DNA of 64,000 nucleotides, from positions 4,861,814 through 4,925,813 of the forward strand of contig NZ_CP118164.1 of assembly GCF_028748185.1 (NCBI RefSeq), given 5' to 3'. Numbering within the stretch: the stretch's first letter is position 1; every line of letters begins with the position of its first letter. Below are positions 1 through 64,000 of the stretch, piece by piece. A program made the translations under genes and the position numbers. Below the pieces are notes generated by a model. It was not told the DNA's origin, did not search any database, and saw only the letters and a list, made by a program, of their open reading frames with translations. This DNA is from Bremerella sp. P1 (GTDB lineage: Bacteria > Planctomycetota > Planctomycetia > Pirellulales > Pirellulaceae).

Positions 1-504
1 AGGCGATCGTCGCCAGGTTCTCGCGAAGATCTTTGGTGGTGTTCTCTCCCTCGGCACGACGCATGGTGTCGAACTTCTCGAGGGCCGCTTTCAGTGTCTT
101 TTCAATTACCGGCCAGGCGTTGAACTGCTCGTCGTCGGTGTCGGTGTTCTCTTGCACCACGCCTGGCAGTTGCAGTACCGAATCGATATGGGGTGTTTCT
201 GATAGCCCCACCTTCTCGCCGAGTTGCCGGATCTGCTGCATGTAGCTTTCCAGCACAGCCGTATCGATGCGGTACTTGTCGGCGGTCACGTCCTGCTTGA
301 TTCGCAAGTTGATCGTGATGGTGCCACGGTTGATAAACTTCCGCGTGACCCCTTCGATCTGTGATTCCAACCCACTGAACAATTCGTTGCCACGCACGGC
401 CAGCTTGAAGTAGCGATTGTTCACCGAACGCACTTCGACCGAAACGGAAACGCCTTCCGCGTGCAGGTGGGCATCGCCATATCCGGTCATGCTCAGCAGC
501 ATGG
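1..504 (-). CDS. yicC: YicC/YloC-family endoribonuclease, N-terminal part (runs off the window)
   Basis: The first 168 codons of a minus-strand gene whose 3' end lies beyond base 1. The N-terminus MLLSMTGYG and the following VEVRSVNNRYFK are the hallmark start of the YicC/YloC family, which in other bacteria are RNA endonucleases linked to RNA turnover and stationary-phase survival. The start at 504 was chosen because the SMTGY motif sits at its usual distance from the initiator; a Met five residues in would cut the motif. It lies downstream of a terminator that closes the tpiA-secG transcript, so it probably has its own promoter between 505 and 560. The C-terminal DUF1732 part is not visible. 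Confidence 0.9.
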
Positions 505-560
505 TTTCTCTCTTCGCGAATCCGCGATGCTAACGTGAATTGGTCAGGAAGGTAACGAAC

Positions 561-593
561 AAAACTTCCCTGGGCTCTGACCTAGGGAAGTTT
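561..593 (-). terminator. Rho-independent terminator after secG
   Basis: A 10-bp perfect stem (562-571 with 584-593) and a 12-nt loop, followed on the minus strand by TTTTG. It sits about 30 nt past the secG stop and closes the tpiA-secG transcript before yicC. Confidence 0.8.
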
Positions 594-623
594 CTGAAGA
601 TGATCAGGCGAATGCCGCGTCAA

Positions 624-1130
624 TTACTCGGCAGGCTTCTCTTCGGTTGACGAGGCATCTCCTTCGGCAGGAGCTGCGGCACCACCATTCGCCGGTGGCT
701 CCAGGTCGGCATCCGACGTGACCTCAGCGGCTCCGCCAGCAGCAGGGGCCGAACCTTCTTCTTCGTCCGATGGAAGCGTCAGTGCGGGACCGCCAGCACC
801 AGGAGTCGTGTCGCCTGGCAGGCCGGTTGCAGCCGGGGCAGCACTACCGCCGGAACCGGTCAGCTTGCTGGCTCCCTGATCTTGCAGGCCCATCGTGGCG
901 AAGATGCACAGCAAGATCCAGAAGACCGCCATGACGACCGTAATCTTGGTGAACGTGTCGCCAGCTTTCGCACCAAAGGCACTCTGGCCACCAGCACCAC
1001 CCAAGGCGCCAGTCAAACCGCCACCACGACCGCGCTGCACGAGCACGACCAGGATCAGGAAGACCGATGTCAACAAAAGCAGCGGGCCAAAAATGTACTG
1101 CAGGAACCCGAAAAGGATGGGACTGGTCAT
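624..1130 (-). CDS. secG: Preprotein translocase subunit SecG with a long acidic tail
   Basis: SecG is the small non-essential subunit of the SecYEG channel in the inner membrane. Residues about 8-32 and 60-82 are hydrophobic segments, joined by the Gly-rich loop [13 protein letters not shown] and followed by [10 protein letters not shown], the standard SecG signature. Usual SecG length is about 75-120 residues; this one has 168 because of a roughly 85-residue tail rich in Ala, Gly, Pro and Glu. It follows tpiA by 89 nt on the same strand and shares its terminator, a tpiA-secG pairing also found in other bacteria. The tail would lie outside the membrane and has no domain I recognise. Confidence 0.93.
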
Positions 1131-1219
1131 GACTGGTTACTTATGAAAACGTCCGTGTCTGGTTTCAAAAGTGGGATCGGCCACGAGTAGCAGATCCCGA
1201 CGGGGGAATGGGGTAACGA

Positions 1220-1975
1220 CTAAGCTTGCGCTCCGGCGATGATGCCGAGGAAGCTGTCTGCTTTGAGCGAGGCACCACCGACCAGGGCACCGTCAATGTT
1301 CGGTTGCGAAAGCAGTTCAGCGGCGTTGTCCGGCTTCACGCTTCCGCCGTACTGAATGCGAACCGACTCGCTGACGGCTTCGCCGTACTTGGCGGTCATC
1401 AGGGCACGAATGCCGGCGTGAACTTCTTCGGCTTGCTCAGGCGTAGCGACCTTGCCGGTACCAATGGCCCAAACAGGTTCGTAAGCGATGACGACCGAAT
1501 CCATTTGCTCGGCGGTAACGCCAGCCAGGCTACCGTACATTTGCTCGGCGACCACGTCGGCGGTCTTGCCCGATTCACGTTCTTCCAGCAGTTCACCAAC
1601 GCAGACGATCGGCGTCAGGCCAGCAGCCAGAACAGCATGCACCTTCTTGCAGACGTCGGCATTCGATTCGCCGAAAATGTGACGGCGTTCGCTGTGGCCG
1701 AGGATCACGTATTGGCAACCGATGTCCTTGGCCATGGCAGCCGAGATTTCACCGGTGAAAGCCCCGGAGGCTTCGTGGTAGCAGTTCTGAGCACCGACAC
1801 CCACTTTGCCGCCTGCGGCAGTGGCGACGGCATCGAGATAAACGCTAGGAGCACAAACGGCAACTTCAACTGCGTCGCCAGCCGTGTTGCCTTCAGCAAC
1901 GCCTTTCACCAAAGCGACCCCGTCGGCCTTGGTGGTGTTCATTTTCCAGTTACCTGCAATGAAAGGACGTCTCAC
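1220..1975 (-). CDS. tpiA: Triose-phosphate isomerase
   Basis: Glycolytic/gluconeogenic enzyme interconverting dihydroxyacetone phosphate and glyceraldehyde 3-phosphate in the cytoplasm. At 251 residues it has the normal length of a TIM barrel. The N-terminal GNWKMN carries the substrate-binding Asn and Lys, GHSERR carries the electrophilic His, and YEPVWAIGTGK carries the catalytic Glu and the flexible loop 6. The C-terminal YGGSVKPDN and GALVGGASL phosphate-binding segments are intact. It is the first gene of a likely two-gene unit with secG. Confidence 0.98.
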   Translation of the reverse strand: MRRPFIAGNWKMNTTKADGVALVKGVAEGNTAGDAVEVAVCAPSVYLDAVATAAGGKVGVGAQNCYHEASGAFTGEISAAMAKDIGCQYVILGHSERRHIFGESNADVCKKVHAVLAAGLTPIVCVGELLEERESGKTADVVAEQMYGSLAGVTAEQMDSVVIAYEPVWAIGTGKVATPEQAEEVHAGIRALMTAKYGEAVSESVRIQYGGSVKPDNAAELLSQPNIDGALVGGASLKADSFLGIIAGAQA

Positions 1976-2223
1976 CCGTCGTTCTCCCTTCGGACCGCCT
2001 TGGCCGATGAAATAGCAATGACTCAGAACGCTCTAAGTCGTGTTGTCGGTTCACAATGAAACCCAACAATATAGCAGAGTGCTTGCATGGTCGTCGAGGT
2101 CACCTACGCCCCAGTTAGCGGAGAAAATCGCGATCCCCAAAGCACGGTTTGCAGGGGCTCGATCCACCGGAAAACAGGCAAAATCGCCGAGGGATTGAGT
2201 TCTTTTCCCGCCGCGTGGTGGGC

Positions 2224-3312
2224 TTAGTTGACCGGTTCGGTCTTCTGGTACGAGCCCAGCACTTCCAGTCGCAGGGTTTTCTTTTCGAGGGCGCTCACCG
2301 TCCGGCGGAGTTTCAGCTCGCTGCAGTGCCCCTCCATTTCGACGAAAAAGAGGTACTCCTCAGGGGCGTTTGCCACCGGGAACGACTCGATCCAGGTCAG
2401 ATTCAGGCGGTTCTTCTTGAAGATGTTCATCGCGTCGGCCAGGGCCCCAGGCTTGTGCTCGGTCTGGAAGAGCAGGGCGGTCTTGTCGTTGCCCGTCTTG
2501 GGACCCATCTCGTGTGAGATTACCGCGAAACGGGTGATGTTGTTCGGGTTGTCCTCGATGTTCGAGGCGATCGTTTCCAAGTTGTAATTGATGCCAGCGG
2601 CACGACTTGCGATCGCGGCGGCACCTTCTTTCTGGGCAGCCAGCTGAGCGGCAGCCGCCGTGCTGGTCATTTCAATCGGTCGGGCAGCTGGCAAGTGCTT
2701 GGCCAGCCAATTACGACACTGCGAAAGAGCCTGGGGCTTGCTGAAGACCTCTTTGATCTCCTCTCGGTTGCATTTGGCCAGCAGTTGGTGATGGATGTGA
2801 AGCTTCACCTCGCCGCAGATCTTGGTGGGGTGTTTGGCAAACATCTCGAGCGTGTCGGTCACGCGGCCATCGTTGGAGTTCTCGACCGGAACCAGCCCGA
2901 AATCGGCCTGGTTGCGCTGAATCTCCTCGAATACGGTCGCGATCGTGGCGACCGGGCTGTAATCGGCATTGGCCCCGAACTTTTCCACCGCTGCCTGGTG
3001 CGAATAGCTGTATTGTGGCCCCAGGTAGGCAATACGAAGCCGCCGCGAAGCACTCCGGCAAAGGCTTAAAACTTCCTGCAGCACGGGCGAGACGGCCTCG
3101 CTCGACAGGTTGGTCTTGTTCGCCTTGAGCAGCTGCTGAAGTTCGGTCTCTTCGCTGCTCAGCTGCTGTTCGATCGTCTTACCGGGCTCGGACTGGACCA
3201 TCTTCTGGCAGGTGTCGACTCGTTTGGCCAGCAGCGTCAAAAGCTGCTGATCCATCTTGGCGATCGTCTTTTGCAGGTCGGTTGAAGAGGTCTTGCGAGG
3301 TGTCTTGGCCAT
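2224..3312 (-). CDS. pheA: Bifunctional chorismate mutase/prephenate dehydratase (P-protein)
   Basis: Converts chorismate to prephenate and then to phenylpyruvate for phenylalanine synthesis. The order is a chorismate-mutase-like helical domain (about residues 10-95, with MDQQLLTLLAKRV), a prephenate dehydratase domain from IAYLGPQYSYSHQAA to the catalytic NITRFAVI, and a C-terminal ACT domain from TALLFQTEHKPGALA. The start at 3312 (MAKTPRK) was preferred over 3381 because the extra 23 residues fit no family feature; the evidence is not decisive. The ACT domain has ESFP where most homologues have ESRP, a motif tied to phenylalanine binding, so feedback control may differ. It stands alone, 248 nt upstream of tpiA in the direction of transcription. 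Confidence 0.93.
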   Translation of the reverse strand: MAKTPRKTSSTDLQKTIAKMDQQLLTLLAKRVDTCQKMVQSEPGKTIEQQLSSEETELQQLLKANKTNLSSEAVSPVLQEVLSLCRSASRRLRIAYLGPQYSYSHQAAVEKFGANADYSPVATIATVFEEIQRNQADFGLVPVENSNDGRVTDTLEMFAKHPTKICGEVKLHIHHQLLAKCNREEIKEVFSKPQALSQCRNWLAKHLPAARPIEMTSTAAAAQLAAQKEGAAAIASRAAGINYNLETIASNIEDNPNNITRFAVISHEMGPKTGNDKTALLFQTEHKPGALADAMNIFKKNRLNLTWIESFPVANAPEEYLFFVEMEGHCSELKLRRTVSALEKKTLRLEVLGSYQKTEPVN

Positions 3313-3793
3313 CGGGCTGTGCCTGGAATATGAGAATCTTGGCATCTGGCCGCTGAAGGCCTGATGCTGGGGAATCACCAAGGGTGGGTATGTCGTTTGT
3401 CAGTCGCCGCTTCCCGGTTGCGAGCTGGGTGCATGAGAAGCGGATAATGCATCATAACTCATCTTTTTCCGCCATAAATCTAGCTCACACGAGACTTTGT
3501 GGCAATTCGCTGCCATTTTGGCAGAGAATCCGGGTTCAAATCGGCGTCGCTCGGAGAGGGTAAAAAATAGCGTTGATGTAAGTCATTGTATTGCAATTGG
3601 TTGCGGAAAATCGAGAGCCCTTTTGGACAGTTTTGGCATACCTCTTGCATTTACGTTGGTCAATCTCAAGCCACGGTCAGTCCCGGCATGAGAGAAACAC
3701 AAACAGCTTGGTCTGGGTTCACGCTCAGGCTCACAACATAAAACGTCTCACGCCTTCCCGGCGCGAAATTTACGAAAGAAAGAGGTGACCACT
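3313..3793. other. Divergent intergenic region between pheA and dnaK
   Basis: A 481-bp stretch between the divergent starts of pheA and dnaK, with no credible gene; short frames here lack homology features. It must hold the promoters of both genes. A sigma-54-type element at 3633-3649 and a Shine-Dalgarno AGAGG at 3781-3785 are the only signals I can support. No CIRCE operator was found. Confidence 0.6.
3633..3649 (+). promoter_or_regulatory. Candidate sigma-54 (-24/-12) promoter of dnaK
   Basis: The sequence TTGGCATACCTCTTGCA matches the sigma-54 consensus YTGGCACGRNNNTTGCW with invariant GG at 3635-3636 and GC at 3647-3648, ten bases apart as required. Transcription would start near 3660, leaving a leader of about 130 nt before dnaK. 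An enhancer-binding-protein site was not identified. Bacterial dnaK genes usually rely on sigma-32, CIRCE/HrcA or HspR, so this would be unusual control if real. Confidence 0.5.
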
Positions 3794-5740
3794 ATGGCAC
3801 AAGGCGAAGTGATTATTGGGATCGACCTCGGTACCACCAACTCGGTGGTCGCGGTCATGGAAGGTTCGGAAGCCAAGGTGATTCCGAACGCCGAAGGAAG
3901 TCGGCTCACGCCGAGCGTCGTTGGCTACACCGACAAGGGAGAAGTCCTTGTTGGCGAACCAGCTCGTCGTCAGGCGGTGACCAATCCTACCAAAACCGTT
4001 TACTCCATCAAACGATTCATGGGTCGTCGTCACAGCGAAGTCGGCTCGGAAGAGAAGATGGTTCCTTACAAGGTCGTCGGCAGCGCAGACGAATACGTCA
4101 AGGTTCAGATCGGCGACAACGAATTCACCCCACCGGAAGTCTCGGCCAAGGTTCTGCAAAAGCTGAAAGCCGCCGCCGAAAGCTACCTGGGGCACAAAGT
4201 CAGTAAGGCCGTGATTACGGTGCCTGCTTACTTTAACGACGCTCAGCGTCAGGCAACCAAAGACGCCGGCCAGATCGCCGGGCTCGAAGTTGCTCGTATC
4301 ATCAACGAACCAACCGCAGCCGCTTTGGCTTACGGCTTGGGTAAGAACAAGGCCGAGAAGATCGCCGTGTTCGACCTTGGTGGTGGTACGTTCGACATCT
4401 CGATCCTGGAAGTCTCGCCACCAGAAGATGGCGATGACGGCGGTCGAACCGTGTTTGAGGTGATCAGCACCAACGGTGATACGCACCTCGGTGGTGACGA
4501 CTTCGACGAGAAGCTGATCAACTACGTGGCCGAACAGTTCGAGAAGGACAACGGTATCGACCTGCGTAAGGATCAGATGGCCCTGCAGCGTCTGCAAGAA
4601 GCCTGTGAAAAGGCGAAGAAGGAACTCAGTGGCCAGGCCTCGACCGACATTAACCTGCCGTTCATCACGGCGGATGCGTCCGGTCCGAAGCACTTGCAGC
4701 TGACCATCAGCCGCAGCCAGTTCGAGCAGATGACCGACGACCTCATCGAGCGTTGTCGCATTCCAGTCGAAAAGGCCCTGAAGGATGCCAACCTTTCGCC
4801 CAGCGATATCGACGAAGTCGTGCTGGTCGGTGGTTCGACCCGTATCCCGAAGGTTCAGGAGATGGTCAAGAAGATCTTCGCCAAGGAACCACACAAGGGT
4901 GTGAATCCTGACGAAGTCGTCGCGGCTGGTGCTGCGATCCAAGGTAGCGTGTTGGCCGAAGGTGGCCGTAAGGACGTGCTGCTGTTGGACGTCACTCCGC
5001 TCTCGCTCGGTATCGAAACGCTCGGTGGTGTGTTCACCAAGTTGGTTGAACGCAACACGACGATTCCGACCGAGAAGAAGCAGACCTTCAGCACGGCCGA
5101 AGACAATCAGGCTGCGGTGACTGTTCGCGTGTTCCAGGGTGAACGCCCGATGGCTGCCGACAACCGCTTGCTCGACGAGTTCAACCTGGACGGTATCGCT
5201 CCTGCTCCGCGTGGTATGCCACAGATCGAAGTCAAGTTTGACATCGACCAGAACGGTATCCTCAACGTGGGTGCTAAGGACCTGGGAACCGGCAAGGAAA
5301 TGAAGGTCGAGATCAAGCAGAGCTCGGGTCTCTCGAAGGAAGAAATCGATCGGATGCAGAAGGACGCCGAAGAACACGCCGCCGAAGATAAGCGGAAGCG
5401 TGAACTGGCCGAAGCCCGCAACGAAGCCGAATCGAACTGCTTCCAACTCGAGAAGCTGATCAAGGATGCCGGCGACAAGATCTCCGACAACGACAAAGCT
5501 CCCCTGGAAGCTGCGATCAACAAGGTTCGCGAAGCCGCCAAGGGAGAAGACGTCGAGGCGATCAAGTCCGCCATCAGCGAACTGGAAGCTGCTTCGCACG
5601 CGGTCAGCAAGATCCTGTACGAAGCCGCCGCTGCCAACAATCCGGAAGCTGCCGAAGGTGGGGAAGCCCCCAGCGGTGAAGCCAAGGACGGAGGCGACGA
5701 CGACGCGATCGATGCCGAGTTCGAGGTCAAGAAGGACTAA
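3794..5740 (+). CDS. dnaK: Molecular chaperone DnaK (Hsp70)
   Basis: ATP-dependent Hsp70 chaperone of the cytoplasm. The nucleotide-binding domain begins with [11 protein letters not shown], has DLGGGTFD and [13 protein letters not shown], and ends near residue 385. The substrate-binding domain follows the linker [14 protein letters not shown], and the lid ends in an acidic tail [12 protein letters not shown] similar to the usual EEVDAEF end. The length of 648 fits the family. The ATG at 3794 has AGAGG eight bases upstream; the in-frame GTG at 3785 overlaps that site, so I rejected it. No grpE or dnaJ lies beside it; the next gene, clpB, is its usual partner in disaggregation but is separated by a terminator. 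Confidence 0.98.
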
Positions 5741-5805
5741 CCCTTCCTGATCCAGCGATGCTTGGAAAAAGCCCGGGCATCGCGAACTTCAGTTTGTGAT
5801 AATCA

Positions 5806-5838
5806 AGGGCTGGGGCCGCAAGGTACCCGGCCCTTTTT
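5806..5838 (+). terminator. Rho-independent terminator after dnaK
   Basis: A GC-rich stem (AGGGCTGGG with CCCGGCCCT, one mismatch) about 65 nt past the dnaK stop, followed by TTTTT at 5834-5838. It separates dnaK from clpB transcription. Confidence 0.8.
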
Positions 5839-6109
5839 ATGGACTGATCGAACCTGTCGGGTCGAAAGTCCTAGCCCCCGACGGGCAAGCGTGAGGAAGG
5901 GAATTCATGTTGGGAATGCCGCTTCAGAAAGTTGGATTCATGAGCCTATTTCAAACGCAAAGTTATTTACTTTTCAGAGGCGATATTCAGCGTTTTCGGT
6001 GAGCCATTGGGCCGTTGCAAACGTAAAGAATTACACAACAACTAACTTAACAATCAACTCGGAGTGCTAATCCAAAAACACACCCGATTCAACATAAAAG
6101 GAAACCATC
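5839..6109 (+). other. clpB leader region, no gene seen
   Basis: About 270 bp between the dnaK terminator and clpB, AT-richer than its surroundings. A lone GAGTGCTAA at 6062-6070 equals the right half of a CIRCE operator, but the expected left half nine bases upstream is absent. The clpB ribosome binding site AAAGGA lies at about 6097-6102. No other signal is supported. Confidence 0.5.
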
Positions 6110-8788
6110 ATGACACCACGATTCGATAAGTTCACCATAAAAGCTCAGGAAGCCGTTCAGCTGGCTCAGCAGATGGCTACCGAGGCTCGTAACACGGCCC
6201 TGTCGCCACTCCACTTGCTCGCTGCGCTCTTGAAAGAGGACGGCGGTATCGTTCGCCCGCTTCTGGAGAAGATGGGCGCGAATCGTGGGCAGTTAGAGTC
6301 GATGGTCAAGTCCGAGATCGGACGGCTGTCGACGGTAACCGGTGGCGATGGGCAGCTGCGTCTGTCGAGCGAACTTGATCAGGTTTTTCAGGCAGCCCAA
6401 AAACAAGCCGACACGATGAAGGACGAGTTTGTCTCGACCGAGCATCTGATGCTGGCCCTTACGCAGGTTGCCTCGAAAGCGAAGGACCTGTTACAGGTCA
6501 ACGCGGTCACCGAGAAAGACATCCTGGCGGCGCTGCGGGAAGTCCGTGGGAGCTCGCGGGTCACCTCCGAGAACCCGGAAGATACCTTCCAGGCACTGCA
6601 AAAGTACGGCATCGACCTGGTCGAGCGAGCTGAGAAAGGGAAGCTCGATCCGGTCATCGGCCGCGACGAAGAGATCCGCCGCACGGTTCAGGTTCTCTCG
6701 CGTCGTACCAAGAACAACCCCGTGCTGATCGGAGAGCCAGGCGTCGGTAAGACGGCCATCGCCGAAGGGCTGGCGCTCCGCATTGTGCAGGGGGACGTGC
6801 CGCAGAGCCTCAAGAACAAGCGTGTCATCGCGCTTGATATGGGTGCGCTCGTGGCCGGTGCGAAGTTCCGCGGCGAGTTCGAGGAACGCCTGAAAGCAGT
6901 GCTGAAGGAAGTTCAGGACTCGCAGGGAAGTGTCGTGCTGTTCATCGACGAACTGCACACCGTCGTCGGAGCTGGTAAAGCGGAAGGGGGTGCCGATGCA
7001 GCGAACCTCTTGAAGCCGGCCCTGGCTCGCGGTGAGCTGCGATGTATCGGTGCAACCACGCTTGACGAGTATCGTCAGTACATCGAAAAGGACGCGGCCC
7101 TCGAACGTCGTTTTCAGCCGGTGTATGTCGGCGAGCCTTCGATCGAAGACACCATCGCGATTCTGCGTGGTCTGAAGCCACGTTACGAAGCGCATCATGG
7201 CGTGAAGATCAAGGACTCGGCACTGGTTGCTGCGGCTAAGCTTTCCGATCGCTACATCACCGATCGATTCCTGCCTGACAAGGCGATCGACCTGGTGGAC
7301 GAAGCTTCGAGCCGACTGGCCATCGAATTGGAAAGCGTGCCGGCCGAGATCGATCAGGTGCAGCGTCGTTTGACGCAGTTGCAGCTGGCCGATCGTCAGC
7401 TTGCCGAAGAAACCGAAGAAGGTGCCATCCAGCGTCGCGAAGAGATTCAAGACGAAATGGAAGAGGCCAAACGGCAGTTGGCCAGCCTGCGAGAGCAGTG
7501 GGAAGCCGAGAAGCTCGGTATGGGTGACGTCGCTCAGATTCGCGAAGAACTGGCCGCGACCGATCTCGAGTACTCGCGGCTTCACGCATCCATTCAGGAA
7601 ACCCAATCGGCCGGGCAACCGGTTTCTGAAAGGGATTACCAACAACTGTTCGAGCTGCAGAAGAAACACGATGCACTCGTTCAGCGGATGGAAGCCGAAA
7701 GCGAGCACGAGGCCGAGAAGGACGAAGCCAAGAGCGAGCGACGTTTGCTTCGCGAGCAGGTCACCGAGGACGAAATTGCCGAAGTGGTCAGCCAATGGAC
7801 GGGCGTTCCGATTGCCAAGATGTTGGAAACGGAACGAGCCAAGCTGTTGGTGCTCGAAGAACGTCTGCATCAGCGCGTCGTCGGTCAGGACGAGGCCGTG
7901 GTGGCCGTGGCCAACGCGGTGCGTCGCAGCCGTAGCGGTTTGCAGTCTGCCAATCGTCCGGTCGGTTCGTTCATCTTCCTGGGCCCAACGGGCGTCGGTA
8001 AGACCGAACTGTGCAAGGCATTGGCCGAAGCTCTGTTCGATGACGAGCACGCGATGGTCCGTATCGACATGAGCGAGTACATGGAACGTCACGCCGTGAG
8101 TCGACTAATCGGGGCACCTCCCGGATACGTCGGCTACGAAGAAGGAGGCAAGCTGACCGAAGCCGTGCGGCGGCGTCCTTACAGCGTGATCCTGCTCGAC
8201 GAAATCGAGAAGGCCCATCACGATGTGTTCAACATCTTATTGCAAGTGCTGGATGATGGCCGCTTGACCGACAACCACGGTCACACGGTCGACTTCACCA
8301 ACACGATTGTGGTGATGACGAGCAACATCGGTAGCCAGTCGATTCAGCAGATTGCCCAGGAAGGTGGAAGCGACGAAGAGATTCGCGATGCCGCCCAGGC
8401 CAACCTGCGAACGAAGTTCCTGCCCGAGTTCCTGAACCGGATTGATGACATCATTGTCTTCAAGCCGCTCGTGAAGGAACAGATTCGTACGATCGTCGAT
8501 TTCCAAACCCAAGGCTTGGCCCATCAGCTGGCCGAACAGGGAATGGAATTGGTGGTCGACGATGCGGCCAAGGACGCGCTGGCGGAAGAAGGTTTCGACC
8601 CGCTGTACGGGGCACGTCCTCTGAAGCGAGTCATCCAGAACCGTCTGCAAAACCAGTTGGCTACGCTACTGTTGAAAGGCGACTTCAAGGATGGCGACCG
8701 GATCACGGTTGGCTACGACGGCACCGAGTACACGTTTACACGGTCGACCGCCGGGGCCAGCACGGTCGAATCCGCCACGGTCAGCTAA
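6110..8788 (+). CDS. clpB: ATP-dependent disaggregase ClpB
   Basis: Hexameric AAA+ chaperone that pulls proteins out of aggregates together with DnaK. The N-terminal Clp_N repeats cover about residues 1-145. AAA module 1 has Walker A GEPGVGKT at 208-215 and the Walker B region [11 protein letters not shown] long charged coiled-coil middle domain (about 400-530) distinguishes ClpB from ClpA/ClpC. AAA module 2 has Walker A GPTGVGKT near residue 625 and [11 protein letters not shown]. At 892 residues it is slightly longer than most ClpB proteins. The start at 6110 is supported by AAAGGA just upstream. It has its own leader after the dnaK terminator. Confidence 0.98.
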
Positions 8789-8815
8789 GCCTGGCCAATT
8801 GACGTAAGTTTTGAC

Positions 8816-8854
8816 TGGGGACGCGATTTGGAGTATTTTCCTGTCGCGTCCCCA
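8816..8854 (+). terminator. Hairpin downstream of clpB
   Basis: An 11-bp perfect stem (8816-8826 TGGGGACGCGA with 8844-8854) and a 17-nt loop, 28 nt past the clpB stop. The trailing sequence AATTTGTTTC is only weakly T-rich, so it is a probable rather than certain terminator. Confidence 0.6.
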
Positions 8855-8926
8855 ATTTGTTTCTTGCCCTAGCGAATACCCTGGCGAGTCGAGCAATAGG
8901 CGCACATTTCCGTAAGGGACCTACTG

Positions 8927-9145
8927 ATGGGCATCGGAATCTTTTTGTTCGTATTTATTGTCATCGTCGGGATCGCCGCGGTGATCGCCACGTTTAATGC
9001 CAGCCGGAGTCGCCGAAAGCGACGGTCGCGTGAGGATACCTCGAGTGGTTGGGAATTTCCTTTCCTCTTCGGCGGTGATTGGGGTGGCAGTGACGATAAC
9101 GACGGTGGCTGGTTTGATGGTGGAGACTTTGATGTCGGCGACTGA
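8927..9145 (+). CDS. Small single-pass membrane protein with a Gly/Asp-rich tail
   Basis: A 72-residue protein I do not recognise. Residues 3-22 form one strongly hydrophobic segment, followed by a cluster of basic residues (SRSRRKRRSR) that would keep the C-terminus in the cytoplasm. The rest is low complexity, rich in Gly, Asp, Phe and Trp (FGGDWGGSDDNDGG), resembling the Gly-rich ends of some small membrane proteins. It ends 28 nt before the ATG of the membrane-anchored acetyltransferase, with the same orientation, suggesting co-transcription. The composition and tight spacing make it likely to be real. Confidence 0.6.
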   Translation: MGIGIFLFVFIVIVGIAAVIATFNASRSRRKRRSREDTSSGWEFPFLFGGDWGGSDDNDGGWFDGGDFDVGD

Positions 9146-9172
9146 TAATTGCTGGCACCAGAATATATCAAT

Positions 9173-9943
9173 ATGGGTGTCCTGATTTTTTTATTGGGGA
9201 TCGTTGTCGCCGTTGCCTATTTTAAGCTGATGGTCCGAGCCAACACCATCAGCTTAAATAATCTTCGTAGACCAGACGGAAGCTATGCCGACTACGATTT
9301 CCCAGGCATCATCAACGGTGGTAATTCGAAAGGATCGCATGAAGGTAGTGCGTCTACCGAGCATGACCTCTACGGCCGCCCTCTTCCTCAAGAGGTGATC
9401 GAAAAGCGAAAGCAGCAGGCACAAGATTCATCCGGCATCGCGGCGAACCCGGAGATTCAGATCCGCCAGTTCGAGGAAATCGATTGGCCTCAGATTCAAG
9501 CGATTATCGAGCCCGTTATCCGCGCTGGCGAGACCTACGCGCTTGATCCGAACATGACATCCCAGGAGATGCACCAGGCGTGGATCGAGCAGCCTGCGGC
9601 GATCTACGTGGCTGTGCTGGAAGATGAAATCGTCGGCACCTACTATCTCAAACGCAATCAGGCCGGCGGTGGAATTCATGTGGCCAACTGCGGCTACGTT
9701 ACCGCCAGCAGTGCCCAGGGGAAAGGCATCGCGGCCACGATGTGCCTGCACTCCCAGGCAGAAGCCAAACGCCTCGGCTTTCGCGCGATGCAATTCAACT
9801 TCGTCGTCAGCACCAACCAGACCGCCATCCGGCTATGGAAGAAGCTGGGGTTCGACGTCGTGGGGACACTGCCCAAGGCGTTCAAGCATCCATCGCAGGG
9901 GTATGTCGATGCGCTGGTAATGTATAAGCTGCTTCAGAGCTAA
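9173..9943 (+). CDS. Membrane-anchored GNAT-family N-acetyltransferase
   Basis: Predicted acyl-CoA-dependent acetyltransferase with unknown substrate. The C-terminal 170 residues form a GNAT domain: the start IQIRQFEEIDWPQI, the core GTYYLKRN, the acetyl-CoA-binding stretch SAQGKGIA (a variant of Q/RxxGxG/A), and a closing TAIRLWKKLGFDVVGTLP. The first 20 residues of the chosen ATG start are hydrophobic (GVLIFLLGIVVAVAYF), giving an N-terminal anchor followed by a roughly 65-residue linker. A TTG at 9149 is an alternative start. The anchor and enzyme are in one frame without a stop, so this is a fusion rather than two genes. Confidence 0.8.
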   Translation: MGVLIFLLGIVVAVAYFKLMVRANTISLNNLRRPDGSYADYDFPGIINGGNSKGSHEGSASTEHDLYGRPLPQEVIEKRKQQAQDSSGIAANPEIQIRQFEEIDWPQIQAIIEPVIRAGETYALDPNMTSQEMHQAWIEQPAAIYVAVLEDEIVGTYYLKRNQAGGGIHVANCGYVTASSAQGKGIAATMCLHSQAEAKRLGFRAMQFNFVVSTNQTAIRLWKKLGFDVVGTLPKAFKHPSQGYVDALVMYKLLQS

Positions 9944-9980
9944 ACCTAGGAACCGTGCGAACACGCGATGCGAGACACTC

Positions 9981-10580
9981 ATGGACGACGACATTCCTCT
10001 CATTCCCGAACTGAAATGGCTGGCAGAAACCGCTGTGCCTGATGACTCTTGGGCCGGGCCGGGGCCGATGCTGGTGAATCTTCATCCGTGGATGGAGCGT
10101 CTGCATGCCAGTAGCCACCGTCACCTGGTCATCGCAACTCATGCTGCCGCCCGAACCGCTCTTGTGCATTGGGAGAACATGCTTGCCGCGTCGCCAGAAG
10201 AGTCGCTCGAAGCGATCCTGGACGGGCAGCCACCGACCAGCCAGTTGGCAGCTGTCGAGTGTTGGCTACAGCAGCCGACGGAAGAGCACAAGAACAACGC
10301 CTTCGAGACCGTCGACCATACCAAGCAGCTTTACTGGTTTCACGAAGAATACGAAGAGGTTTGGTTTAAACATCCCGGCATGTGGGCCGTCGAGTCAAGT
10401 GAGTTCTGTGTTTCGTCACTGACGGGCGATCCGTATTCCTCGGCATCTCAGGCAACGCTTGCCACCATCTCGGTGTCGTGCGCCATCAACTCGTTTCGCA
10501 CTTCGCCGGATGATGACGTACTGGAGGCGGCATCCATCGTGTTTGAAGCGATTCGTGCCGCATTAGAAGCCGCAGCGTAG
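9981..10580 (+). CDS. Hypothetical cytoplasmic protein
   Basis: A 199-residue acidic protein with no signal peptide or membrane segment. The middle is helical in character (HRHLVIATHAAARTALVHWE, then LAAVECWLQQP), and the C-terminal half has a conserved-looking AIRAALEAAA end. The pattern vaguely recalls polymorphic-toxin immunity-type helical proteins, but I see no diagnostic motif and assign no function. It starts 37 nt after the GNAT gene on the same strand and may be co-transcribed. A GC-rich hairpin begins at its last base. Confidence 0.65.
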   Translation: MDDDIPLIPELKWLAETAVPDDSWAGPGPMLVNLHPWMERLHASSHRHLVIATHAAARTALVHWENMLAASPEESLEAILDGQPPTSQLAAVECWLQQPTEEHKNNAFETVDHTKQLYWFHEEYEEVWFKHPGMWAVESSEFCVSSLTGDPYSSASQATLATISVSCAINSFRTSPDDDVLEAASIVFEAIRAALEAAA

Positions 10581-10599
10581 GCTGGGGCGAACCCCAGCC
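10580..10599. terminator. Hairpin between convergent genes
   Basis: A perfect 8-bp stem GGCTGGGG/CCCCAGCC with tetraloop CGAA, between the ends of converging genes. No T-run follows on either strand, so termination is inferred from position only. Confidence 0.45.
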
Positions 10600-10608
10600 C
10601 CGTCAAGC

Positions 10609-12507
10609 TTACCGGCTGAACTCCTTGACGAGCGCCTTGAATTCAGGCGTGTATCGCAGGTCGCCGAAGTCTTCGTCGTTCAAGGTCGCGTTTACGTTGC
10701 GATAGCCGTTCTGGAAGGCTTCTCGCAGTGAGGCCAGGGCCTTGTTCGAGTTCTTCTCCAGACCGTAGGTACAGGCCTCGTTGTAGATGGCCAGCGATAC
10801 CTTGTTCCGCTCGAGGTCGTTGAGTGGTCCGTACTGATCGCGGAACTCGCGATAGGCCTTGGCACATTCGTAGAAACTTTGATTCGACTCGGCGTCTTTC
10901 CCAGGCTCCTTGGCTAGGGAAAATCCTTGGTCTTGGAGCGCGCCTGCTTTGACCAACAGGGCACCTCGGCGGATCTTTTTATCACTCGACGTCTCGGTAG
11001 CTTTATCGGCGAGTTGAATTGCCGTATCGAAGCTGCCCCTTAGCTGGGCCAGTCGCGCTTCGGCCAGTTCTTCCTCGGCCGGCGGCAAGAGGGCGAACAG
11101 GCGAATTCGCTTGGTCGAGAATTCCATTTTCTCGCCGGTCTCTTCTTCGATGAACTGGGCAAACGCAGCGGTCGTCGCCCCTTGCTTGGCGTCGTAGGCA
11201 TCCTTCATGATCTTCTTAATTCGGTTGACGTTTTCCAAGACCTTGGCGTCCGGCACGATCAACGAATCACGCTCTTCCTGGCTCAACACGCCTGCGTATT
11301 TGATCATATTCTGTCGCAGTTTCGGCTCCCAGACTCGGTCTCCCTTCACCTTGGCGACGACACCCCCTTGAATGAAACAGTAGACCCCTTCCTTGATGAA
11401 TCCCTTGGCGACCAGCATGACCCCTGTCTCGTTCCAGAAAAGAGGATCATGGGCGAACTTCACCATCGCCTCCATGCGGACGACCATGCTCTTGTCTTCG
11501 CGTCCTTGCTTGATGAGAGACTTGTACAGCAATTCGTAGGGGGTTGCCTTGCCGTAAGGGTCGAGGCGAATCGACTCCTGCATGTAGGCTTGGCAGGCCG
11601 GAAACGACTGGGCGAGAAAGCAGATCAGGCCCAACTGGTTAAACACCTCTTCGTTGTTGGGGTCCAAGTACGCGGCCTCTTGGCAATTCTGGAACAGGAT
11701 CGCACGCAGCAGGGCCATCTCCAGAGACTGCTCGGCCTCGCCGCGGTTCTCCTTGTTCGATTGAATACGCACTTCTTCAATCAGTCGCTCGGCGCGTTTC
11801 AGCAAGGCAAGTGCTTTCGCCGCATCGATCGTCTTTCGCGAATATGGCTCGAAGTCGGCCATCGTGATATCGTAAAGCGGAATCGCGAAGCCCACGTTGT
11901 CGACATCGGTCAGCTTGAGCGTCACGATCCCGACAACATTGCCTGTCCGATCACTCAGCGGTCCGCCTGAGTTGCCGGGGTTAATCGCCGCACTGATCTG
12001 GTAATACTTGGCCCCCTCGATATCTCGATCGACACCACTAAGCAGGCCTTCGGTGATGGTTTTGTTCAGCGTGATCTCGCTTCCCGTGGCCGGGTTGCCG
12101 ATCGCGTAAAGACGCTGGCCGGTGATCGCCTTCTCTTTCGACAAGCGACATGGACCCAACTGCGCGTTGTGTTCGGCCGGGTCGATCTGCACCAGTGCCA
12201 GGTCAAGGTCCTTATGAACCTTCGTGACCTTCACGTTCTTAAACACGACCGTCTGCCGCGTGCCATCCTTCATGACCTCGGCGGTGCATTCGAACGGAAG
12301 CGGGTTACTGACCACGTGAGCATTGGTCAGAATCGTTCCCCCCTTGGTCAAGATAACGCCGGTGCCGGTCGACGCTTCGTTATGCAACCGGACGACGCTG
12401 GGACCAACTTGCCGAAAGACGTTCACGGCGTCTTCCTGGGCCTGCGAGGACTGCACAAACAACAACAAGGACAAGAGGGCGAGCCACTCGATCTTTCGCT
12501 GCATCAT
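10609..12507 (-). CDS. Secreted trypsin-like serine protease (S1C) with TPR-type C-terminus
   Basis: An exported HtrA-like protease. Residues 1-23 are a signal peptide ending SSQA. The protease domain has catalytic His64 in LTNAHVVSN, Asp in KDLDLALVQ (about residue 100-102) and Ser180 in NPGNSGGPL, in the usual order. Instead of the PDZ domains of DegP/HtrA, the remaining 400 residues are helical, with tetratricopeptide-like stretches such as YLDPNNEEVFNQLGLICFLA and a second set near the C-terminus. Those repeats may bind partners or substrates in the periplasm. The 632-residue size is long for a simple HtrA. The neighbour upstream is an RDD membrane protein on the same strand, 182 nt away. 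Confidence 0.88.
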   Translation of the reverse strand: MMQRKIEWLALLSLLLFVQSSQAQEDAVNVFRQVGPSVVRLHNEASTGTGVILTKGGTILTNAHVVSNPLPFECTAEVMKDGTRQTVVFKNVKVTKVHKDLDLALVQIDPAEHNAQLGPCRLSKEKAITGQRLYAIGNPATGSEITLNKTITEGLLSGVDRDIEGAKYYQISAAINPGNSGGPLSDRTGNVVGIVTLKLTDVDNVGFAIPLYDITMADFEPYSRKTIDAAKALALLKRAERLIEEVRIQSNKENRGEAEQSLEMALLRAILFQNCQEAAYLDPNNEEVFNQLGLICFLAQSFPACQAYMQESIRLDPYGKATPYELLYKSLIKQGREDKSMVVRMEAMVKFAHDPLFWNETGVMLVAKGFIKEGVYCFIQGGVVAKVKGDRVWEPKLRQNMIKYAGVLSQEERDSLIVPDAKVLENVNRIKKIMKDAYDAKQGATTAAFAQFIEEETGEKMEFSTKRIRLFALLPPAEEELAEARLAQLRGSFDTAIQLADKATETSSDKKIRRGALLVKAGALQDQGFSLAKEPGKDAESNQSFYECAKAYREFRDQYGPLNDLERNKVSLAIYNEACTYGLEKNSNKALASLREAFQNGYRNVNATLNDEDFGDLRYTPEFKALVKEFSR

Positions 12508-12689
12508 ATATTCCGAACTAATAAGAAAAGACTTGTATCAGTACAGATGAGGATCGCATTGTAACAACGCGATCGATGTAATCAAATACTTGCCAATTTA
12601 TACTGACAGGGCCTGATTGGAATGGACGCGCTCGGTGGGACAAGTACGCCAGATTGCATGTTCACGTGTCTGGGGTGGGGACTTGCTTA

Positions 12690-13271
12690 CTATAACTGGT
12701 CAGCGTCTTTCGGTCGATGAACCCGCGGGTAGGCAAACGCAAAACTCATCGCAAAATAACGTGTGAGACTGACCGGCCCTCGTCCCACGGCCTTAGCATT
12801 CCGTTTGATCAGATAAGTCCCTAGGTAACAGTCCCGTAAGATTTGCCGCTCGGAATCTGCCCCGATCCAACATAGGTCTACTAACAAGTTGAAGGGGGTT
12901 AACACCCAGATCAGCATCCGCATGGTCATCACCCAGAGTGATGGCGGACCGCCACTGGCGGAGACAATGTTAATTCCCATCAGACGGTATCCCAGCGTCC
13001 CGAAGCGAGAGCGTTTGATCGGGGCCAGGTAAAACCAAACGATCGCCAGGTAACCGGTCCAGAACACGGAGCTGGGGTCGGTGCGAATGACGCCTGCGAT
13101 GATCAAGAACATGAAGGGGATCCACATCAGCACGCCCAACACGACGAGCACGACCGAGTCGATCAGGTAAACCATCAGCCGACGGAGAATGCCCGCGTAG
13201 TCGCGTGGATCGTAATAGTCTGCTTCCCCCAACGAGTGGTCCAACAAGCGTAGCTCCTTCTTGCTCGGCAA
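12690..13271 (-). CDS. RDD-family membrane protein
   Basis: A 193-residue inner-membrane protein. After a 25-residue cytoplasmic start, the segment AGILRRLMVYLIDSVVLVVL matches the RDD-family opening, in which the Arg and Asp are the namesake residues. Hydrophobic segments lie at about 35-60 and 68-90, followed by a loop with RSRFGTLGYRLMGI, a typical RDD conserved stretch, and a further segment at 110-135. RDD proteins have been linked to ion transport or stress in a few bacteria, but no substrate can be inferred. It lies 39 nt downstream of the small acyl-carrier-like gene on the same strand. Confidence 0.85.
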   Translation of the reverse strand: MPSKKELRLLDHSLGEADYYDPRDYAGILRRLMVYLIDSVVLVVLGVLMWIPFMFLIIAGVIRTDPSSVFWTGYLAIVWFYLAPIKRSRFGTLGYRLMGINIVSASGGPPSLWVMTMRMLIWVLTPFNLLVDLCWIGADSERQILRDCYLGTYLIKRNAKAVGRGPVSLTRYFAMSFAFAYPRVHRPKDADQL

Positions 13272-13310
13272 GTGCCAATTGATGAATCAGTCCGAAACAG
13301 AACAGGGCAA

Positions 13311-13559
13311 TCACGCCCCCAAGTCTTCCACAAAACGTTGTTCGGGATAGACCCGATCATAGTCGACGCCCAGCTGCTCGGAAATGATTCGCCGAACCTT
13401 CAGTGCTCGCTCGCGATCGACCCCCGGCGAACACCGGCGGATGAACTCGTCTTCAGAAATCGGCGGCCATTTCTCAATCGATGGTCGGGGCTTCGTAGGC
13501 CAACAGATGGCAAGAACCAGGCCCAGAACGAGCAGCGTGACAAAGAGAATTGTGGCCAT
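13311..13559 (-). CDS. Membrane-anchored acyl-carrier-like small protein ending before the Ser motif
   Basis: An 82-residue protein: a hydrophobic segment (ATILFVTLLVLGLVLAICW) followed by a cytoplasmic part. Its last 30 residues (VRRIISEQLGVDYDRVYPEQ then RFVEDLGA) look like the first helix and loop of an acyl carrier protein, where the next residues would be the DSL phosphopantetheine site; here a TGA follows directly after EDLGA. The start at 13559 is preferred because GAAGG lies about ten bases upstream; an earlier ATG at 13610 would add 17 non-hydrophobic residues. It precedes the RDD-protein gene on the same strand. The function is unknown. Confidence 0.65.
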   Translation of the reverse strand: MATILFVTLLVLGLVLAICWPTKPRPSIEKWPPISEDEFIRRCSPGVDRERALKVRRIISEQLGVDYDRVYPEQRFVEDLGA

Positions 13560-13733
13560 TACGAATTGACCTTCAAGTGGCGACGCAGGTGGGGGCGAAT
13601 GATGCCTCATGATACGTCTGACGGAAGGACGTGGTCAATTCCATCGGCTGCGCGTTTCGCGTTGCCATCGCCGAGCAATCGCGGTCTGATAGATAGTAGT
13701 GGTAAACGCGACAACTCTTGGCAAAGGCAAACT

Positions 13734-14126
13734 ATGCGAGCCTGGCTCAATTCGATCGCCCAGTGGTGGAATGACTGGGTTGGTGACAAGGAGATGGAAA
13801 ACTCCATTCGCCATCACCTCGACCAGTCAGGCTACTACGGGGCGCTTGCGCAGATCACCAACGTACGACTCGTCGCCATCCAGCGTCCCGGCTGGCTGCA
13901 AATCTATCGCTTCGAGGTCAAGGCCCGCGTGCGGATCGATGCAGAAGAAACCGACGGCCCCGATCCCGCACCGCAACATGCCCAGCTACTGGGGCTCGTG
14001 CGGCAAGACTTCCGCAAATCGATCAACGACATCCGCCTGTTCGACCAGCCGCAAGCCCGGCGAGAACTGTTTCGCGATTGGGCGGAAGGACTCATTCAGC
14101 TTCGCGGGGCCGAAGGGTTGGGTTGA
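13734..14126 (+). CDS. Hypothetical 130-residue protein
   Basis: A compact soluble protein without signal peptide or membrane segment, beginning MRAWLNSIAQWWNDWVG. It alternates strand-like stretches (VRLVAIQRPGWLQIYRFEVKA) with a helical end (RRELFRDWAEGLIQLRG). The open frame continues upstream without an interrupting stop as far as 13272, but that part lies over the minus-strand acyl-carrier-like gene, so I chose the ATG at 13734. I do not recognise a family and assign no function. Confidence 0.5.
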   Translation: MRAWLNSIAQWWNDWVGDKEMENSIRHHLDQSGYYGALAQITNVRLVAIQRPGWLQIYRFEVKARVRIDAEETDGPDPAPQHAQLLGLVRQDFRKSINDIRLFDQPQARRELFRDWAEGLIQLRGAEGLG

Positions 14127-14166
14127 GCTTGCGTGATCTAAGGTTTGGGAATGCACGGAATGCATT

Positions 14167-14736
14167 CTAGGTTCGACTGTACGACCTGCTTGCCAAGTAC
14201 GCTTTGCAAATGGCGTACACAACGAGACCGAAACCCGCCAGGACGATGTTGAGCAGGCAACCTTGAATGAGCGTTGTCATGAGCGTGGAAGTGAATTCCA
14301 TTTTGGAAACATCGAAGTCGCCCGTTTTGAAGAAAAGACTGGTCAACGTCAGTGCGATGATGCCGCACCATAGGTCGACAAAGAATCCAACGGGGAACAG
14401 AAGCGAAATCGCAATCCTCGTCCCGTAAGTGATCCTCAGAGTCGTTTTGACTTCAGGCTTCTGTCGTAGCGGATGTTTTCGTGTCCACACATCCAAAAAT
14501 GTATAGCCTATCGCGAAAATGATTACACCCGTTGTCATGCCACTTATGGCAGCCATCGTTGCGCTTGCCGCGATCACCCAGCTTGGAATGGCGCTGATTC
14601 CGCATATCAAAGACCACCGGATCGCTGCCTTGAGGGTTGCTACGACAAGTTCCTCCACCGGTTGCGGCGGCTCGACATCAAGGGCATGCGAACTAGCCGC
14701 CGGCGATTGAAACGGGTTGTCGGGTTCTGGCGTCAA
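14167..14736 (-). CDS. Membrane protein with NPFQSP N-terminal motif
   Basis: A 189-residue multi-pass membrane protein. The N-terminal segment MTPEPDNPFQSPAASS carries the NPFQSP motif that opens many planctomycete membrane proteins. About four hydrophobic segments follow, near residues 38-60, 63-82, 108-130 and 155-180. Nothing indicates a transport or enzyme role. It lies between convergent and divergent neighbours and is probably monocistronic. Confidence 0.7.
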   Translation of the reverse strand: MTPEPDNPFQSPAASSHALDVEPPQPVEELVVATLKAAIRWSLICGISAIPSWVIAASATMAAISGMTTGVIIFAIGYTFLDVWTRKHPLRQKPEVKTTLRITYGTRIAISLLFPVGFFVDLWCGIIALTLTSLFFKTGDFDVSKMEFTSTLMTTLIQGCLLNIVLAGFGLVVYAICKAYLASRSYSRT

Positions 14737-14895
14737 GATCTCAGCCTTGCGGCGCGGAGGGCGTGGGGTGAACTTGCGTGATCGAGAAACTAAAGCATCG
14801 TCAATTCGGTCGTGCTACAATAATATAGCGTACGTTGCCCCTGGCACGTCGCCTCTGAAAATCACTCCCCCGCACCTCATCCCCCTCAGAAGTTC

Positions 14896-16242
14896 ATGAA
14901 AACCCTCTCTGCGTTGCTAATTGTTTTACTGACGGCCTGTAGTCTCTATGCCGAAGACAAGCGGCCCAATATCGTGTTGCTTCTCAGTGATGATCAGGCG
15001 TGGACCGACTATGGGTTCATGGGGCATCCCGATATTCAGACGCCCCATCTGGATAAACTTGCCCAGCAGAGTGTCGTCTTTGAACGAGGCTACGTGGCGA
15101 CGGCCCTTTGCCGGCCATCCCTTGCGACGCTGATCACCGGGCTATATCCGGCACAACATGGCATTACGGGAAACGATGTCGATGGTCACAACAATCGAGC
15201 CGCGCTCGATAAACCGCTGCGAGAGGCTTTCCATAAGCACCCCAGCATTGTTAAGCAGTTGACGGCCAGCGGTTATCTGACGCATCAGTCAGGCAAGTGG
15301 TGGGAAGGATCTTGGCAGGACGGCGGCTTTACGCATGGAATGACACACGGCGATCCGGCCCGGGGTGGACGTCACGGCGACGCTGGTCTGGCGATCGGCC
15401 GCAAAGGGATGCAGCCGGTGACGGACTTCATCGATCTGGCCGTCCAAGAGGACAAGCCGTTCTTTCTGTGGTATGCACCCTTCTTGCCGCATACGCCCCA
15501 CAATCCGCCCAAACGCCTGCTGGACAAGTACACCCAAGAGGGCCGGGCCGCCGATGTGGCTCGCTATTACGCGATGTGCGAGTGGTTCGACGAAACGTGC
15601 GGTCAACTGCTTGATTATCTGGAGCAGAAAGATCTTACCGAAAACACGATGGTCTTCTATATCTGCGATAACGGTTGGGCCGCCCCCAGCACGAGAGCGG
15701 ATGACCCGAATCAGAAACTATGGAAAGGCTACGCTCAGCGTTCCAAAAGTTCGCCCTACGAGAATGGAATCCGAACGCCGATCATGGTCTCGTGGCCTGG
15801 CCACATCAAGCCTTCGCGCAGCGAAGACTTCGCTCACGCCATCGATTTCTTTCCGACCGTCGCGTCTGCCGCCGGCATCAGCACTCCGGCCAGCCTGCCA
15901 GGAATCAACCTGTTGGACAAGGAAGCTCGCAGCGATCGCAAGCGAGTCTTCGGCGTTACCAATTCCACACACAACATAAGCCCAGGAAACACGGATGAAA
16001 CCTTGCAGTACTTGTGGTGCGTCGAAGACGAGTGGAAGCTGATCGTCCGTAAAGATGGCAAAGACACAACGCAGTACAAAGCTCTGCATGTGTGGGATAC
16101 GGCCCCGGTTCACCTCTACCATATCAAAACCGACCCCCACGAAGAGCACGACGTGGCAGAGAAGCACCCTGATGTTGTTGCCCGGCTAGAGAAGGCGATT
16201 GATGCCTGGGCGAAGGGGCTTGAAATGTCGTCAGGTTCATAA
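14896..16242 (+). CDS. Secreted S1-family sulfatase with a variant active-site motif
   Basis: Exported arylsulfatase-fold hydrolase, probably acting on sulfated polysaccharides. The leader is followed by the metal-binding segment PNIVLLLSDDQAW (Asp32, Asp33) and the active-site region ALCRPSLATLITGLYP, where Cys72 would become formylglycine. The canonical CxPxR has Arg four residues after the Cys; here it is Leu76, giving CRPSL. Later segments (GKWWEGSW, LWYAPFLPHTPHNPP, FYICDNGWAAP) follow the family layout. The leader contains LTAC, so it may be either a lipoprotein or a type I secreted protein. Length 448 is normal. No sulfatase-maturase gene is nearby. Confidence 0.9.
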   Translation: MKTLSALLIVLLTACSLYAEDKRPNIVLLLSDDQAWTDYGFMGHPDIQTPHLDKLAQQSVVFERGYVATALCRPSLATLITGLYPAQHGITGNDVDGHNNRAALDKPLREAFHKHPSIVKQLTASGYLTHQSGKWWEGSWQDGGFTHGMTHGDPARGGRHGDAGLAIGRKGMQPVTDFIDLAVQEDKPFFLWYAPFLPHTPHNPPKRLLDKYTQEGRAADVARYYAMCEWFDETCGQLLDYLEQKDLTENTMVFYICDNGWAAPSTRADDPNQKLWKGYAQRSKSSPYENGIRTPIMVSWPGHIKPSRSEDFAHAIDFFPTVASAAGISTPASLPGINLLDKEARSDRKRVFGVTNSTHNISPGNTDETLQYLWCVEDEWKLIVRKDGKDTTQYKALHVWDTAPVHLYHIKTDPHEEHDVAEKHPDVVARLEKAIDAWAKGLEMSSGS

Positions 16243-16248
16243 CGCAGC

Positions 16249-16264
16249 CTGGGTCGCGACCCAG
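16249..16264. terminator. 16-bp perfect palindrome between convergent genes
   Basis: CTGGGTCGCGACCCAG, located between the sulfatase stop and the stop of the minus-strand membrane protein. It may act as a bidirectional terminator, although no T-run follows. Confidence 0.4.
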
Positions 16265-16273
16265 CGATCCTGG

Positions 16274-17077
16274 CTACAGGTTCATTGGCTGCGACTTCTT
16301 GCGTAGCGAGTAGCCGCTCAGGCGTACCACGCCGGCGACCAACAAGATCACAATGGCCGACGTGGCGTTGATCGCAATAAAGTCTTCGATGCTTGGGCCT
16401 GGTCCCGCGATTTGCTCAAAGGAAATCAACTCTCCGTAGGTCGCGGCGCACATAAAGAGAATTGCCAACGCCACACCGGGGAGAGCCATGCGCTGCATCA
16501 ACGGGGCAACCACCAAGGGGAAGGTCATGATCATTCCGGCGACCCCCAGGAAGATGAAAATGGGAAGTTCCGATCCTGATGCCATCTGAACGCCGGAAAC
16601 CAGCGCTCGGATGATTCCCAGCAGCACCCCCACGATCGCCATCGTGATCAGCAGGTCTCGCAGCCCGAAACGAACGGAAGCCGCATCGGATTCGGCATTG
16701 GCATCTTCGCGATATCGCAGATGGAATCCTAACCCCGCGTTTAGCGTCCAAAGTGGCAGTTGCAGCAATAGCCATTGAACAAACAGCCAAGTGCCCACAA
16801 CAAAGACTCCGTTGCTGGGGCCTGAGTTGATGGAAATATTGATTCCCACGGCGACCAACAGCATACAAACCCATGCGATGGAAAGAGGCAAACGCCAGAT
16901 GACCGGGCCTGGCCCCAAAGCACTCCAAGCCGCGGCAAGCGTCGCACTTGCCGATAACGAGCCCAGGAAATATCCCAAGAGGATCGTTTCTTTGGGAGGA
17001 GTGATCGTGACCGACAGCCAGTTGATCGCGATGAATGCTCCTGCCCAGACATAGACCCAGTATCGCGCTGGCAACAT
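16274..17077 (-). CDS. Multi-pass membrane protein of unknown function
   Basis: A 267-residue protein with about seven hydrophobic segments. The first half has four closely spaced helices (about residues 8-30, 35-55, 62-82 and 88-112), then a charged loop RYREDANAESDAAS, then FGLRDLLITMAIVGVLLGII. The FGLRDLL segment followed by a helix is a pattern seen in other planctomycete membrane proteins. No catalytic or ligand motif is visible. It converges on the sulfatase gene, with a 16-bp palindrome between the two stops. Confidence 0.7.
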   Translation of the reverse strand: MLPARYWVYVWAGAFIAINWLSVTITPPKETILLGYFLGSLSASATLAAAWSALGPGPVIWRLPLSIAWVCMLLVAVGINISINSGPSNGVFVVGTWLFVQWLLLQLPLWTLNAGLGFHLRYREDANAESDAASVRFGLRDLLITMAIVGVLLGIIRALVSGVQMASGSELPIFIFLGVAGMIMTFPLVVAPLMQRMALPGVALAILFMCAATYGELISFEQIAGPGPSIEDFIAINATSAIVILLVAGVVRLSGYSLRKKSQPMNL

Positions 17078-17375
17078 CGATCCACCTACGAAGAGAAAAG
17101 AGAAGAAGCCCCCACTCTACTTCAAAACAGAGACGCTCGGGAGTCTTCCCACGAAATCGCCGACATTCAGTTGGGTGGCCGTGATGAACGGGTCCTTCCG
17201 ACAAAACCAGCGCGCACTATCTTCCGGTGGCCTCAGGCTGGTATAACTAAACCTTGCACGGGGACTCTTCCCCAAAACAATGTTTCTTTCTGTGTGACGC
17301 TGATCTCTGGCCAGTGTCTTCATTGCCAAGCACTTTTGGCGAACCAGTTTCCCTTAACCGTTTACGAGTATTTCC

Positions 17376-18002
17376 ATGTCGTCATCGTCCCACGCACAAC
17401 CTGATCCCAGTGGATCGTTCTCCAGAGAGAACGCTCCGCAGGTGGTGGTGCGCGCTGGCAAGACGTACGTGTGCTCGGCCTGCGGGACATTGGTGGAGAT
17501 CCCGGTGGATGTCGTCGGGCAGTTGGTGATGGCTGTCGAACCTTCCTCGCCAGACGAGAAGGAAGAGACCGAGCCTGAGGAGCAGGTACCCGCACAGACA
17601 AGCAAGACTCTGGTTGAAGTTGCAGCACCACGTTTACCGCCCAAGAAGGTCAGGCCACAACGGCCAAACCGCCCGCAGCAGCCTGCGAGGGAAACTCTTG
17701 TGGGCGAGTTGATCGACGGGCTACGTGTTCCATCGGCTAAAGAACTCGACCGGGCGCTGGCGTGGGTTTCGTTTCACCTGAAAGTGCTCGACCGGCAAGG
17801 GAGCGAAATTCGACGGCTGAAGAAGCTGCTCAAGAACCAATCGAGCGAGAGAGTGCCAGGCCCATGTCTTCCTGGGCGTGCGAAAGAGATTACTCGAGAA
17901 GAACCGGTTGGTCGCGCCTGCGGTGCCCGTCACAGACACGCCCCAGCCGACTTGGGCGTGGCACCCATGGTGGATAACGCAAACGAACGCGGGCCTCCCT
18001 GA
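17376..18002 (+). CDS. Hypothetical protein with a single CxxC knuckle
   Basis: A 208-residue protein with a half zinc knuckle (GKTYVCSACGTLVEIP) near residue 33, a Pro/Glu-rich linker, and a helical region (SAKELDRALAWVSFHLKVLD then RLKKLLKNQ) around 115-153. The last 50 residues change character to Arg/Pro/Gly-rich sequence. That DNA holds palindromic repeats (17855-17877 and 17922-17965), so the C-terminus may be repeat sequence read through rather than a folded part. The start follows a gene-poor stretch of about 298 bp in which I see no other feature. No function is assigned. Confidence 0.55.
   Translation: MSSSSHAQPDPSGSFSRENAPQVVVRAGKTYVCSACGTLVEIPVDVVGQLVMAVEPSSPDEKEETEPEEQVPAQTSKTLVEVAAPRLPPKKVRPQRPNRPQQPARETLVGELIDGLRVPSAKELDRALAWVSFHLKVLDRQGSEIRRLKKLLKNQSSERVPGPCLPGRAKEITREEPVGRACGARHRHAPADLGVAPMVDNANERGPP
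17922..17965. repeat. Palindromic repeat inside a coding frame
   Basis: Nested inverted repeat: outer arms GGTGCC/GGCACC and inner arms CACGCCC (17937-17943) and GGGCGTG (17954-17960). Two related but degenerate hairpins containing TGGGCGTG lie at about 17855-17880 and 18062-18083. The set looks like a dispersed extragenic palindrome that has entered the end of the gene starting at 17376. Confidence 0.55.
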
Positions 18003-18105
18003 CAATCATGTCCCCTCTTTCTCGAAGACGGTGGAGAGGGGAAAAGATAACCGGTTACTACGTCCCAGGTCTGCTTGGGCGTGCGGTTGATGCTGCGCGG
18101 TTGCG

Positions 18106-19029
18106 TTACGCGGCGAACTTCATCTTGGGGCCGGGCGAGAGCAATTCGATTTCCACCGCCGCCAACGCCTTCACCAGGGCAGCATCTGGAGAAGGACGGC
18201 GCAGCGGATCTTTGGCCAGCATTTGACTAACCAACTTATCGAGCGAGCCCGGAACATGCGAAACCAGGGAACGCACGTTTGGGGCTCGCTGCGACAGTTG
18301 AGCTTGGACGATCGCGTCGGTCGAGGTCTGGTCGTACAGCTGACGTCCGGTGATCAGCTCGAACAGAATGACGCCCAGGCTATACGTATCGGCCTGGGGC
18401 AATACCGGCACGCTGGTGGTCAGCATCTCGGGTGGTAGATACCGAAGCGTGCCTTGGCGATCGCATTTGCGGCTGGTGCACGGCAGGCTCAAATCGACGC
18501 GTTGGGCGAAGCCAAGATCGATGAGCGTCGCATGCCCGGTGTTGGACAGGACGATGTTGTCCGGCTTCACATCGCCATGGATCCAGCGGGCATCATGCAC
18601 GTGGGTAAGTCCCTGGGCCAACTGCCGCGCTGTCCACACGGCACTACCCAAGGGAAAGGATTTCCCTTCGCTCAGGATTTGCGAGAGCGTTTGCCCCCAG
18701 ACCCGTGGCATGACGACGAACGAGCCAGGTCGGGTGTCGATGACCGGAACGATGTGGGCCGAGGTGATCTCGCTGCCGGCGTCCGCTTCACGGCACAGAC
18801 GCTGGACAAGCAGCCGGTCCCCTTTGAATTCCGGACGAATCGTTTTCAGGGCGAAGTCCCAACCACTAAAAGAACCTTCGCTGGGACGGGCTCGGAAGAC
18901 GCGAAAATACGTACCTTCCCCCAATTGCGGTCCCACTTCCCACGAACCGTACAGACAGCGTGGAGAGCGGCGACGTGCCGGAGAATACGTTGGTGATTTG
19001 CCGATGGTCGTCAAAGCGTGACTTTCCAA
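18106..19029 (-). CDS. Cytoplasmic Ser/Thr protein kinase with variant HRD and DFG motifs
   Basis: Eukaryotic-type (Hanks) protein kinase of 307 residues. The glycine loop is LGEGTYFRVF, the ATP-anchoring Lys is Lys62 in FALKTI, and the catalytic loop reads HGDVKPDN at 151-158, keeping Asp153, Lys155 and Asn158 but with Gly in place of the HRD Arg. The metal-binding motif is DLG at 171-173 instead of DFG. GTLRYLPPEML and the GVILFELITGRQLY segment complete the C-lobe. Unlike most planctomycete kinases it has no transmembrane segment or sensor domain. The Gly suggests a kinase not controlled by activation-loop phosphorylation. Target proteins are unknown. Confidence 0.9.
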   Translation of the reverse strand: MESHALTTIGKSPTYSPARRRSPRCLYGSWEVGPQLGEGTYFRVFRARPSEGSFSGWDFALKTIRPEFKGDRLLVQRLCREADAGSEITSAHIVPVIDTRPGSFVVMPRVWGQTLSQILSEGKSFPLGSAVWTARQLAQGLTHVHDARWIHGDVKPDNIVLSNTGHATLIDLGFAQRVDLSLPCTSRKCDRQGTLRYLPPEMLTTSVPVLPQADTYSLGVILFELITGRQLYDQTSTDAIVQAQLSQRAPNVRSLVSHVPGSLDKLVSQMLAKDPLRRPSPDAALVKALAAVEIELLSPGPKMKFAA

Positions 19030-19254
19030 GCCGTTCCTTGGCCGTAAGAATCCGTGAATATCATCAATATTCGGCCATCAGATACGAAAACTCTGATAGT
19101 GGCCTGAGTTGTCCCGTTATCGGGGCCATTCGGGATTTACGGCCTGGGAAGCTTAGGTAACCCAATTCACCCCCTTTGGAAAATTGGCCTGTTTCAAGTA
19201 AGATAGCTAAGCATCTAGGCAAATTTTGGACACTTCACAAAGGTAGAAACTCGA

Positions 19255-19383
19255 ATGAAGAAGCTCGGATCCTTTCTGGTTCTCGTAGCCCTGACTGCTT
19301 TCATCGTCGGTTGTGCACCCAAGGGTAGCCCTTCGACTGGCAACCCTAACAGCAACAACACCGCCACCAACACCACGCACTAA
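19255..19383 (+). CDS. Small lipoprotein of 42 residues
   Basis: A short gene starting at the ATG at 19255, with a weak AAAGG upstream. The product has a lipoprotein signal: basic MKK, a hydrophobic core LGSFLVLVALTAFIVG, and a lipobox ending in Cys20 (IVGC). The mature part is only about 23 residues, rich in Asn, Thr and Ser (STGNPNSNNTATN). It is closed by a strong terminator 48 nt later, which supports a real transcription unit. Small Cys-anchored peptides of this kind are common in planctomycetes; the function is unknown. Confidence 0.7.
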   Translation: MKKLGSFLVLVALTAFIVGCAPKGSPSTGNPNSNNTATNTTH

Positions 19384-19430
19384 GCGTAGTGCCGGCAGGC
19401 GTTTACCCCATAAGCACGTCCAAAAAAAGA

Positions 19431-19463
19431 AAGACCGCCAAGCGAATTGCTGGCGGTCTTTTT
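19431..19463. terminator. Bidirectional Rho-independent terminator
   Basis: Perfect 10-bp stem AAGACCGCCA/TGGCGGTCTT with a 10-nt loop. TTTTT follows on the plus strand and a T-rich run follows on the minus strand, so it can end both the small lipoprotein gene and the converging SGNH/DUF1080 gene. Confidence 0.85.
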
Positions 19464-19517
19464 AATGCGCAGTCGAACGTCGATTATCAGGTTTGGAAAT
19501 GATGCTTCCGTGAAGGA

Positions 19518-20840
19518 CTACTTCTTTTCCTTCACTTGAATATGGCGGTATTCCATCTGGCCGCGGTCGCCCTCCAGACCGATTGGGCCGGTGTCTGGCA
19601 GCTTGAAGGCTTCTTCCAGGACTTCGCCATTGCAGGTGCAGCGGGCCGTGTTGCCGGTGACCTCGACGACCAACTCGTTCCAGTCTTGCGGCTTGTAGTT
19701 CTTCAACTCCTTGTAAGGGCCGGCCAGTGGATAGTCGCGACATTGCAGTTGCGGGGCGCGAATGAAGACACCGCTATCGGCGTTGGGCGTTGCCCGGAAC
19801 TCGAGCTTCAAGATGAAGTCATTGGGGAACTCACGCTGCGTCCACATCTGTTGAATGCGGCGGCCTTCGGCTGGCGTCGTCACGACGATGCGATCACCGA
19901 CCGCTTGGTAGCGGCCGTCGACGCTTTCGGTCTTGCCGTCAAAGGTGATGTCCTCTTCAAAGATCGGCCAGGCAATCGCGATCTTCTTCCCTTTGCGTTC
20001 TGGATTGGCTTTGAACATCCAGCCGGTGAGGTCCTTGCCGTTGTACAGGCTCTCGAAGCCAGGTTCCGGCTCCCATGGTTCGGCTTCAGTTTCGACGTAG
20101 CCGAGCGTCGCGAAGATCGGCGTCAGGGCAGCGGCCCACTTGGCGTAGCCTTGCTTGTTGGGGTGCAGCAGGTCAGGGAACTCTTCGGCCTTGGCATCCC
20201 CTTCTTCGTTCGCGAACGGCAGCCACGTTTCGAGCACGATCACTTGCGAATCGCCGTGGGCGACCTTCTCGTACAGCTCGTTGATCTTTTTGATCTTCTC
20301 CGCCGAACGGCTCTTCTTAGCCGAACTGGGGAACACCTTGCACAAGATGATCGGCATCTCGGAATCGTGCTTCTTGAGTTCGGCGATGATCAGCTTGGCG
20401 TTCGCCGCGATCGTTTCAGGCTCGGCTTTTTCTTCCAGGTCGTTGGTCCCCATCAGCATGACGACGCCCTTGGGGTTGAGTGACAGGACGTCTTCTTCCA
20501 AGCGAATCAACATGCCGCGCGTCGTATCACCACTGATGCCGCGGTTGGCAACCTTCAGGTCCCCAAAACTGCCGCCCATATTGTCGCCCCAGCCTTGGGT
20601 GATCGAGTCACCCAGGAAGACGACGGCACCTTGATCCTTCTCGATCTGCTTCGACCAGTTCGCGCGGCGGTTCTGCCACAGATTGCGGAACCAATCATAG
20701 CGGCGAATCGGGCCATCCCCTGCCAAGCCTTCATTGCTTTCGGGAATCGCGAAACTCTTTTCCTGAGCAGTCAGTGGTGACTGGGGCAGGAATAAGACAC
20801 AAGCAGCCAGCAAAAGCAACGACAACGATCGGTAGGACAT
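19518..20840 (-). CDS. Secreted SGNH-hydrolase/DUF1080 fusion
   Basis: An exported two-domain protein of 440 residues. A signal peptide ends near residue 25 (PLTAQ). The SGNH/GDSL esterase domain (about 60-250) has block I FLGDSITQGW with nucleophile Ser79, block III MGTNDLE with Asn133, and block V DLLHPN with Asp223 and His226. A DUF1080 (3-keto-glucoside hydrolase-like, lectin-fold) domain begins at GFESLYNGKDLTGW and runs to the end, with SGVFIRAP. It probably removes acyl groups from, and binds, polysaccharides outside the inner membrane. It ends at the bidirectional terminator. Confidence 0.9.
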   Translation of the reverse strand: MSYRSLSLLLLAACVLFLPQSPLTAQEKSFAIPESNEGLAGDGPIRRYDWFRNLWQNRRANWSKQIEKDQGAVVFLGDSITQGWGDNMGGSFGDLKVANRGISGDTTRGMLIRLEEDVLSLNPKGVVMLMGTNDLEEKAEPETIAANAKLIIAELKKHDSEMPIILCKVFPSSAKKSRSAEKIKKINELYEKVAHGDSQVIVLETWLPFANEEGDAKAEEFPDLLHPNKQGYAKWAAALTPIFATLGYVETEAEPWEPEPGFESLYNGKDLTGWMFKANPERKGKKIAIAWPIFEEDITFDGKTESVDGRYQAVGDRIVVTTPAEGRRIQQMWTQREFPNDFILKLEFRATPNADSGVFIRAPQLQCRDYPLAGPYKELKNYKPQDWNELVVEVTGNTARCTCNGEVLEEAFKLPDTGPIGLEGDRGQMEYRHIQVKEKK

Positions 20841-21030
20841 CGGGGAGTCTCACGGTGAATAAGTGAATAGGGTAGGCAATGCCGGTGTATTATAGCCTCG
20901 ACGAAATCGAGATGCATCCGTCTTCCCCCTCCGTTGTTTCGGCCACATTCTGGGATCTGGAGAAGTATTCAGGTAGGCTGAATCGATCAGATCTCGCTTA
21001 ACGACTAGCAATCTTGAGGTTGTCGCAACT

Positions 21031-22122
21031 GTGTCCCGTTACTTCTCAAAGGATTACGCCGAGGCCCAGTCTCGTTTTCGCGAAGGGGCTACGAAGCTTG
21101 GCTTTTCGCTCGAATCGCATTCGATCGGCGTCCAAGGTCCAGATGGCAACGACCTGGAGTTCGACGTGGCTTGTTCGACCGGTGGTGATCCCAGCCGGGT
21201 GATCGTCTTATCGTCCGGCGTTCATGGCGTGGAAGGCTACTTTGGTTCCGCCGTGCAGATGGCGATGCTTGAGCAATGGACCCAGGCGGGCATGCCGTCG
21301 GCGAAGGTGGTGATGCTGCACGGCCTCAATGCGTATGGCTTTGCCTGGTCACGGCGATTCAACGAAGAGAACATTGATCCGAATCGCAATTTCCTACTGC
21401 CTGGCGAGGCGTTCTCTGGCTCGCCGCCTGGGTATGCGGAACTGGACAGCTTTTTAAATCCTAAGCGGCCACCGTTCTCTTTTGAACCATTCAAAGTGAA
21501 GGCCGCCTGGTTGATCATGCAGCATGGCATGAAGAAGCTCCGCAGTGCGATTGCCACGGGACAGTATGACTATCCCCAAGGATTGTTCTTTGGCGGCCAG
21601 GGACCATCTCGCATGCAGTCGATCCTGCAGCAGCACATGCCCCGTTGGCTGGAAGGAAGCGAGCAGGTCATTCACCTCGACTTTCATACCGGCCTGGGCG
21701 ATTGGGCGACTTGGAAACTGTTAATCGATTACAAGCTGACCGACCTTCAACGAGAAACGCTTACCCAATGCTTTGGGCCGGAGTCCTTCGAGGCGAACGA
21801 CGATAGCGAAATCGCTTACGATGCCCGAGGTGGCTTCGGGCAGTGGTGCGTTGCCCAGAAGTATGCCCAGCACTACCTCTTCGCCTGTGCCGAGTTCGGC
21901 ACGTATCCGCCGGTGAAGGTCCTCGCCGGACTGCGTGCCGAGAACCAGGCCCATCACTGGGGCAGGGCAGAGGACACCTCGACCCGCAAAGCCAAACAGC
22001 GGCTGAAGAATCTTTTCTGCCCGGAATCGCCGCAGTGGCGCGAGACGGTCGTGCAAGATAGCCTGAAGTTGATCCATCAGGCCCTCGGCAATTTAGACGC
22101 CCCCGGAGAATCGGGCACGTAA
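21031..22122 (+). CDS. DUF2817 (M14 carboxypeptidase-like) protein
   Basis: A 363-residue protein starting at GTG. The segment VIVLSSGVHGVEGYFGSA resembles the zinc-binding His/Glu of M14 metallocarboxypeptidases, LNAYGFAWSRRFNEENIDPN is a DUF2817 signature, and DFHTGLGDW supplies the third ligand candidate. There is no signal peptide, so it should be cytoplasmic. A role in trimming peptides or amides is inferred from the fold only. Its start codon is poorly defined; no strong ribosome site is seen. It is followed by the ABC operon 160 nt later, with a small hairpin at about 22148-22163 between them. Confidence 0.8.
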   Translation: MSRYFSKDYAEAQSRFREGATKLGFSLESHSIGVQGPDGNDLEFDVACSTGGDPSRVIVLSSGVHGVEGYFGSAVQMAMLEQWTQAGMPSAKVVMLHGLNAYGFAWSRRFNEENIDPNRNFLLPGEAFSGSPPGYAELDSFLNPKRPPFSFEPFKVKAAWLIMQHGMKKLRSAIATGQYDYPQGLFFGGQGPSRMQSILQQHMPRWLEGSEQVIHLDFHTGLGDWATWKLLIDYKLTDLQRETLTQCFGPESFEANDDSEIAYDARGGFGQWCVAQKYAQHYLFACAEFGTYPPVKVLAGLRAENQAHHWGRAEDTSTRKAKQRLKNLFCPESPQWRETVVQDSLKLIHQALGNLDAPGESGT

Positions 22123-22282
22123 CTCTACGGCTTATACCTGTCACGATGGGCAGGAAGCTGCCCGGCGATGCGCTTTAACGTCGTGGATAGTTGCCTTGAG
22201 CTTGTTTGCGGCTTAAGATAGCGTTTTTCTCTTCAAATTCTCGGGTTTTCCCCTCGCACTGACTCCTCGAAGGATCCTTCCC

Positions 22283-23629
22283 TTGAATCGACTTCCCAGT
22301 TTGTTGTTGGTTTTGTTGGTCGCCACGACCTTTGTCAGTTGCCGCGCCAAGACAGAAAATCAGGCTGCCGGTAGCGGCGGTTACGAGTTTCCGATCGAAG
22401 CAGGCAAGTATCGTATTCTCGGTATTCGTACCGACAATACCGACCATGCCCGGGCCAAGCAGAATGCTGAGTCGGCGATCGCCAACAATCCAAACCTGAA
22501 AGCGATGGTCGGTCTGTGGGCCTACAACCCGCCGATGATCCTCAGTGCGGTTGAAGGGGCCGGCAAGACAGGCGACATCCAGGTGATTGGTTTCGACGAG
22601 GACCCGGTCACGCTCAAGGGAATTGAAGACGGCAAAGTGCACGGCACGGTCGTTCAGCAGCCGTTTGTCTTCGGTTACAAGTCGGTCGAGTTCCTCTCGG
22701 CTCTGGCTCGTGGCCAGTCGCTCGATATTCCTGAAAGCAATTTGATGTTCGTTCCGTTCAAGGCCATTCGCCAGGACAACGTCCAAGAGTTTCAGGCAGA
22801 GCTGAACCGCATCAAGGCCGGTAACGGAACGCCACCCCCACACAACCAACCCAACTACGACACCAGCGAGAAGGTGAAGATCGCTTTCCTGACCAACACG
22901 GTCGATCCTTTCTGGAACTATGCCGAAGAAGGGGTTCGCGTCGCCGAGCCGATCTTCAACGCCGAGTGCGAAGTCTACCATCCGCCAAACGGTACCCAGG
23001 AAGAGCAGAAGCGTTTCATCGAACGCAAGATGGGGGACGGCTGTCAGGCCTTGGCCATGAGCCCCAGTTCGCCGGAAAGCCAAACCGGTTTGATTAACAA
23101 GGCAGTCGAAGCCTTTGGGGGTAACGTCATCTGTCATGACTCGGACGCCCCGAACAGCCAACGCAAGTTCTACATCGGAACGCACAACTACCTGGCCGGT
23201 CGCGAAGTGGGCCGCTTGGTGAAGGAAGCCATTCCTGACGGCGGCGACGTAATGATCTTCGTCGGTATGATGGAACAGCTCAACGCCCAGGAACGCAGTG
23301 CCGGCGTGATCGACGAACTGCTCGACAAGCCAATTCCTGCGGAAATCGCCAAGTACATGCCGAAAGAGCCCGTGGCTGAGGAAAAGAAGCCGGAAGGCGA
23401 TCCTATGCCGATGGAAGAAGCCCCTAAGGAAGAAGCTCCTAAGGAAGAAGCTCCTAAGGAAGAAGCTCCTAAGGAAGAAGCTCCTAAGGAAGAAGCTCCT
23501 AAGGAAGAAGCTCCTAAGGAAGAAGCTCCAAAAGAGGAAACTCCAAAAGAGGAAGCTCCTGCGGAAGAAAAACCTGCTCCCGACCCGGCGCCGATGAAGG
23601 AAGAAGCGTCGGAAGAAGCGGAGAGCTAA
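22283..23629 (+). CDS. Sugar-binding lipoprotein of an ABC transporter, apparently circularly permuted
   Basis: First gene of a sugar-importer operon. A lipoprotein leader ends at Cys20 (TFVSC). In ordinary Peripla_BP_4-type binding proteins, a segment such as KVKIAFLTNTVDPFW opens the mature protein and the segment starting GKYRILGIRTDNTDH comes after GVIDELL. Here the order is reversed: residues 41-178 match the second half (MVGLWAYNPPMIL, VIGFDEDPVTLKGI, GTVVQQPF) and residues 197-348 match the first half (KIAFLTNTVDPFW, ALAMSPSSPESQTGLI, HDSDAPNS, MIFVGMMEQLNAQERSAGVI). The last 85 residues are an acidic tail with ten EE(A/T)PK-type units. Start GTG/TTG alternatives were not favoured. Confidence 0.85.
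   Translation: MNRLPSLLLVLLVATTFVSCRAKTENQAAGSGGYEFPIEAGKYRILGIRTDNTDHARAKQNAESAIANNPNLKAMVGLWAYNPPMILSAVEGAGKTGDIQVIGFDEDPVTLKGIEDGKVHGTVVQQPFVFGYKSVEFLSALARGQSLDIPESNLMFVPFKAIRQDNVQEFQAELNRIKAGNGTPPPHNQPNYDTSEKVKIAFLTNTVDPFWNYAEEGVRVAEPIFNAECEVYHPPNGTQEEQKRFIERKMGDGCQALAMSPSSPESQTGLINKAVEAFGGNVICHDSDAPNSQRKFYIGTHNYLAGREVGRLVKEAIPDGGDVMIFVGMMEQLNAQERSAGVIDELLDKPIPAEIAKYMPKEPVAEEKKPEGDPMPMEEAPKEEAPKEEAPKEEAPKEEAPKEEAPKEEAPKEEAPKEETPKEEAPAEEKPAPDPAPMKEEASEEAES
23414..23563 (+). repeat. 15-bp minisatellite encoding EEAPK
   Basis: Ten in-frame 15-bp units (gaagaagctcctaag) inside the binding-protein gene: eight EEAPK, one EETPK and one EEAPA. Units 2-7 are identical or almost so at the DNA level, while later units use other codons, which suggests recent copy-number change at the 5' side. 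Confidence 0.95.
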
Positions 23630-23641
23630 TCGCGACTTGCC

Positions 23642-25156
23642 ATGAGCTCTTCCTCCCCTCCGCTGTTAGAAGTCGAGCGAATCTCGAAGCGATTCCCCGG
23701 CGTGAAGGCTTTGTCCGAAGTCTCGCTGCGCGTCGGTGCTGGCGAGTCGATTGCCGTGATTGGCGAAAACGGCGCCGGCAAAAGCACGCTGATGAAAATC
23801 CTGGCCGGGATTCAATCGCCTGACTCCGGCACGATTCGGGTGGAGGGAAAGCCGGTCGAGATCCGCAGTGTGAACGACGCGCTGGAACTCGGCATCGCCT
23901 TGATTCACCAGGAATTGAACCTGTGTGATAACCTCTCGGTCGGTGCCAATATCTATCTGGGCCGCGAACCGAAGAAGCTGGGGTGGATCGATCAGGCCGA
24001 GGTGAATGCCCTCTCGCGAAAATATCTTGAACAGGTCGGGCTGAAGATCGATCCGCGGAAGCTGCTGGCGGATCTTTCCATCGGTCAGCAGCAGCTGGTC
24101 GAAATTGCCAAGGCCCTTTCGTGCAACGCGAAGCTGTTGATCATGGACGAGCCTACCTCGAGTCTGTCGGCCCGCGAGGTCGATCGGCTGTTCGAGGTGA
24201 TCGGTTCGCTGCGAGCTTCCGGCGTAAGCATCGTTTACATCTCGCATCGCCTGAGCGAAGTGCACCAGGTTTGCGATCGTGTCGTGGCTTTGCGTGACGG
24301 TCAGAACAGCGGCGAGCTGGCCCGTGAAGAGATCTCGCACGACAACATGGTGCGGTTGATGGTCGGGCGTGAGCTCGATCAGTTCTATGCCCACCAGCCG
24401 GTGACGCCCGGTGAGGTAGTGCTTAGCGTGAAGAACGTTCGCACGCATGCTCATCCAGGCCATGAGATCAGCTTCGAACTGCGGGCCGGAGAAATTGTTG
24501 GCCTGGCAGGGCTGGTCGGGGCAGGGCGGACGGAACTGTTCGAGACCCTGTTCGGTATTTATCCGCCAGAAGGTGGCTCGATCGAAGTTTCCGGAAAGCC
24601 TGTCAGTATCCGTTCTCCCAAGGATGCGATTGCCCACGAGATTTTCCTGGTGCCGGAAGATCGCAAGCAGCAGGGGCTCGTCCTTCCCATGGATGTCGGA
24701 CAGAACACCACGCTGCCGGGGCTGCATCGGCTGTCGTACTTTTCGTGGGTCGATACGCGACAAGAGCAACAACTGGCCGACGACATGGTCAAACGCATGC
24801 GGGTCAAAACGCCCAGCACGCGGCAAATTATCCAGTACCTAAGTGGCGGCAACCAGCAGAAGGTGGTCATCGCCAAGTGGCTGGCCATGAACCCCAAGAT
24901 TCTGTTGTTGGACGAACCAACCCGCGGGATCGACGTGGGGGCGAAGCATGAAATTTACGAGCTGATGGAAGAGTTGGCTCGCAAAGGGGTGGCAATCCTG
25001 TTTGTTTCGAGTGAAATGGAAGAGATCCTGGGAATGGCCGACCGCGTGCTGGTGATGCACGAAGGGTCCATGTCTGGGGAGCTTACCCGTGACCAACTCA
25101 GTGAAGAGGCGGTCATGCATCTTGCCACCGGTCAGCAACTGACGGCTGTCGAATAA
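23642..25156 (+). CDS. Sugar ABC transporter ATP-binding protein (RbsA/MglA type)
   Basis: A 504-residue ATPase with two ABC domains, the standard form for ribose/galactose-type importers. Domain 1 has Walker A GENGAGKST, signature LSIGQQQLVEIAKAL and Walker B LLIMDEPTSSL. Domain 2 has a degenerate Walker A (GLVGAGRTEL, lacking the Lys), signature LSGGNQQKVVIAKWL and Walker B ILLLDEPTRGID, as in the family, where only the first site is fully competent. It starts 12 nt after the binding-protein stop and 12 nt separate its stop from the permease. Confidence 0.96.
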   Translation: MSSSSPPLLEVERISKRFPGVKALSEVSLRVGAGESIAVIGENGAGKSTLMKILAGIQSPDSGTIRVEGKPVEIRSVNDALELGIALIHQELNLCDNLSVGANIYLGREPKKLGWIDQAEVNALSRKYLEQVGLKIDPRKLLADLSIGQQQLVEIAKALSCNAKLLIMDEPTSSLSAREVDRLFEVIGSLRASGVSIVYISHRLSEVHQVCDRVVALRDGQNSGELAREEISHDNMVRLMVGRELDQFYAHQPVTPGEVVLSVKNVRTHAHPGHEISFELRAGEIVGLAGLVGAGRTELFETLFGIYPPEGGSIEVSGKPVSIRSPKDAIAHEIFLVPEDRKQQGLVLPMDVGQNTTLPGLHRLSYFSWVDTRQEQQLADDMVKRMRVKTPSTRQIIQYLSGGNQQKVVIAKWLAMNPKILLLDEPTRGIDVGAKHEIYELMEELARKGVAILFVSSEMEEILGMADRVLVMHEGSMSGELTRDQLSEEAVMHLATGQQLTAVE

Positions 25157-25168
25157 GAGAAGCACTGA

Positions 25169-26146
25169 ATGCTTAAGAATATCGTTCTATTGCTGTTGAT
25201 CTTCGCCATCTTTGGCGTGACTTCACTCATCGCACCGACGTTCGCCAGCGGCTATAACCTCGACATCATGGCCCGCTGGACGGGCCTGTACGGGATCATG
25301 GCGATCGGGGCCGCGTTTGTGATCATCGCCGGAGGGATCGATCTGTCGATGGGATCGATGGTCGCACTGATTGGCGTGCAGTTCGGCATTCTGATCAACG
25401 ACCAGCAAATGAACCCTTACGTGGCGATGGTTATCGTCCTGGTCGGCGCGATGCTGATTGGGCTCGGGTATGGGCTGTTGATCACGAAGCTGAAGCTTCA
25501 GCCATTTGTTGTTACGCTGTGCGGACTGCTCGTTCTACGGAGCGTTGCCCGGTATCTGGCGCACGACGATAAGATCTCGAACTTCGTCAGCCCGGATGGG
25601 GGCACTGATATCAGCTTTTTGACCTCGGCCGATTTCCTGTGGATACCGCTTCCCCTGTGGATGTTGTTGATCCTGGGGGTTCTCTCGGCATTGGTATTGA
25701 ATAAGACCACCTTCGGGCGATATCTGAAAGCCTTGGGTAACAACGAACAGGCGGCTCGCTATAGCGGTATCAATACCGACTGGATCACGATCGCCGCGTA
25801 CATGGTGTGTTCGTTGATGGCGGGCATCTCGGCCATTTTATTTGCGATCGACCTGAACAGCGTCGGCCCGAACGAAGCAGGCACCTTCTACGAACTGTAC
25901 GCGATCGCCGCGGCCGTGCTCGGCGGGTGTAGTCTACGTGGTGGTACCGGTTCGATCGTGGGCGTGATCCTCGGCACGGCCATTCTGCGAGAGCTGTACC
26001 AGGCAATCGAAACGCTGCAGGTTTCGGAACTGGAAGGAACCGTCATCGGCTTTGTCATCCTGGCCGGCGTGATCGCCGACGAGATCATCCGCCGCGTGGT
26101 CGATGCCCGCAGGCGCAAGCAGGAAGCCGGCGCGGCAAGCGGGTGA
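25169..26146 (+). CDS. Sugar ABC transporter permease (RbsC type)
   Basis: A 325-residue integral membrane permease of the branched-chain/ribose superfamily, with around eight to nine hydrophobic segments. The segments GAAFVIIAGGIDLSMGSMVAL and AAAVLGGCSLRGGTGSIVGV are the family signatures. It is the last gene of the binding protein-ATPase-permease operon, whose transported sugar cannot be told from sequence. It converges on purQ; a strong minus-strand terminator sits between them. Confidence 0.95.
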   Translation: MLKNIVLLLLIFAIFGVTSLIAPTFASGYNLDIMARWTGLYGIMAIGAAFVIIAGGIDLSMGSMVALIGVQFGILINDQQMNPYVAMVIVLVGAMLIGLGYGLLITKLKLQPFVVTLCGLLVLRSVARYLAHDDKISNFVSPDGGTDISFLTSADFLWIPLPLWMLLILGVLSALVLNKTTFGRYLKALGNNEQAARYSGINTDWITIAAYMVCSLMAGISAILFAIDLNSVGPNEAGTFYELYAIAAAVLGGCSLRGGTGSIVGVILGTAILRELYQAIETLQVSELEGTVIGFVILAGVIADEIIRRVVDARRRKQEAGAASG

Positions 26147-26174
26147 CGCGACACGATCGCTCGCGATACGAAAA

Positions 26175-26198
26175 AACGAACTCGCTGAGGAGTTCGTT
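26175..26198 (-). terminator. Terminator of the tyrA-purL-purQ operon
   Basis: A 9-bp stem AACGAACTC/GAGTTCGTT with a 6-nt loop; read on the minus strand it is followed by six T residues. It lies 27 nt past the purQ stop. Confidence 0.8.
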
Positions 26199-26224
26199 CG
26201 CTCGTTTAATCGTGGTAAAAGCTT

Positions 26225-27004
26225 TTACCCAAAGAACGCCACAGCGTTCTGGAATACCTTCAGCCCTTCGCCAGGGTCGGTTCCTTCGCCGCGGGTCCAG
26301 CGAGGGTGGTGCGTTTTGTCGATGTAGCGTTCTGGGTGCGGCATCAGGCCGAAGATGCGACCCGTTGCATCGCACACGCCGGCGACGTGACGCTGGGCAC
26401 CGTTGGGGTTGTCGGGGAAAGTGACTTCGTCTTCCCCTTCGCGATTGGCAGCGTAGGTCAAGCAGAGCTGGCCTGCGGCTTCCAGGCTGTCGAGCGTGGC
26501 TTCATCGCGGGCGACGAAACGGCCTTCGGCGTGGGCGACCGGGAGGTACATCTGGTCGATGCCTTGCAGGAAGACGCACTTGCTGCCGGAGGTCTTCAGG
26601 TTGACCCAACGATCCTGGAACATGTGACAGTCGTTCCAGGCCAGCGTGCTGGAAGGCAGGCCTTGTTCGTCATCGGCCAGCAGCAGACCCGTTTTGATCA
26701 GGATCTGAAAGCCGTTGCAGATGCCCAGGATCAGCTTGCCGTCTTCGTGAAACTTCTTCACGGCATCCATCAAGTGATGACGCAGCAAGCTGCCGACGAT
26801 CCGGCCGGCGGAAATGTCGTCGCCGTAACTGAAGCCGCCGGAGAGGGCGAGGATCTGATAGTCGTGCAAAAGCTCTGGCTTTTCCAGCAAGCGGTTCAAG
26901 TGCACGCGATCGGCGGTTGCACCGGACTGCTCAAAGGCATAAGCGGTTTCCTGGTCGCAGTTGGTACCAGGCGAGCGAATCAACAAGGCTTTAGGCTGAG
27001 CCAT
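26225..27004 (-). CDS. purQ: Phosphoribosylformylglycinamidine synthase, glutaminase subunit PurQ
   Basis: Class I glutamine amidotransferase that feeds ammonia to PurL in step 4 of purine synthesis. Catalytic Cys lies in LGICNGFQI and the His/Glu pair in GLMPHPERYID. The opening PKALLIRSPGTNCDQETA is typical of PurQ. At 259 residues it is longer than Gram-positive PurQ (about 227) but in range for PurQ of other groups. It starts 22 nt after the purL stop on the same strand, consistent with one operon, and ends at a terminator. Confidence 0.95.
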   Translation of the reverse strand: MAQPKALLIRSPGTNCDQETAYAFEQSGATADRVHLNRLLEKPELLHDYQILALSGGFSYGDDISAGRIVGSLLRHHLMDAVKKFHEDGKLILGICNGFQILIKTGLLLADDEQGLPSSTLAWNDCHMFQDRWVNLKTSGSKCVFLQGIDQMYLPVAHAEGRFVARDEATLDSLEAAGQLCLTYAANREGEDEVTFPDNPNGAQRHVAGVCDATGRIFGLMPHPERYIDKTHHPRWTRGEGTDPGEGLKVFQNAVAFFG

Positions 27005-27026
27005 CGTACGAGATCTTTCCGTGTCA

Positions 27027-29951
27027 CTACCAATTCAGGGGAGCTTGCCAAGCCTGTTTCAACAATTCGATCGGTTCATCGAGCAGCTTGGTTTCGCCGT
27101 GGGTGACGACCAATTCTTTGTGCTCGGCGACCTGACCAATGTGGGCAAACGGTGCTTCGCCAAGTGCGGCCTCGAACTCGGCTGCGGAGGCTTCCGGCAC
27201 TTCGCAGACGAAACGTGTATTCGATTCGCTGTACAGCAGTTGAACCGCCGAAGGGCTTTCCAACTCGTGCGGAATGTTGTCGAGCGAGATGTTCGCTCCG
27301 ATTCCACCAGCGAAGGCCATTTCCGCGACGGCCACGGCCAGGCCACCTTCGGACAAGTCGTGACATGCCCGAACCGTCTTGGCCCCGATGGCTGCGTGAA
27401 TGCCGCCGAAGACTTTCTTGGCCAGTTCGGTATCGACTTGAGGAACCTGACCACCCAGCTTGTCGTTGACCACGCTCCAGTGCGAACCGCCCATTTCGTC
27501 CTTGGTCAGACCGACCAGGTACAAGCGGTTGCCCGACTGTTTCAGGTCCATGGTCACACAGGTCGAAACGTCGTCGACTTGCCCCATGGCACTGATGAGC
27601 AGTGTCGACGGAATGGCGATCGTCTTCTTATCGCCGTGCTCGTCGAAGTAGCTGAATTCGTTGTTCAGGCTGTCCTTGCCGCTGATGAACGGTGTCCCCA
27701 AGGCAACGGCCAGGTCACGGCACGCCAGGGCGGCGCGGACCAACGTGCCAAGCGTTTCCGGTCGGTCGGTATAGCCCCAGCAGAAGTTGTCGAGGATCGC
27801 GATCTTGGAAGGATCGGCACCCACGGCAACGCAGTTTCGCAGGGCTTCGTCGATGGCACTAGCGGCCATGTCGTACGGATCGAAGTCGCCGAAGTGCGGG
27901 TTCATGCCGCAGGAAAGGACGATGCCTTTGCGGCTGTTCAGAACAGGACGAACCACGGCGGCATCGCTCGGGCCATCGTTCTGCACGCCGACCAGGGGCT
28001 TGATCACGCTACCGCCTTGGACTTCGTGATCGTACTGGCGGATGATCCATTCCTTGCTGGCCACATTGAGCGAGCTGAGGATCTTGCGAAGGTCGTCACC
28101 AAGCGACTTGCCATCGCTTCCGTTGAGCGCCAGCGGCTGAGTCGTGGGCGGCGTGAAGACTGCATCGCGAACGATCGGCGGGCGACCATCATGCAGGAAC
28201 CGCATGTCAAGTTCGCCCACCGTGTTGCCGTTGTAGGTCAGCGTCAAGTTGCCGGTCGGAACGAACTTGCCGAGCACGACGGCTTCGCTGCCTTCGGAGG
28301 CGAACAACGCTTGCAGTTCAGGCCACTTCTCTTCCGGCACGGCCAGGACCATACGTTCCTGGGCTTCGCTGATCCAGATTTCGGTATAGGTCAGACCTTT
28401 GTACTTGAGGGGAGCCTTTTCGAGCCAGACTTCGGCCCCGAGCTCTTCACCCATTTCGCCGACCGCACTGGAGAAACCACCAGCACCGCAGTCGGTCACG
28501 GCGTTGTACAAGTTGCGATCGCGGGCCTCGAGCAGGACGTCGAGCACCATCTTTTCGGTGATCGCGTTCCCGATTTGTACGGCACCACCGGAAAGGGATT
28601 CACTTTCGCTGGTCAGTTCGGCCGAGCTGAACGTGGCACCGTGGATACCATCGCGACCTGTGCGACCACCGACGGCCACGATCAGGTCGTTCGGCTTGAC
28701 TTCTTTGAACGACATATCGACCGGGATCAGCCCGACGTTGCCGCAGTAAACCAGCGGATTGCCCAGGTAACGTTCGTCGAAGTAGACCGCACCGTTGACC
28801 GTAGGAATACCCATCCGGTTGCCGTAGTCTCGCACGCCGCTGACGACACCCTTCATGACGCGACGCGGGTGCAGCACACCTTGCGGGAGGCTGCCGGGGT
28901 CGGTCTCAGGCGGAGCGAAGCAGAAAACGTCGGTGTTACAGATCGGCTTGGCACCCATGCCGGTGCCCATCGGGTCGCGAATCACGCCACCGATGCCGGT
29001 GTTGGCACCACCGTAAGGTTCCAGGGCACTGGGGTGATTGTGCGTTTCGACCTTGAAGCAAATGTTGTATTCGTCGTTGAAGGTGACGATGCCGGCGTTG
29101 TCTTTGAAGACACTGACGCACCAGTCGTCGTCTCCCAGGCTCTTACGAATCTGTTGGGTCGCCGCGAAAATCGTTTCCTTCAACATGTTGTCGAAGTGCA
29201 GCTCTTGCTTTTCGTCTTTGTAGGCGATCTTGCCGGCAAGTGTTTTGTGGCTGCAGTGCTCGCTCCAGGTTTGAGCGACCGTTTCCAGCTCGATGTCGGT
29301 TGGATCGCGGCCCAATTCCTGGAAGTACTTCTGGATCGTCTGCATTTCGACCAGCGTCAGGTAGAGCTGACCTTCCTTGCTGAGCAGTTGCAGGTGATCG
29401 TCGTCGAGCGAACGGATGTTGACGGTCTTCAGCTCGAATGGCTGCGACTTGCCAAACGACAGACGCTCCAGGTCCATCGGACCGTAGATGACCTGTTCGA
29501 CCGAGTCGTTGGCCAGCAGCTTGGTGACCAGACGTTCGGTTTGGGCGTCGTCCAGTCCGCCGATCCAGTATTTGCGGAACGTACGAACGGCCTCGGCAGG
29601 CTTGCCAAAGTCGGCAATCGCCGCTTGGGTACTTTGGGCCACGGGATCCATCACGCCCGGCTTGGGCATGACATAAATCAGGCGGTCGTACAGCGTCGAA
29701 GGCGTTTCCGCCATGATGGCTTCCCCGGCCTGAGCTACGACAGCCCGTTCCACCACGTTGTCGACCAGCAGTTGGTCGGCGAGCAGCTTGATGTGATCCG
29801 CGTCGAAATCGGCCTGGACGAGAAATCCGTGCGCCGTGGCAATTTCGAGATGGGTGGCGATTTGCAGGTCTTCGGCGTCGGCAACGATGGAGGCGGCCAA
29901 TCGATCGACGTGTCCCGAAGCGGGATAGATGTCAACTTCCCACAATGTCAC
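27027..29951 (-). CDS. purL: Phosphoribosylformylglycinamidine synthase PurL with N-terminal PurS-like region
   Basis: Synthetase subunit of FGAM synthase, here 974 residues. The first 170 residues ([17 protein letters not shown], then [14 protein letters not shown]) look like two PurS-like halves fused to the N-terminus, intermediate between small PurL plus separate PurS and the large fused eukaryote/E. coli type. The core has [21 protein letters not shown], the ATP/Mg site, and [13 protein letters not shown]. It lacks the glutaminase domain, which is encoded by purQ downstream. The start overlaps the end of tyrA by 20 bp, suggesting translational coupling. Confidence 0.93.
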
Positions 29952-30789
29952 GGTGGTGCTTTCCCTGTTTTAGGAGCTTGATCCAATGCTCTTCTTGACC
30001 TGCTTCCAGCGAGGTTCGAAAGGCAGCCAGCAATTTCTCAAAGTTCGCTAGCGTCTGCAAGACGTGGCCCCGATTGGTGGTGAGGATCTGACGCCACAAA
30101 TCGATGTCTCCGGCCGCAATACGCGTGGTATCGGCCCAACCCGTACTGGTAAACTGGAGCATCGCTTCGGGGGTGGAAGCTGCCACCAACGCCGCGATAA
30201 CGTGGGGCATATGGCTCGTAGCAGCCACGACCGCGTCGTGCTCGCTAGGGCTCATCTCGTGGACTTCGCTTCCGAGCGATTCCCAAAATTTGCGGACAGT
30301 CGCTTTGGCAGTTCTTTCCGTTTCCGCCACGGGGGTGACGATCGTAACGCGATTTTGGAACAGATCGGCGGTGGCGAAATCGCTGCCGCTCTTGTCGCTG
30401 CCGGCCATGGGATGGCTACCTACGAAGTAGACATCCTTGCGACCGCGAATCGACTCACTCAAATGGAGGGTGTCCACAATCTTCTGCTTGGTGCTGCCGG
30501 CATCGGTAATGATGGTGCCGGGCTGGCAGAAGGGGACTAACTGCTCGACCAGCGGGACGATCGACTCGACCGGCGAGCATACGACGATCAAGTCAGCGCC
30601 GCGAATGCCGGCCTGCCACTGGGTGGTTCCCTCAGAGATGCATCCTTGCCGCTTGGCCTTGGCCAGCTTTTCTTCGCTGCGACCGATGCCCACCACCTTG
30701 GCGGCGATTTTTCGCTTCAGCGCAGCCAACCCAATCGAGCCGCCAATCAGCCCTACACCGAGAATCGATACTTGTTGAAATTCAGGCAT
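29932..30789 (-). CDS. tyrA: Prephenate dehydrogenase (TyrA family)
   Basis: NAD(P)-dependent oxidative decarboxylation of prephenate for tyrosine synthesis. The N-terminal Rossmann motif [10 protein letters not shown], the central [11 protein letters not shown] segment with its catalytic His region, and the helical C-terminus with [10 protein letters not shown] match the family. Length 285 is typical of a monofunctional TyrA without an ACT domain. The start at 30789 (MPEFQQ) is placed by the Rossmann motif; an ATG nine bases upstream is possible. Its last 20 bp overlap purL, making it the first gene of tyrA-purL-purQ, an unusual link between tyrosine and purine synthesis. Confidence 0.93.
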
Positions 30790-30912
30790 CTGTCGCAATA
30801 TAAGGTGGATGGGCAGACAAAAACGAGTTGGAATTATAGCAAAAATTTAAGCCGCAGTACGTCCGCAAAGGGGAAAACTCGAGGGAGTTTTCGCGAGCCG
30901 GTCGGCAATGAA

Positions 30913-30942
30913 AAGAGCCTGGGAGTTTCCTGCCAGGCTCTT
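30913..30942 (-). terminator. Terminator of the gene at 30973
   Basis: Perfect 10-bp stem AAGAGCCTGG/CCAGGCTCTT with a 10-nt loop, followed on the minus strand by TTTT. It separates the secreted-protein gene from tyrA. Confidence 0.8.
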
Positions 30943-30972
30943 GTGGAATTGACGTCTCGTCGAACGACGCGT

Positions 30973-32046
30973 TTACGTGTTGTCCGGCAGGCGAACCAGC
31001 GTCATCTGCTGCGTCGCTCCGTCTTCGTAACGAAGAACAACCGGGGTCTCAGGCTGCGTCAAGCTGTTCAGATCGGTCTCGAAGATCACCTTCTGGCTGT
31101 CACCCACCGACCAGGCAACCTGTTGCGTTTGCTTGTCGATCGATCCGGAAATCGCCTGGCTGTTGTCCGAGATGATGTTGTAGTAGGAACCGGCGATGTT
31201 GCCACTCTTGCTGACCGAAAGCTGCATCAGCATCTGCGGCTGGGTATTGTTTCCCTGCACCAAGGCATAGACCCCAAGCGGCATCCAGGCTTCGTTGGAC
31301 TGCGGTTTCGTGTTGGGCTGAGAAAGCTGGTCCGCTTCTTCGCTGCTGGTCGGCGCCGGTTCTCCGTCGACATAGACGACCGACTCGTTGTAGTTGTAGC
31401 TGACCGGTGTCGTCGAAACGCCTGCCACCCAGCCGGTTACCGCCGCGAAACTGGCGGCCGCCCAGGCGTCGGCATGCGGATGGGTGTACTGCCAGGCGTT
31501 GGGATGATCGGCATACCAGGCGGCCGTGAACGGATCAGGCTGACCTGCCAGGTAGTTGGAAACATCGTTGTAGATCTCGCCAGATCGCTGCGAGAAGTTT
31601 TCTTTGGCCTGTTCTGCTTTGGGTTGTAGTTCACTCTTCTGGCTGCTCAGGCTTTCCTGGCGATCGGCAAGCGATTGACTGCGGTCGTCGGAAAGTCCCA
31701 GGAAGTCTTGCAACTTGGCCTGGGATGCATCGATGGCACCGGTTCGCTGGAGCGGTTTGCCTTCCAGGAAACTCGACAGCTTATCTTGCGAGGAAAGGTT
31801 GCTGAGGCTGCGCGAGGTCGAATTCAAACGCGTCGAAAGATCTCGCGACGTGGGACTTGAGGGGATGGATGGAGTGCGGAAACTACTTTCATTCAAGCTC
31901 GGTTTGACCTGGGGCGTCGGGCGCGACGTACCTCGCGAAGGACGTGCACCACCGCGGCTACCGCCACGAGGACCGGCCCAACTATCGACGACGAGAAGAC
32001 AAGTGACACACAATGCGAGCGCGCATACCAAGCTGGAGTTCTTCAT
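30973..32046 (-). CDS. Secreted planctomycete protein of unknown function
   Basis: A 357-residue exported protein. The start at 32046 gives a signal peptide (MKNSSLVCALALCVTCLLVV ending near SWAG); the longer version starting at 32115 would bury it. After an Arg/Gly/Ser-rich region come a helical charged region (residues about 100-170) and the stretch PDPFTAAWYADHPNAWQYTH PHADAW, a Trp/His-rich segment found in many planctomycete secreted proteins. The C-terminal 100 residues are beta-rich (LMQLSVSKSGNIAGSYYNI). It may be an outer surface or periplasmic protein; no enzyme motif is visible. Confidence 0.75.
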   Translation of the reverse strand: MKNSSLVCALALCVTCLLVVDSWAGPRGGSRGGARPSRGTSRPTPQVKPSLNESSFRTPSIPSSPTSRDLSTRLNSTSRSLSNLSSQDKLSSFLEGKPLQRTGAIDASQAKLQDFLGLSDDRSQSLADRQESLSSQKSELQPKAEQAKENFSQRSGEIYNDVSNYLAGQPDPFTAAWYADHPNAWQYTHPHADAWAAASFAAVTGWVAGVSTTPVSYNYNESVVYVDGEPAPTSSEEADQLSQPNTKPQSNEAWMPLGVYALVQGNNTQPQMLMQLSVSKSGNIAGSYYNIISDNSQAISGSIDKQTQQVAWSVGDSQKVIFETDLNSLTQPETPVVLRYEDGATQQMTLVRLPDNT

Positions 32047-32355
32047 CAATTTTCCCACCAATGCTGTAGACCTAGATGTCTGGAAAAGAAGTTCGACAGG
32101 AGCGATGTCCGTCATCAGTAACCATAGGGCTAACTCGGCCTTTCGAGGGGTAGTTTCACTCAGCTTTCATAAAAGATCATGAATCCCACATTCCATAAAT
32201 GCGCACAGCCGAAGGAAACGCACCGTCCGTATTTTCAGAACGAGCCGCACAGAGCGATCTCCAGCGTTGCCAGGCAGCAACTCTGCCGTCTGGTTGCATC
32301 TTTGGTAGCCCTTTCGCATGATGAAATGAGTTGCCACCTTTAACCGGAACCGCTC
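32047..32355. other. Gene-free divergent intergenic region
   Basis: A 309-bp region between the divergent starts of the secreted protein and the GspF-like gene. Small frames in it carry no recognisable features. Promoters for both genes must lie here, but I cannot name a box with confidence. Confidence 0.5.
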
Positions 32356-33417
32356 ATGCTCTTTTCGCCACGTATTCGTACCGGCCAACTCGTTCAACTA
32401 TGTCGCCGTGTCGGCAATCAGCTGCAGGCTGGGGTCGATGTTCGACGTGTGTGGCAGCGAGAAGCCGAGCGTTCTTTCGGCACGCAGAAGCGGATGATGC
32501 TTGAGATCACCGAGAGCATTGACCGAGGTGGGGCGATGCACGATGCGATCAATCGCACCGGCGATTATTTCCCGAAGCTCTTTCGGCAGATGGTGGAACT
32601 GGGGGATTCGACCGGACATCTGGATCGCATCTTCCTGGAAATGGCCGATCAGTACGAGCACCAGATCAGCCTGCGTCGTTTGTTCATGGCCGGCATCCTC
32701 TGGCCGATGATTCAGCTGGTGCTGGGGATTTTGGCGATCGGCGTCATGATTTATGTCATGGGCTGGGTGCAGGAGATGGGGGGGACGAGAGTCGATCCGC
32801 TGGGCATCGGGCTGGTTGGTGCCAAGGGAGCCGCCGAGTACTTTGCGATCGTCGGCACGGTTTTCTTTTTGGCGTACTGCGTCTACTTCCTGTGGTCGCG
32901 GGGCCAATTCAGCTTTCTGCAACTCGACCGCATCGTGATGAATATTCCTGGTCTGGGGACACCGATCCGAACGCTTTGTCTGTCGCGGGTGGCCTGGGCT
33001 ATGTCGCTGACGATTGGCGGTGGGATGGATATCCGCAAGGCGATGCGATTGTCGCTAGAAGCCAGTCGTAGTCAGTACTACGAACAGTTTGCCGACCAGG
33101 TCGATCGCGAACTTATCGCCGGCGAAGAGATTCACGATATCTTGCGAAGGACACGTAGCTTCCCGCCTGACTTTTTAGACGTGGTTGAGACGGGCGAAAT
33201 CTCGGGGACGCTGGCCGAGTCGATGGAGAAGCTTTCCGAACTTTATCAAGAGAAAGCCCGGGCCGCGCTCAATACGCTGGCTGTCATTGGCGGCGTGTTC
33301 ATTTGGTTGATGATTGCGGCTTTGTTTATCGTGGTGATCTTCAAGCTGTTCTTCGCCGTGTATCTGAACCCACTGCAGGAAATACTGGATAACCCGATGG
33401 GTAATCCTCGCCGATAG
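32356..33417 (+). CDS. GspF/PilC-type (T2SSF) inner-membrane protein
   Basis: A 353-residue protein with the duplicated T2SSF domain of type II secretion and type IV pilus platforms. Copy 1 contains LCRRVGNQLQAGVDVRRVWQ and FRQMVELGDSTGHLDRIFL; copy 2 has RVAWAMSLTIGGGMDIRKAM and FLDVVETGEISGTLAESME, where the E(T/L)G segments are the family marks. Three hydrophobic segments (about 115-138, 160-180 and 312-335) anchor it. No other secretion or pilus genes adjoin it, so the machine it serves is unknown. Confidence 0.9.
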   Translation: MLFSPRIRTGQLVQLCRRVGNQLQAGVDVRRVWQREAERSFGTQKRMMLEITESIDRGGAMHDAINRTGDYFPKLFRQMVELGDSTGHLDRIFLEMADQYEHQISLRRLFMAGILWPMIQLVLGILAIGVMIYVMGWVQEMGGTRVDPLGIGLVGAKGAAEYFAIVGTVFFLAYCVYFLWSRGQFSFLQLDRIVMNIPGLGTPIRTLCLSRVAWAMSLTIGGGMDIRKAMRLSLEASRSQYYEQFADQVDRELIAGEEIHDILRRTRSFPPDFLDVVETGEISGTLAESMEKLSELYQEKARAALNTLAVIGGVFIWLMIAALFIVVIFKLFFAVYLNPLQEILDNPMGNPRR

Positions 33418-33435
33418 CCGCCAAGAAACGAACAA

Positions 33436-33454
33436 CGGCCACGCAAAGTGGCCG
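33436..33454. terminator. Hairpin between convergent genes
   Basis: Seven-bp stem CGGCCAC/GTGGCCG with a 5-nt loop between the GspF-like gene and the flotillin gene. Plus-strand trailing sequence CTGTGTTTTC is moderately T-rich. Confidence 0.6.
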
Positions 33455-33482
33455 CTGTGTTTTCGTTGAACTTAGGCAAACG

Positions 33483-35210
33483 TTAGTTGGCCGAAGGTTC
33501 GGTTTCGGTTGGCTTGCCTTGGCCGTTGGCCAGCGCTTCGGGGTCTTCCGTGTAGCGGACCAGGGCTTCGGGCAGTTCGATGCCGCCGATGTCTTTCATG
33601 ACCTGCATCATTGGAGGCAAGGTCTTGGCCATGCCGCTGAGCCAGTCGGCCGTGTTCGAGCGACCATTCTGACCACCACCTTCCCAGACGACCACCTTGT
33701 CGAACTTGATGTTCGAGATCGCCTTGGCACTGCTTTCGGCCAGCGTATCGAGGTGTTCCAAGAGCATGAGCTGGAAGGCTTCCTTGCTGCTACCGCAAGC
33801 TTCGACGATCGCCTTCAAACCTTCACCCTTCTTGGCCAGCTTTTCGTATTCACCGCGGGCTTCGGCTTCCAGTTTGGCGTAGATCGCATCGGCTTCGGCT
33901 TGGGCCAGGATACGTCGTTTGGCCGCTTCGGCGGCCGAATCGACTTCGATCTTGGCTTTCTCGGCCTTGGCAGGAGCTTCGAGCAACGCACGCTTCTCGG
34001 CTTCCACGCGTTCGGCTTCAGCGACGGCCGCTTTGGCAAGAGCACGGTTCTCGGCCTCTTGCACGGCACCTTCCGCTTCACGCTTGCGGATTTCACCGCG
34101 TTCGTAGGCTTCGGCCCGTTTGACGGCCAGCTCGGCCTTCGAGGCCGCGACCTTGGCTTCCGAAAGGTTTTCCCCTTCGATGGCGGTCGCGTCGGCTTCG
34201 GCGATGCGGATACGCTTTTCGCGTTCGGCGTCTTTCACCTTCGCTTCGCGGTCGTACTCGGCGTTGCGTTCACCGATGATTGCTTCGGCGTCGGCGTCGG
34301 CGATGCGAATACGCTTTTCACGCTCGGCATCTTTCACCTTCGCTTCACGCTCGAATTCGGCGGCACGTTCACCGACCGTTTGTTCTTTTTCGAGTTCGGC
34401 GATACGGATGGCCTGTTCGCGTTCGGCTTCGCGAGTACCGATCATTCGGGCCTTGGTTGCATTGGCAACTTCGACTTCACGATCACGCTGAGCGGATGCG
34501 ACGCGAATTTCACCCATCTTTTCGTTGTCGGCCACGTCACCACGAGCCTGTTGAATGGCGAGCGAGGCAGCCTTCTGACCGATGGCGTCGATGTAGCCTG
34601 ACTCGTCGGTGATGTCGGTGATGTTCACGTTGATCAGCACCAGGCCGATCTTGTTGAGTTCAGGTTCGAGCGAACGCTGAATGTGTTCGAGGAACGTATC
34701 GCGGTCGCGGTTGATTTCTTCAATCCGCATGGACGCGATCACCTGACGCAGCTGACCGAAAATCAATTCTTCGGCCTGCTTGCGGATCTCGTTGGTGGTC
34801 AAGCCGAGCAAACGAACGGCCGCGTTGTCCATGACGCCAGGCATGGTGCCGATGGCGACAGTAAAGCAACTAGGCACGTTGACGCGGATGTTTTCCGACG
34901 ACAGAGCACCACGCAGCGGAATTTCAATCTGAATCGGTTCCAGGCTCAAGTAGGCGTAGTCCTGGATCAGCGGGATGACGAACTTGGCACCACCGTGAAC
35001 CGTTTGAGCCGACTTGCCACCGCCGGTGCGACCGTAAACGACCAGCACGCGGTTACTGGGGCAGCGTTTGTACTGACTTTGCAACAGGATCAAAAACCCG
35101 AAGAAAGCCATGACGACCAAGATAACGATGATCGAGACGATACCCCAGAAACTGCCGAACCAGTCGAGCAGTCCACCAGAGTCTTGGGCGATTAACAGGG
35201 CGTATTCCAT
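33483..35210 (-). CDS. Flotillin-like SPFH protein
   Basis: A 575-residue membrane scaffold of the flotillin/FloT type, expected to form microdomain assemblies. An N-terminal hydrophobic segment (about 20-44) is followed by the SPFH domain (about 50-240) and a long Ala/Glu/Arg coiled-coil. Within it, residues 281-313 and 314-346 form a 33-residue tandem repeat with REAKVKDAEREKRIRIA in both copies, plus a partial copy before them. The end (ADWLSGMAKTLPPMMQVMKD) resembles flotillin C-termini. The NfeD-like gene 120 nt upstream on the same strand is the usual partner. Confidence 0.92.
   Translation of the reverse strand: MEYALLIAQDSGGLLDWFGSFWGIVSIIVILVVMAFFGFLILLQSQYKRCPSNRVLVVYGRTGGGKSAQTVHGGAKFVIPLIQDYAYLSLEPIQIEIPLRGALSSENIRVNVPSCFTVAIGTMPGVMDNAAVRLLGLTTNEIRKQAEELIFGQLRQVIASMRIEEINRDRDTFLEHIQRSLEPELNKIGLVLINVNITDITDESGYIDAIGQKAASLAIQQARGDVADNEKMGEIRVASAQRDREVEVANATKARMIGTREAEREQAIRIAELEKEQTVGERAAEFEREAKVKDAEREKRIRIADADAEAIIGERNAEYDREAKVKDAEREKRIRIAEADATAIEGENLSEAKVAASKAELAVKRAEAYERGEIRKREAEGAVQEAENRALAKAAVAEAERVEAEKRALLEAPAKAEKAKIEVDSAAEAAKRRILAQAEADAIYAKLEAEARGEYEKLAKKGEGLKAIVEACGSSKEAFQLMLLEHLDTLAESSAKAISNIKFDKVVVWEGGGQNGRSNTADWLSGMAKTLPPMMQVMKDIGGIELPEALVRYTEDPEALANGQGKPTETEPSAN
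34173..34370 (-). repeat. Tandem 33-residue coiled-coil repeat in the flotillin gene
   Basis: Two adjacent 99-bp units coding residues 281-313 and 314-346. Seventeen consecutive residues are identical between the units (REAKVKDAEREKRIRIA). A degenerate third unit precedes them. Confidence 0.8.
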
Positions 35211-35330
35211 GAGCGGGGTTCCTCGATGTCAGAGCTCAGTGCCGGCGCAATCCGCGCGCAGCGGCATCTAGGGGTATGTAGGTCACGATCTACCCATCCT
35301 GGGGCAATCGGTGAAAGACGAGACGTTTTT

Positions 35331-35966
35331 CTAGTGGGCCTGTGCCGTTTGTTCCGGTTCTGCGGAATCTGGCTGCACATCGGACTGAGTCGAAAGCGGA
35401 ACGACCAGCACAATGGTCGGACTGACGATTTCGATGACCTCAACCGGCGTTCCGGTCGTTAGCTTTTCGTTGGCAGTCGTCTGGGCAGCGAACTCGACCA
35501 GTTGATCCTGGACGCGAAGCGTGATCTTACCGACACCGCTCTTGTTGGCCGGAATCGGGATGTAGACCGTCCCGTGTTCACCCACGGTGTTGCGGATGCG
35601 GACCGTACCATCCTGGGCCAGCTTCATCATCAGTTGCATCATCCAGTGCACGCCGTACATAGCGGCCAGGCCGAAGATCACGGCAATGGTGAACGAGACC
35701 GGCTCGTTCAAATCAGCCGACAAACAGGCCAAACCAGCGAGTCCAAAGAAGGTCAGGGCAGTGACGATCGTCTTGAACGAAAGCACGCCGAACAGCGCGG
35801 TCGATCCGTGAGAGTCCCCACCGATATCGTCAGGCATGTCATCCGGGATTTCATCCGGAAAATCAGTCCCTTCCAGGCCGACGCCCACGACCGCCAGCAG
35901 AAACTGGAGGACGAATACCGTTCCAGCCACAACAGCACAGCCGAGAAACACCCAGTACAAGGACAT
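35331..35966 (-). CDS. NfeD/YuaF-like membrane protein, flotillin partner
   Basis: A 211-residue protein with three hydrophobic segments (about 3-27, 65-85 and 90-112) separated by an acidic loop (FPDEIPDDMPDDIGGD). The C-terminal 75 residues form an OB-fold-like domain beginning VRIRNTVGEHGTVYIPIP, characteristic of YuaF/NfeD partners of flotillins. It lies upstream of the flotillin gene on the same strand. Together they probably form a membrane-organising pair, as B. subtilis YuaF and FloT do. Confidence 0.85.
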   Translation of the reverse strand: MSLYWVFLGCAVVAGTVFVLQFLLAVVGVGLEGTDFPDEIPDDMPDDIGGDSHGSTALFGVLSFKTIVTALTFFGLAGLACLSADLNEPVSFTIAVIFGLAAMYGVHWMMQLMMKLAQDGTVRIRNTVGEHGTVYIPIPANKSGVGKITLRVQDQLVEFAAQTTANEKLTTGTPVEVIEIVSPTIVLVVPLSTQSDVQPDSAEPEQTAQAH

Positions 35967-36139
35967 CAGACGACCCTTTCACAAAGACAAGCAAACGGAA
36001 GTAGCGTTTTCATCCGGGTATTCGACCATTTTGCGGTAATCTTGGTCACAAAATGGGGAAATCCGCTTCGAAGCTCTTCTGCCCGTATCTTGGGGTATGG
36101 GGGGCAGGGCGTCAAATGAAATTCCCTCGTAGGGGAGGG

Positions 36140-36163
36140 GATTTAGCCACAGAGGGCACAGAG
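36140..36163 (+). repeat. Outer inverted repeat, left copy
   Basis: 24-bp sequence beginning GATTTAGCCACAGAGG. It matches the reverse complement of 37264-37287 at 22 of 24 positions. Confidence 0.8.
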
Positions 36164-36196
36164 ACCACCGAGGAGGAAATACGAGGGAGAAATCTA

Positions 36197-36214
36197 ACCA
36201 CGGATTACACGGAT
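36197..36214 (+). repeat. Second inverted repeat, left copy
   Basis: ACCACGGATTACACGGAT, matching the reverse complement of 37160-37177 at 16 of 18 positions. Confidence 0.75.
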
Positions 36215-36239
36215 GAGCACAGTACACGCTAACCTTGAC

Positions 36240-36392
36240 GGGTGGCCCAGAGATTCATCTCTGGGTAGCCGCAGGCTACAAGCGGCTAACGAATACGCGT
36301 TATCAAGATGGTGAGATTCCATTTTCATTTACGCCAGATGCATTAGCCGCTTGTCGGCGATGCCGACCCAGAGATAAACCTCTGGGCCACCC
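36240..36392 (+). repeat. 153-bp REP-like palindromic element, copy A
   Basis: Begins GGGTGGCCCAGAGATT and ends with its near complement CTCTGGGCCACCC. The left arm contains hairpin 1 (CCCAGAGAT/ATCTCTGGG) and hairpin 2 (AGCC-GCA-GGCT), then ACAAGCGGCTAA, which pairs with TTAGCCGCTTGT of the right arm. The right arm's hairpin 2 is CGGC/GCCG. The end lies four bases from the rayT stop codon. It is inverted relative to copies B and C by the arrangement of its hairpin-2 types. Confidence 0.93.
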
Positions 36393-36396
36393 GACG

Positions 36397-36912
36397 CTAG
36401 AATTCGGGCATCGAAATTGGAACGCCGACACTTTTTCCTTTGTCGTACCACCGAGCAGAACTCCATCGCCACTGAGCCGGAAGCAATGCGAACTTAGCCC
36501 GTACCGGGTTCATGTGCATGTAGTCCAGTTTCTCCTGAATCTTCGCCGGGTGATAGATTTCGAAGCTGTAGTAGCGCCGTTGCCAAATGGGAGTGTCGTC
36601 GCCAATGGCATCACCGTAGCTCCAGGCCCAACGCCTATATTGCTCCTTGATGGCATAGCTCGAGTCGTGTTTCCACTTCTGAATGAAAGACGGCAACTGA
36701 TTTAGTGTGTCAAACCAAACCAGCGCATGGACGTGATCTGGCATCAGAACGAATCCCGCACATCTTCCGCGATGCACTTTGAGGTTTGTGTTCAGGCAAC
36801 CCAATACGACGCGATTCGCTTGATCGTATTCAAGTATTCGACGGCGATGGTAACAACTGAACGTCACGAAATGAATGTAGAGTTGTTCCAGAGGCTGCCG
36901 TCGATTTGCCAT
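36397..36912 (-). CDS. REP-associated tyrosine transposase (RAYT, IS200-like HUH family)
   Basis: An intact 171-residue single-domain transposase. The HUH motif is His60-Val-His62 in VLMPDHVHALVW, and the presumed nucleophile is Tyr131 in LDYMHMNPVRAK; both are in the normal positions for Y1/RAYT enzymes. The conserved WRWSSARWY end is present. RAYTs cut and rejoin single-stranded REP hairpins in gammaproteobacteria. Here the gene is flanked by 153-bp palindromic elements on each side, four bases from its stop and 75 bases from its start. No promoter is obvious; it may depend on read-through. Confidence 0.93.
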   Translation of the reverse strand: MANRRQPLEQLYIHFVTFSCYHRRRILEYDQANRVVLGCLNTNLKVHRGRCAGFVLMPDHVHALVWFDTLNQLPSFIQKWKHDSSYAIKEQYRRWAWSYGDAIGDDTPIWQRRYYSFEIYHPAKIQEKLDYMHMNPVRAKFALLPAQWRWSSARWYDKGKSVGVPISMPEF

Positions 36913-36987
36913 ATTTCAAACTCCGTGCGTATGTGGAGGTGGAAAGTCTAACGCAGGCAACCAACCAAGAGCAACGAAAGCTCACCG

Positions 36988-37140
36988 GGGTGGCCCAGAG
37001 ATTCATCTCTGGGTCGGCGACGCCGACAAGCGGCTTATGGATGGAGTACGAACAAGATTGAGTCGTTCCATCCGGTTCATGCCTGCTTCATTAGCCGCTT
37101 GTAGCCTGTGGCTACCCAGAGATAAATCTCTGGGCCACCC
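36988..37140 (-). repeat. 153-bp REP-like palindromic element, copy B
   Basis: Same length and terminal sequence as copies A and C. The left arm has hairpin 2 as CGGC-GAC-GCCG and the right arm as AGCC-TGT-GGCT, the mirror of copy A, so it lies inverted to copy A. The centre has its own stem GGATGGA/TCCATCC with an inner ACGA/TCGT pair. Confidence 0.93.
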
Positions 37141-37159
37141 TCACATAAACACAACGCAT

Positions 37160-37177
37160 ATCCGTGCGATCCGTGGT
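37160..37177 (-). repeat. Second inverted repeat, right copy
   Basis: Reverse complement reads ACCACGGATCGCACGGAT; it pairs with 36197-36214 at 16 of 18 positions. Confidence 0.75.
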
Positions 37178-37218
37178 CACCCCCTTTTCTTCTCACTTGG
37201 AATGTAGTTCGAAATAAA

Positions 37219-37248
37219 AAACGCCTGGGACGATGGTCCCAGGCGTTT
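37219..37248 (-). terminator. Terminator of the LarA-family gene
   Basis: Twelve-bp stem AACGCCTGGGAC/GTCCCAGGCGTT with loop GATG; on the minus strand it is followed by TTTTTT. It lies about 45 bases past the stop of the gene at 37291. Confidence 0.88.
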
Positions 37249-37263
37249 CGTGTTCTGAGTGAA

Positions 37264-37287
37264 CTCTGTGTGCTCTGTGGCTAAATC
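37264..37287 (-). repeat. Outer inverted repeat, right copy
   Basis: Reverse complement begins GATTTAGCCACAGAGC, matching 36140-36163 at 22 of 24 positions. It ends three bases from the neighbouring gene's stop codon. Confidence 0.8.
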
Positions 37288-37290
37288 TCT

Positions 37291-38601
37291 TTAGACCTCA
37301 GCAAAGCCAGTCTTGCGGTTGTAGAGCTTTTCTTTGGTGCTCCACAGACCGGCCGATGGCGTGGCGATGAAGAAGATCTCTTCGCCGTCAGGCATCGTGT
37401 TGAAGCCTTCCTTCATCTTGTCGATCGGGTAACGCTTCAAGGTTTCTTCGTAGTCGGCGTAGGCGAAGTGAACCTGTTCGACTTCTTCCTGGTTCAAGTG
37501 GCCTGGAGCGTAGCGAATCGTGAAGCGGCCTTCCGACGTGCCGTGCATCAGGTGAGCGGTGCCGTGAGCCAGGTCCTGCATGTCTTCGTTTTCTTTGTAC
37601 AGTTCCAGGATCTTGTCGGTCGGCTGGTAACCATACTTGCGAATCAGTGCGTCGACGTCAGGCTGTTCGCCGAAACGCTTCAGACCAGGAGCGATCACCA
37701 GCAGCTCGCCGCCGTCGGCGATCGCCATGCGGGTACGGTAGACGCTCTTGTTGGCAACCCAGGTGCTGAAGAACTCGTCGCCTTGCATGACGCAGACGAT
37801 CTTCTTGACCGGCTCGTCGAAGACGGTGATGTTCTCGGCCCGCGACTGTTTGGCGGCGTTCAGGTAGGTTTCCAGGTCGTCGCCGATGTGGATCCCGGTA
37901 TGAACGAGTTCGCCTTCTTCGTTCCGAGCGAGAACCACTTGCACGTAGAAGTCAGGCAGGTGGCCGAGCATCTCTTCTTCGGCCTTGTTGAACACGGCAC
38001 GCACGGGCGTGATCAGGTTGCCGAGGTTGTTCTCGATCCCGCAGCTGGCGGCCATCATGTGCGAAGTGCAGATCAGGTCCTTGCCGGCCAGGCCGATGAA
38101 GTAGTTCTTGTTGTGGTTGGCAAAGCCGAGCACTTCGTGCGGGACGACGTGACCGATGTTGATGATCAGGTCCCATTGTTCTTCCATCAGCATCTTATTG
38201 AGCCAGATCGGAATGGCCCAGTCGGCAGCGCCTTCGCTGATCTCTTTGACGAAGTCGGCCGAGATCTCGCCCACCTTCACGCACCCATCACGCCAGTCGT
38301 GGGCGTGGATGATCTCGTTGGGGATGTTGCCGAACATCTGCTTGTTCTGCTCTGGCGTGTGCGGCTCGTGCTGACCGAGGGTCGGGATCACGTGGATCTC
38401 GGCTTCGTCCTTCAGTTTCTCCCAGAAGTACTCGGTGATCCAGCCAGACCCGGAGTGCATGCGGGTAATGTCGGGAGGAAGCAGCAGAACGCGCTTCGGG
38501 GTGCCACAGATCCGCTCACGCGCTTCTTCGATCGCGCGGTCGAGAATGGCAAGCAACTCTGGCTTTTTGATTTCTTTTGCGGTTTCGGAAATCCAAGGCA
38601 T
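37291..38601 (-). CDS. LarA-family (DUF2088) racemase/epimerase-like protein
   Basis: A 436-residue protein related to nickel-pincer-dependent lactate racemase LarA and to the sugar-acid epimerase relatives in the same superfamily. The N-terminal part holds LLPPDITRMHSGSGW and PTLGQHEPHTPEQ, and the middle GHVVPHEVLGFANHNKNYF followed by GLAGKDLICTSHMMAASCG, where the His and Lys residues are candidates for cofactor and metal binding. The start at 38601 (MPWISETAKE) is chosen because the 32 upstream codons to 38697 look non-coding. No larB, larC or larE gene is nearby. The substrate is unknown. Confidence 0.8.
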   Translation of the reverse strand: MPWISETAKEIKKPELLAILDRAIEEARERICGTPKRVLLLPPDITRMHSGSGWITEYFWEKLKDEAEIHVIPTLGQHEPHTPEQNKQMFGNIPNEIIHAHDWRDGCVKVGEISADFVKEISEGAADWAIPIWLNKMLMEEQWDLIINIGHVVPHEVLGFANHNKNYFIGLAGKDLICTSHMMAASCGIENNLGNLITPVRAVFNKAEEEMLGHLPDFYVQVVLARNEEGELVHTGIHIGDDLETYLNAAKQSRAENITVFDEPVKKIVCVMQGDEFFSTWVANKSVYRTRMAIADGGELLVIAPGLKRFGEQPDVDALIRKYGYQPTDKILELYKENEDMQDLAHGTAHLMHGTSEGRFTIRYAPGHLNQEEVEQVHFAYADYEETLKRYPIDKMKEGFNTMPDGEEIFFIATPSAGLWSTKEKLYNRKTGFAEV

Positions 38602-38649
38602 GGCTAGGGTCAATCCAAACTGAGGTTGAAAACGAGAGAAGCCTAAGCG

Positions 38650-38680
38650 AGCTCTTCCATCTTCATCAAATGGAAGAGCT
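38650..38680. repeat. 11-bp perfect inverted repeat
   Basis: AGCTCTTCCAT pairs with ATGGAAGAGCT across a 9-nt loop in the 180-bp region between the LarA-family start and the pepA stop. It probably contributes to terminating pepA transcription. Confidence 0.55.
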
Positions 38681-38698
38681 TGGGGTGCTGATACCAAT

Positions 38699-38734
38699 TC
38701 GCCCCTTACCCTAGCCCTCTCCCCGAAGGGGCGA
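38699..38734. repeat. 9-bp inverted repeat of the CCCTCTCCCC type
   Basis: TCGCCCCTT pairs with AAGGGGCGA across 18 nt that contain CCCTAGCCCTCTCCCC. Similar pyrimidine-rich palindromes are dispersed in many bacterial genomes. It lies 48 nt past the pepA stop on the pepA side of the preceding repeat. Confidence 0.55.
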
Positions 38735-38781
38735 AGGGACGAGACATGGGAGTCGGGCGTGGTACCTATATTTACGTAGTT

Positions 38782-40242
38782 TTAACGGGTAGCTTGGCGT
38801 CGCGCCAATTCCACCAGGGTACGAACCGCAAATCCGGTCGCTCCGCCACCGCAGTACGGTTTGGGTTTTTCCGCGAACGAAGGACCGGCGATATCGATAT
38901 GCGTCCAGGGGGTTTCGTCAACGAATTCTTCCAGGAACTTCGCTGCCGTGATGGCTCCGCCCCAGCGACCGTCACCGACATTCTTGACGTCGGCGATCTG
39001 GCTTTTCATTTGTTCGCCAAACTCTGGGTACATCGGCAACTGCCACATTTTTTCGCCGGTGGTTAGCGCTGCCTGTTCCACTTCATGGCACCAGTCTGGC
39101 TCGTTGGTCATCAGGCCGGCGGTGTCCATGCCCAGGGCAACGACACAAGCACCGGTTAGCGTGGCCAGGTCGACGATGGCCATCGGCTTTTCATCGAGCG
39201 CCACATTCAGCACGTCGGCCAGAACCAGGCGACCTTCAGCATCGGTATTCAAAACTTCGATTGTCTTGCCGCTGCGCGAGTGGAGGATGTCACCCAGCTT
39301 GTAGCTGTCGCCAGAAACCATGTTCTCGACCAGGCCGCACAACGCAACGACATTGACCGGGATTTTCAGGGCTGCGATTGCTTTGATCGCACCCAGGACG
39401 GTCGCGGCACCGGCCATGTCGGCTTTCATGGTGATCATGCCGTCGGATGGCTTAAGCGAGAGACCACCGCTATCGAACGTGACTCCTTTGCCGACCAACG
39501 CCAGCGGTGGATCACCCTTCTTGCCGCCGTTATAGCGAACGATTACCAGGCGAGGATCTTTCACGCTGCCACGAGCGACGGCCAAAAGGCTACCGCATTT
39601 CTCTTCGGTCAGCTTGGCCTTGTCCCAGACCTCGATGTTCAGATCGTGATTCTCAGCAACGACGGCTGCTTCTTCCGCGAAGGTGGCCGGATAGATGTCG
39701 TTGGCACAGCGATTGACCAGCGAACGGGTCAGGCTGATGGCATTGCCCAGGGCGATACCCTTTTCCAGGACTTCTGGAGTCGCGCCGTTCCAGATGATCT
39801 CGCCGGGTGGGTTTTGCTTCTTTTCTTTGCGGTAAATGTCTTGGCCGTTGACCGCCGATGCTGCCCCGGCGATCGCTTGTTCCATCAGTTCGCTAGGCCA
39901 GAAGTCGTCCAGGTAGAACGCTGCTTTCTGGACCTTCTTGGCCGACAGAGCCACCGCGGCCGTGGCGGCTGCTTCGTAGGCTCGCTGCTGATTCAGATCT
40001 TCCTTCTTGCCGAGGCCGATCACGTAGATACGGGTGACGGCGAAGCCGCCGGGAGCCAGGATCGTGGTGACTTCGTTCGCTTTGCCCGTGATATCTTCCG
40101 ATTCACGTAAACGCGTGATGCTTCCGCCGATGAGGGTATCTAGCTGGTTGGCAGGCGGCGAGAGGCCGTCTTCGTACGTTCCAACAACCAGGACATCTCC
40201 GGAGAAGTCGGAGATCTTATGTTCGGTACCGGTAACCTTCAT
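38782..40242 (-). CDS. pepA: Leucyl aminopeptidase (M17 family)
   Basis: Cytoplasmic hexameric aminopeptidase releasing N-terminal residues from peptides. The C-terminal catalytic domain carries the metal ligands in GVTFDSGGLSLKP (Lys and Asp), MKADMAGAATVL (Asp) and the M17 signature NTDAEGRL (Asp and Glu). The N-terminal macrodomain-like half is present, so at 486 residues it is full length. It is followed on the minus strand by two hairpins and the LarA-family gene. Confidence 0.97.
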   Translation of the reverse strand: MKVTGTEHKISDFSGDVLVVGTYEDGLSPPANQLDTLIGGSITRLRESEDITGKANEVTTILAPGGFAVTRIYVIGLGKKEDLNQQRAYEAAATAAVALSAKKVQKAAFYLDDFWPSELMEQAIAGAASAVNGQDIYRKEKKQNPPGEIIWNGATPEVLEKGIALGNAISLTRSLVNRCANDIYPATFAEEAAVVAENHDLNIEVWDKAKLTEEKCGSLLAVARGSVKDPRLVIVRYNGGKKGDPPLALVGKGVTFDSGGLSLKPSDGMITMKADMAGAATVLGAIKAIAALKIPVNVVALCGLVENMVSGDSYKLGDILHSRSGKTIEVLNTDAEGRLVLADVLNVALDEKPMAIVDLATLTGACVVALGMDTAGLMTNEPDWCHEVEQAALTTGEKMWQLPMYPEFGEQMKSQIADVKNVGDGRWGGAITAAKFLEEFVDETPWTHIDIAGPSFAEKPKPYCGGGATGFAVRTLVELARRQATR

Positions 40243-40395
40243 CGATTTCGTCTCAGCTCGGCGGTTTGGGATATCAGCGGGATGCCCGCTGCAAACCTGT
40301 TATTGTATCGCTGAGACCGGTTTCTATACAGTGTGGAGAACCACGTGGGGTCGATATGGCCCAAATCGGTGGGGATTCGCACGCGGAGGTCAACG

Positions 40396-41094
40396 ATGGT
40401 TTGTTTACGCTGCCTGATGCTGGTTACTCTTTTTTCGGCGTTTTTGCCGGCATTTGCCTGGGGGCAGTCGCCGCGGGTAATGGTCGAACTGGCGTTTGTC
40501 GAACGCACTAAGCAGGCGCCGGATCAAACGCCGCTGAAAGAGGAATTCGAGAAGCTGCTTCCCGAATCGGGACTGGCGAAGGAAGGTCTGGTTCCCTTTC
40601 TGGATGATTGGCTGCGAGTCCAGAATCGCGATCTGATCGAAATCGACCTGATGCAGTTGAAGGTCCCGCTGGGCGAAGAAGTCGAGTTCGCCACGCGGCA
40701 CTCACTAGCGGCCAAGTTTCAAGATCCCAAGGCGATGTTCGAGGCCGCGGACATCCCGATGATGCCAGGCGAGAATCTGCTTAGCGATGGCTTGGAGGCA
40801 ACCGTCCGCGTCGATAAGAAGCCAAGCGGAAAGCTGCACGTGCGTTTCCGTTTCGACAAACGCATGCCGGCGACGATGAAGAACGTTATCGACGCGGATC
40901 AGCCTGATGCACCGGCGGTGCCTGTTCTGCATCGGCAGTCGATCAATACACGCATCGAGTTAGATCCGCAGGAAACGTTTTCGCTGGGAGGTCTACTGCA
41001 GGTCAAGCGGCAAGACGGCAAGGAAGTGACCCGCGAACTGGTGATTCTGGTTCGTGTGCACCTGGCCGATCCGGCGCCGTTTCCAGCGGATTAG
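40396..41094 (+). CDS. Secreted protein, first of a tandem trio
   Basis: A 232-residue exported protein. The start at 40396 is fixed by GGAGGT five bases upstream; an ATG at 40333 would put 21 extra residues before the signal peptide (LMLVTLFSAFLPAFAWG). The mature protein starts with PRVMVELAFVERT and ends with a strand series (SINTRIELDPQETFSLGGLL, then RELVILVRVHL). That closing pattern resembles the beta-strands of the secretin domain. The next two genes encode proteins of like layout. Function is unknown. Confidence 0.75.
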   Translation: MVCLRCLMLVTLFSAFLPAFAWGQSPRVMVELAFVERTKQAPDQTPLKEEFEKLLPESGLAKEGLVPFLDDWLRVQNRDLIEIDLMQLKVPLGEEVEFATRHSLAAKFQDPKAMFEAADIPMMPGENLLSDGLEATVRVDKKPSGKLHVRFRFDKRMPATMKNVIDADQPDAPAVPVLHRQSINTRIELDPQETFSLGGLLQVKRQDGKEVTRELVILVRVHLADPAPFPAD

Positions 41095-41166
41095 TTGCAT
41101 GGCATCCATTCAGGGGGCTAGAATCGAGCCTGCGCGAGTCATTCTGCCTGAACAAGGAGCCCCCTC

Positions 41167-42372
41167 ATGTCTCTCCGCATTCTTTTCTGTCTTGTTGCCT
41201 TTTCACTTTTCGCTGCCCCATCGCAGGTATTTTCTCAAGACGAAGCTGACGCGGCTGATGCCACAGAGTCGGCCACGGACAGTGCTCGCGAACGTGATCG
41301 AAGCCCTAGTCCTGTATCACGGATGTTCTCCTCGCTTGATACCAATGGCGATCGCCGACTCACCAGCGAAGAGGTCCAACGATTGCCTGCGTCGCTGAAG
41401 GCCCATTTTGCTAAGGGGCGAGAAGTCGAAAGTGTGGTCATCACCTTCGAGCAGTTCAACGATGGTATCGAAGAGCTTAAGAAAGGCACGCCCGAGCGGT
41501 TCCGACGCAACCGCGAGGAAGCAGCTCGTGCAGGCAACCCAACCGATCGCACGAGGTATTACCCCCGAGATACCCCTGTTGTCCAGGCCGACGCGAAGCC
41601 AGCCGCCGCAAACGACCAGCCGGTCAGACCAGTCAGGCAGTTAGTTGTCAAGCCAGAAGTCGTCCCCGCGAAAGCCTTCAAAGTCGAGATTGTTATGCTG
41701 CGTCGCACCAGTGACGCGCTACCGAGTCGAACTTTGGCCAGCGAGGTGTCGAGTGTGCTCGATGGTGCTGGTCCATCCCTTTCGGCTCGGATTCTTCCAT
41801 GGCTGGCCGATCCCGATAGTCGTGGTGCCAGCCTGGTCGATTTGATCCAGGCTCAGTCGACCTACGGCGAGTCGATTCTCGTCCAGCGTGGCGGAAGCGA
41901 ACCTTATGTCTCAGGCACCACTTCGATGGGCAGCCGAGGAAGGGCCGTTTCGTACAACATGCAGCAGGTAGGCACCATGGTGCGTGTCGAGTCAGCCACC
42001 ATCAAAGATAGCGATAAGCTAGGTCTGTCGGTTCAATTCGAGAAGTCGTACCTCGAACAGGCCGCCGCCGACGATGATGAAGATGATGAGGACGACGCAG
42101 CGGAAGAGTCGACTGAACCCGCTGGCGGGGATGACGCCGAAACTGAGGGTTCATCCAACACATCCCCAGGCATATCCCCCCGTTCAAGTCGATCTACTTC
42201 GCCCTTTGCCCGCACACCGGTGAGCGAGCCGGTGCCGCCCCCGACGATCGCTACGATCACGGCTCAAGGCAAACTGGTCCTGCCGGCCGGTGAGGCTGGT
42301 ATTCTGACGGAAATCGCCAAGCAAAGTGGCGATACATTCGAAGAAGTGGTCATTTTGGTTCAGTGGAACTGA
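41167..42372 (+). CDS. Secreted protein with an EF-hand and secretin-like end, second of the trio
   Basis: A 401-residue exported protein with signal peptide ending QVFSQ. Residues about 53-68 contain an EF-hand loop (SLDTNGDRRLTSEEVQRLP), with Asp, Asn and Glu at calcium-ligand positions. A Pro/Ala-rich linker leads to a region starting FKVEIVMLRRTSDALPSR; later come GTMVRVESATIKDSDKLGLS and a terminal TGSGKL-like ITAQGKLVLPAGEAGILTEI ending in VVILVQWN. An acidic low-complexity stretch (DDDEDDEDD) and Ser/Pro-rich stretch interrupt it. The layout resembles parts of the secretin domain, though no pore is implied. Confidence 0.75.
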   Translation: MSLRILFCLVAFSLFAAPSQVFSQDEADAADATESATDSARERDRSPSPVSRMFSSLDTNGDRRLTSEEVQRLPASLKAHFAKGREVESVVITFEQFNDGIEELKKGTPERFRRNREEAARAGNPTDRTRYYPRDTPVVQADAKPAAANDQPVRPVRQLVVKPEVVPAKAFKVEIVMLRRTSDALPSRTLASEVSSVLDGAGPSLSARILPWLADPDSRGASLVDLIQAQSTYGESILVQRGGSEPYVSGTTSMGSRGRAVSYNMQQVGTMVRVESATIKDSDKLGLSVQFEKSYLEQAAADDDEDDEDDAAEESTEPAGGDDAETEGSSNTSPGISPRSSRSTSPFARTPVSEPVPPPTIATITAQGKLVLPAGEAGILTEIAKQSGDTFEEVVILVQWN

Positions 42373-42453
42373 ATCGGCAGAAAACCATTGCGTGGTGGTA
42401 TTCGTCGTAGCTGATGAGTACCTCCTCTCCCTTGGCTCATCGAAAGGATCATT

Positions 42454-43080
42454 ATGCTCTGCCGCTTGACTGTGATACTGCTGACATTGTTTTTTACCGG
42501 GGCTGCTTCGGCTCAAACGGCCAAACCGGCCAACCCTACAAAGATCGGTTTAGAGCTGATGGTGGTAACCGTCGCCGTCGATGCACGCCACGGCGGCTTC
42601 GGCGAGGGTCTCATCGACGATATTTCGACGGTGGTGAAGCAGCACGAGTCCAAGTCTTGGAGCACCCTGCACGGCGCCATCCGTCGGCTGCTGCCCAAAG
42701 AAAGAGAGGCCATGGCGGCCGCTGTCGATGCTTACACGCTGCATACGTTTCCAGATCTGGAACAACGCGTGAACTTCGCCACCAATTTCGCAGGCGGGCC
42801 GGAACCGCATCGTGGCGGTCCACCGATACAAGCGGCCCAGACCAAAGTCACTGCCGTACCCTGGGTTTTGGACGAAGAGCGATTCGGACTCGGGATCACC
42901 GTGCTGAGCGAAGTGCCGGTGATCATCAGCGGTCACCACCCACCCCGCGAGCGGGAACAAACCGAGATGACCTCGAACACGCTGGTCGACGAAAACGAGG
43001 CCAGCATCGTCATGGCCCGCAGCCACAGCGATACGCACGTGCATACGCTTCTAATGGTGATTGCTCGCGTTTCGCGCTAG
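42454..43080 (+). CDS. Secreted protein, third of the trio
   Basis: A 208-residue exported protein with signal peptide MLCRLTVILLTLFFTGAASA. After it come KIGLELMVVTVAVDA, a helical insert, and DEERFGLGITVLSEVPVI followed by LLMVIARVSR at the end. The opening and closing strands align in kind with those of the two preceding genes, which suggests tandem duplication followed by divergence. Its stop codon overlaps the stop of the converging gene by sharing CTAG. No enzyme motif is visible. Confidence 0.7.
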   Translation: MLCRLTVILLTLFFTGAASAQTAKPANPTKIGLELMVVTVAVDARHGGFGEGLIDDISTVVKQHESKSWSTLHGAIRRLLPKEREAMAAAVDAYTLHTFPDLEQRVNFATNFAGGPEPHRGGPPIQAAQTKVTAVPWVLDEERFGLGITVLSEVPVIISGHHPPREREQTEMTSNTLVDENEASIVMARSHSDTHVHTLLMVIARVSR

Positions 43081-43295
43081 AAATCGCGATTCAGACATTT
43101 CCACTCAAAGAACTTGATGATCTCGCGACGTTGCGTCTCTCCGATGGCGAACGTGAGATCTTCGACGCCTGCTCGATTGGTCATCCTGACATAAACTCGA
43201 CCGCTGTTCGGGTTTTCGTGGACGTGATGTACATGCTCTAGATTGACCATGTAGACTTCGCCATCGTCCGTCTTAACATGAAGAAACTCTGCCAT
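43077..43295 (-). CDS. Hypothetical 72-residue protein
   Basis: A small soluble protein: MAEFLHVKTDDGEVYMVNLE, then a His-rich HVHHVHENPN and a strand-rich YVRMTNRAGVEDL. The start at 43295 is the in-frame Met nearest the folded part; the frame remains open to 43424. It looks like a compact beta-barrel-type domain. Its stop overlaps that of the converging gene. I do not recognise a family. Confidence 0.5.
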   Translation of the reverse strand: MAEFLHVKTDDGEVYMVNLEHVHHVHENPNSGRVYVRMTNRAGVEDLTFAIGETQRREIIKFFEWKCLNRDF

Positions 43296-43516
43296 ACGCG
43301 GAACTCCGGGTAGTGCGATGGTGGTTTGTGCGCCTAAGCTATAGCGTATAGAAGGAATGGCATTTGCCGAAGCTGAATTGAACCAAGGATTCGATATTTC
43401 TTCGGCTTTCTCGTACTGCGGCAATATGCCGCACTGGGTTCTATCCCCTCGGCTTGTAAGGTAGGGGGACAGATATCCACTCGATTGACAACGTGCATTG
43501 AGGAAACTTCGCGACG

Positions 43517-44938
43517 ATGGAAGTCTATCCGGTCAATCAATACGACCCGCTGATGCCAGGGATTTTGATGGCGATTGTGGCGGTCGTTCACGTCTTTCTC
43601 GCCCAATTTGCGGTGGGCGGGGGCATGCTGCTGTGTTATTTCCAGTGGCTGGCGATGACAGGCCGCTGCGCCAATGCCCGCCTGTTTGTGCATGGCTACT
43701 TTAAGTGGCTGGTACTGATCAGCTTCGTAGCCGGGGCAGTGACCGGAGTTGGTATCTGGTTCACGGCCATCCAGGTCAGTGCCCCGACCATCGGCGAGAT
43801 GATTCGTAATTTCCATTGGATCTGGGCGACGGAGTACCTCTTCTTTCTGCTGGAAATCTTCGCCGGGTATCTCTTTTACCGCTATCACCGAAACATCAGC
43901 GATGCGGCCTGTTTGAAGTTACTGGGCATGTACGCGTTTGCGGCGTGGATGAGCCTGTTTTTGATCAATGGGATTATCAGCTGGCAGCTTACGCCAGGCG
44001 GATGGATCGAAGGGCATTCGATCGTCGCAGGGTTCTTCAATCCGACGTTCTGGCCGAGCTTGTTCTTCCGCACGATTGTGGCGTTGACGCTCTCTGGATT
44101 GGTAGCGTGTATCGTGGTGAACACGATGTCCAAGCTCCAGCAGGAAGAGAAACGCACCCTGATCAACTATGCGGCCCACCTTCTGGTTCCGATGGTGCTG
44201 ATGCCGATCCTGGGTGGCTGGTTCATGCTGGCCATGCCGGAAGACAGCCGTGCCTGGGTGATGGGGGGCAGCCCCGCGATGACCTTGTTCATGAATATCT
44301 CGGTTGGGGCGTCGGTCGCGATCGGTGGGTACGCTTTCATCGGCATGTTTCTGCAGAAGCTGTACATCAACGGAGCCACGGGCACACTGCTGCTGATGCT
44401 CGCCTTTGGGGCGACCGCTGGTGGGGAATTCGTTCGCGAAGGTTCCCGAAAGCCTTATTCGATTCGCTACTGGATGTACTCCAATGGGATCTTTCCTGAT
44501 GAGGTCGCCCAGATGCGAAAGGATGGCTGCCTGGCGAACGACCCGTATCCTCTGACCGAGGGAACGAAAGTCGCCGGCGAGATCACAACCCGTGGAGCCA
44601 AGGTTTTTCGACGCCAGTGTGCCGTGTGTCATACGGTGGTCGGTATCAATGGCGTGACCGAGCTGACGAAGACCTGGGACGAGGATCAGATGCGAATGAA
44701 TTTCGCCAAGCTGCAGCACACCAAGCCATTCATGCCACCGTTTGCTGGCACGCCGGAGGAACTCGAATCGCTGGTTCGTTATCTGAAGTGGGTTGAGCAC
44801 GGGGATGATGACGCGGCGGAAGCACCGTTGGAAGAAGAAGCCTTGACCAATATTCAAAAATGGTTGGACGCGGCGGGAACCGAGCCGGCGTCAGGCTTGC
44901 ATCAGCGATCGGATGTTGCCATGAAGGGAGGCCGCTAA
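43517..44938 (+). CDS. Cytochrome bd-superfamily subunit I (CydA-like) with C-terminal cytochrome c domain
   Basis: A 473-residue respiratory membrane protein. About eight hydrophobic segments form the CydA-like part: the His in VAVVHVFLAQFA opens helix 1, Glu106 and Glu113 in WATEYLFFLLEIFAGYLF match the paired acidic residues of CydA, and EFVREGSRKPYSIRYWMYSN resembles the CydA GRQPW region. After the last helix a cytochrome c domain follows with the heme site CAVCH at 368-372 and a Met in MPPFAG. It is not a normal cydA because its partner is not CydB-like. Expected to reduce oxygen using electrons from cytochrome c or quinol. Confidence 0.85.
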   Translation: MEVYPVNQYDPLMPGILMAIVAVVHVFLAQFAVGGGMLLCYFQWLAMTGRCANARLFVHGYFKWLVLISFVAGAVTGVGIWFTAIQVSAPTIGEMIRNFHWIWATEYLFFLLEIFAGYLFYRYHRNISDAACLKLLGMYAFAAWMSLFLINGIISWQLTPGGWIEGHSIVAGFFNPTFWPSLFFRTIVALTLSGLVACIVVNTMSKLQQEEKRTLINYAAHLLVPMVLMPILGGWFMLAMPEDSRAWVMGGSPAMTLFMNISVGASVAIGGYAFIGMFLQKLYINGATGTLLLMLAFGATAGGEFVREGSRKPYSIRYWMYSNGIFPDEVAQMRKDGCLANDPYPLTEGTKVAGEITTRGAKVFRRQCAVCHTVVGINGVTELTKTWDEDQMRMNFAKLQHTKPFMPPFAGTPEELESLVRYLKWVEHGDDDAAEAPLEEEALTNIQKWLDAAGTEPASGLHQRSDVAMKGGR

Positions 44939-46032
44939 TGCCGTTTCCCTTTGACTTGCCCATGACGTCGCTGACGTACATGCTGCTGTACCTGGCGACC
45001 TTCGTCACGCATCACCTTTCGATGCATTTCGTTGTGGCTGGCTGTCTGACGATCGTAGGTGCCAGCGTTTGGTATCGCACCGACAAAGAAGCCCTGCTGG
45101 CGAATCCCGTGATCCGCGTACTGCGCGACTGGATGCCATTTGGGTTGAGTGCCGCGATTACCTTTGGGGTCGCGCCGCTGCTGTTCGTGCAGATTCTCGA
45201 ACCGTACAACTTCTACACCGCCAACCTATTACTGGGCTGGCGATGGATGGTGGTTATCCCTGCGTTGATCGCCGCGTTTTATCTGTTGTACGTGCTCAAG
45301 AGTCAGTGGTTTGAACGACTAGCCTGGTGGCAGCGAGCACTGGTCGCGGCGGTGAATGCTGGGCTGTTCGTGTTCATCGGGTTCTGCTGGACCGCGAATC
45401 ATTTGGTTTCCAGCCAGGCGGATGCCTGGCCCGAGTCTTTCGCTAGTGGTGTATTGCCGCTGGCCGCGGTGCAGGTTGTTTCCCGTTCGATGGTCTGGCT
45501 GAGCGTGGCATTCGTGAGCATGGCTTCGGTCGTGACGGCACAACTGGCCTACCTTCGTGAAGGAACTGCAACCGACGAAGACTTACCGACCGTCGGTTGG
45601 TTACGCTGGCTGGCCCTCGCCGGACTAGGTCTATTTGCCGTGGCTTCGCTAACCGCTATCGGAGTTTCCATCCCTGGTTTCGCCGCCGTGAACAAGGGTG
45701 CGGGTTACCTTTGGTTGGGACTGGGCTTGGTCCTGTGGGCCGGGCAGATCGCGCTTTGGTATTCCGAATCCATGGCCACCAGTCGCAACTGGATTGGGCC
45801 GCGGCTGGGGCTGCTTGCCGGGATGCTCTTTTGCGGCGCGGTCGTGCGAGAACTGATCCGTGTCGCATCGATCGACTTCGCGGCCCTGATTCCCAAGCAT
45901 GAAGAGGCCGGCGAGGTCCAGGGCTTCAGCCTGTTTCTGGTCACGGCCGTCATCGTGATTGGCCTGATGACGCTGAGCGTGTGGTGGGTACGGCAATCGT
46001 TTCAGGAAGAAGAAGTCGATATCGACTCGTAA
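44938..46032 (+). CDS. CydA'-like second subunit of the bd-superfamily oxidase
   Basis: A 364-residue multi-pass membrane protein with about nine hydrophobic segments. Its start overlaps the upstream stop as TAATG, a sign of translational coupling, so the frame's earlier GTG at 44860 was rejected. It opens MPFPFDLPMTSLTYML and keeps HH in FVTHHLSMHFVVAG where CydA-like proteins carry heme ligands. It does not look like CydB. Pairs of two CydA-like subunits (CydAA') have been described in the bd superfamily, and this pair fits that pattern. The two genes have no others in the operon. Confidence 0.8.
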   Translation: MPFPFDLPMTSLTYMLLYLATFVTHHLSMHFVVAGCLTIVGASVWYRTDKEALLANPVIRVLRDWMPFGLSAAITFGVAPLLFVQILEPYNFYTANLLLGWRWMVVIPALIAAFYLLYVLKSQWFERLAWWQRALVAAVNAGLFVFIGFCWTANHLVSSQADAWPESFASGVLPLAAVQVVSRSMVWLSVAFVSMASVVTAQLAYLREGTATDEDLPTVGWLRWLALAGLGLFAVASLTAIGVSIPGFAAVNKGAGYLWLGLGLVLWAGQIALWYSESMATSRNWIGPRLGLLAGMLFCGAVVRELIRVASIDFAALIPKHEEAGEVQGFSLFLVTAVIVIGLMTLSVWWVRQSFQEEEVDIDS

Positions 46033-46035
46033 TCG

Positions 46036-47109
46036 CTATCGAAACGCCATCCATTGTCGGAAGCGGCGCGTCGCCAGGATGGGGGCTTCGAGTTGTTTCC
46101 GCCATGGGGAACGCCGAATGGCTTGGTTCAGTTTGTTCCAACTGGCCAGGATGGTCGGCATGGCGAAGCGGAAGTCGATACCACCTTCCAATAGCGGTAA
46201 CACGTCGGTCGAGAACTCGTACTTGTAGCGTTCTTCCCCTTTGCCAAAGTCAATCCGCTGGATGCCATGCTCCGCGGCGGCGGAAGCTAATTCCAGCAGA
46301 ATCACAAGGCCCGGCGAGTAGTTCTGCAGGTCTCGGTTATAGGCCGGAAACCAGATCTGCATGGCCGTGCTGCTGGCGAGACCCAGGTGAACCGCGGCGA
46401 GTTGGTCGCCGGCCCACAGCGCCGACAGTGGTGCCGAGAACTCCGGGCTTTTCTCAGACCGAATCGATTGAAGCAGTTCGTGTACCCAGTCGTAGCGGAA
46501 GATATCGAGCGTGTTGGTACGGACGTACTGCTCGGACTTCCACTTCACCAGCGCGTCCCAGACCTCAGGGGCGTCGGTATTGTATTCAAAGCGAAGCGGT
46601 CCCACTTCGCGAGCCAGTTTGCGTTGTTTCCGCTGCGTCTGCTTAATCGCGGAAGAGCCTCGCTCGCGGAGCTTTTCAGTATAGGCGTCATAGCCGCTTG
46701 AGAGGTCCATGAAAGGGGACTCGGAGCGTGCCCAGGCGAACGGCTCGAGCTCGGTGCGCCAGACCGGGGCGTGATCGAATCGCCACGAGCGAATACCGCA
46801 AGCTTTTACGATCTCGCGTGGGTCGAACGCGAAGTCCTGCGGCACGATCATGCCGTGGAATTCAGACAGGCGACCGGTGACCGCGGACGCGCATTGATTG
46901 TCGCCACGCTGAAAGGGGAAGAAGGCCTGAGGCTTACCGTTCTCGGAAACGATGGCGACTTCCACGTCGCTTCGCACACGGGACGCAGCCAGGGTGAGTT
47001 CGGGACGATAGTATCCACTATCGAGCGTTGGATTGTTGGCCAGGATGGATTTCCAGGCAGCCAGCTCTCCTGGCGTGAGGGCATTTCCAGCGCGGAGTTG
47101 AACGTTCAT
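46036..47109 (-). CDS. GNAT acyltransferase of the CelD/BcsL (FemAB-like) type
   Basis: A 357-residue protein. The start at 47109 (MNVQLRAGN) is 13 codons into the longest frame and precedes the conserved region. The C-terminal half has a GNAT-like fold: KQTQRKQRKLAREVG, then LSALWAGDQLAAVHLGLASS and the closing SPGLVILLELASAAAEHGIQRIDFGKGEERYK, the pattern of the CelD family. Such proteins are found in exopolysaccharide or cell-envelope clusters, but no glycosyltransferases adjoin it here. The stop is four bases from that of the preceding oxidase subunit on the other strand. Confidence 0.8.
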   Translation of the reverse strand: MNVQLRAGNALTPGELAAWKSILANNPTLDSGYYRPELTLAASRVRSDVEVAIVSENGKPQAFFPFQRGDNQCASAVTGRLSEFHGMIVPQDFAFDPREIVKACGIRSWRFDHAPVWRTELEPFAWARSESPFMDLSSGYDAYTEKLRERGSSAIKQTQRKQRKLAREVGPLRFEYNTDAPEVWDALVKWKSEQYVRTNTLDIFRYDWVHELLQSIRSEKSPEFSAPLSALWAGDQLAAVHLGLASSTAMQIWFPAYNRDLQNYSPGLVILLELASAAAEHGIQRIDFGKGEERYKYEFSTDVLPLLEGGIDFRFAMPTILASWNKLNQAIRRSPWRKQLEAPILATRRFRQWMAFR

Positions 47110-47200
47110 GCAGGCAATCGCCGGGGCATTCGATGGGAACCACCGCAAAAGGGTGGGGTATGGGGGCTACCTGTATCGTAATTGGTGATGCCGGCGCATA

Positions 47201-47231
47201 AAAAATCCCGGCCCTTTAGGACCGGGATTTT
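47201..47231 (-). terminator. Terminator of the DUF1571 gene
   Basis: AAAATCCCGG pairs with CCGGGATTTT, with a 9-nt loop and T-rich tail on the minus strand. It lies about 30 nt past the gene's stop. Confidence 0.85.
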
Positions 47232-47258
47232 GAGCGTTATCAAAGTCGGCTAATCGTC

Positions 47259-48167
47259 TTAAACGTTAAAACCGTACTTATCGTTATGCGGATCGAAGTC
47301 TGCATCGGTGAAGCCATTGTTAAGCTTCAAATTCATGTAGGTGTACTCTTCCAACATGGGTGGCTCGCCGCCTTGTTGCTTTGGCCAGTCCCACGAAGCG
47401 AAGCGAATCGGCACTTGCAATTCGTCGTCGATGAAGACGTGAGCTTTGTGGAAGCGGAAGTTCTTGCGAGGCACTGGGTGAATCACTTCGATCACGGTGC
47501 AGACGCGACCGTTGATCTTGGCACCGTTGTAGAACTTCACATCGCACTCGCCGTACTGCATGTCCTGCTTGGCGACTTCGATCAGCCGGACAATCAAGTT
47601 TTTGATACCGATGTCGGTGATCGGGTAACGCTGACCACGCATGGCCAGGGTACCGTTGGGATCAAGCGAAACGGTCACGTGCTTGAGTAGCGCCGTTCCT
47701 TCATGAGCCATCAGGTTGCCGTTGTTGTGACCCTTCACGTACAGCACTTCACGACCCTTCAAGTTCGAAGGCTTCAGGAAGTACATGTAAACGCTGAATG
47801 GTGCAAGGACCTGACCGCGTTGGTCGATCTGCTCGTTGCGGATCTTGGTATACATGAACTCTTGATCGCCGAGCTTGCCGTTGATCTGTTCACGTTTAAC
47901 CAGGGTGCATTCGTAGTCACGAATGTTCGAGTTAATGCTTTGCAGCCCGCGTTCGGCGAGTTCCAGGGCCGGGGTCAGCGGATGCTGAGCGGCTACCTGC
48001 TGGACCTGCTGCGTGGGATTGTTCGTACGGTTGGAAACCCGATAAACAGGCTCACGTAGGCCCTGACGTTGATCCTCACCGTAAGTCGCCCGGGTCAGCC
48101 CGCAGGCTAGAGCCGTACCGCCAGCGAGTAGCGTACGACGCGAAATGAGGGACTTGGTCATGATCAA
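47259..48167 (-). CDS. DUF1571 protein with a Tat-like leader
   Basis: A 302-residue exported protein. The leader SRRTLLAGGTALACG has the twin Arg of the Tat route. The mature part matches the DUF1571 layout: SINSNIRDYECTLVKREQI, GREVLYVKGHNNGNLMAHEG and EVIHPVPRKNFRFHKAHVFI. DUF1571 proteins have an LolA/lipoprotein-localisation-like beta fold, and are numerous in planctomycetes, so a lipid or lipoprotein carrier role is a reasonable guess. It is monocistronic and ends at a strong terminator. Confidence 0.88.
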   Translation of the reverse strand: MIMTKSLISRRTLLAGGTALACGLTRATYGEDQRQGLREPVYRVSNRTNNPTQQVQQVAAQHPLTPALELAERGLQSINSNIRDYECTLVKREQINGKLGDQEFMYTKIRNEQIDQRGQVLAPFSVYMYFLKPSNLKGREVLYVKGHNNGNLMAHEGTALLKHVTVSLDPNGTLAMRGQRYPITDIGIKNLIVRLIEVAKQDMQYGECDVKFYNGAKINGRVCTVIEVIHPVPRKNFRFHKAHVFIDDELQVPIRFASWDWPKQQGGEPPMLEEYTYMNLKLNNGFTDADFDPHNDKYGFNV

Positions 48168-48447
48168 TCTCCGTTATTATTCCGGTCTTTATAATTCTCG
48201 CGTTCCGTGCGAGGAAAAGTACGTTTCGCCGTAAGTTTGATGAGGTGGCGATTGCTAGCAATTGTTTCTGCCAACATGAGCGAAAGAATGCTCTAGAGCG
48301 TCTTATCGCAATGTTGATGCCGGCAAGATAAATACCTTCCAAACGAGCGTTAAAGTTTTACAGATTACCAAGAACTCGCCAGATGGTTTATCATGCGCAA
48401 TCACTGTATCTAATTTTGTCCGCAAAGTGGAGTGCGATCTTTTGCCA

Positions 48448-49113
48448 ATGGCTGAGATCAATTTTTTACGCATCGTCAGTATGCCGTTCGATGAAAACAC
48501 GTATGTCCTTTATCGGGAAGGGCTTGCGTCATGCGTGGTCGTCGATCCTGGTTTAGAGCCAGAAAAAATAGTGCAAGTGCTTAAGGAGCGGAATCTTGAT
48601 GTTGTCGCCATTTTGAACACCCACGGGCATAGCGACCACATCGCTGGCAACGGCACCATGAAGCAGCTGTATCCTGATGCCCCCCTAGTGATTGGGCACG
48701 GAGATGCCGAAAAGCTGACCGACCCGATCAAGAACCTAAGCGGCCAGTTTGGCCTCCCATTGATCAGTCCGAAAGAAGATCAGACCGTAAAGGGTGGCGA
48801 TACTTACTCCGCCGCGGAGATTGATTTTGAGGTTCGCGAGACACCTGGGCACAGTGTGGGCCACGTCATCTTTATCGTGAAGGATGGTGCCCGGACCATC
48901 GTGTTGGGGGGGGATGTTCTGTTCAAGGGAAGCATCGGTCGAACCGACTTCCCGGACGGAAGCTTCGCCGACTTGAAGCAAGCGATCGAAGAAGAGATCT
49001 TCACTCTGCCCAACGATACGATCGTTTTGCCGGGGCACGGGCCAGCCACGTCCGTCGGTGATGAGATCGAAGGCAACCCGTTTGTTGGAAAGCCGGCCGG
49101 GTACAAACGATAA
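48448..49113 (+). CDS. Metallo-beta-lactamase-fold hydrolase (glyoxalase II-like)
   Basis: A 221-residue zinc hydrolase with the core motif THGHSDHIAGN (HxHxDH), GHSVGHVI for the next His, GGDVLFKGSIGR for the bridging Asp and LPGHGP for the last His. The segment order fits the YcbL/GloB subgroup that hydrolyses thioesters. The ATG at 48448 (MAEINFLRI) is taken as the start because the preceding GTG at 48427 and TTG at 48442 add nothing conserved. It converges on the histidine kinase gene, with only 12 bases between their stops. Confidence 0.92.
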   Translation: MAEINFLRIVSMPFDENTYVLYREGLASCVVVDPGLEPEKIVQVLKERNLDVVAILNTHGHSDHIAGNGTMKQLYPDAPLVIGHGDAEKLTDPIKNLSGQFGLPLISPKEDQTVKGGDTYSAAEIDFEVRETPGHSVGHVIFIVKDGARTIVLGGDVLFKGSIGRTDFPDGSFADLKQAIEEEIFTLPNDTIVLPGHGPATSVGDEIEGNPFVGKPAGYKR

Positions 49114-49125
49114 CAGGCCCAGCGG

Positions 49126-50796
49126 TTAATAGCGGGTTTCTTCCGTCGGCACCGCGATCCAGGGGAAATACATGAGGAACTTGGTTCCTGTCCCTGGCTC
49201 GCTTTCGACCAGCACGTCGCCACCGTGCTCTTGCAGGATCTTTTTGGTCACTGGCAAGCCAAGCCCGGTGCCGCGGTTTCCCTTGGTCGATTCAAAGGCG
49301 GAGAAGATCCGCTCCAGCATTTCGGCAGGTATCCCTTGCCCGTTATCTTCCACCGTGCAGACGAGCTCTCGCGATGCTTCGCGGAATTCGGTTGAAACGA
49401 TTACCCGCGGCTCTTCGGCTTCGCTGACGGCGTCGATGGCGTTGCTGACCACGTTCAATGCCGCCCGATGGATCCCTTCTTCGTCGAACAGTCCCATCGG
49501 CAGGTCGATATCGGGGCGGAACTCGAGCAGGACGCCGATCTCCTTGGCTCGGGTTCGCATCAAGTTGACGACGTCTTCGACCACGTCGTTGAGCGACGCA
49601 TTGCTGCGGTCTGGCTCGCGTTCCTTGCTGAAGGAAAGCATGTCCATTACCAAATGGGCAATACGGTCCTGGTTGCGGGAAACGATGCCCCAGCCATGCT
49701 GAACGACATCGAGTTTTCCCGACTTGATGCCTTCTTCGATGATGTAGCTACCGCCGTGGATGCCTTGCAGGATGTTCTTCACATGGTGGGAAATTGCGGC
49801 CACGGCCTGTCCCATGGCCGCCAGTCGTTCGCTGCGCACCACCGCCGAGTAGTAGTGTGTGTCTTCCACCGCCAGAGCAGCCTGGTGAGCGATCGCGATC
49901 ATTAGCTTCAAATGTTCTTCGGTGAAGCGTGATTGGGTGGTCGACGACGTCATGTCAGGCGGAATGAACGTATCGATGTAAATGGCACCGACAATGCCGT
50001 AGCGGCCTTGCATGGGAACGCAGATCGCTTCGTTCACGCCGCTATTGATGATGCTTCCTTCCGGCGACCAGCGTTGGTCGTCCTGGGCATCGGTGGTGAG
50101 CACCCCTTCGCGATTGGTCAGCACATAGTCAAGAATTGTACGGCTGATGGTGATCGCTTCGTCGACGCCCGAGCGTCCTTCGCGAACACGCTGGGCTTTC
50201 GCTTCGGGTAGCTTGGTTTGTGAGTCGATCAGCACGATACAAGCACGGTCTGCCTCGACCCAGTTGAAGATTAGCCCCAACAGGTAATCGAGCAGTTGAT
50301 CGATATCGAGCGTGCGACTGACCGCCAAGGCCGTATCGTAGATCAGCTGCAGATTGTCTTGCAGATGCTGCGATTCGCCTGGCTCGCGAAGTTCTGAAGG
50401 CAGAAAAATCTGGCTGCCTTCTTCGTGGCGAATCGAATGAATGATCCGCGAACCTTCGCGATGCTTTTCCTGCAGACTCACACTAATGGGGCGTGTCGCC
50501 GGAGCAGATGCCGTATGCGTGAAAATCATCAGCGTATGGCCCAGCTGCAAGCGATCCCCATGTGTCAGCTGACATTCGGTAACCCGCTTCTGGTTGACGT
50601 AGCAGCCGTTGGAGCTTTGCAGGTCGACCAGCATGAAGCCGCTGTCGTTCATGCGGATTTCGGCATGTCGACGGGAAATCTCGGTATCGTGCAGAACGAT
50701 CTCGTTTCCGCGATCTCGACCAATCGAGATCATATCGCGGGCCAATTCGAATCGGCGTCCCTGGTCGTCGCCTTGGATGACAAATAGTGAAGCCAA
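49126..50796 (-). CDS. FHA-GAF sensor histidine kinase
   Basis: A 556-residue soluble signalling protein. The FHA domain (1-95) has SIGRDRGNEIVL, SRRHAEI and SSNG, binding phosphothreonine. A GAF domain spans about 150-315. The kinase core starts at AAISHHVKNIL with phosphoaccepting His at 337 or 338, then NVVSNAIDAV, DNGQGIPAEM and GTGLGLPVTK as the N, G1 and G2 boxes. There is no membrane segment, so it senses a cytoplasmic cue or a Ser/Thr kinase product through FHA. No response regulator is next to it. The FHA link to Hanks-type kinases is inference. Confidence 0.93.
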   Translation of the reverse strand: MASLFVIQGDDQGRRFELARDMISIGRDRGNEIVLHDTEISRRHAEIRMNDSGFMLVDLQSSNGCYVNQKRVTECQLTHGDRLQLGHTLMIFTHTASAPATRPISVSLQEKHREGSRIIHSIRHEEGSQIFLPSELREPGESQHLQDNLQLIYDTALAVSRTLDIDQLLDYLLGLIFNWVEADRACIVLIDSQTKLPEAKAQRVREGRSGVDEAITISRTILDYVLTNREGVLTTDAQDDQRWSPEGSIINSGVNEAICVPMQGRYGIVGAIYIDTFIPPDMTSSTTQSRFTEEHLKLMIAIAHQAALAVEDTHYYSAVVRSERLAAMGQAVAAISHHVKNILQGIHGGSYIIEEGIKSGKLDVVQHGWGIVSRNQDRIAHLVMDMLSFSKEREPDRSNASLNDVVEDVVNLMRTRAKEIGVLLEFRPDIDLPMGLFDEEGIHRAALNVVSNAIDAVSEAEEPRVIVSTEFREASRELVCTVEDNGQGIPAEMLERIFSAFESTKGNRGTGLGLPVTKKILQEHGGDVLVESEPGTGTKFLMYFPWIAVPTEETRY

Positions 50797-50993
50797 ACTG
50801 GAAATCTCGGGGAAGGGCGACTCGGCGGACAGAACGTGTTGAAATTCAACTCGGATATGATTTTACGACGATTGGCCATCGGCTGGCAATGCGCTATAGC
50901 AACGGTTGACGCCGTGGGGCCTACGGAAAAGAATCGAAGGTTGCCCAACTTCCCCCAAATCGGTGAATCCCTCCTTCGCGGAAAAACGCATCC

Positions 50994-53015
50994 ATGCCCA
51001 ACCTAACCATGCTCTCGCGTTCTTTCTTTCTTTTGCTGCTTTTGGCGACCCCATCTGGTCTGCTGGCTGAAGATGCCGCGGTTGCCGCTGGCGAAGCATC
51101 GAGCACAGCTGCTTTGAAGCACACCCTTGGCTACCTGGCCTCCGACGAGTTGAAAGGTCGAGGTATCGGCAGTGACGGTTTGGAAGAAGCCTCGCAGTAT
51201 GTCGCCAAGCAGTTTGAGGCGATCGGCCTGAAAACCGACTTGGTGAACGGATCGCCATTTCAGGAGTTCGAGGTCAACGTATCGTCCGAGATGGGATCCA
51301 AGGACAAGAACGTGCTGAAGATAGTCTCGGGCGAAGAAGCTAAGGAATTAAAGCTGGGTGAAGATTTCACACCCCTGTCGGTGGGTGGCAGCAACCAGTT
51401 CGATGCCCCGCTGGTATTTGTGGGCTATGGGATTTCGGCTCCCAAGCTGGAATACGACGAGTACGCCGACATCGACGTCAAGGGGAAGGTGGTCGTGATC
51501 CTGCGGAAAGAGCCGCAGCAGGGCAATCCGCATAGCGTGTTCGACGGTACCAAGGCCTCGCAGCATGCCCTGTTCAGCCGCAAGATTTCTAACGCTTATC
51601 AAAACGGAGCCGCCGGCGTTATTCTGATCAACGATGACCAAGGGCTCGACCAGATTCGTGCTCACGTGAAAGCCGCATTCGATACCGCAGTGGCTGATCT
51701 GGTGAAGCTTCAGCAAGAGTACTCGGCCAAGGAGATGCATTCGCCGGAAGATGTCAAAGCGTACTTGGGAGACGTCACCAAGCTGAGCAAGAGGATTGCC
51801 GAGTACGGTGAGTCACTCGAAGAGGGCATGGATGAGGTGATTCCCCTCACTGGGGCAGGGGCCGAATCGACCCGCCCGAATTTCCCGGTTATGTTCGCCA
51901 AACGAAGTGTCTTCGAGCCGCTGATCGAAAAACAATTCGGTAAATCGCTCAGTGATATCGAAATGGGAATCGATCACACCTTGAAGCCAGTCGTCGGGAC
52001 CCTGGAAGGTTGGAAAGCCGTCGGCGAAACCGATATCGTTCGTGAAACGGCGACTGTTCATAACGTGATTGGCATGATCGAGGCCCCCAACGCCACCTCG
52101 GACGAAGTCATTATTATCGGGGCTCACTACGATCACCTCGGCATGGGGGGCTCTGGCAGCCTGGCACCTTTGACCCACGAGATTCATAACGGTGCGGACG
52201 ATAACGCCTCGGGAACGACTGCCTTGCTGGAAGTTGCTCGTCGGTTGGTGACGAAGAAAGATCAGCTGCGACATCGAATCCTGGTGATCGCTTTCACCGG
52301 CGAGGAAGAAGGGCTACTGGGCAGTGCTCACTATGTGAAAGAGCCTGTTATTCCGCTCGATAAGACGCTCATGATGTTCAACATGGACATGGTGGGCCGC
52401 CTGAACGAGAACAAGCTGATCGCGATGGGAAGCGGCACGGCAGAAATGTTCGAGCCCCTGTTGGATCACTTGAACGAGAAGCACAAGTTCGAGCTCACCA
52501 AAGATCCAGGCGGATTCGGTCCCAGCGATCATGCATCGTTCTACGCCAAGGAGTTGCCTGTGCTGGCCCTGTTCACTGGGACGCATAACGACTACCACCG
52601 CCCCAGCGACGATGCCGACAAGATCAACTACGAGGGGATGGCCCGGATTATTGATTACGGGATCGATTTTCTTATCGCGATCGACAAGGCCAACGACCGG
52701 CCGCAATATGTCGCCGTCAAATCCAAGCAGCCCGAGATGCGAGGCGGATCTCGCCCCTACTTCGGCAGCATTCCGGACTTCACGGTGATCGGCAAAGGGT
52801 ATGGCATCCAAGGAACCAGCCCTGGTAGCCCCGCCGCGGATGCCGGTATCAAGGGAGGTGACATCCTGATCGATTTGGGCGGAAACCGAATCGGCGGACT
52901 CGAAGACTTTGATGCCGCACTGCGGAAATTCAAAGCTGGCGACAAGGTCGAGGTAGTTGTCCTGCGTGAAGGAAACGAAGTGAAGCTGACCGTCACCCTG
53001 GCACCCCCACGATAG
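50994..53015 (+). CDS. Secreted M28 zinc aminopeptidase with PA and PDZ domains
   Basis: A 673-residue exported peptidase. A signal peptide ends near residue 25. The PA domain (about 120-210) has SAPKLEYDEYADIDVKGKVV. The M28 domain has zinc ligands in GAHYDHLG (His), NGADDNASGT (Asp), AFTGEEEGLLGS (Glu), MFNMDMVGRL (Asp) and PSDHASFY (His). A C-terminal PDZ domain begins YGIQGTSPGSPAADAGIKGG. Likely an aminopeptidase acting in the periplasm, with the PDZ binding substrates or partners. Usual M28 enzymes are 300-500 residues; this one is longer because of the PA and PDZ domains. Confidence 0.93.
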   Translation: MPNLTMLSRSFFLLLLLATPSGLLAEDAAVAAGEASSTAALKHTLGYLASDELKGRGIGSDGLEEASQYVAKQFEAIGLKTDLVNGSPFQEFEVNVSSEMGSKDKNVLKIVSGEEAKELKLGEDFTPLSVGGSNQFDAPLVFVGYGISAPKLEYDEYADIDVKGKVVVILRKEPQQGNPHSVFDGTKASQHALFSRKISNAYQNGAAGVILINDDQGLDQIRAHVKAAFDTAVADLVKLQQEYSAKEMHSPEDVKAYLGDVTKLSKRIAEYGESLEEGMDEVIPLTGAGAESTRPNFPVMFAKRSVFEPLIEKQFGKSLSDIEMGIDHTLKPVVGTLEGWKAVGETDIVRETATVHNVIGMIEAPNATSDEVIIIGAHYDHLGMGGSGSLAPLTHEIHNGADDNASGTTALLEVARRLVTKKDQLRHRILVIAFTGEEEGLLGSAHYVKEPVIPLDKTLMMFNMDMVGRLNENKLIAMGSGTAEMFEPLLDHLNEKHKFELTKDPGGFGPSDHASFYAKELPVLALFTGTHNDYHRPSDDADKINYEGMARIIDYGIDFLIAIDKANDRPQYVAVKSKQPEMRGGSRPYFGSIPDFTVIGKGYGIQGTSPGSPAADAGIKGGDILIDLGGNRIGGLEDFDAALRKFKAGDKVEVVVLREGNEVKLTVTLAPPR

Positions 53016-53368
53016 CACGCTTTTAATCTGGGAAGACCTGCGAGCATGGGTATCTGCCAGAGCCCATGCTAGCCCACAATTCGGGCTGGTTTTGCCGCGT
53101 GAGTGGGGTTTTCCTCGCGGGTGCCGAACCACCTTTGCCGATAGGGCGTAGTAACCTCGCGAAGGTCTAAATCCGGGCCGAAAAGTGCGAGGCAAGAAAA
53201 TACTCAGATTGCACTTTACGTGATCGCGGCACTTCGGCAAAATGTCGCGACTTTCCCGTTCAGACTGCGATTTCGCAATCGTTTTATTGTTCCGTGGCAG
53301 CCACCCGCCATGGGCTGATCCACGAGATGGTCATGAGGACCAGTTTTGTCCAGCAAGGAGTGCTGAAA
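53016..53368. other. Gene-free region with two hairpins before ompH
   Basis: A 353-bp stretch. Two hairpins near its start (53044-53069 and 53071-53087) follow the M28 gene. The rest contains no credible gene. The ompH ribosome site AAGGAG lies at 53355-53360. Confidence 0.5.
53044..53092 (+). terminator. Twin-hairpin terminator after the M28 peptidase gene
   Basis: First hairpin GCATGGG/CCCATGC with a 12-nt loop; second AGCCC/GGGCT followed by GGTTTT. It lies about 30 nt past the stop codon. Confidence 0.6.
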
Positions 53369-53986
53369 GTGAAGCGAATTCTCTCTTGTTTCTGTGTTGC
53401 GGTCGCGTTGACCGCTTTCTGTCAAGTCAGCACTGCCTCGGCCCAGCAGGCCAGTGCCGGTAACATTGCCGTGATCGACATCCCGGTCATCTTCAAGAAC
53501 CATGCTTTGTTCAAGAAGCAAATGGACGAATTGAAGGGCTCGGTCGATGCAGCAGAGCAGGCTCTGACTCAAGATCGCGACCAGATGAAGAAGATGGTCG
53601 AAGAGCTGCAAGGCTACAAAGCCGGTACCCCGGAATACAAAGCCTTGGAAGAACGTATGGCCAAAGTTCAGGCCGACCTGCAGGTCAAAGTTGGTTTGCA
53701 GAAGAAGGAATTCATGGAACGTGAAGCCCGTGTCTACTTCAACACCTACAACCAAGTGACGCAGACGGTTTCGACCTTCGCTCAACGTCACAACATCACC
53801 TTGGTGCTGCGTTACAACAGCAACGAAATTGATCCAACCAACCGTCAATCGGTTCTGGAAGGTGTCAATCGTCCGGTGATCTACCAAAACCAGATCGACA
53901 TCACCTACGACATTCTGAACATCCTGAACAACGGTGTTCAACGTAATGCAGCCGTCCCTGGCAGCCAGGTTCCACTGCCTCGCTAG
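53369..53986 (+). CDS. OmpH/Skp-family periplasmic chaperone
   Basis: A 205-residue periplasmic protein. The GTG start at 53369 is supported by AAGGAG eight bases upstream; the longer frame from 53294 would place 25 residues before a clear signal peptide (MKRILSCFCVAVALTAFCQV to STASA). The mature part begins NIAVIDIPVIFKNH, has a long charged coiled-coil (QMDELKGSVDAAEQALTQD onwards) and ends with the second strand pair (ITLVLRYNSNEID), the Skp layout. It probably assists outer-membrane protein assembly. A terminator follows, and lpxC begins 45 nt later, a neighbour also found near skp in proteobacteria. Confidence 0.88.
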   Translation: MKRILSCFCVAVALTAFCQVSTASAQQASAGNIAVIDIPVIFKNHALFKKQMDELKGSVDAAEQALTQDRDQMKKMVEELQGYKAGTPEYKALEERMAKVQADLQVKVGLQKKEFMEREARVYFNTYNQVTQTVSTFAQRHNITLVLRYNSNEIDPTNRQSVLEGVNRPVIYQNQIDITYDILNILNNGVQRNAAVPGSQVPLPR

Positions 53987-54021
53987 TAAGTCGGACTCGC
54001 ATTTTGATGGTTACAACGAAC

Positions 54022-54055
54022 AAAGGCGAGGCCGCAAGGTTGGTCTCGCCTTTTT
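54022..54055 (+). terminator. Rho-independent terminator after ompH
   Basis: AAAGGCGAG pairs with CTCGCCTTT across a loop with a small inner CC/GG pair, followed by TTTTT. It separates ompH from lpxC. Confidence 0.8.
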
Positions 54056-54100
54056 CGCTTTAATGATTTTCTTCGCCGCACTTGGCTAGACTTTGCCTCT

Positions 54101-55006
54101 ATGAACTCCGCATCCCTCGCCAATCACGGCGAACCGATCGCACGATTTCAACAAACTCTTAAAGCTTCCGCATCCGTCTCGGGACGCGGGTATTGGAGCG
54201 GTAAAGAAGTGACTGTTCGCTTCGAGCCAGCCCCAGAAGACACCGGCATTGTCTTCGTTCGCGAAGACTTGGAAGGTGCACCGCAAATTCCTGCCCTGGT
54301 CGATTACCGGGTAGAAGTTCCTCGCCGCACGAACCTGGTTTATCAGGGCGCGACGGTCGAGATGGTCGAACACGTTCTCGCAGCACTGGCCGGCCTACAG
54401 GTCGACAACTGCTACGTCCACGTCGATTCAGCCGAGATGCCCGGCATGGACGGATCCGCCAAGGACTACGTCGAGCAGGTCCTGGCTGCCGGTATTGAAA
54501 CACAAACCGCCCCGCGTGCCGTTTTGGCAATCTCCGAAGTGGTTCGCGTTGGTGATGACGAGTGCTGGGTGGAAGCTCGCCCGAGTGGATCGAAGCGGAT
54601 GAAATTCAAATACCGCTTGGATTTCGGCAACGAAGGCCTGATTGGCCGAGAGACACTCGAAGGCAAAATCAGCCCCGAATATTTCCAAAATGAACTAGCT
54701 CCGGCTCGCACATTTTTGCTACTTCAGGAAGCAGAATGGCTGCGTCAGCAAGGGCTGGGAACGCATGTCGATTTTAGCGAGTTGTTGGTCTTTGGTCCGG
54801 AAGGTCCGATCGACAACGAACTCCGCTTCGAGGACGAATGTGTTCGTCACAAAGTTCTCGATCTGTTCGGAGACCTGGCCCTGGCAGGTTGCGATATCCA
54901 AGGAACGGTCATCGCGAATCGTAGCGGTCATCGTTTGAATGCAGAGCTGGTTAAGCAGCTTCTGAAGGAAAATCAGGTTGCCTATTTGTCGCGGCGGACC
55001 GCCTGA
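54101..55006 (+). CDS. lpxC: UDP-3-O-acyl-N-acetylglucosamine deacetylase LpxC
   Basis: Zinc-dependent enzyme for the committed step of lipid A synthesis. The N-terminal SGRGYWSGKEVTVRFEPA matches family block 1. The zinc and catalytic residues are Glu90-His91 in MVEHVLAALAGL and His250 with Asp254 in CVRHKVLDLFGDL; His277 in SGHRLNAELV is the general catalyst. EMPGMDGSA is typical. Its 301 residues are the size of a single-function LpxC without the FabZ fusion known in Bacteroidetes. It points to a lipid A-containing outer membrane. A Gfo/Idh/MocA gene starts 56 nt later on the same strand. Confidence 0.97.
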   Translation: MNSASLANHGEPIARFQQTLKASASVSGRGYWSGKEVTVRFEPAPEDTGIVFVREDLEGAPQIPALVDYRVEVPRRTNLVYQGATVEMVEHVLAALAGLQVDNCYVHVDSAEMPGMDGSAKDYVEQVLAAGIETQTAPRAVLAISEVVRVGDDECWVEARPSGSKRMKFKYRLDFGNEGLIGRETLEGKISPEYFQNELAPARTFLLLQEAEWLRQQGLGTHVDFSELLVFGPEGPIDNELRFEDECVRHKVLDLFGDLALAGCDIQGTVIANRSGHRLNAELVKQLLKENQVAYLSRRTA

Positions 55007-55062
55007 TTTTTCTAAGTTGAACGCTTCGTAACGCCGTGCGACCTAAACAGAGGAAGTTGGCA

Positions 55063-56142
55063 ATGCGTCAGGTAAGACTCGCGGTCATTGGGACCGGCCA
55101 CCTGGGAAAAATCCACGCCAAATTGGCCAAGGGTATCTCGGCATTCAAGCTGGTCGGCGTGGTCGATCCGGCCAAAGAAGCTCGAGATGCTTTCTGCAAA
55201 GAGCACAAGATCAAGGGCTATGACGACGTCAGCGAAATCGCTTCCCAGATCGACGCCGCCGTCATCGCCACTCCCACGCTCTATCACAAAGACGTCGCCG
55301 CGCCGCTGTTGAGTGCCGGCAAGCATGTCTTGATCGAGAAGCCGATCACGCTGACCACCGAAGACGCCGATGAACTGATCGAACTGGCCGAGCAGCACCG
55401 CAGCGTGCTACAGGTTGGCCATGTCGAACGTTTCAATCCGGCTTTTCGCGAGGCTTGCAAGAAGGTTGATTCGCCACGCTTTATCCGCGGCGAACGCACC
55501 AGCGGCTATACGTTCCGCTCCGTGGACGTCGGTGTCACGCTTGACCTGATGATCCACGATATCGACCTGGTCTTGTCGCTGGTTCGCAGTCCGGTTGTCG
55601 ATGTTCAGGCAACGGGGCTCACCGTATTCGGTCCGCACGAAGACATTGTTGAGACGCGTCTGACCTTTGCCAACGGTTGTGTGGCAAACTTGACCGCTTC
55701 TCGTGCCAGCTTCAATCCTTCGCGGCACATGGAAGTCTTCAGCGATGCCGGCTTTGTCGGTGTCGACTTTACGACTCGCAAAGTGAAGTCGATCGTGGCC
55801 GACGACATCGTCAAGCAGGGTGCCGCTCAGGTGCACGGCCTTTCCGCTGAAGGAAAGGGTTGGGTACGCGACAATTTGTTCTCGACTGTTTTGCCTTGCC
55901 AAGAGATCGAAGTCGCACCTGGCAACGCAATCGATGCCGAGCTGCGAGAATTCGCCGATTGTATTCAACGTGGTTTGACGCCGACCGTTACCGGTCAGGC
56001 TGCCCGGGAAGCACTGTCGGTTGCTTTGAAGATCAGTGACGCCGTCCAGCAGCATCGCTGGGATGGTGGCAACTTCAACCTGGTTGGTCCCACCATGCGA
56101 CCCGAGCCAAAACACGTTGTGGCAATCAAAAAGGCCGCATAA
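55063..56142 (+). CDS. Gfo/Idh/MocA-family oxidoreductase, possibly in lipid A sugar modification
   Basis: A 359-residue NAD(P)-dependent sugar dehydrogenase-type protein. The Rossmann start is RLAVIGTGHLGKIHAKLA, followed by VIATPTLYHKDVA, EKPITLTTEDADEL and the C-terminal domain with DLMIHDIDLVLSL, in which the Asp/His pair is the family catalytic pattern. The start at 55063 is supported by AGGAAG; a GTG at 55036 is rejected. It adjoins lpxC, which recalls the GnnA oxidoreductase that prepares diamino-sugar lipid A precursors in some bacteria, but no aminotransferase partner (GnnB) is near. The role in lipid A is inference from position. Confidence 0.85.
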   Translation: MRQVRLAVIGTGHLGKIHAKLAKGISAFKLVGVVDPAKEARDAFCKEHKIKGYDDVSEIASQIDAAVIATPTLYHKDVAAPLLSAGKHVLIEKPITLTTEDADELIELAEQHRSVLQVGHVERFNPAFREACKKVDSPRFIRGERTSGYTFRSVDVGVTLDLMIHDIDLVLSLVRSPVVDVQATGLTVFGPHEDIVETRLTFANGCVANLTASRASFNPSRHMEVFSDAGFVGVDFTTRKVKSIVADDIVKQGAAQVHGLSAEGKGWVRDNLFSTVLPCQEIEVAPGNAIDAELREFADCIQRGLTPTVTGQAAREALSVALKISDAVQQHRWDGGNFNLVGPTMRPEPKHVVAIKKAA

Positions 56143-56169
56143 CGTCGTTCAACAGATACAAACAAAAAA

Positions 56170-56197
56170 ACCACCGTCGGAAAACGGTGGTTTTTTT
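56170..56197 (+). terminator. Rho-independent terminator after the Gfo/Idh gene
   Basis: Eight-bp stem ACCACCGT/ACGGTGGT with a 6-nt loop, followed by a run of seven T residues. Confidence 0.9.
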
Positions 56198-56224
56198 GTT
56201 GTATGGCCCGGCGAGACCTCGTCA

Positions 56225-56377
56225 GGGTGGCCCAGAGTTTTATCTCTGGGTCGGCGCAGCCGACAAGCGGCTAATGAATGGACCTCACTTAAGATAGAAA
56301 CGTTCTATCTTGTTCTCACCTATTGCATGAGCCGCGTGTGACCTACGGCCACCCAGAGATAAAACTCTGGGCCACCC
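56225..56377 (-). repeat. 153-bp REP-like palindromic element, copy C (solo)
   Basis: A third copy of the element seen around rayT, also exactly 153 bp, lying in a convergent intergenic region with no transposase. Hairpin 1 uses GTTTTATC; left hairpin 2 is CGGC-GCA-GCCG and the right one is GGCC-GTA-GGTC when read on the minus strand, which pairs with a G-U wobble. The centre forms another 9-bp stem (AAGATAGAA/TTCTATCTT). Its orientation is the same as copy B. Confidence 0.92.
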
Positions 56378-56444
56378 AGGACTCGTTATGTAGACCTGGA
56401 TCTAATGGGATTGCTCCTGCGGCAAGGCGAGTGCGTCTGGTCGA

Positions 56445-58016
56445 CTAGGCCAAGTCGCGATCTTCAAACAAGATCAGGGCCAGCAGCATGGTGAGTGCTC
56501 CGTACAGGATCGTATACATGGCCGCACCCGCGATGTACATCATCGGGATCTCGCGCCCGGCGGAGATGGCACCGTAGATTTCAAAGTTTTTGAGCACCGG
56601 TAATATCGTCGCGACGAAACTCGCCACGAACTGCACCGGTTCGAACCCTTCGACCGACGCCTCCATAATAGACGGCGTTAAGTGCCCCAGGGCCCAAATA
56701 CCAAAGGTGAGCATGAAGTTGGCGACCATGGGAAGCCGTGTCGAGATGGCCACCGAAACGCCAGCGAGAACCAACGTTTCCATGTAGACCAGCAGCACGC
56801 CCGGCGTGACCGACATGGCTTCATGGTGCAGCAGTTGCCAGGTAACGCCCTTTTCACCTTCGTACTCGATCGTTGCCCCTTCGCGTTTGTCGAAGATCGG
56901 CTTTTGAGCGACTGCGACCACGAAGACGGAACTAATCATGATGAACAGGACGCTCACCAGCCAGGCAATGCCGGCAAACTTGCCAAGTACGAACTGACGA
57001 CGGCTAACCGGCTTGGAAAGCAGCGTGAGAGCGGTTCGCCCTTCGATTTCTTCGGAAACACTTCGGCTGGCAGCCCAAACGGCAACGACAATTCCAAGTA
57101 CCATCATGGCCTGCAGGCAGGTGTGCTTGAGCACCTTGATGTCTTCGCCGAAGGTTTGATACGGAATGTAGATCGAGGCCACCATGAACAAACAGCCAAC
57201 GACCGCACAAATCAAAAACAGGAGTTGGTAGATTTCGCTGCGAACGGTCGCTTCGGCAATGGCCGACATCTTGGGCAGCACGCAGACCATCGCGAAGTAG
57301 CTGCCGTAAATCAGAAAGACCAGCGCGGCGATGAAGAAGATCGACTCGGCTTCGATGTGCTCTGGCTCGGTGACGATCGTAATATCCATTTGAATATCAG
57401 AGTTCGTGATGTTTCGAGCGTAGAGGTCGATCGTTTCGCCGGCCGGGATCTTTCGCAGCAGCGTACCACGGTCACCGCGTCGCCACTCGAAGCGTTCACC
57501 ACCACTGACGTCAAAGGCGACCACGTCTTCGTCTGTGTCTTGCAGTCGAGCGACGAGTTCGATCTTACCGGTGCTGTCGACCGTCATCTTTCGCAGTTGA
57601 TCGGTCAGCACGGTGATCTCAAGCGACTCGGCCGGAACGTTGCCGAACTTATCCACTTCGCCCGAGGCTACGGGAACGACAATCTCGGTCGTTGATTCCC
57701 CGGTGGTTGGAATTTGTTTCAGCGAGTTGAGGATCTCCATCGAGTTGGGGACCATCGGCACCAGGGCAAAGGCCAATACGACCCAGATACCCATGACCAC
57801 CGAGATCGGCATCAACACAGGGCCTTTGAGTGCCTGAGTGCAGCGGCCACCGAGTTTCGGCGAAACCGCCAGCAGCAATGCCCATAGCAGGGCCACGGCT
57901 AAAAGACCAAGAACCACGCCAACGGCGAACAGCCAAACAGCTGTGGCCAGATGTTGGCGGTTGAGTTCTGCGATGTAGAAGAAAAAACCAAACAGGGAAG
58001 AGTTGATCGGGATCAT
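56445..58016 (-). CDS. ABC-2 type transporter permease-like membrane protein
   Basis: A 523-residue multi-pass membrane protein. Two hydrophobic segments near the start flank a large soluble periplasmic region (about residues 100-235, beta-rich, with NVPAESLEITVLTDQL). Six or more segments follow, including AASRSVSEEIEGRTALTLLS KPVSRRQFVLGKF, the EExxxxTxxxLLxxPxxR motif typical of ABC-2 permeases. No ATPase is adjacent, so the partner is unknown. It ends 68 bases from the 153-bp copy C, with 5' on the acylphosphatase side. Confidence 0.82.
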   Translation of the reverse strand: MIPINSSLFGFFFYIAELNRQHLATAVWLFAVGVVLGLLAVALLWALLLAVSPKLGGRCTQALKGPVLMPISVVMGIWVVLAFALVPMVPNSMEILNSLKQIPTTGESTTEIVVPVASGEVDKFGNVPAESLEITVLTDQLRKMTVDSTGKIELVARLQDTDEDVVAFDVSGGERFEWRRGDRGTLLRKIPAGETIDLYARNITNSDIQMDITIVTEPEHIEAESIFFIAALVFLIYGSYFAMVCVLPKMSAIAEATVRSEIYQLLFLICAVVGCLFMVASIYIPYQTFGEDIKVLKHTCLQAMMVLGIVVAVWAASRSVSEEIEGRTALTLLSKPVSRRQFVLGKFAGIAWLVSVLFIMISSVFVVAVAQKPIFDKREGATIEYEGEKGVTWQLLHHEAMSVTPGVLLVYMETLVLAGVSVAISTRLPMVANFMLTFGIWALGHLTPSIMEASVEGFEPVQFVASFVATILPVLKNFEIYGAISAGREIPMMYIAGAAMYTILYGALTMLLALILFEDRDLA

Positions 58017-58076
58017 ATAGGAATAGCGAGTTGTCAGCCACGAAGCAGAGGAAAAGGCTACTTCGCGAGGATTGGA

Positions 58077-58358
58077 TTAGTACTGGATCTCGAAAGTCTC
58101 AAATTCGTTGGTAGGTTCCGTCCACTGGCATTCCACGTCACTGATGTATTCAAACATCCGGTCACGAATGGAGGCCAGGAAGTCGCTACATGCTGTTTTG
58201 GTTCCCTCGGCGACGATTTCCACATTGCCGCTGGGGAGATTCTTCACCCAGCCGACCACGGGAAACGACTTCGCAATCTGCGTGGCGGATTGTCGGAATC
58301 CGACACCTTGCACTTGTCCGGAGACGACCACATGCATGCGGGTTGACTCTTCCGTCAT
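58077..58358 (-). CDS. acyP: Acylphosphatase
   Basis: A 93-residue enzyme hydrolysing acyl phosphates. The motif VVSGQVQGVGFRQS contains the phosphate-binding loop and the catalytic Arg, and VGWVKNLPSGNVEIVAEG contains the catalytic Asn. Length and layout are typical. It starts upstream of the ABC-2 permease on the same strand with a 60-nt gap and could be co-transcribed with it. Confidence 0.93.
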   Translation of the reverse strand: MTEESTRMHVVVSGQVQGVGFRQSATQIAKSFPVVGWVKNLPSGNVEIVAEGTKTACSDFLASIRDRMFEYISDVECQWTEPTNEFETFEIQY

Positions 58359-58619
58359 GTCACCACCCTCTTAAGAACCGTGCGATAGCAGTAGCAAGCC
58401 ATCATCTTAGTTCACACAAGGGAAATCAGCTAGGTGCTGAAACCCTATACGTGGCAAGATGTTGGATGGATCGCGCTATTAAGTTTTCTTCATCGCTATT
58501 GTGCGGGATTCACCGAATAGTGGGGCTTGGAATCCCAGAAAACCAGTCCCAAAGGGTGGCGAGGGGGCCGAAATCTGAGATTGACGTTACCGCCAACTCC
58601 TTGGTAGCGTCTCGCCACT

Positions 58620-59768
58620 ATGAAAAACACCATCCTTACGATCGCCCTCGTTTTCTCTTTCGTGACGGCTCTTTGGGGCCAACCGCCGATTACGGCGCCC
58701 TACGAAGGAGTTCTCGTTCTTACCAATGGGAACGCCATGCGGGGGAGGATTACGCAGGAAGGCGAGTTCTATTCGTTGGCGATCAATGAAGACTCCGTCA
58801 TTCGAATGCCGGCCGAGCGGGTCGCGTTTGCTTGCCGTTCGCTGGAAGAAGCCTATTTGCGGCAGAAGGCACGCGTCGGAACGACAACACTCAGCCATCA
58901 CGTCGAATTGGCCAACTGGTGCCTGGGGCTGGAGTTGTGGCAAGAAGCCGCATACCACCATGCAATCGCGATGCGTTCGGGGCCTGACGATCCCGATGTG
59001 GTTCGCTTGGATCGCCTGTACCAGGTGAAGTTGAACGAACGAAACAACCACGGCCAGGTCAAGACCGTTCAATACTCGTTGCCAGTGACCCGACCTCAGC
59101 AGATGCTTGACGAGGTCGAAAGCGATCAGCCTGATCCGTCGCTTCCACCGCAAATTGTGCGGTACTACACCAGCACGGTGCAGCCAATCATGCTCAACAG
59201 TTGCGCCGCGAGCCGTTGTCATGCTGAGAATTCAGAGAATGCGTTCCGGCTAGTCGAATTCGAGAACGTTCGCTCGATTCCTCAGCGGATGACGGTCCGC
59301 AACATGAATGCGGCGCTCAATTTCATCGACTACGAGCAACCTCATAAGAGTCAGCTACTCGTCCAGAGTGGAACGCGTCACGGCGATGGAACTTCTCCGA
59401 ACCTATCGCCTCAGCAGCTACGAGCCATCCAGGCATGGGTGTACGCAGCTTCCCAGGGAGCCAAGCCATCGCGAAATCGAGTCGATAATTCGATCGTCCC
59501 GGCATCGTTCAATGCCCCAGCGGACCTTCCGAAGGCGTTGGCCGATCCTGGTCCGGCGATGTCGAAACCCCTCCCGGCGACTCCGGCAAATCCCGTTTTC
59601 GGCGGCAATGCCAATGCGATGATGGGTGGCCGCGAGCGTCCTTATCGATCGATGCCTCAGAAGGGCGTGCCGAAGAAAGAGAAGCCTGAGGTTCGCGACG
59701 AATTCGATCCGGAGCTTTTCAACCGGAAATTTCATCCCAATCGGGAGGAACCGCTATTCCAGGAATAG
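58620..59768 (+). CDS. Secreted planctomycete protein with a CX4CH motif
   Basis: A 382-residue exported protein. The signal peptide MKNTILTIALVFSFVTALWG is followed by a beta-strand unit (EGVLVLTNGNAMRGRITQEG) and a helical repeat region. Near residue 195, VQPIMLNSCAASRCHAENSE gives Cys-x4-Cys-His where a c-type heme site (CxxCH) would be expected, and NLSPQQLRAIQAWVYAAS recalls the closing helix of planctomycete cytochrome-like domains. The end is Pro-rich (PLPATPANPVFGG, then KKEKPEVRDE). Heme attachment is uncertain. The last 50 bp overlap the converging Nudix gene. Confidence 0.75.
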   Translation: MKNTILTIALVFSFVTALWGQPPITAPYEGVLVLTNGNAMRGRITQEGEFYSLAINEDSVIRMPAERVAFACRSLEEAYLRQKARVGTTTLSHHVELANWCLGLELWQEAAYHHAIAMRSGPDDPDVVRLDRLYQVKLNERNNHGQVKTVQYSLPVTRPQQMLDEVESDQPDPSLPPQIVRYYTSTVQPIMLNSCAASRCHAENSENAFRLVEFENVRSIPQRMTVRNMNAALNFIDYEQPHKSQLLVQSGTRHGDGTSPNLSPQQLRAIQAWVYAASQGAKPSRNRVDNSIVPASFNAPADLPKALADPGPAMSKPLPATPANPVFGGNANAMMGGRERPYRSMPQKGVPKKEKPEVRDEFDPELFNRKFHPNREEPLFQE

Positions 59769-60183
59769 CGAACGTCGATTGCCCCCAGGCCACCAAGAAG
59801 TCTCTATTGCTGGAAAGTAAATCGGGATCCCGCAAAAGGACCTGCGGAGTCAGCCACCGCGTTTCGGCCACTTCGGCGTCGTGGATCACCAGTTGGGCGT
59901 TTTCTTCCAGGTGCGCATGCCACCATGCGACCGATGTTCCCCAGGCCGTTACCGTTTCGTAAAGTCGTGTCCCGGCAGTGGCGGCCACTCCAAGTTCTTC
60001 CCGGATTTCCCGAACAAGAGCCTGTTGTTCCGATTCGCCGTGCTCGATGCCGCCCCCCGGGAAGCAGACCTTGCCCGGAGCGACTACCTGTTGGCTGCGA
60101 CGAATCGTTAGAAACGTGTTATGGCGGAGAATCACCCCCACCACCGCTCGTTTTCGAATCGGGACATTGCTCTTTCGAGGCAT
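59719..60183 (-). CDS. Nudix hydrolase
   Basis: A 154-residue nucleotide-type pyrophosphatase. The Nudix box GGGIEHGESEQQALVREIRE followed by ELGV fits GX5EX7REUXEEXGU, with the Glu residues for magnesium. The N-terminal AVVGVILRHNTFLTIRRS and the beta-strand ETVTAWGTS are normal. The substrate cannot be read from sequence. It converges on and overlaps the CX4CH protein gene by 50 bp, and starts 180 bp before ftsH in the opposite direction. Confidence 0.93.
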   Translation of the reverse strand: MPRKSNVPIRKRAVVGVILRHNTFLTIRRSQQVVAPGKVCFPGGGIEHGESEQQALVREIREELGVAATAGTRLYETVTAWGTSVAWWHAHLEENAQLVIHDAEVAETRWLTPQVLLRDPDLLSSNRDFLVAWGQSTFAIPGIAVPPDWDEISG

Positions 60184-60362
60184 GATAGTCGGGTAGCCCC
60201 TTTTTACTTAAGTTGTTTATTCGCAATAATTATTGGCGGTTCACCTTAGGCAGGGCGATTATTCGTACCGCCCCCGCCCCGGGAACCTATTAACTGCTAC
60301 AATGTAGCGGCGTATAAAACGTTAAAGAACCGTGAACTTGTCCGACTGCAAAGGATAATTGC

Positions 60363-62426
<2,064 letters not shown>

Positions 62427-62467
62427 GTTTCCTCTCACGCAAACCAAGAGAGAGGACCAGAGCTTTC

Positions 62468-63610
62468 ATGGCGAAAAAAGGTAAGGGCCAGCAAAAACGC
62501 CGCGTAGAGTTCCGTAAGAACCGTACCCAAAAAGTACGGCAAGGGGACATTACTAAGCGTTTCAACCGAGACGAATTCGACGTCGACAAATCGGTCGGTC
62601 GCGAACGCATCTCGGGCAAGGGCGAACTCAGTCGTAAGCGGACGATCGTCACCCAGGAAGGTGAAGATGGCGAAATCGGCGACAATCTCTCGATTCACGT
62701 CGATAAAGAGACCTGCCTGGCTGGACGTGTGCTGCGAGTGCAAGGGCTCATTAGCGAGGTGGAAGCCCCGGATAAGTCGGTCTATCAGTGTGCCACGCGA
62801 CGCTTATTGAAGACGATGTCAACCGACTCGCGGCACGTGGTGGCAGCCGGCGATCACGTCTGGTTTCGTCCCAGTGGCGAGAGCGAAGGGATCATCGAGA
62901 GCGTCGAACCTCGCTACGGGGTGCTTAGTCGCACCAGCCGCAATCGTCAGCATATCATTGTGGCCAACGTCGATCAGTTGATCATCGTCGGCAGCGCGGC
63001 CGAACCGGGGCTCAAGCCCAACCTGATCGATCGTTATCTGATCACCGCCGAGTACGCCGGCATTCGCCCAATCATCTGCATCAATAAGGTCGATCTCTTG
63101 GATCCGGCCGAACTGCAAACGATTGTGGGCGTTTACGGTAGCCTGGGGTATGAAGTCCACCTTGTTTCGGCCATAGAAGAGATTGGCATCGAGCGGCTTC
63201 GCCAGGCACTGCACGGTAAGGATACGGTTTTGTCGGGGCAGAGTGGGGTCGGGAAGTCGTCGCTCTTGAACGCCATCGAGCCGGGACTAAACCTTCGCGT
63301 GAATGCCGTGAGCCGCGAAAATGAAAAGGGAAAGCACACGACCACCACGGCTACGCTGATTCCGCTGGCGACCGAAGGGCACGTGATCGATACGCCAGGG
63401 ATTCGCCAGTTTCAACTGTGGGATATTATTCCCGAAGAAGTGGCCGGGCTATTCCGTGATATTCGTCCATTTATTAATCATTGCCGGTTCCCTAACTGTA
63501 CCCATACGCACGAGGCCGATTGCGCCGTGAAGAATGCGGTCGCCGACGGAATTCTCGATACCCGGCGTTACGAGAGCTATTGCCAGATATTCGCCGGCGA
63601 TTCTGCCTAA
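62468..63610 (+). CDS. rsgA: Ribosome small-subunit-dependent GTPase RsgA
   Basis: Circularly permuted GTPase that matures the 30S subunit. The motifs occur in the RsgA order: G4 NKVD at 206-209, G1 GQSGVGKS at 257-264, and G3 DTPG at 308-311. The zinc domain follows at CRFPNCTHTHEADC (Cys339, Cys344, His346, Cys352). The OB domain precedes the GTPase. An N-terminal basic extension of about 60 residues (KKGKGQQKRRVEFRKNRTQK and on) is absent from E. coli RsgA and could bind rRNA. It starts 42 nt after the ftsH stop, probably in one operon. Confidence 0.95.
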   Translation: MAKKGKGQQKRRVEFRKNRTQKVRQGDITKRFNRDEFDVDKSVGRERISGKGELSRKRTIVTQEGEDGEIGDNLSIHVDKETCLAGRVLRVQGLISEVEAPDKSVYQCATRRLLKTMSTDSRHVVAAGDHVWFRPSGESEGIIESVEPRYGVLSRTSRNRQHIIVANVDQLIIVGSAAEPGLKPNLIDRYLITAEYAGIRPIICINKVDLLDPAELQTIVGVYGSLGYEVHLVSAIEEIGIERLRQALHGKDTVLSGQSGVGKSSLLNAIEPGLNLRVNAVSRENEKGKHTTTTATLIPLATEGHVIDTPGIRQFQLWDIIPEEVAGLFRDIRPFINHCRFPNCTHTHEADCAVKNAVADGILDTRRYESYCQIFAGDSA

Positions 63611-63849
63611 GTGACTAGGATGAGTTGCCTCAGGCTGGGGGTGGTGATGTTGGGACGATTAAGCCGATATTTACGCTCAGGTGACCGTGATCCCCGTATC
63701 AACTGGGCGATCTGGTAAACTTTTAATGGAGAGAATTCTCCGCTTGGATACAATATTCAAAGGATGTTGCACGGCTCCTCATCACCCCGGCCGTGAGCGC
63801 TGAAGCCCACTTTTCGCCAGCGCTAATCAGTTTTCAGGCAACGAGATTG

Positions 63850-64000
63850 ATGCCCGATTCCCCGAAAGATTCCGACGATTCGCAAGCTCGCGGCAGCGGT
63901 CCATTCGCGCCGTCTTCGGGGGACGTATCGGATCCGCGCGGAAGCGATTCGGCGACGGCCGATCATCTGCCTGACGGGCGAAACTTTCTGGAAGAGCCTC
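63850..64000 (+). CDS. Start of an unidentified gene (runs off the window)
   Basis: Fifty codons from the ATG at 63850: a low-complexity Asp/Ser/Pro/Gly-rich N-terminus (MPDSPKDSDDSQARGSGPFA) that leads into HLPDGRNFLEEP. Such disordered starts precede the catalytic domains of planctomycete signalling proteins, but the visible part is too short to name a family. The 239 bp between the rsgA stop and this ATG hold no gene I can support. Confidence 0.5.
   Translation, partial: MPDSPKDSDDSQARGSGPFAPSSGDVSDPRGSDSATADHLPDGRNFLEEP

Follow-up and report, generated by a model that had tools for sequence, protein, structure and literature searches.

The locus raises the question of what links an intact RAYT gene to the repeats that lie inverted on either side of it, and of which of these repeats belong to the gene. 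The window (the whole 64,000-nt stretch analysed) is part of the Bremerella sp. P1 genome, here G000, a single contig of 6.96 Mb. A sequence-only reading had described one intact RAYT gene between inverted 153-bp elements, nested in turn within two inverted motifs, and all of these pairs were recovered. The features are as follows.

36140..36168, plus strand: outer motif A, left (CCACAGAG type, a separate repeat), 29 nt; the inverted pair is 86% complementary
36197..36214, plus strand: outer motif B, left (ACCACGGATTACACGGAT, a dispersed repeat), 18 nt; the inverted pair is 89% complementary
36240..36392, no strand: left 153-bp REPIN-like element, with type A arm 36240-36286 (plus) and type B arm 36346-36392 (minus)
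36397..36912, minus strand: RAYT gene, intact, 171 codons, 171 amino acids
36988..37140, no strand: right 153-bp REPIN-like element, with type B arm 36988-37034 (plus) and type A arm 37094-37140 (minus)
37160..37177, minus strand: outer motif B, right, partner of the left copy
37222..37245, no strand: terminator-like hairpin, host intergenic, read by eye; also at the cassette-free sites of G006 and G001
37259..37287, minus strand: outer motif A, right, partner of the left copy
56225..56377, no strand: third window copy of the element, distant from the RAYT gene (G000:C1:4918038-4918190)

The RAYT gene and the repeats around it

RAYTs are by family HUH/Tyr single-strand nucleases. The window protein has the HUH motif DHVH at residues 59-62 and the Y-motif YMHMNP with Tyr131, matched Y1_Tnp, and scored 94.1 bits with the NF047646 profile (cut-off 80); by HUH motif, catalytic tyrosine with Y---NP and profile score it is a member of the RAYT family by sequence. 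In 36 aligned protein rows, made up of the window protein and 35 of the 80 named loci described below (L200, which has a stop codon, L194, L201 and L224 were omitted), H60, H62 and N135 were invariant and Y131 and P136 nearly so. A search of PDB sequences at E 0.01 returned a sole match, 4er8, the E. coli TnpAREP with a REP hairpin. The predicted structure had a pLDDT of 90.7, and a fold search with this model ranked 4er8 first (E 4.5e-9, TM 0.68), so that the predicted fold is that of TnpAREP. The window RAYT is the only close copy in G000, where two more RAYTs match it at 30 and 33%. An ordinary IS200 element was rejected, the IS200 model NF033573 giving 29.3 bits against a cut-off of 55; the single close copy, with no near-identical set in G000, is also not that of an IS200/IS605 element.

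The nested inverted pairs, at three levels in the window, might mean that the outer motifs, the element and the RAYT gene form one symmetric unit, as the sequence-only reading had it. The 19-nt core of outer motif A occurs twice in the window, with 0.04 occurrences expected from shuffles. The neighbouring epimerase gene is present in 9/9 genomes of the genus. At the orthologous place in G006 and G001, motif A is found on both sides, together with the left motif B and the terminator-like hairpin, and the RAYT and the element are both missing from this intergenic region. At the G004 site there is one element, worn at its 5' end, together with the right motif A arm, and the stretch compared in the five other genomes of the genus has different intergenic DNA. 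Further, outer motif B is found at 20 places in G000 at 3 or fewer mismatches (control 0), of which one lies no more than 1 kb from an element, and some of 13 contexts considered among the 20 are nests of the order A, B, hairpin, B', A'. Because cassette-free copies exist both at the orthologous site and at other places, the outer motifs were rejected as part of the RAYT system; the cassette lies inside a separate repeat, the outer symmetry is no evidence on the RAYT system, and a single unit joining motifs, element and gene is extremely improbable. The window RAYT and its two REPINs are enclosed by a nested inverted repeat that is older, unrelated to them and surrounds a terminator. Nested inverted repeats of this kind (CCACAGAG... 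/ ACCACGGATTACACGGAT... around hairpins; window 36140-36214 and 37160-37287, and L129, L134 and L135) are dispersed in G000 and occur also in other species of the genus. A search of the open-access literature found no paper with the outer motif B sequence.

The two RAYT-flanking copies of the 153-bp element are 81% identical in inverted orientation, the outer arms being 94% and the inner arms 89% complementary, and have the ends GGGTGG...CCACCC. There are 9 element places in G000, with the full query covered at every one; this and all other per-genome counts of elements and arms are lower bounds, as a limited number of candidates was scored per genome. Full copies terminate in GGGTGG...CCACCC or close variants, and the flanking DNA is unrelated between copies. 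Each arm is built on one plan: a GGGTRG foot, hairpin 1 of 7-14 bp, an abutting hairpin 2 (4-7 bp, loop of 3 or 4) and a CAAGNGG tail, which reads CAAGCGG in the 153-bp element. Arms are about 41-56 nt long, or 86-89 nt in one subgroup. The REPIN is reportedly, from Bertels and Rainey in 2011, an inverted pair of REPs acting as one unit, with a RAYT in the genome. The unit of about 150 bp found here likewise consists of two arms inverted as one unit and is in this sense a REPIN, but its arms have two hairpins and, in the window's genus, are of two types. The second hairpin of type A arms is of the TAGCC/GGCTA or TGGCC/GG(T/C)CA kind, and that of type B arms is TCGGC/GCCGA. A type A arm was paired with a type B arm in 9/9 G000 elements, and in 21/22 complete elements from G000, G004 and G006 (the 22 of 28 elements that have both ends).

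Pairing within the arms was assessed in 44 arms found by BLAST, and so not picked for pairing: 98.2% of cells pair, and there were 47 double changes, many of which are the arm A/B difference itself, vs 18.9 after shuffling and 0-5 with the partner slid. Folded as single-stranded DNA, the right element gave -53.2 kcal/mol (z -10.5), with the arms paired together and both second hairpins protruding. Among four arms folded singly as DNA, hairpin 2 was in the lowest-energy form for the G008 arm only; the three window arms kept hairpin 1, and hairpin 2 was displaced by other pairings. Because lone window arms fold without it, support for hairpin 2 comes from covariation more than from energy.

REPs are described as having a single palindrome and a length of 20-50 nt (PMC8266576, PMC6006769). 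The arms have the GTAG/GTGG foot at the palindrome, with GGTTAG, GGATAG or GGCTAG feet at some loci. Like REPs, they are dispersed, extragenic and flanking a RAYT, extragenic location being judged roughly from the ORFs that surround the 9 copies in G000; some of these copies partly overlap ORFs of 100 or more codons. They differ in having two abutting hairpins in place of one palindrome, and their 41-56 nt overlaps the upper part of the published range. An Rfam search of the window gave nothing at the gathering threshold. The proposal of a larger, multi-hairpin repeat working with a RAYT held in two respects: the repeat exceeds a classical REP in size and complexity, and it is specifically associated with its RAYT across many genomes. 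As to the basic unit the proposal needed revision: a two-hairpin REP arm is the better interpretation, one that starts with a foot and a palindrome as known REPs do and usually occurs as an inverted double.

Arms at RAYT loci and in genomes

Close RAYT homologues in other genera are flanked by arms that follow the same plan and differ in hairpin sequence. A strict arm scan was positive at 20/31 clade RAYT loci (60 hits), dinucleotide shuffles giving 0.05 loci per round, and at 3/50 non-clade RAYT loci, with weak scores. Of the 11 clade loci missed by the strict scan, 10 were inspected; for the remaining one, L115, the gene was inspected as L019. A covariance model, R1, was built from 28 of 54 distinct scanner arms, 16 of the genomes behind the clade loci having contributed to it; because the scanner demanded pairs, the pairing in this 28-arm alignment is partly by construction. 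R1 found arms at 30/31 clade loci, i.e., all except L107, and at 0/50 non-clade RAYT loci.

A second set, from named genomes, consisted of the best 80 of 477 matches, 70 of them at 40% identity or more and 10 more distant. Among these best 80 of 477, an arm lay within 500 bp of the gene at 56/70 loci of the closer group, with arms on both sides at 39, and at 0/10 of the more distant loci. Of the 70, 14 have gene DNA in common with the first locus set; for the 56 that do not, again within the best 80 of 477, 43 had an arm within 500 bp and 27 had arms on both sides. The 14 of the 70 loci (best 80 of 477) with no arm within 500 bp include 9 with 500 bp of sequence on both sides. Arm density was 2.24 per kb at 500 bp or less from the gene vs 0.14 farther away. 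In a tree of 104 RAYT proteins (of 133, identical and short ones having been removed), arms were nearby, meaning anywhere in the locus sequence, in 62/67 rows of one clade (support 99/98) and in 0/37 rows outside it.

The hosts in the named set (best 80 of 477) are mostly Planctomycetota, plus Desulfobacterota MAGs and one Verrucomicrobia MAG, with the reservation that MAG labels may be erroneous. Outside Planctomycetota, clade RAYTs accompanied by two-hairpin arms are those at L170, L171, L178, L183, L184, L189, L197, L203, L209, L213 and L214 (Desulfobacterota or Deltaproteobacteria MAGs) and L227 (the Verrucomicrobia MAG), suggesting that gene and repeat were transferred together. The same repeat plan with different sequence across three phyla points to joint evolution of the RAYT enzyme and its DNA hairpins. 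At L227, the arms are arranged as direct repeats, and their foot is missing its GGG. The long-arm subgroup (L106, L109, L113-L116, L118, L192, L195, L204 and L207) is distinguished by a far longer hairpin 1 region, its arms measuring about 86-89 nt.

At the level of genomes, 30 of 396 genomes of the order have a clade RAYT (more than 180 bits, the next match scoring 111), in 1-3 copies each. The covariance model found arms in 30/30 of these genomes vs 45/366 of the others, and in 14/14 clade-RAYT genomes held out from the model, i.e., that had given no arm to it; Fisher's test gave 7.5e-25 for the first comparison and 1.1e-12 for the held-out genomes, with kinship of the genomes ignored. Among 60 relatives, the window's own genome included, arms were found in 8/8 clade-RAYT genomes vs 5/52 others. 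Linkage and shared descent alone would yield part of the association.

Among the 45 genomes with arms and no clade RAYT detected, many assemblies are in fragments, and the match in G240 is split; four (G006, G110, G118 and G177) are single contigs. The sequence-only reading tied the element to the presence of a RAYT. This tie, although strong across the order, was broken outright in G006, where neither NF047646 at E 0.001 nor a protein search found a RAYT on the one contig and at least 14 element places were present, and was half broken in G004, which has at least 15 elements and RAYTs of other clades only. The query was covered nearly end to end at 5/14 places in G006 vs 9/9 in G000 and 15/15 in G004. 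Of the other 9 G006 places, 3 are split by an IS110 element and the remainder are in keeping with decay. Decay is no explanation for G004, whose elements are uniform and which has at least 48 arms by the covariance model; an assembly gap or recent loss of the clade RAYT would explain them. Two RAYT fragments of other kinds begin near contig edges in that assembly (C11 and C17). The repeat populations of G006 and G004 may illustrate what follows once the enzyme is gone.

G008 and the movement of the elements

G008 has two clade RAYTs, 62% and 53% identical to the window RAYT and 58% identical to each other. The model found 21 arms (a lower bound), 4 of which are those at the RAYTs themselves; 11 match the arms of the first RAYT and 10 those of the second. 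Tails read AAGAAGC in 6 of 11 arms of the first family and AAGAGGC in all 10 of the second; one arm, L297, was assigned to its family by tail because a length change spoils its ungapped score. The dispersed pairs were single-family in 7/7 cases, all of the A/B type, and 3 arms were unpaired. This sorting of arms is the strongest single argument that the repeats follow the RAYT. G008 is also a natural test bed, in that two RAYTs and two matching repeat families in one cell make the recognition rules testable by swaps.

Both G008 RAYT genes have a B arm on one side and an A arm on the other, with the feet outward, the whole spanning 866 and 756 bp compared to 152 bp for the REPIN, and across loci the nearest upstream arm was foot-outward at 36/49 and the nearest downstream arm at 38/46. 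Such an arrangement would be that of an insertion sequence in which the RAYT and its flanking arms are a mobile unit with long structured ends and the 153-bp element is an internally deleted miniature. We consider this unlikely, given that there are 1-3 clade RAYTs per genome among the 30, that where copies were compared, in G008, they were far from near-identical, that the IS200 model scored below its cut-off, that the G000 gene sits between two complete REPINs, and that no target duplication was seen.

For 6/7 G000 sites, the two flanks are joined, with no full-length element between them, in one or more other species, and two sites, L005 and L007, are filled in G006 as well. The comparison of filled and empty sites was expected to define the ends of the element. 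It did reveal places without the full-length element in other species; it gave neither base-precise junctions nor the target-site duplication expected of a MITE; none was seen by eye in element flanks, and the empty sites are too diverged for one to be read. Junctions could not be set to the base because the intergenic DNA of the genus is too diverged. At the G006 site orthologous to L004 (L269), a short double-foot palindrome replaces the full element, as if the inside of the inverted pair had been deleted.

Elements sit close to gene ends and terminators, and they persist in G006, where no RAYT was found, and in G004, which has RAYTs of other clades only, as would be expected of structural or regulatory repeats kept by the host (terminators, RNA-stability sites or protein-binding sites) in or beside which RAYTs merely land. 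Against such host repeats, the G008 arms sort into two families, each corresponding to the arms at one of the two RAYTs, the arms of the model are missing from the 50 non-clade RAYT loci, and 6 of the 7 G000 sites are without the full-length element in one or more other species; we regard this explanation as very unlikely.

Comparison with known systems

The data establish the arm architecture, its link to one RAYT clade and the presence of two cognate families in one genome. Judged by sequence, the system is of a known kind, REP/RAYT, in what appears to be a new form: a two-hairpin REP with its own RAYT clade. A REP/RAYT system of this form, including the predicted mechanism, is in our view the likely overall explanation. 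The RAYT would recognise the folded foot-hairpin-hairpin arm on exposed single-stranded DNA, would cut the arm at the foot or the tail, and would transfer REPINs to new intergenic sites, and its gene would remain low in number (one copy or a few), adjacent to or flanked by REP arms. Binding and movement of the repeat by the RAYT are inferred from studies of TnpAREP (PMC8266576, PMC6006769).

According to these papers, the REP/RAYT systems of groups 2 and 3 (REPtron, TnpAREP; subclasses 2.2 and 2.5) share with the present one an HUH/Tyr RAYT with Y---NP, a GTGG/GTAG foot before the palindrome, REPs flanking the gene, dispersed copies, inverted pairs, and a REP family of its own for each RAYT (PMC8266576, PMC6006769). 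The difference from what is described there is in the two abutting hairpins followed by the CAAGNGG tail. The signature DHVH / WQ / YMHxNP has no exact row in the published subclass table, with 2.6 and 2.7 nearest; the paper also mentions misplaced members of 2.2 in which GTGG is abundant.

Double palindromes next to RAYT-like genes have their nearest precedent in PMC3733652, which describes the TIRtrons and the double inverted repeats of P. putida and P. fluorescens, where double palindromes lie on either side of RAYT-like genes. These Pseudomonas repeats are described as a degenerate GTAG-1 unit joined to another stem-loop, present in hundreds of copies, and the same paper reports GTAG repeats in R. 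baltica, a planctomycete (PMC3733652). They are reported there for two Pseudomonas genes, whereas here the arrangement spans a whole RAYT clade. The double palindromic TIRs of Figure 9 of PMC3733652, compared by text only, may include relatives. Class 3 TnpAY1 proteins (Planctomycetes and others) are similar in being planctomycete HUH proteins that adjoin atypical secondary structures, but they have a Y----Q motif and a CnGA foot in place of Y---NP and GGGTRG (PMC6006769). In searches of the open-access literature we found no description of the clade-wide two-hairpin arrangement.

A bolder interpretation is possible, though doubtful: the proteins would be a separate RAYT subclass of Planctomycetota and Desulfobacterota, whose substrate would be an obligate pair of unlike two-hairpin ends (A/B as left/right), with REP-RAYT-REP as the autonomous form and the REPIN as its miniature, i.e., a living intermediate between IS200/IS605 and domesticated REP/RAYT.

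How RAYTs choose and spread REPs is described as an open question in PMC8266576. For the two-hairpin REP/RAYT system, this question becomes narrower, given a foot and a tail that are conserved and the two hairpins between them. The REP/RAYT experiments described in the papers considered here rest on gammaproteobacterial one-hairpin REPs; the present clade is a well-bounded one in other phyla, with a more complex, co-varying repeat as its candidate substrate.

IS elements that target REPs are known elsewhere (PMC1525189, PMC8450116). In G006, three identical IS110-family elements of about 1.37 kb (NF033542, 236.5 bits) each interrupt a 153-bp element, at L307 (2576800-2579400), L308 (2597000-2599700) and L309 (2735600-2738200). 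Since IS elements target REPs elsewhere and IS110 splits these elements, the 153-bp elements behave as REP-like targets too. The split point is identical in all three, at the base of hairpin 1: CTCTCTGG / IS / GGCCACCC.
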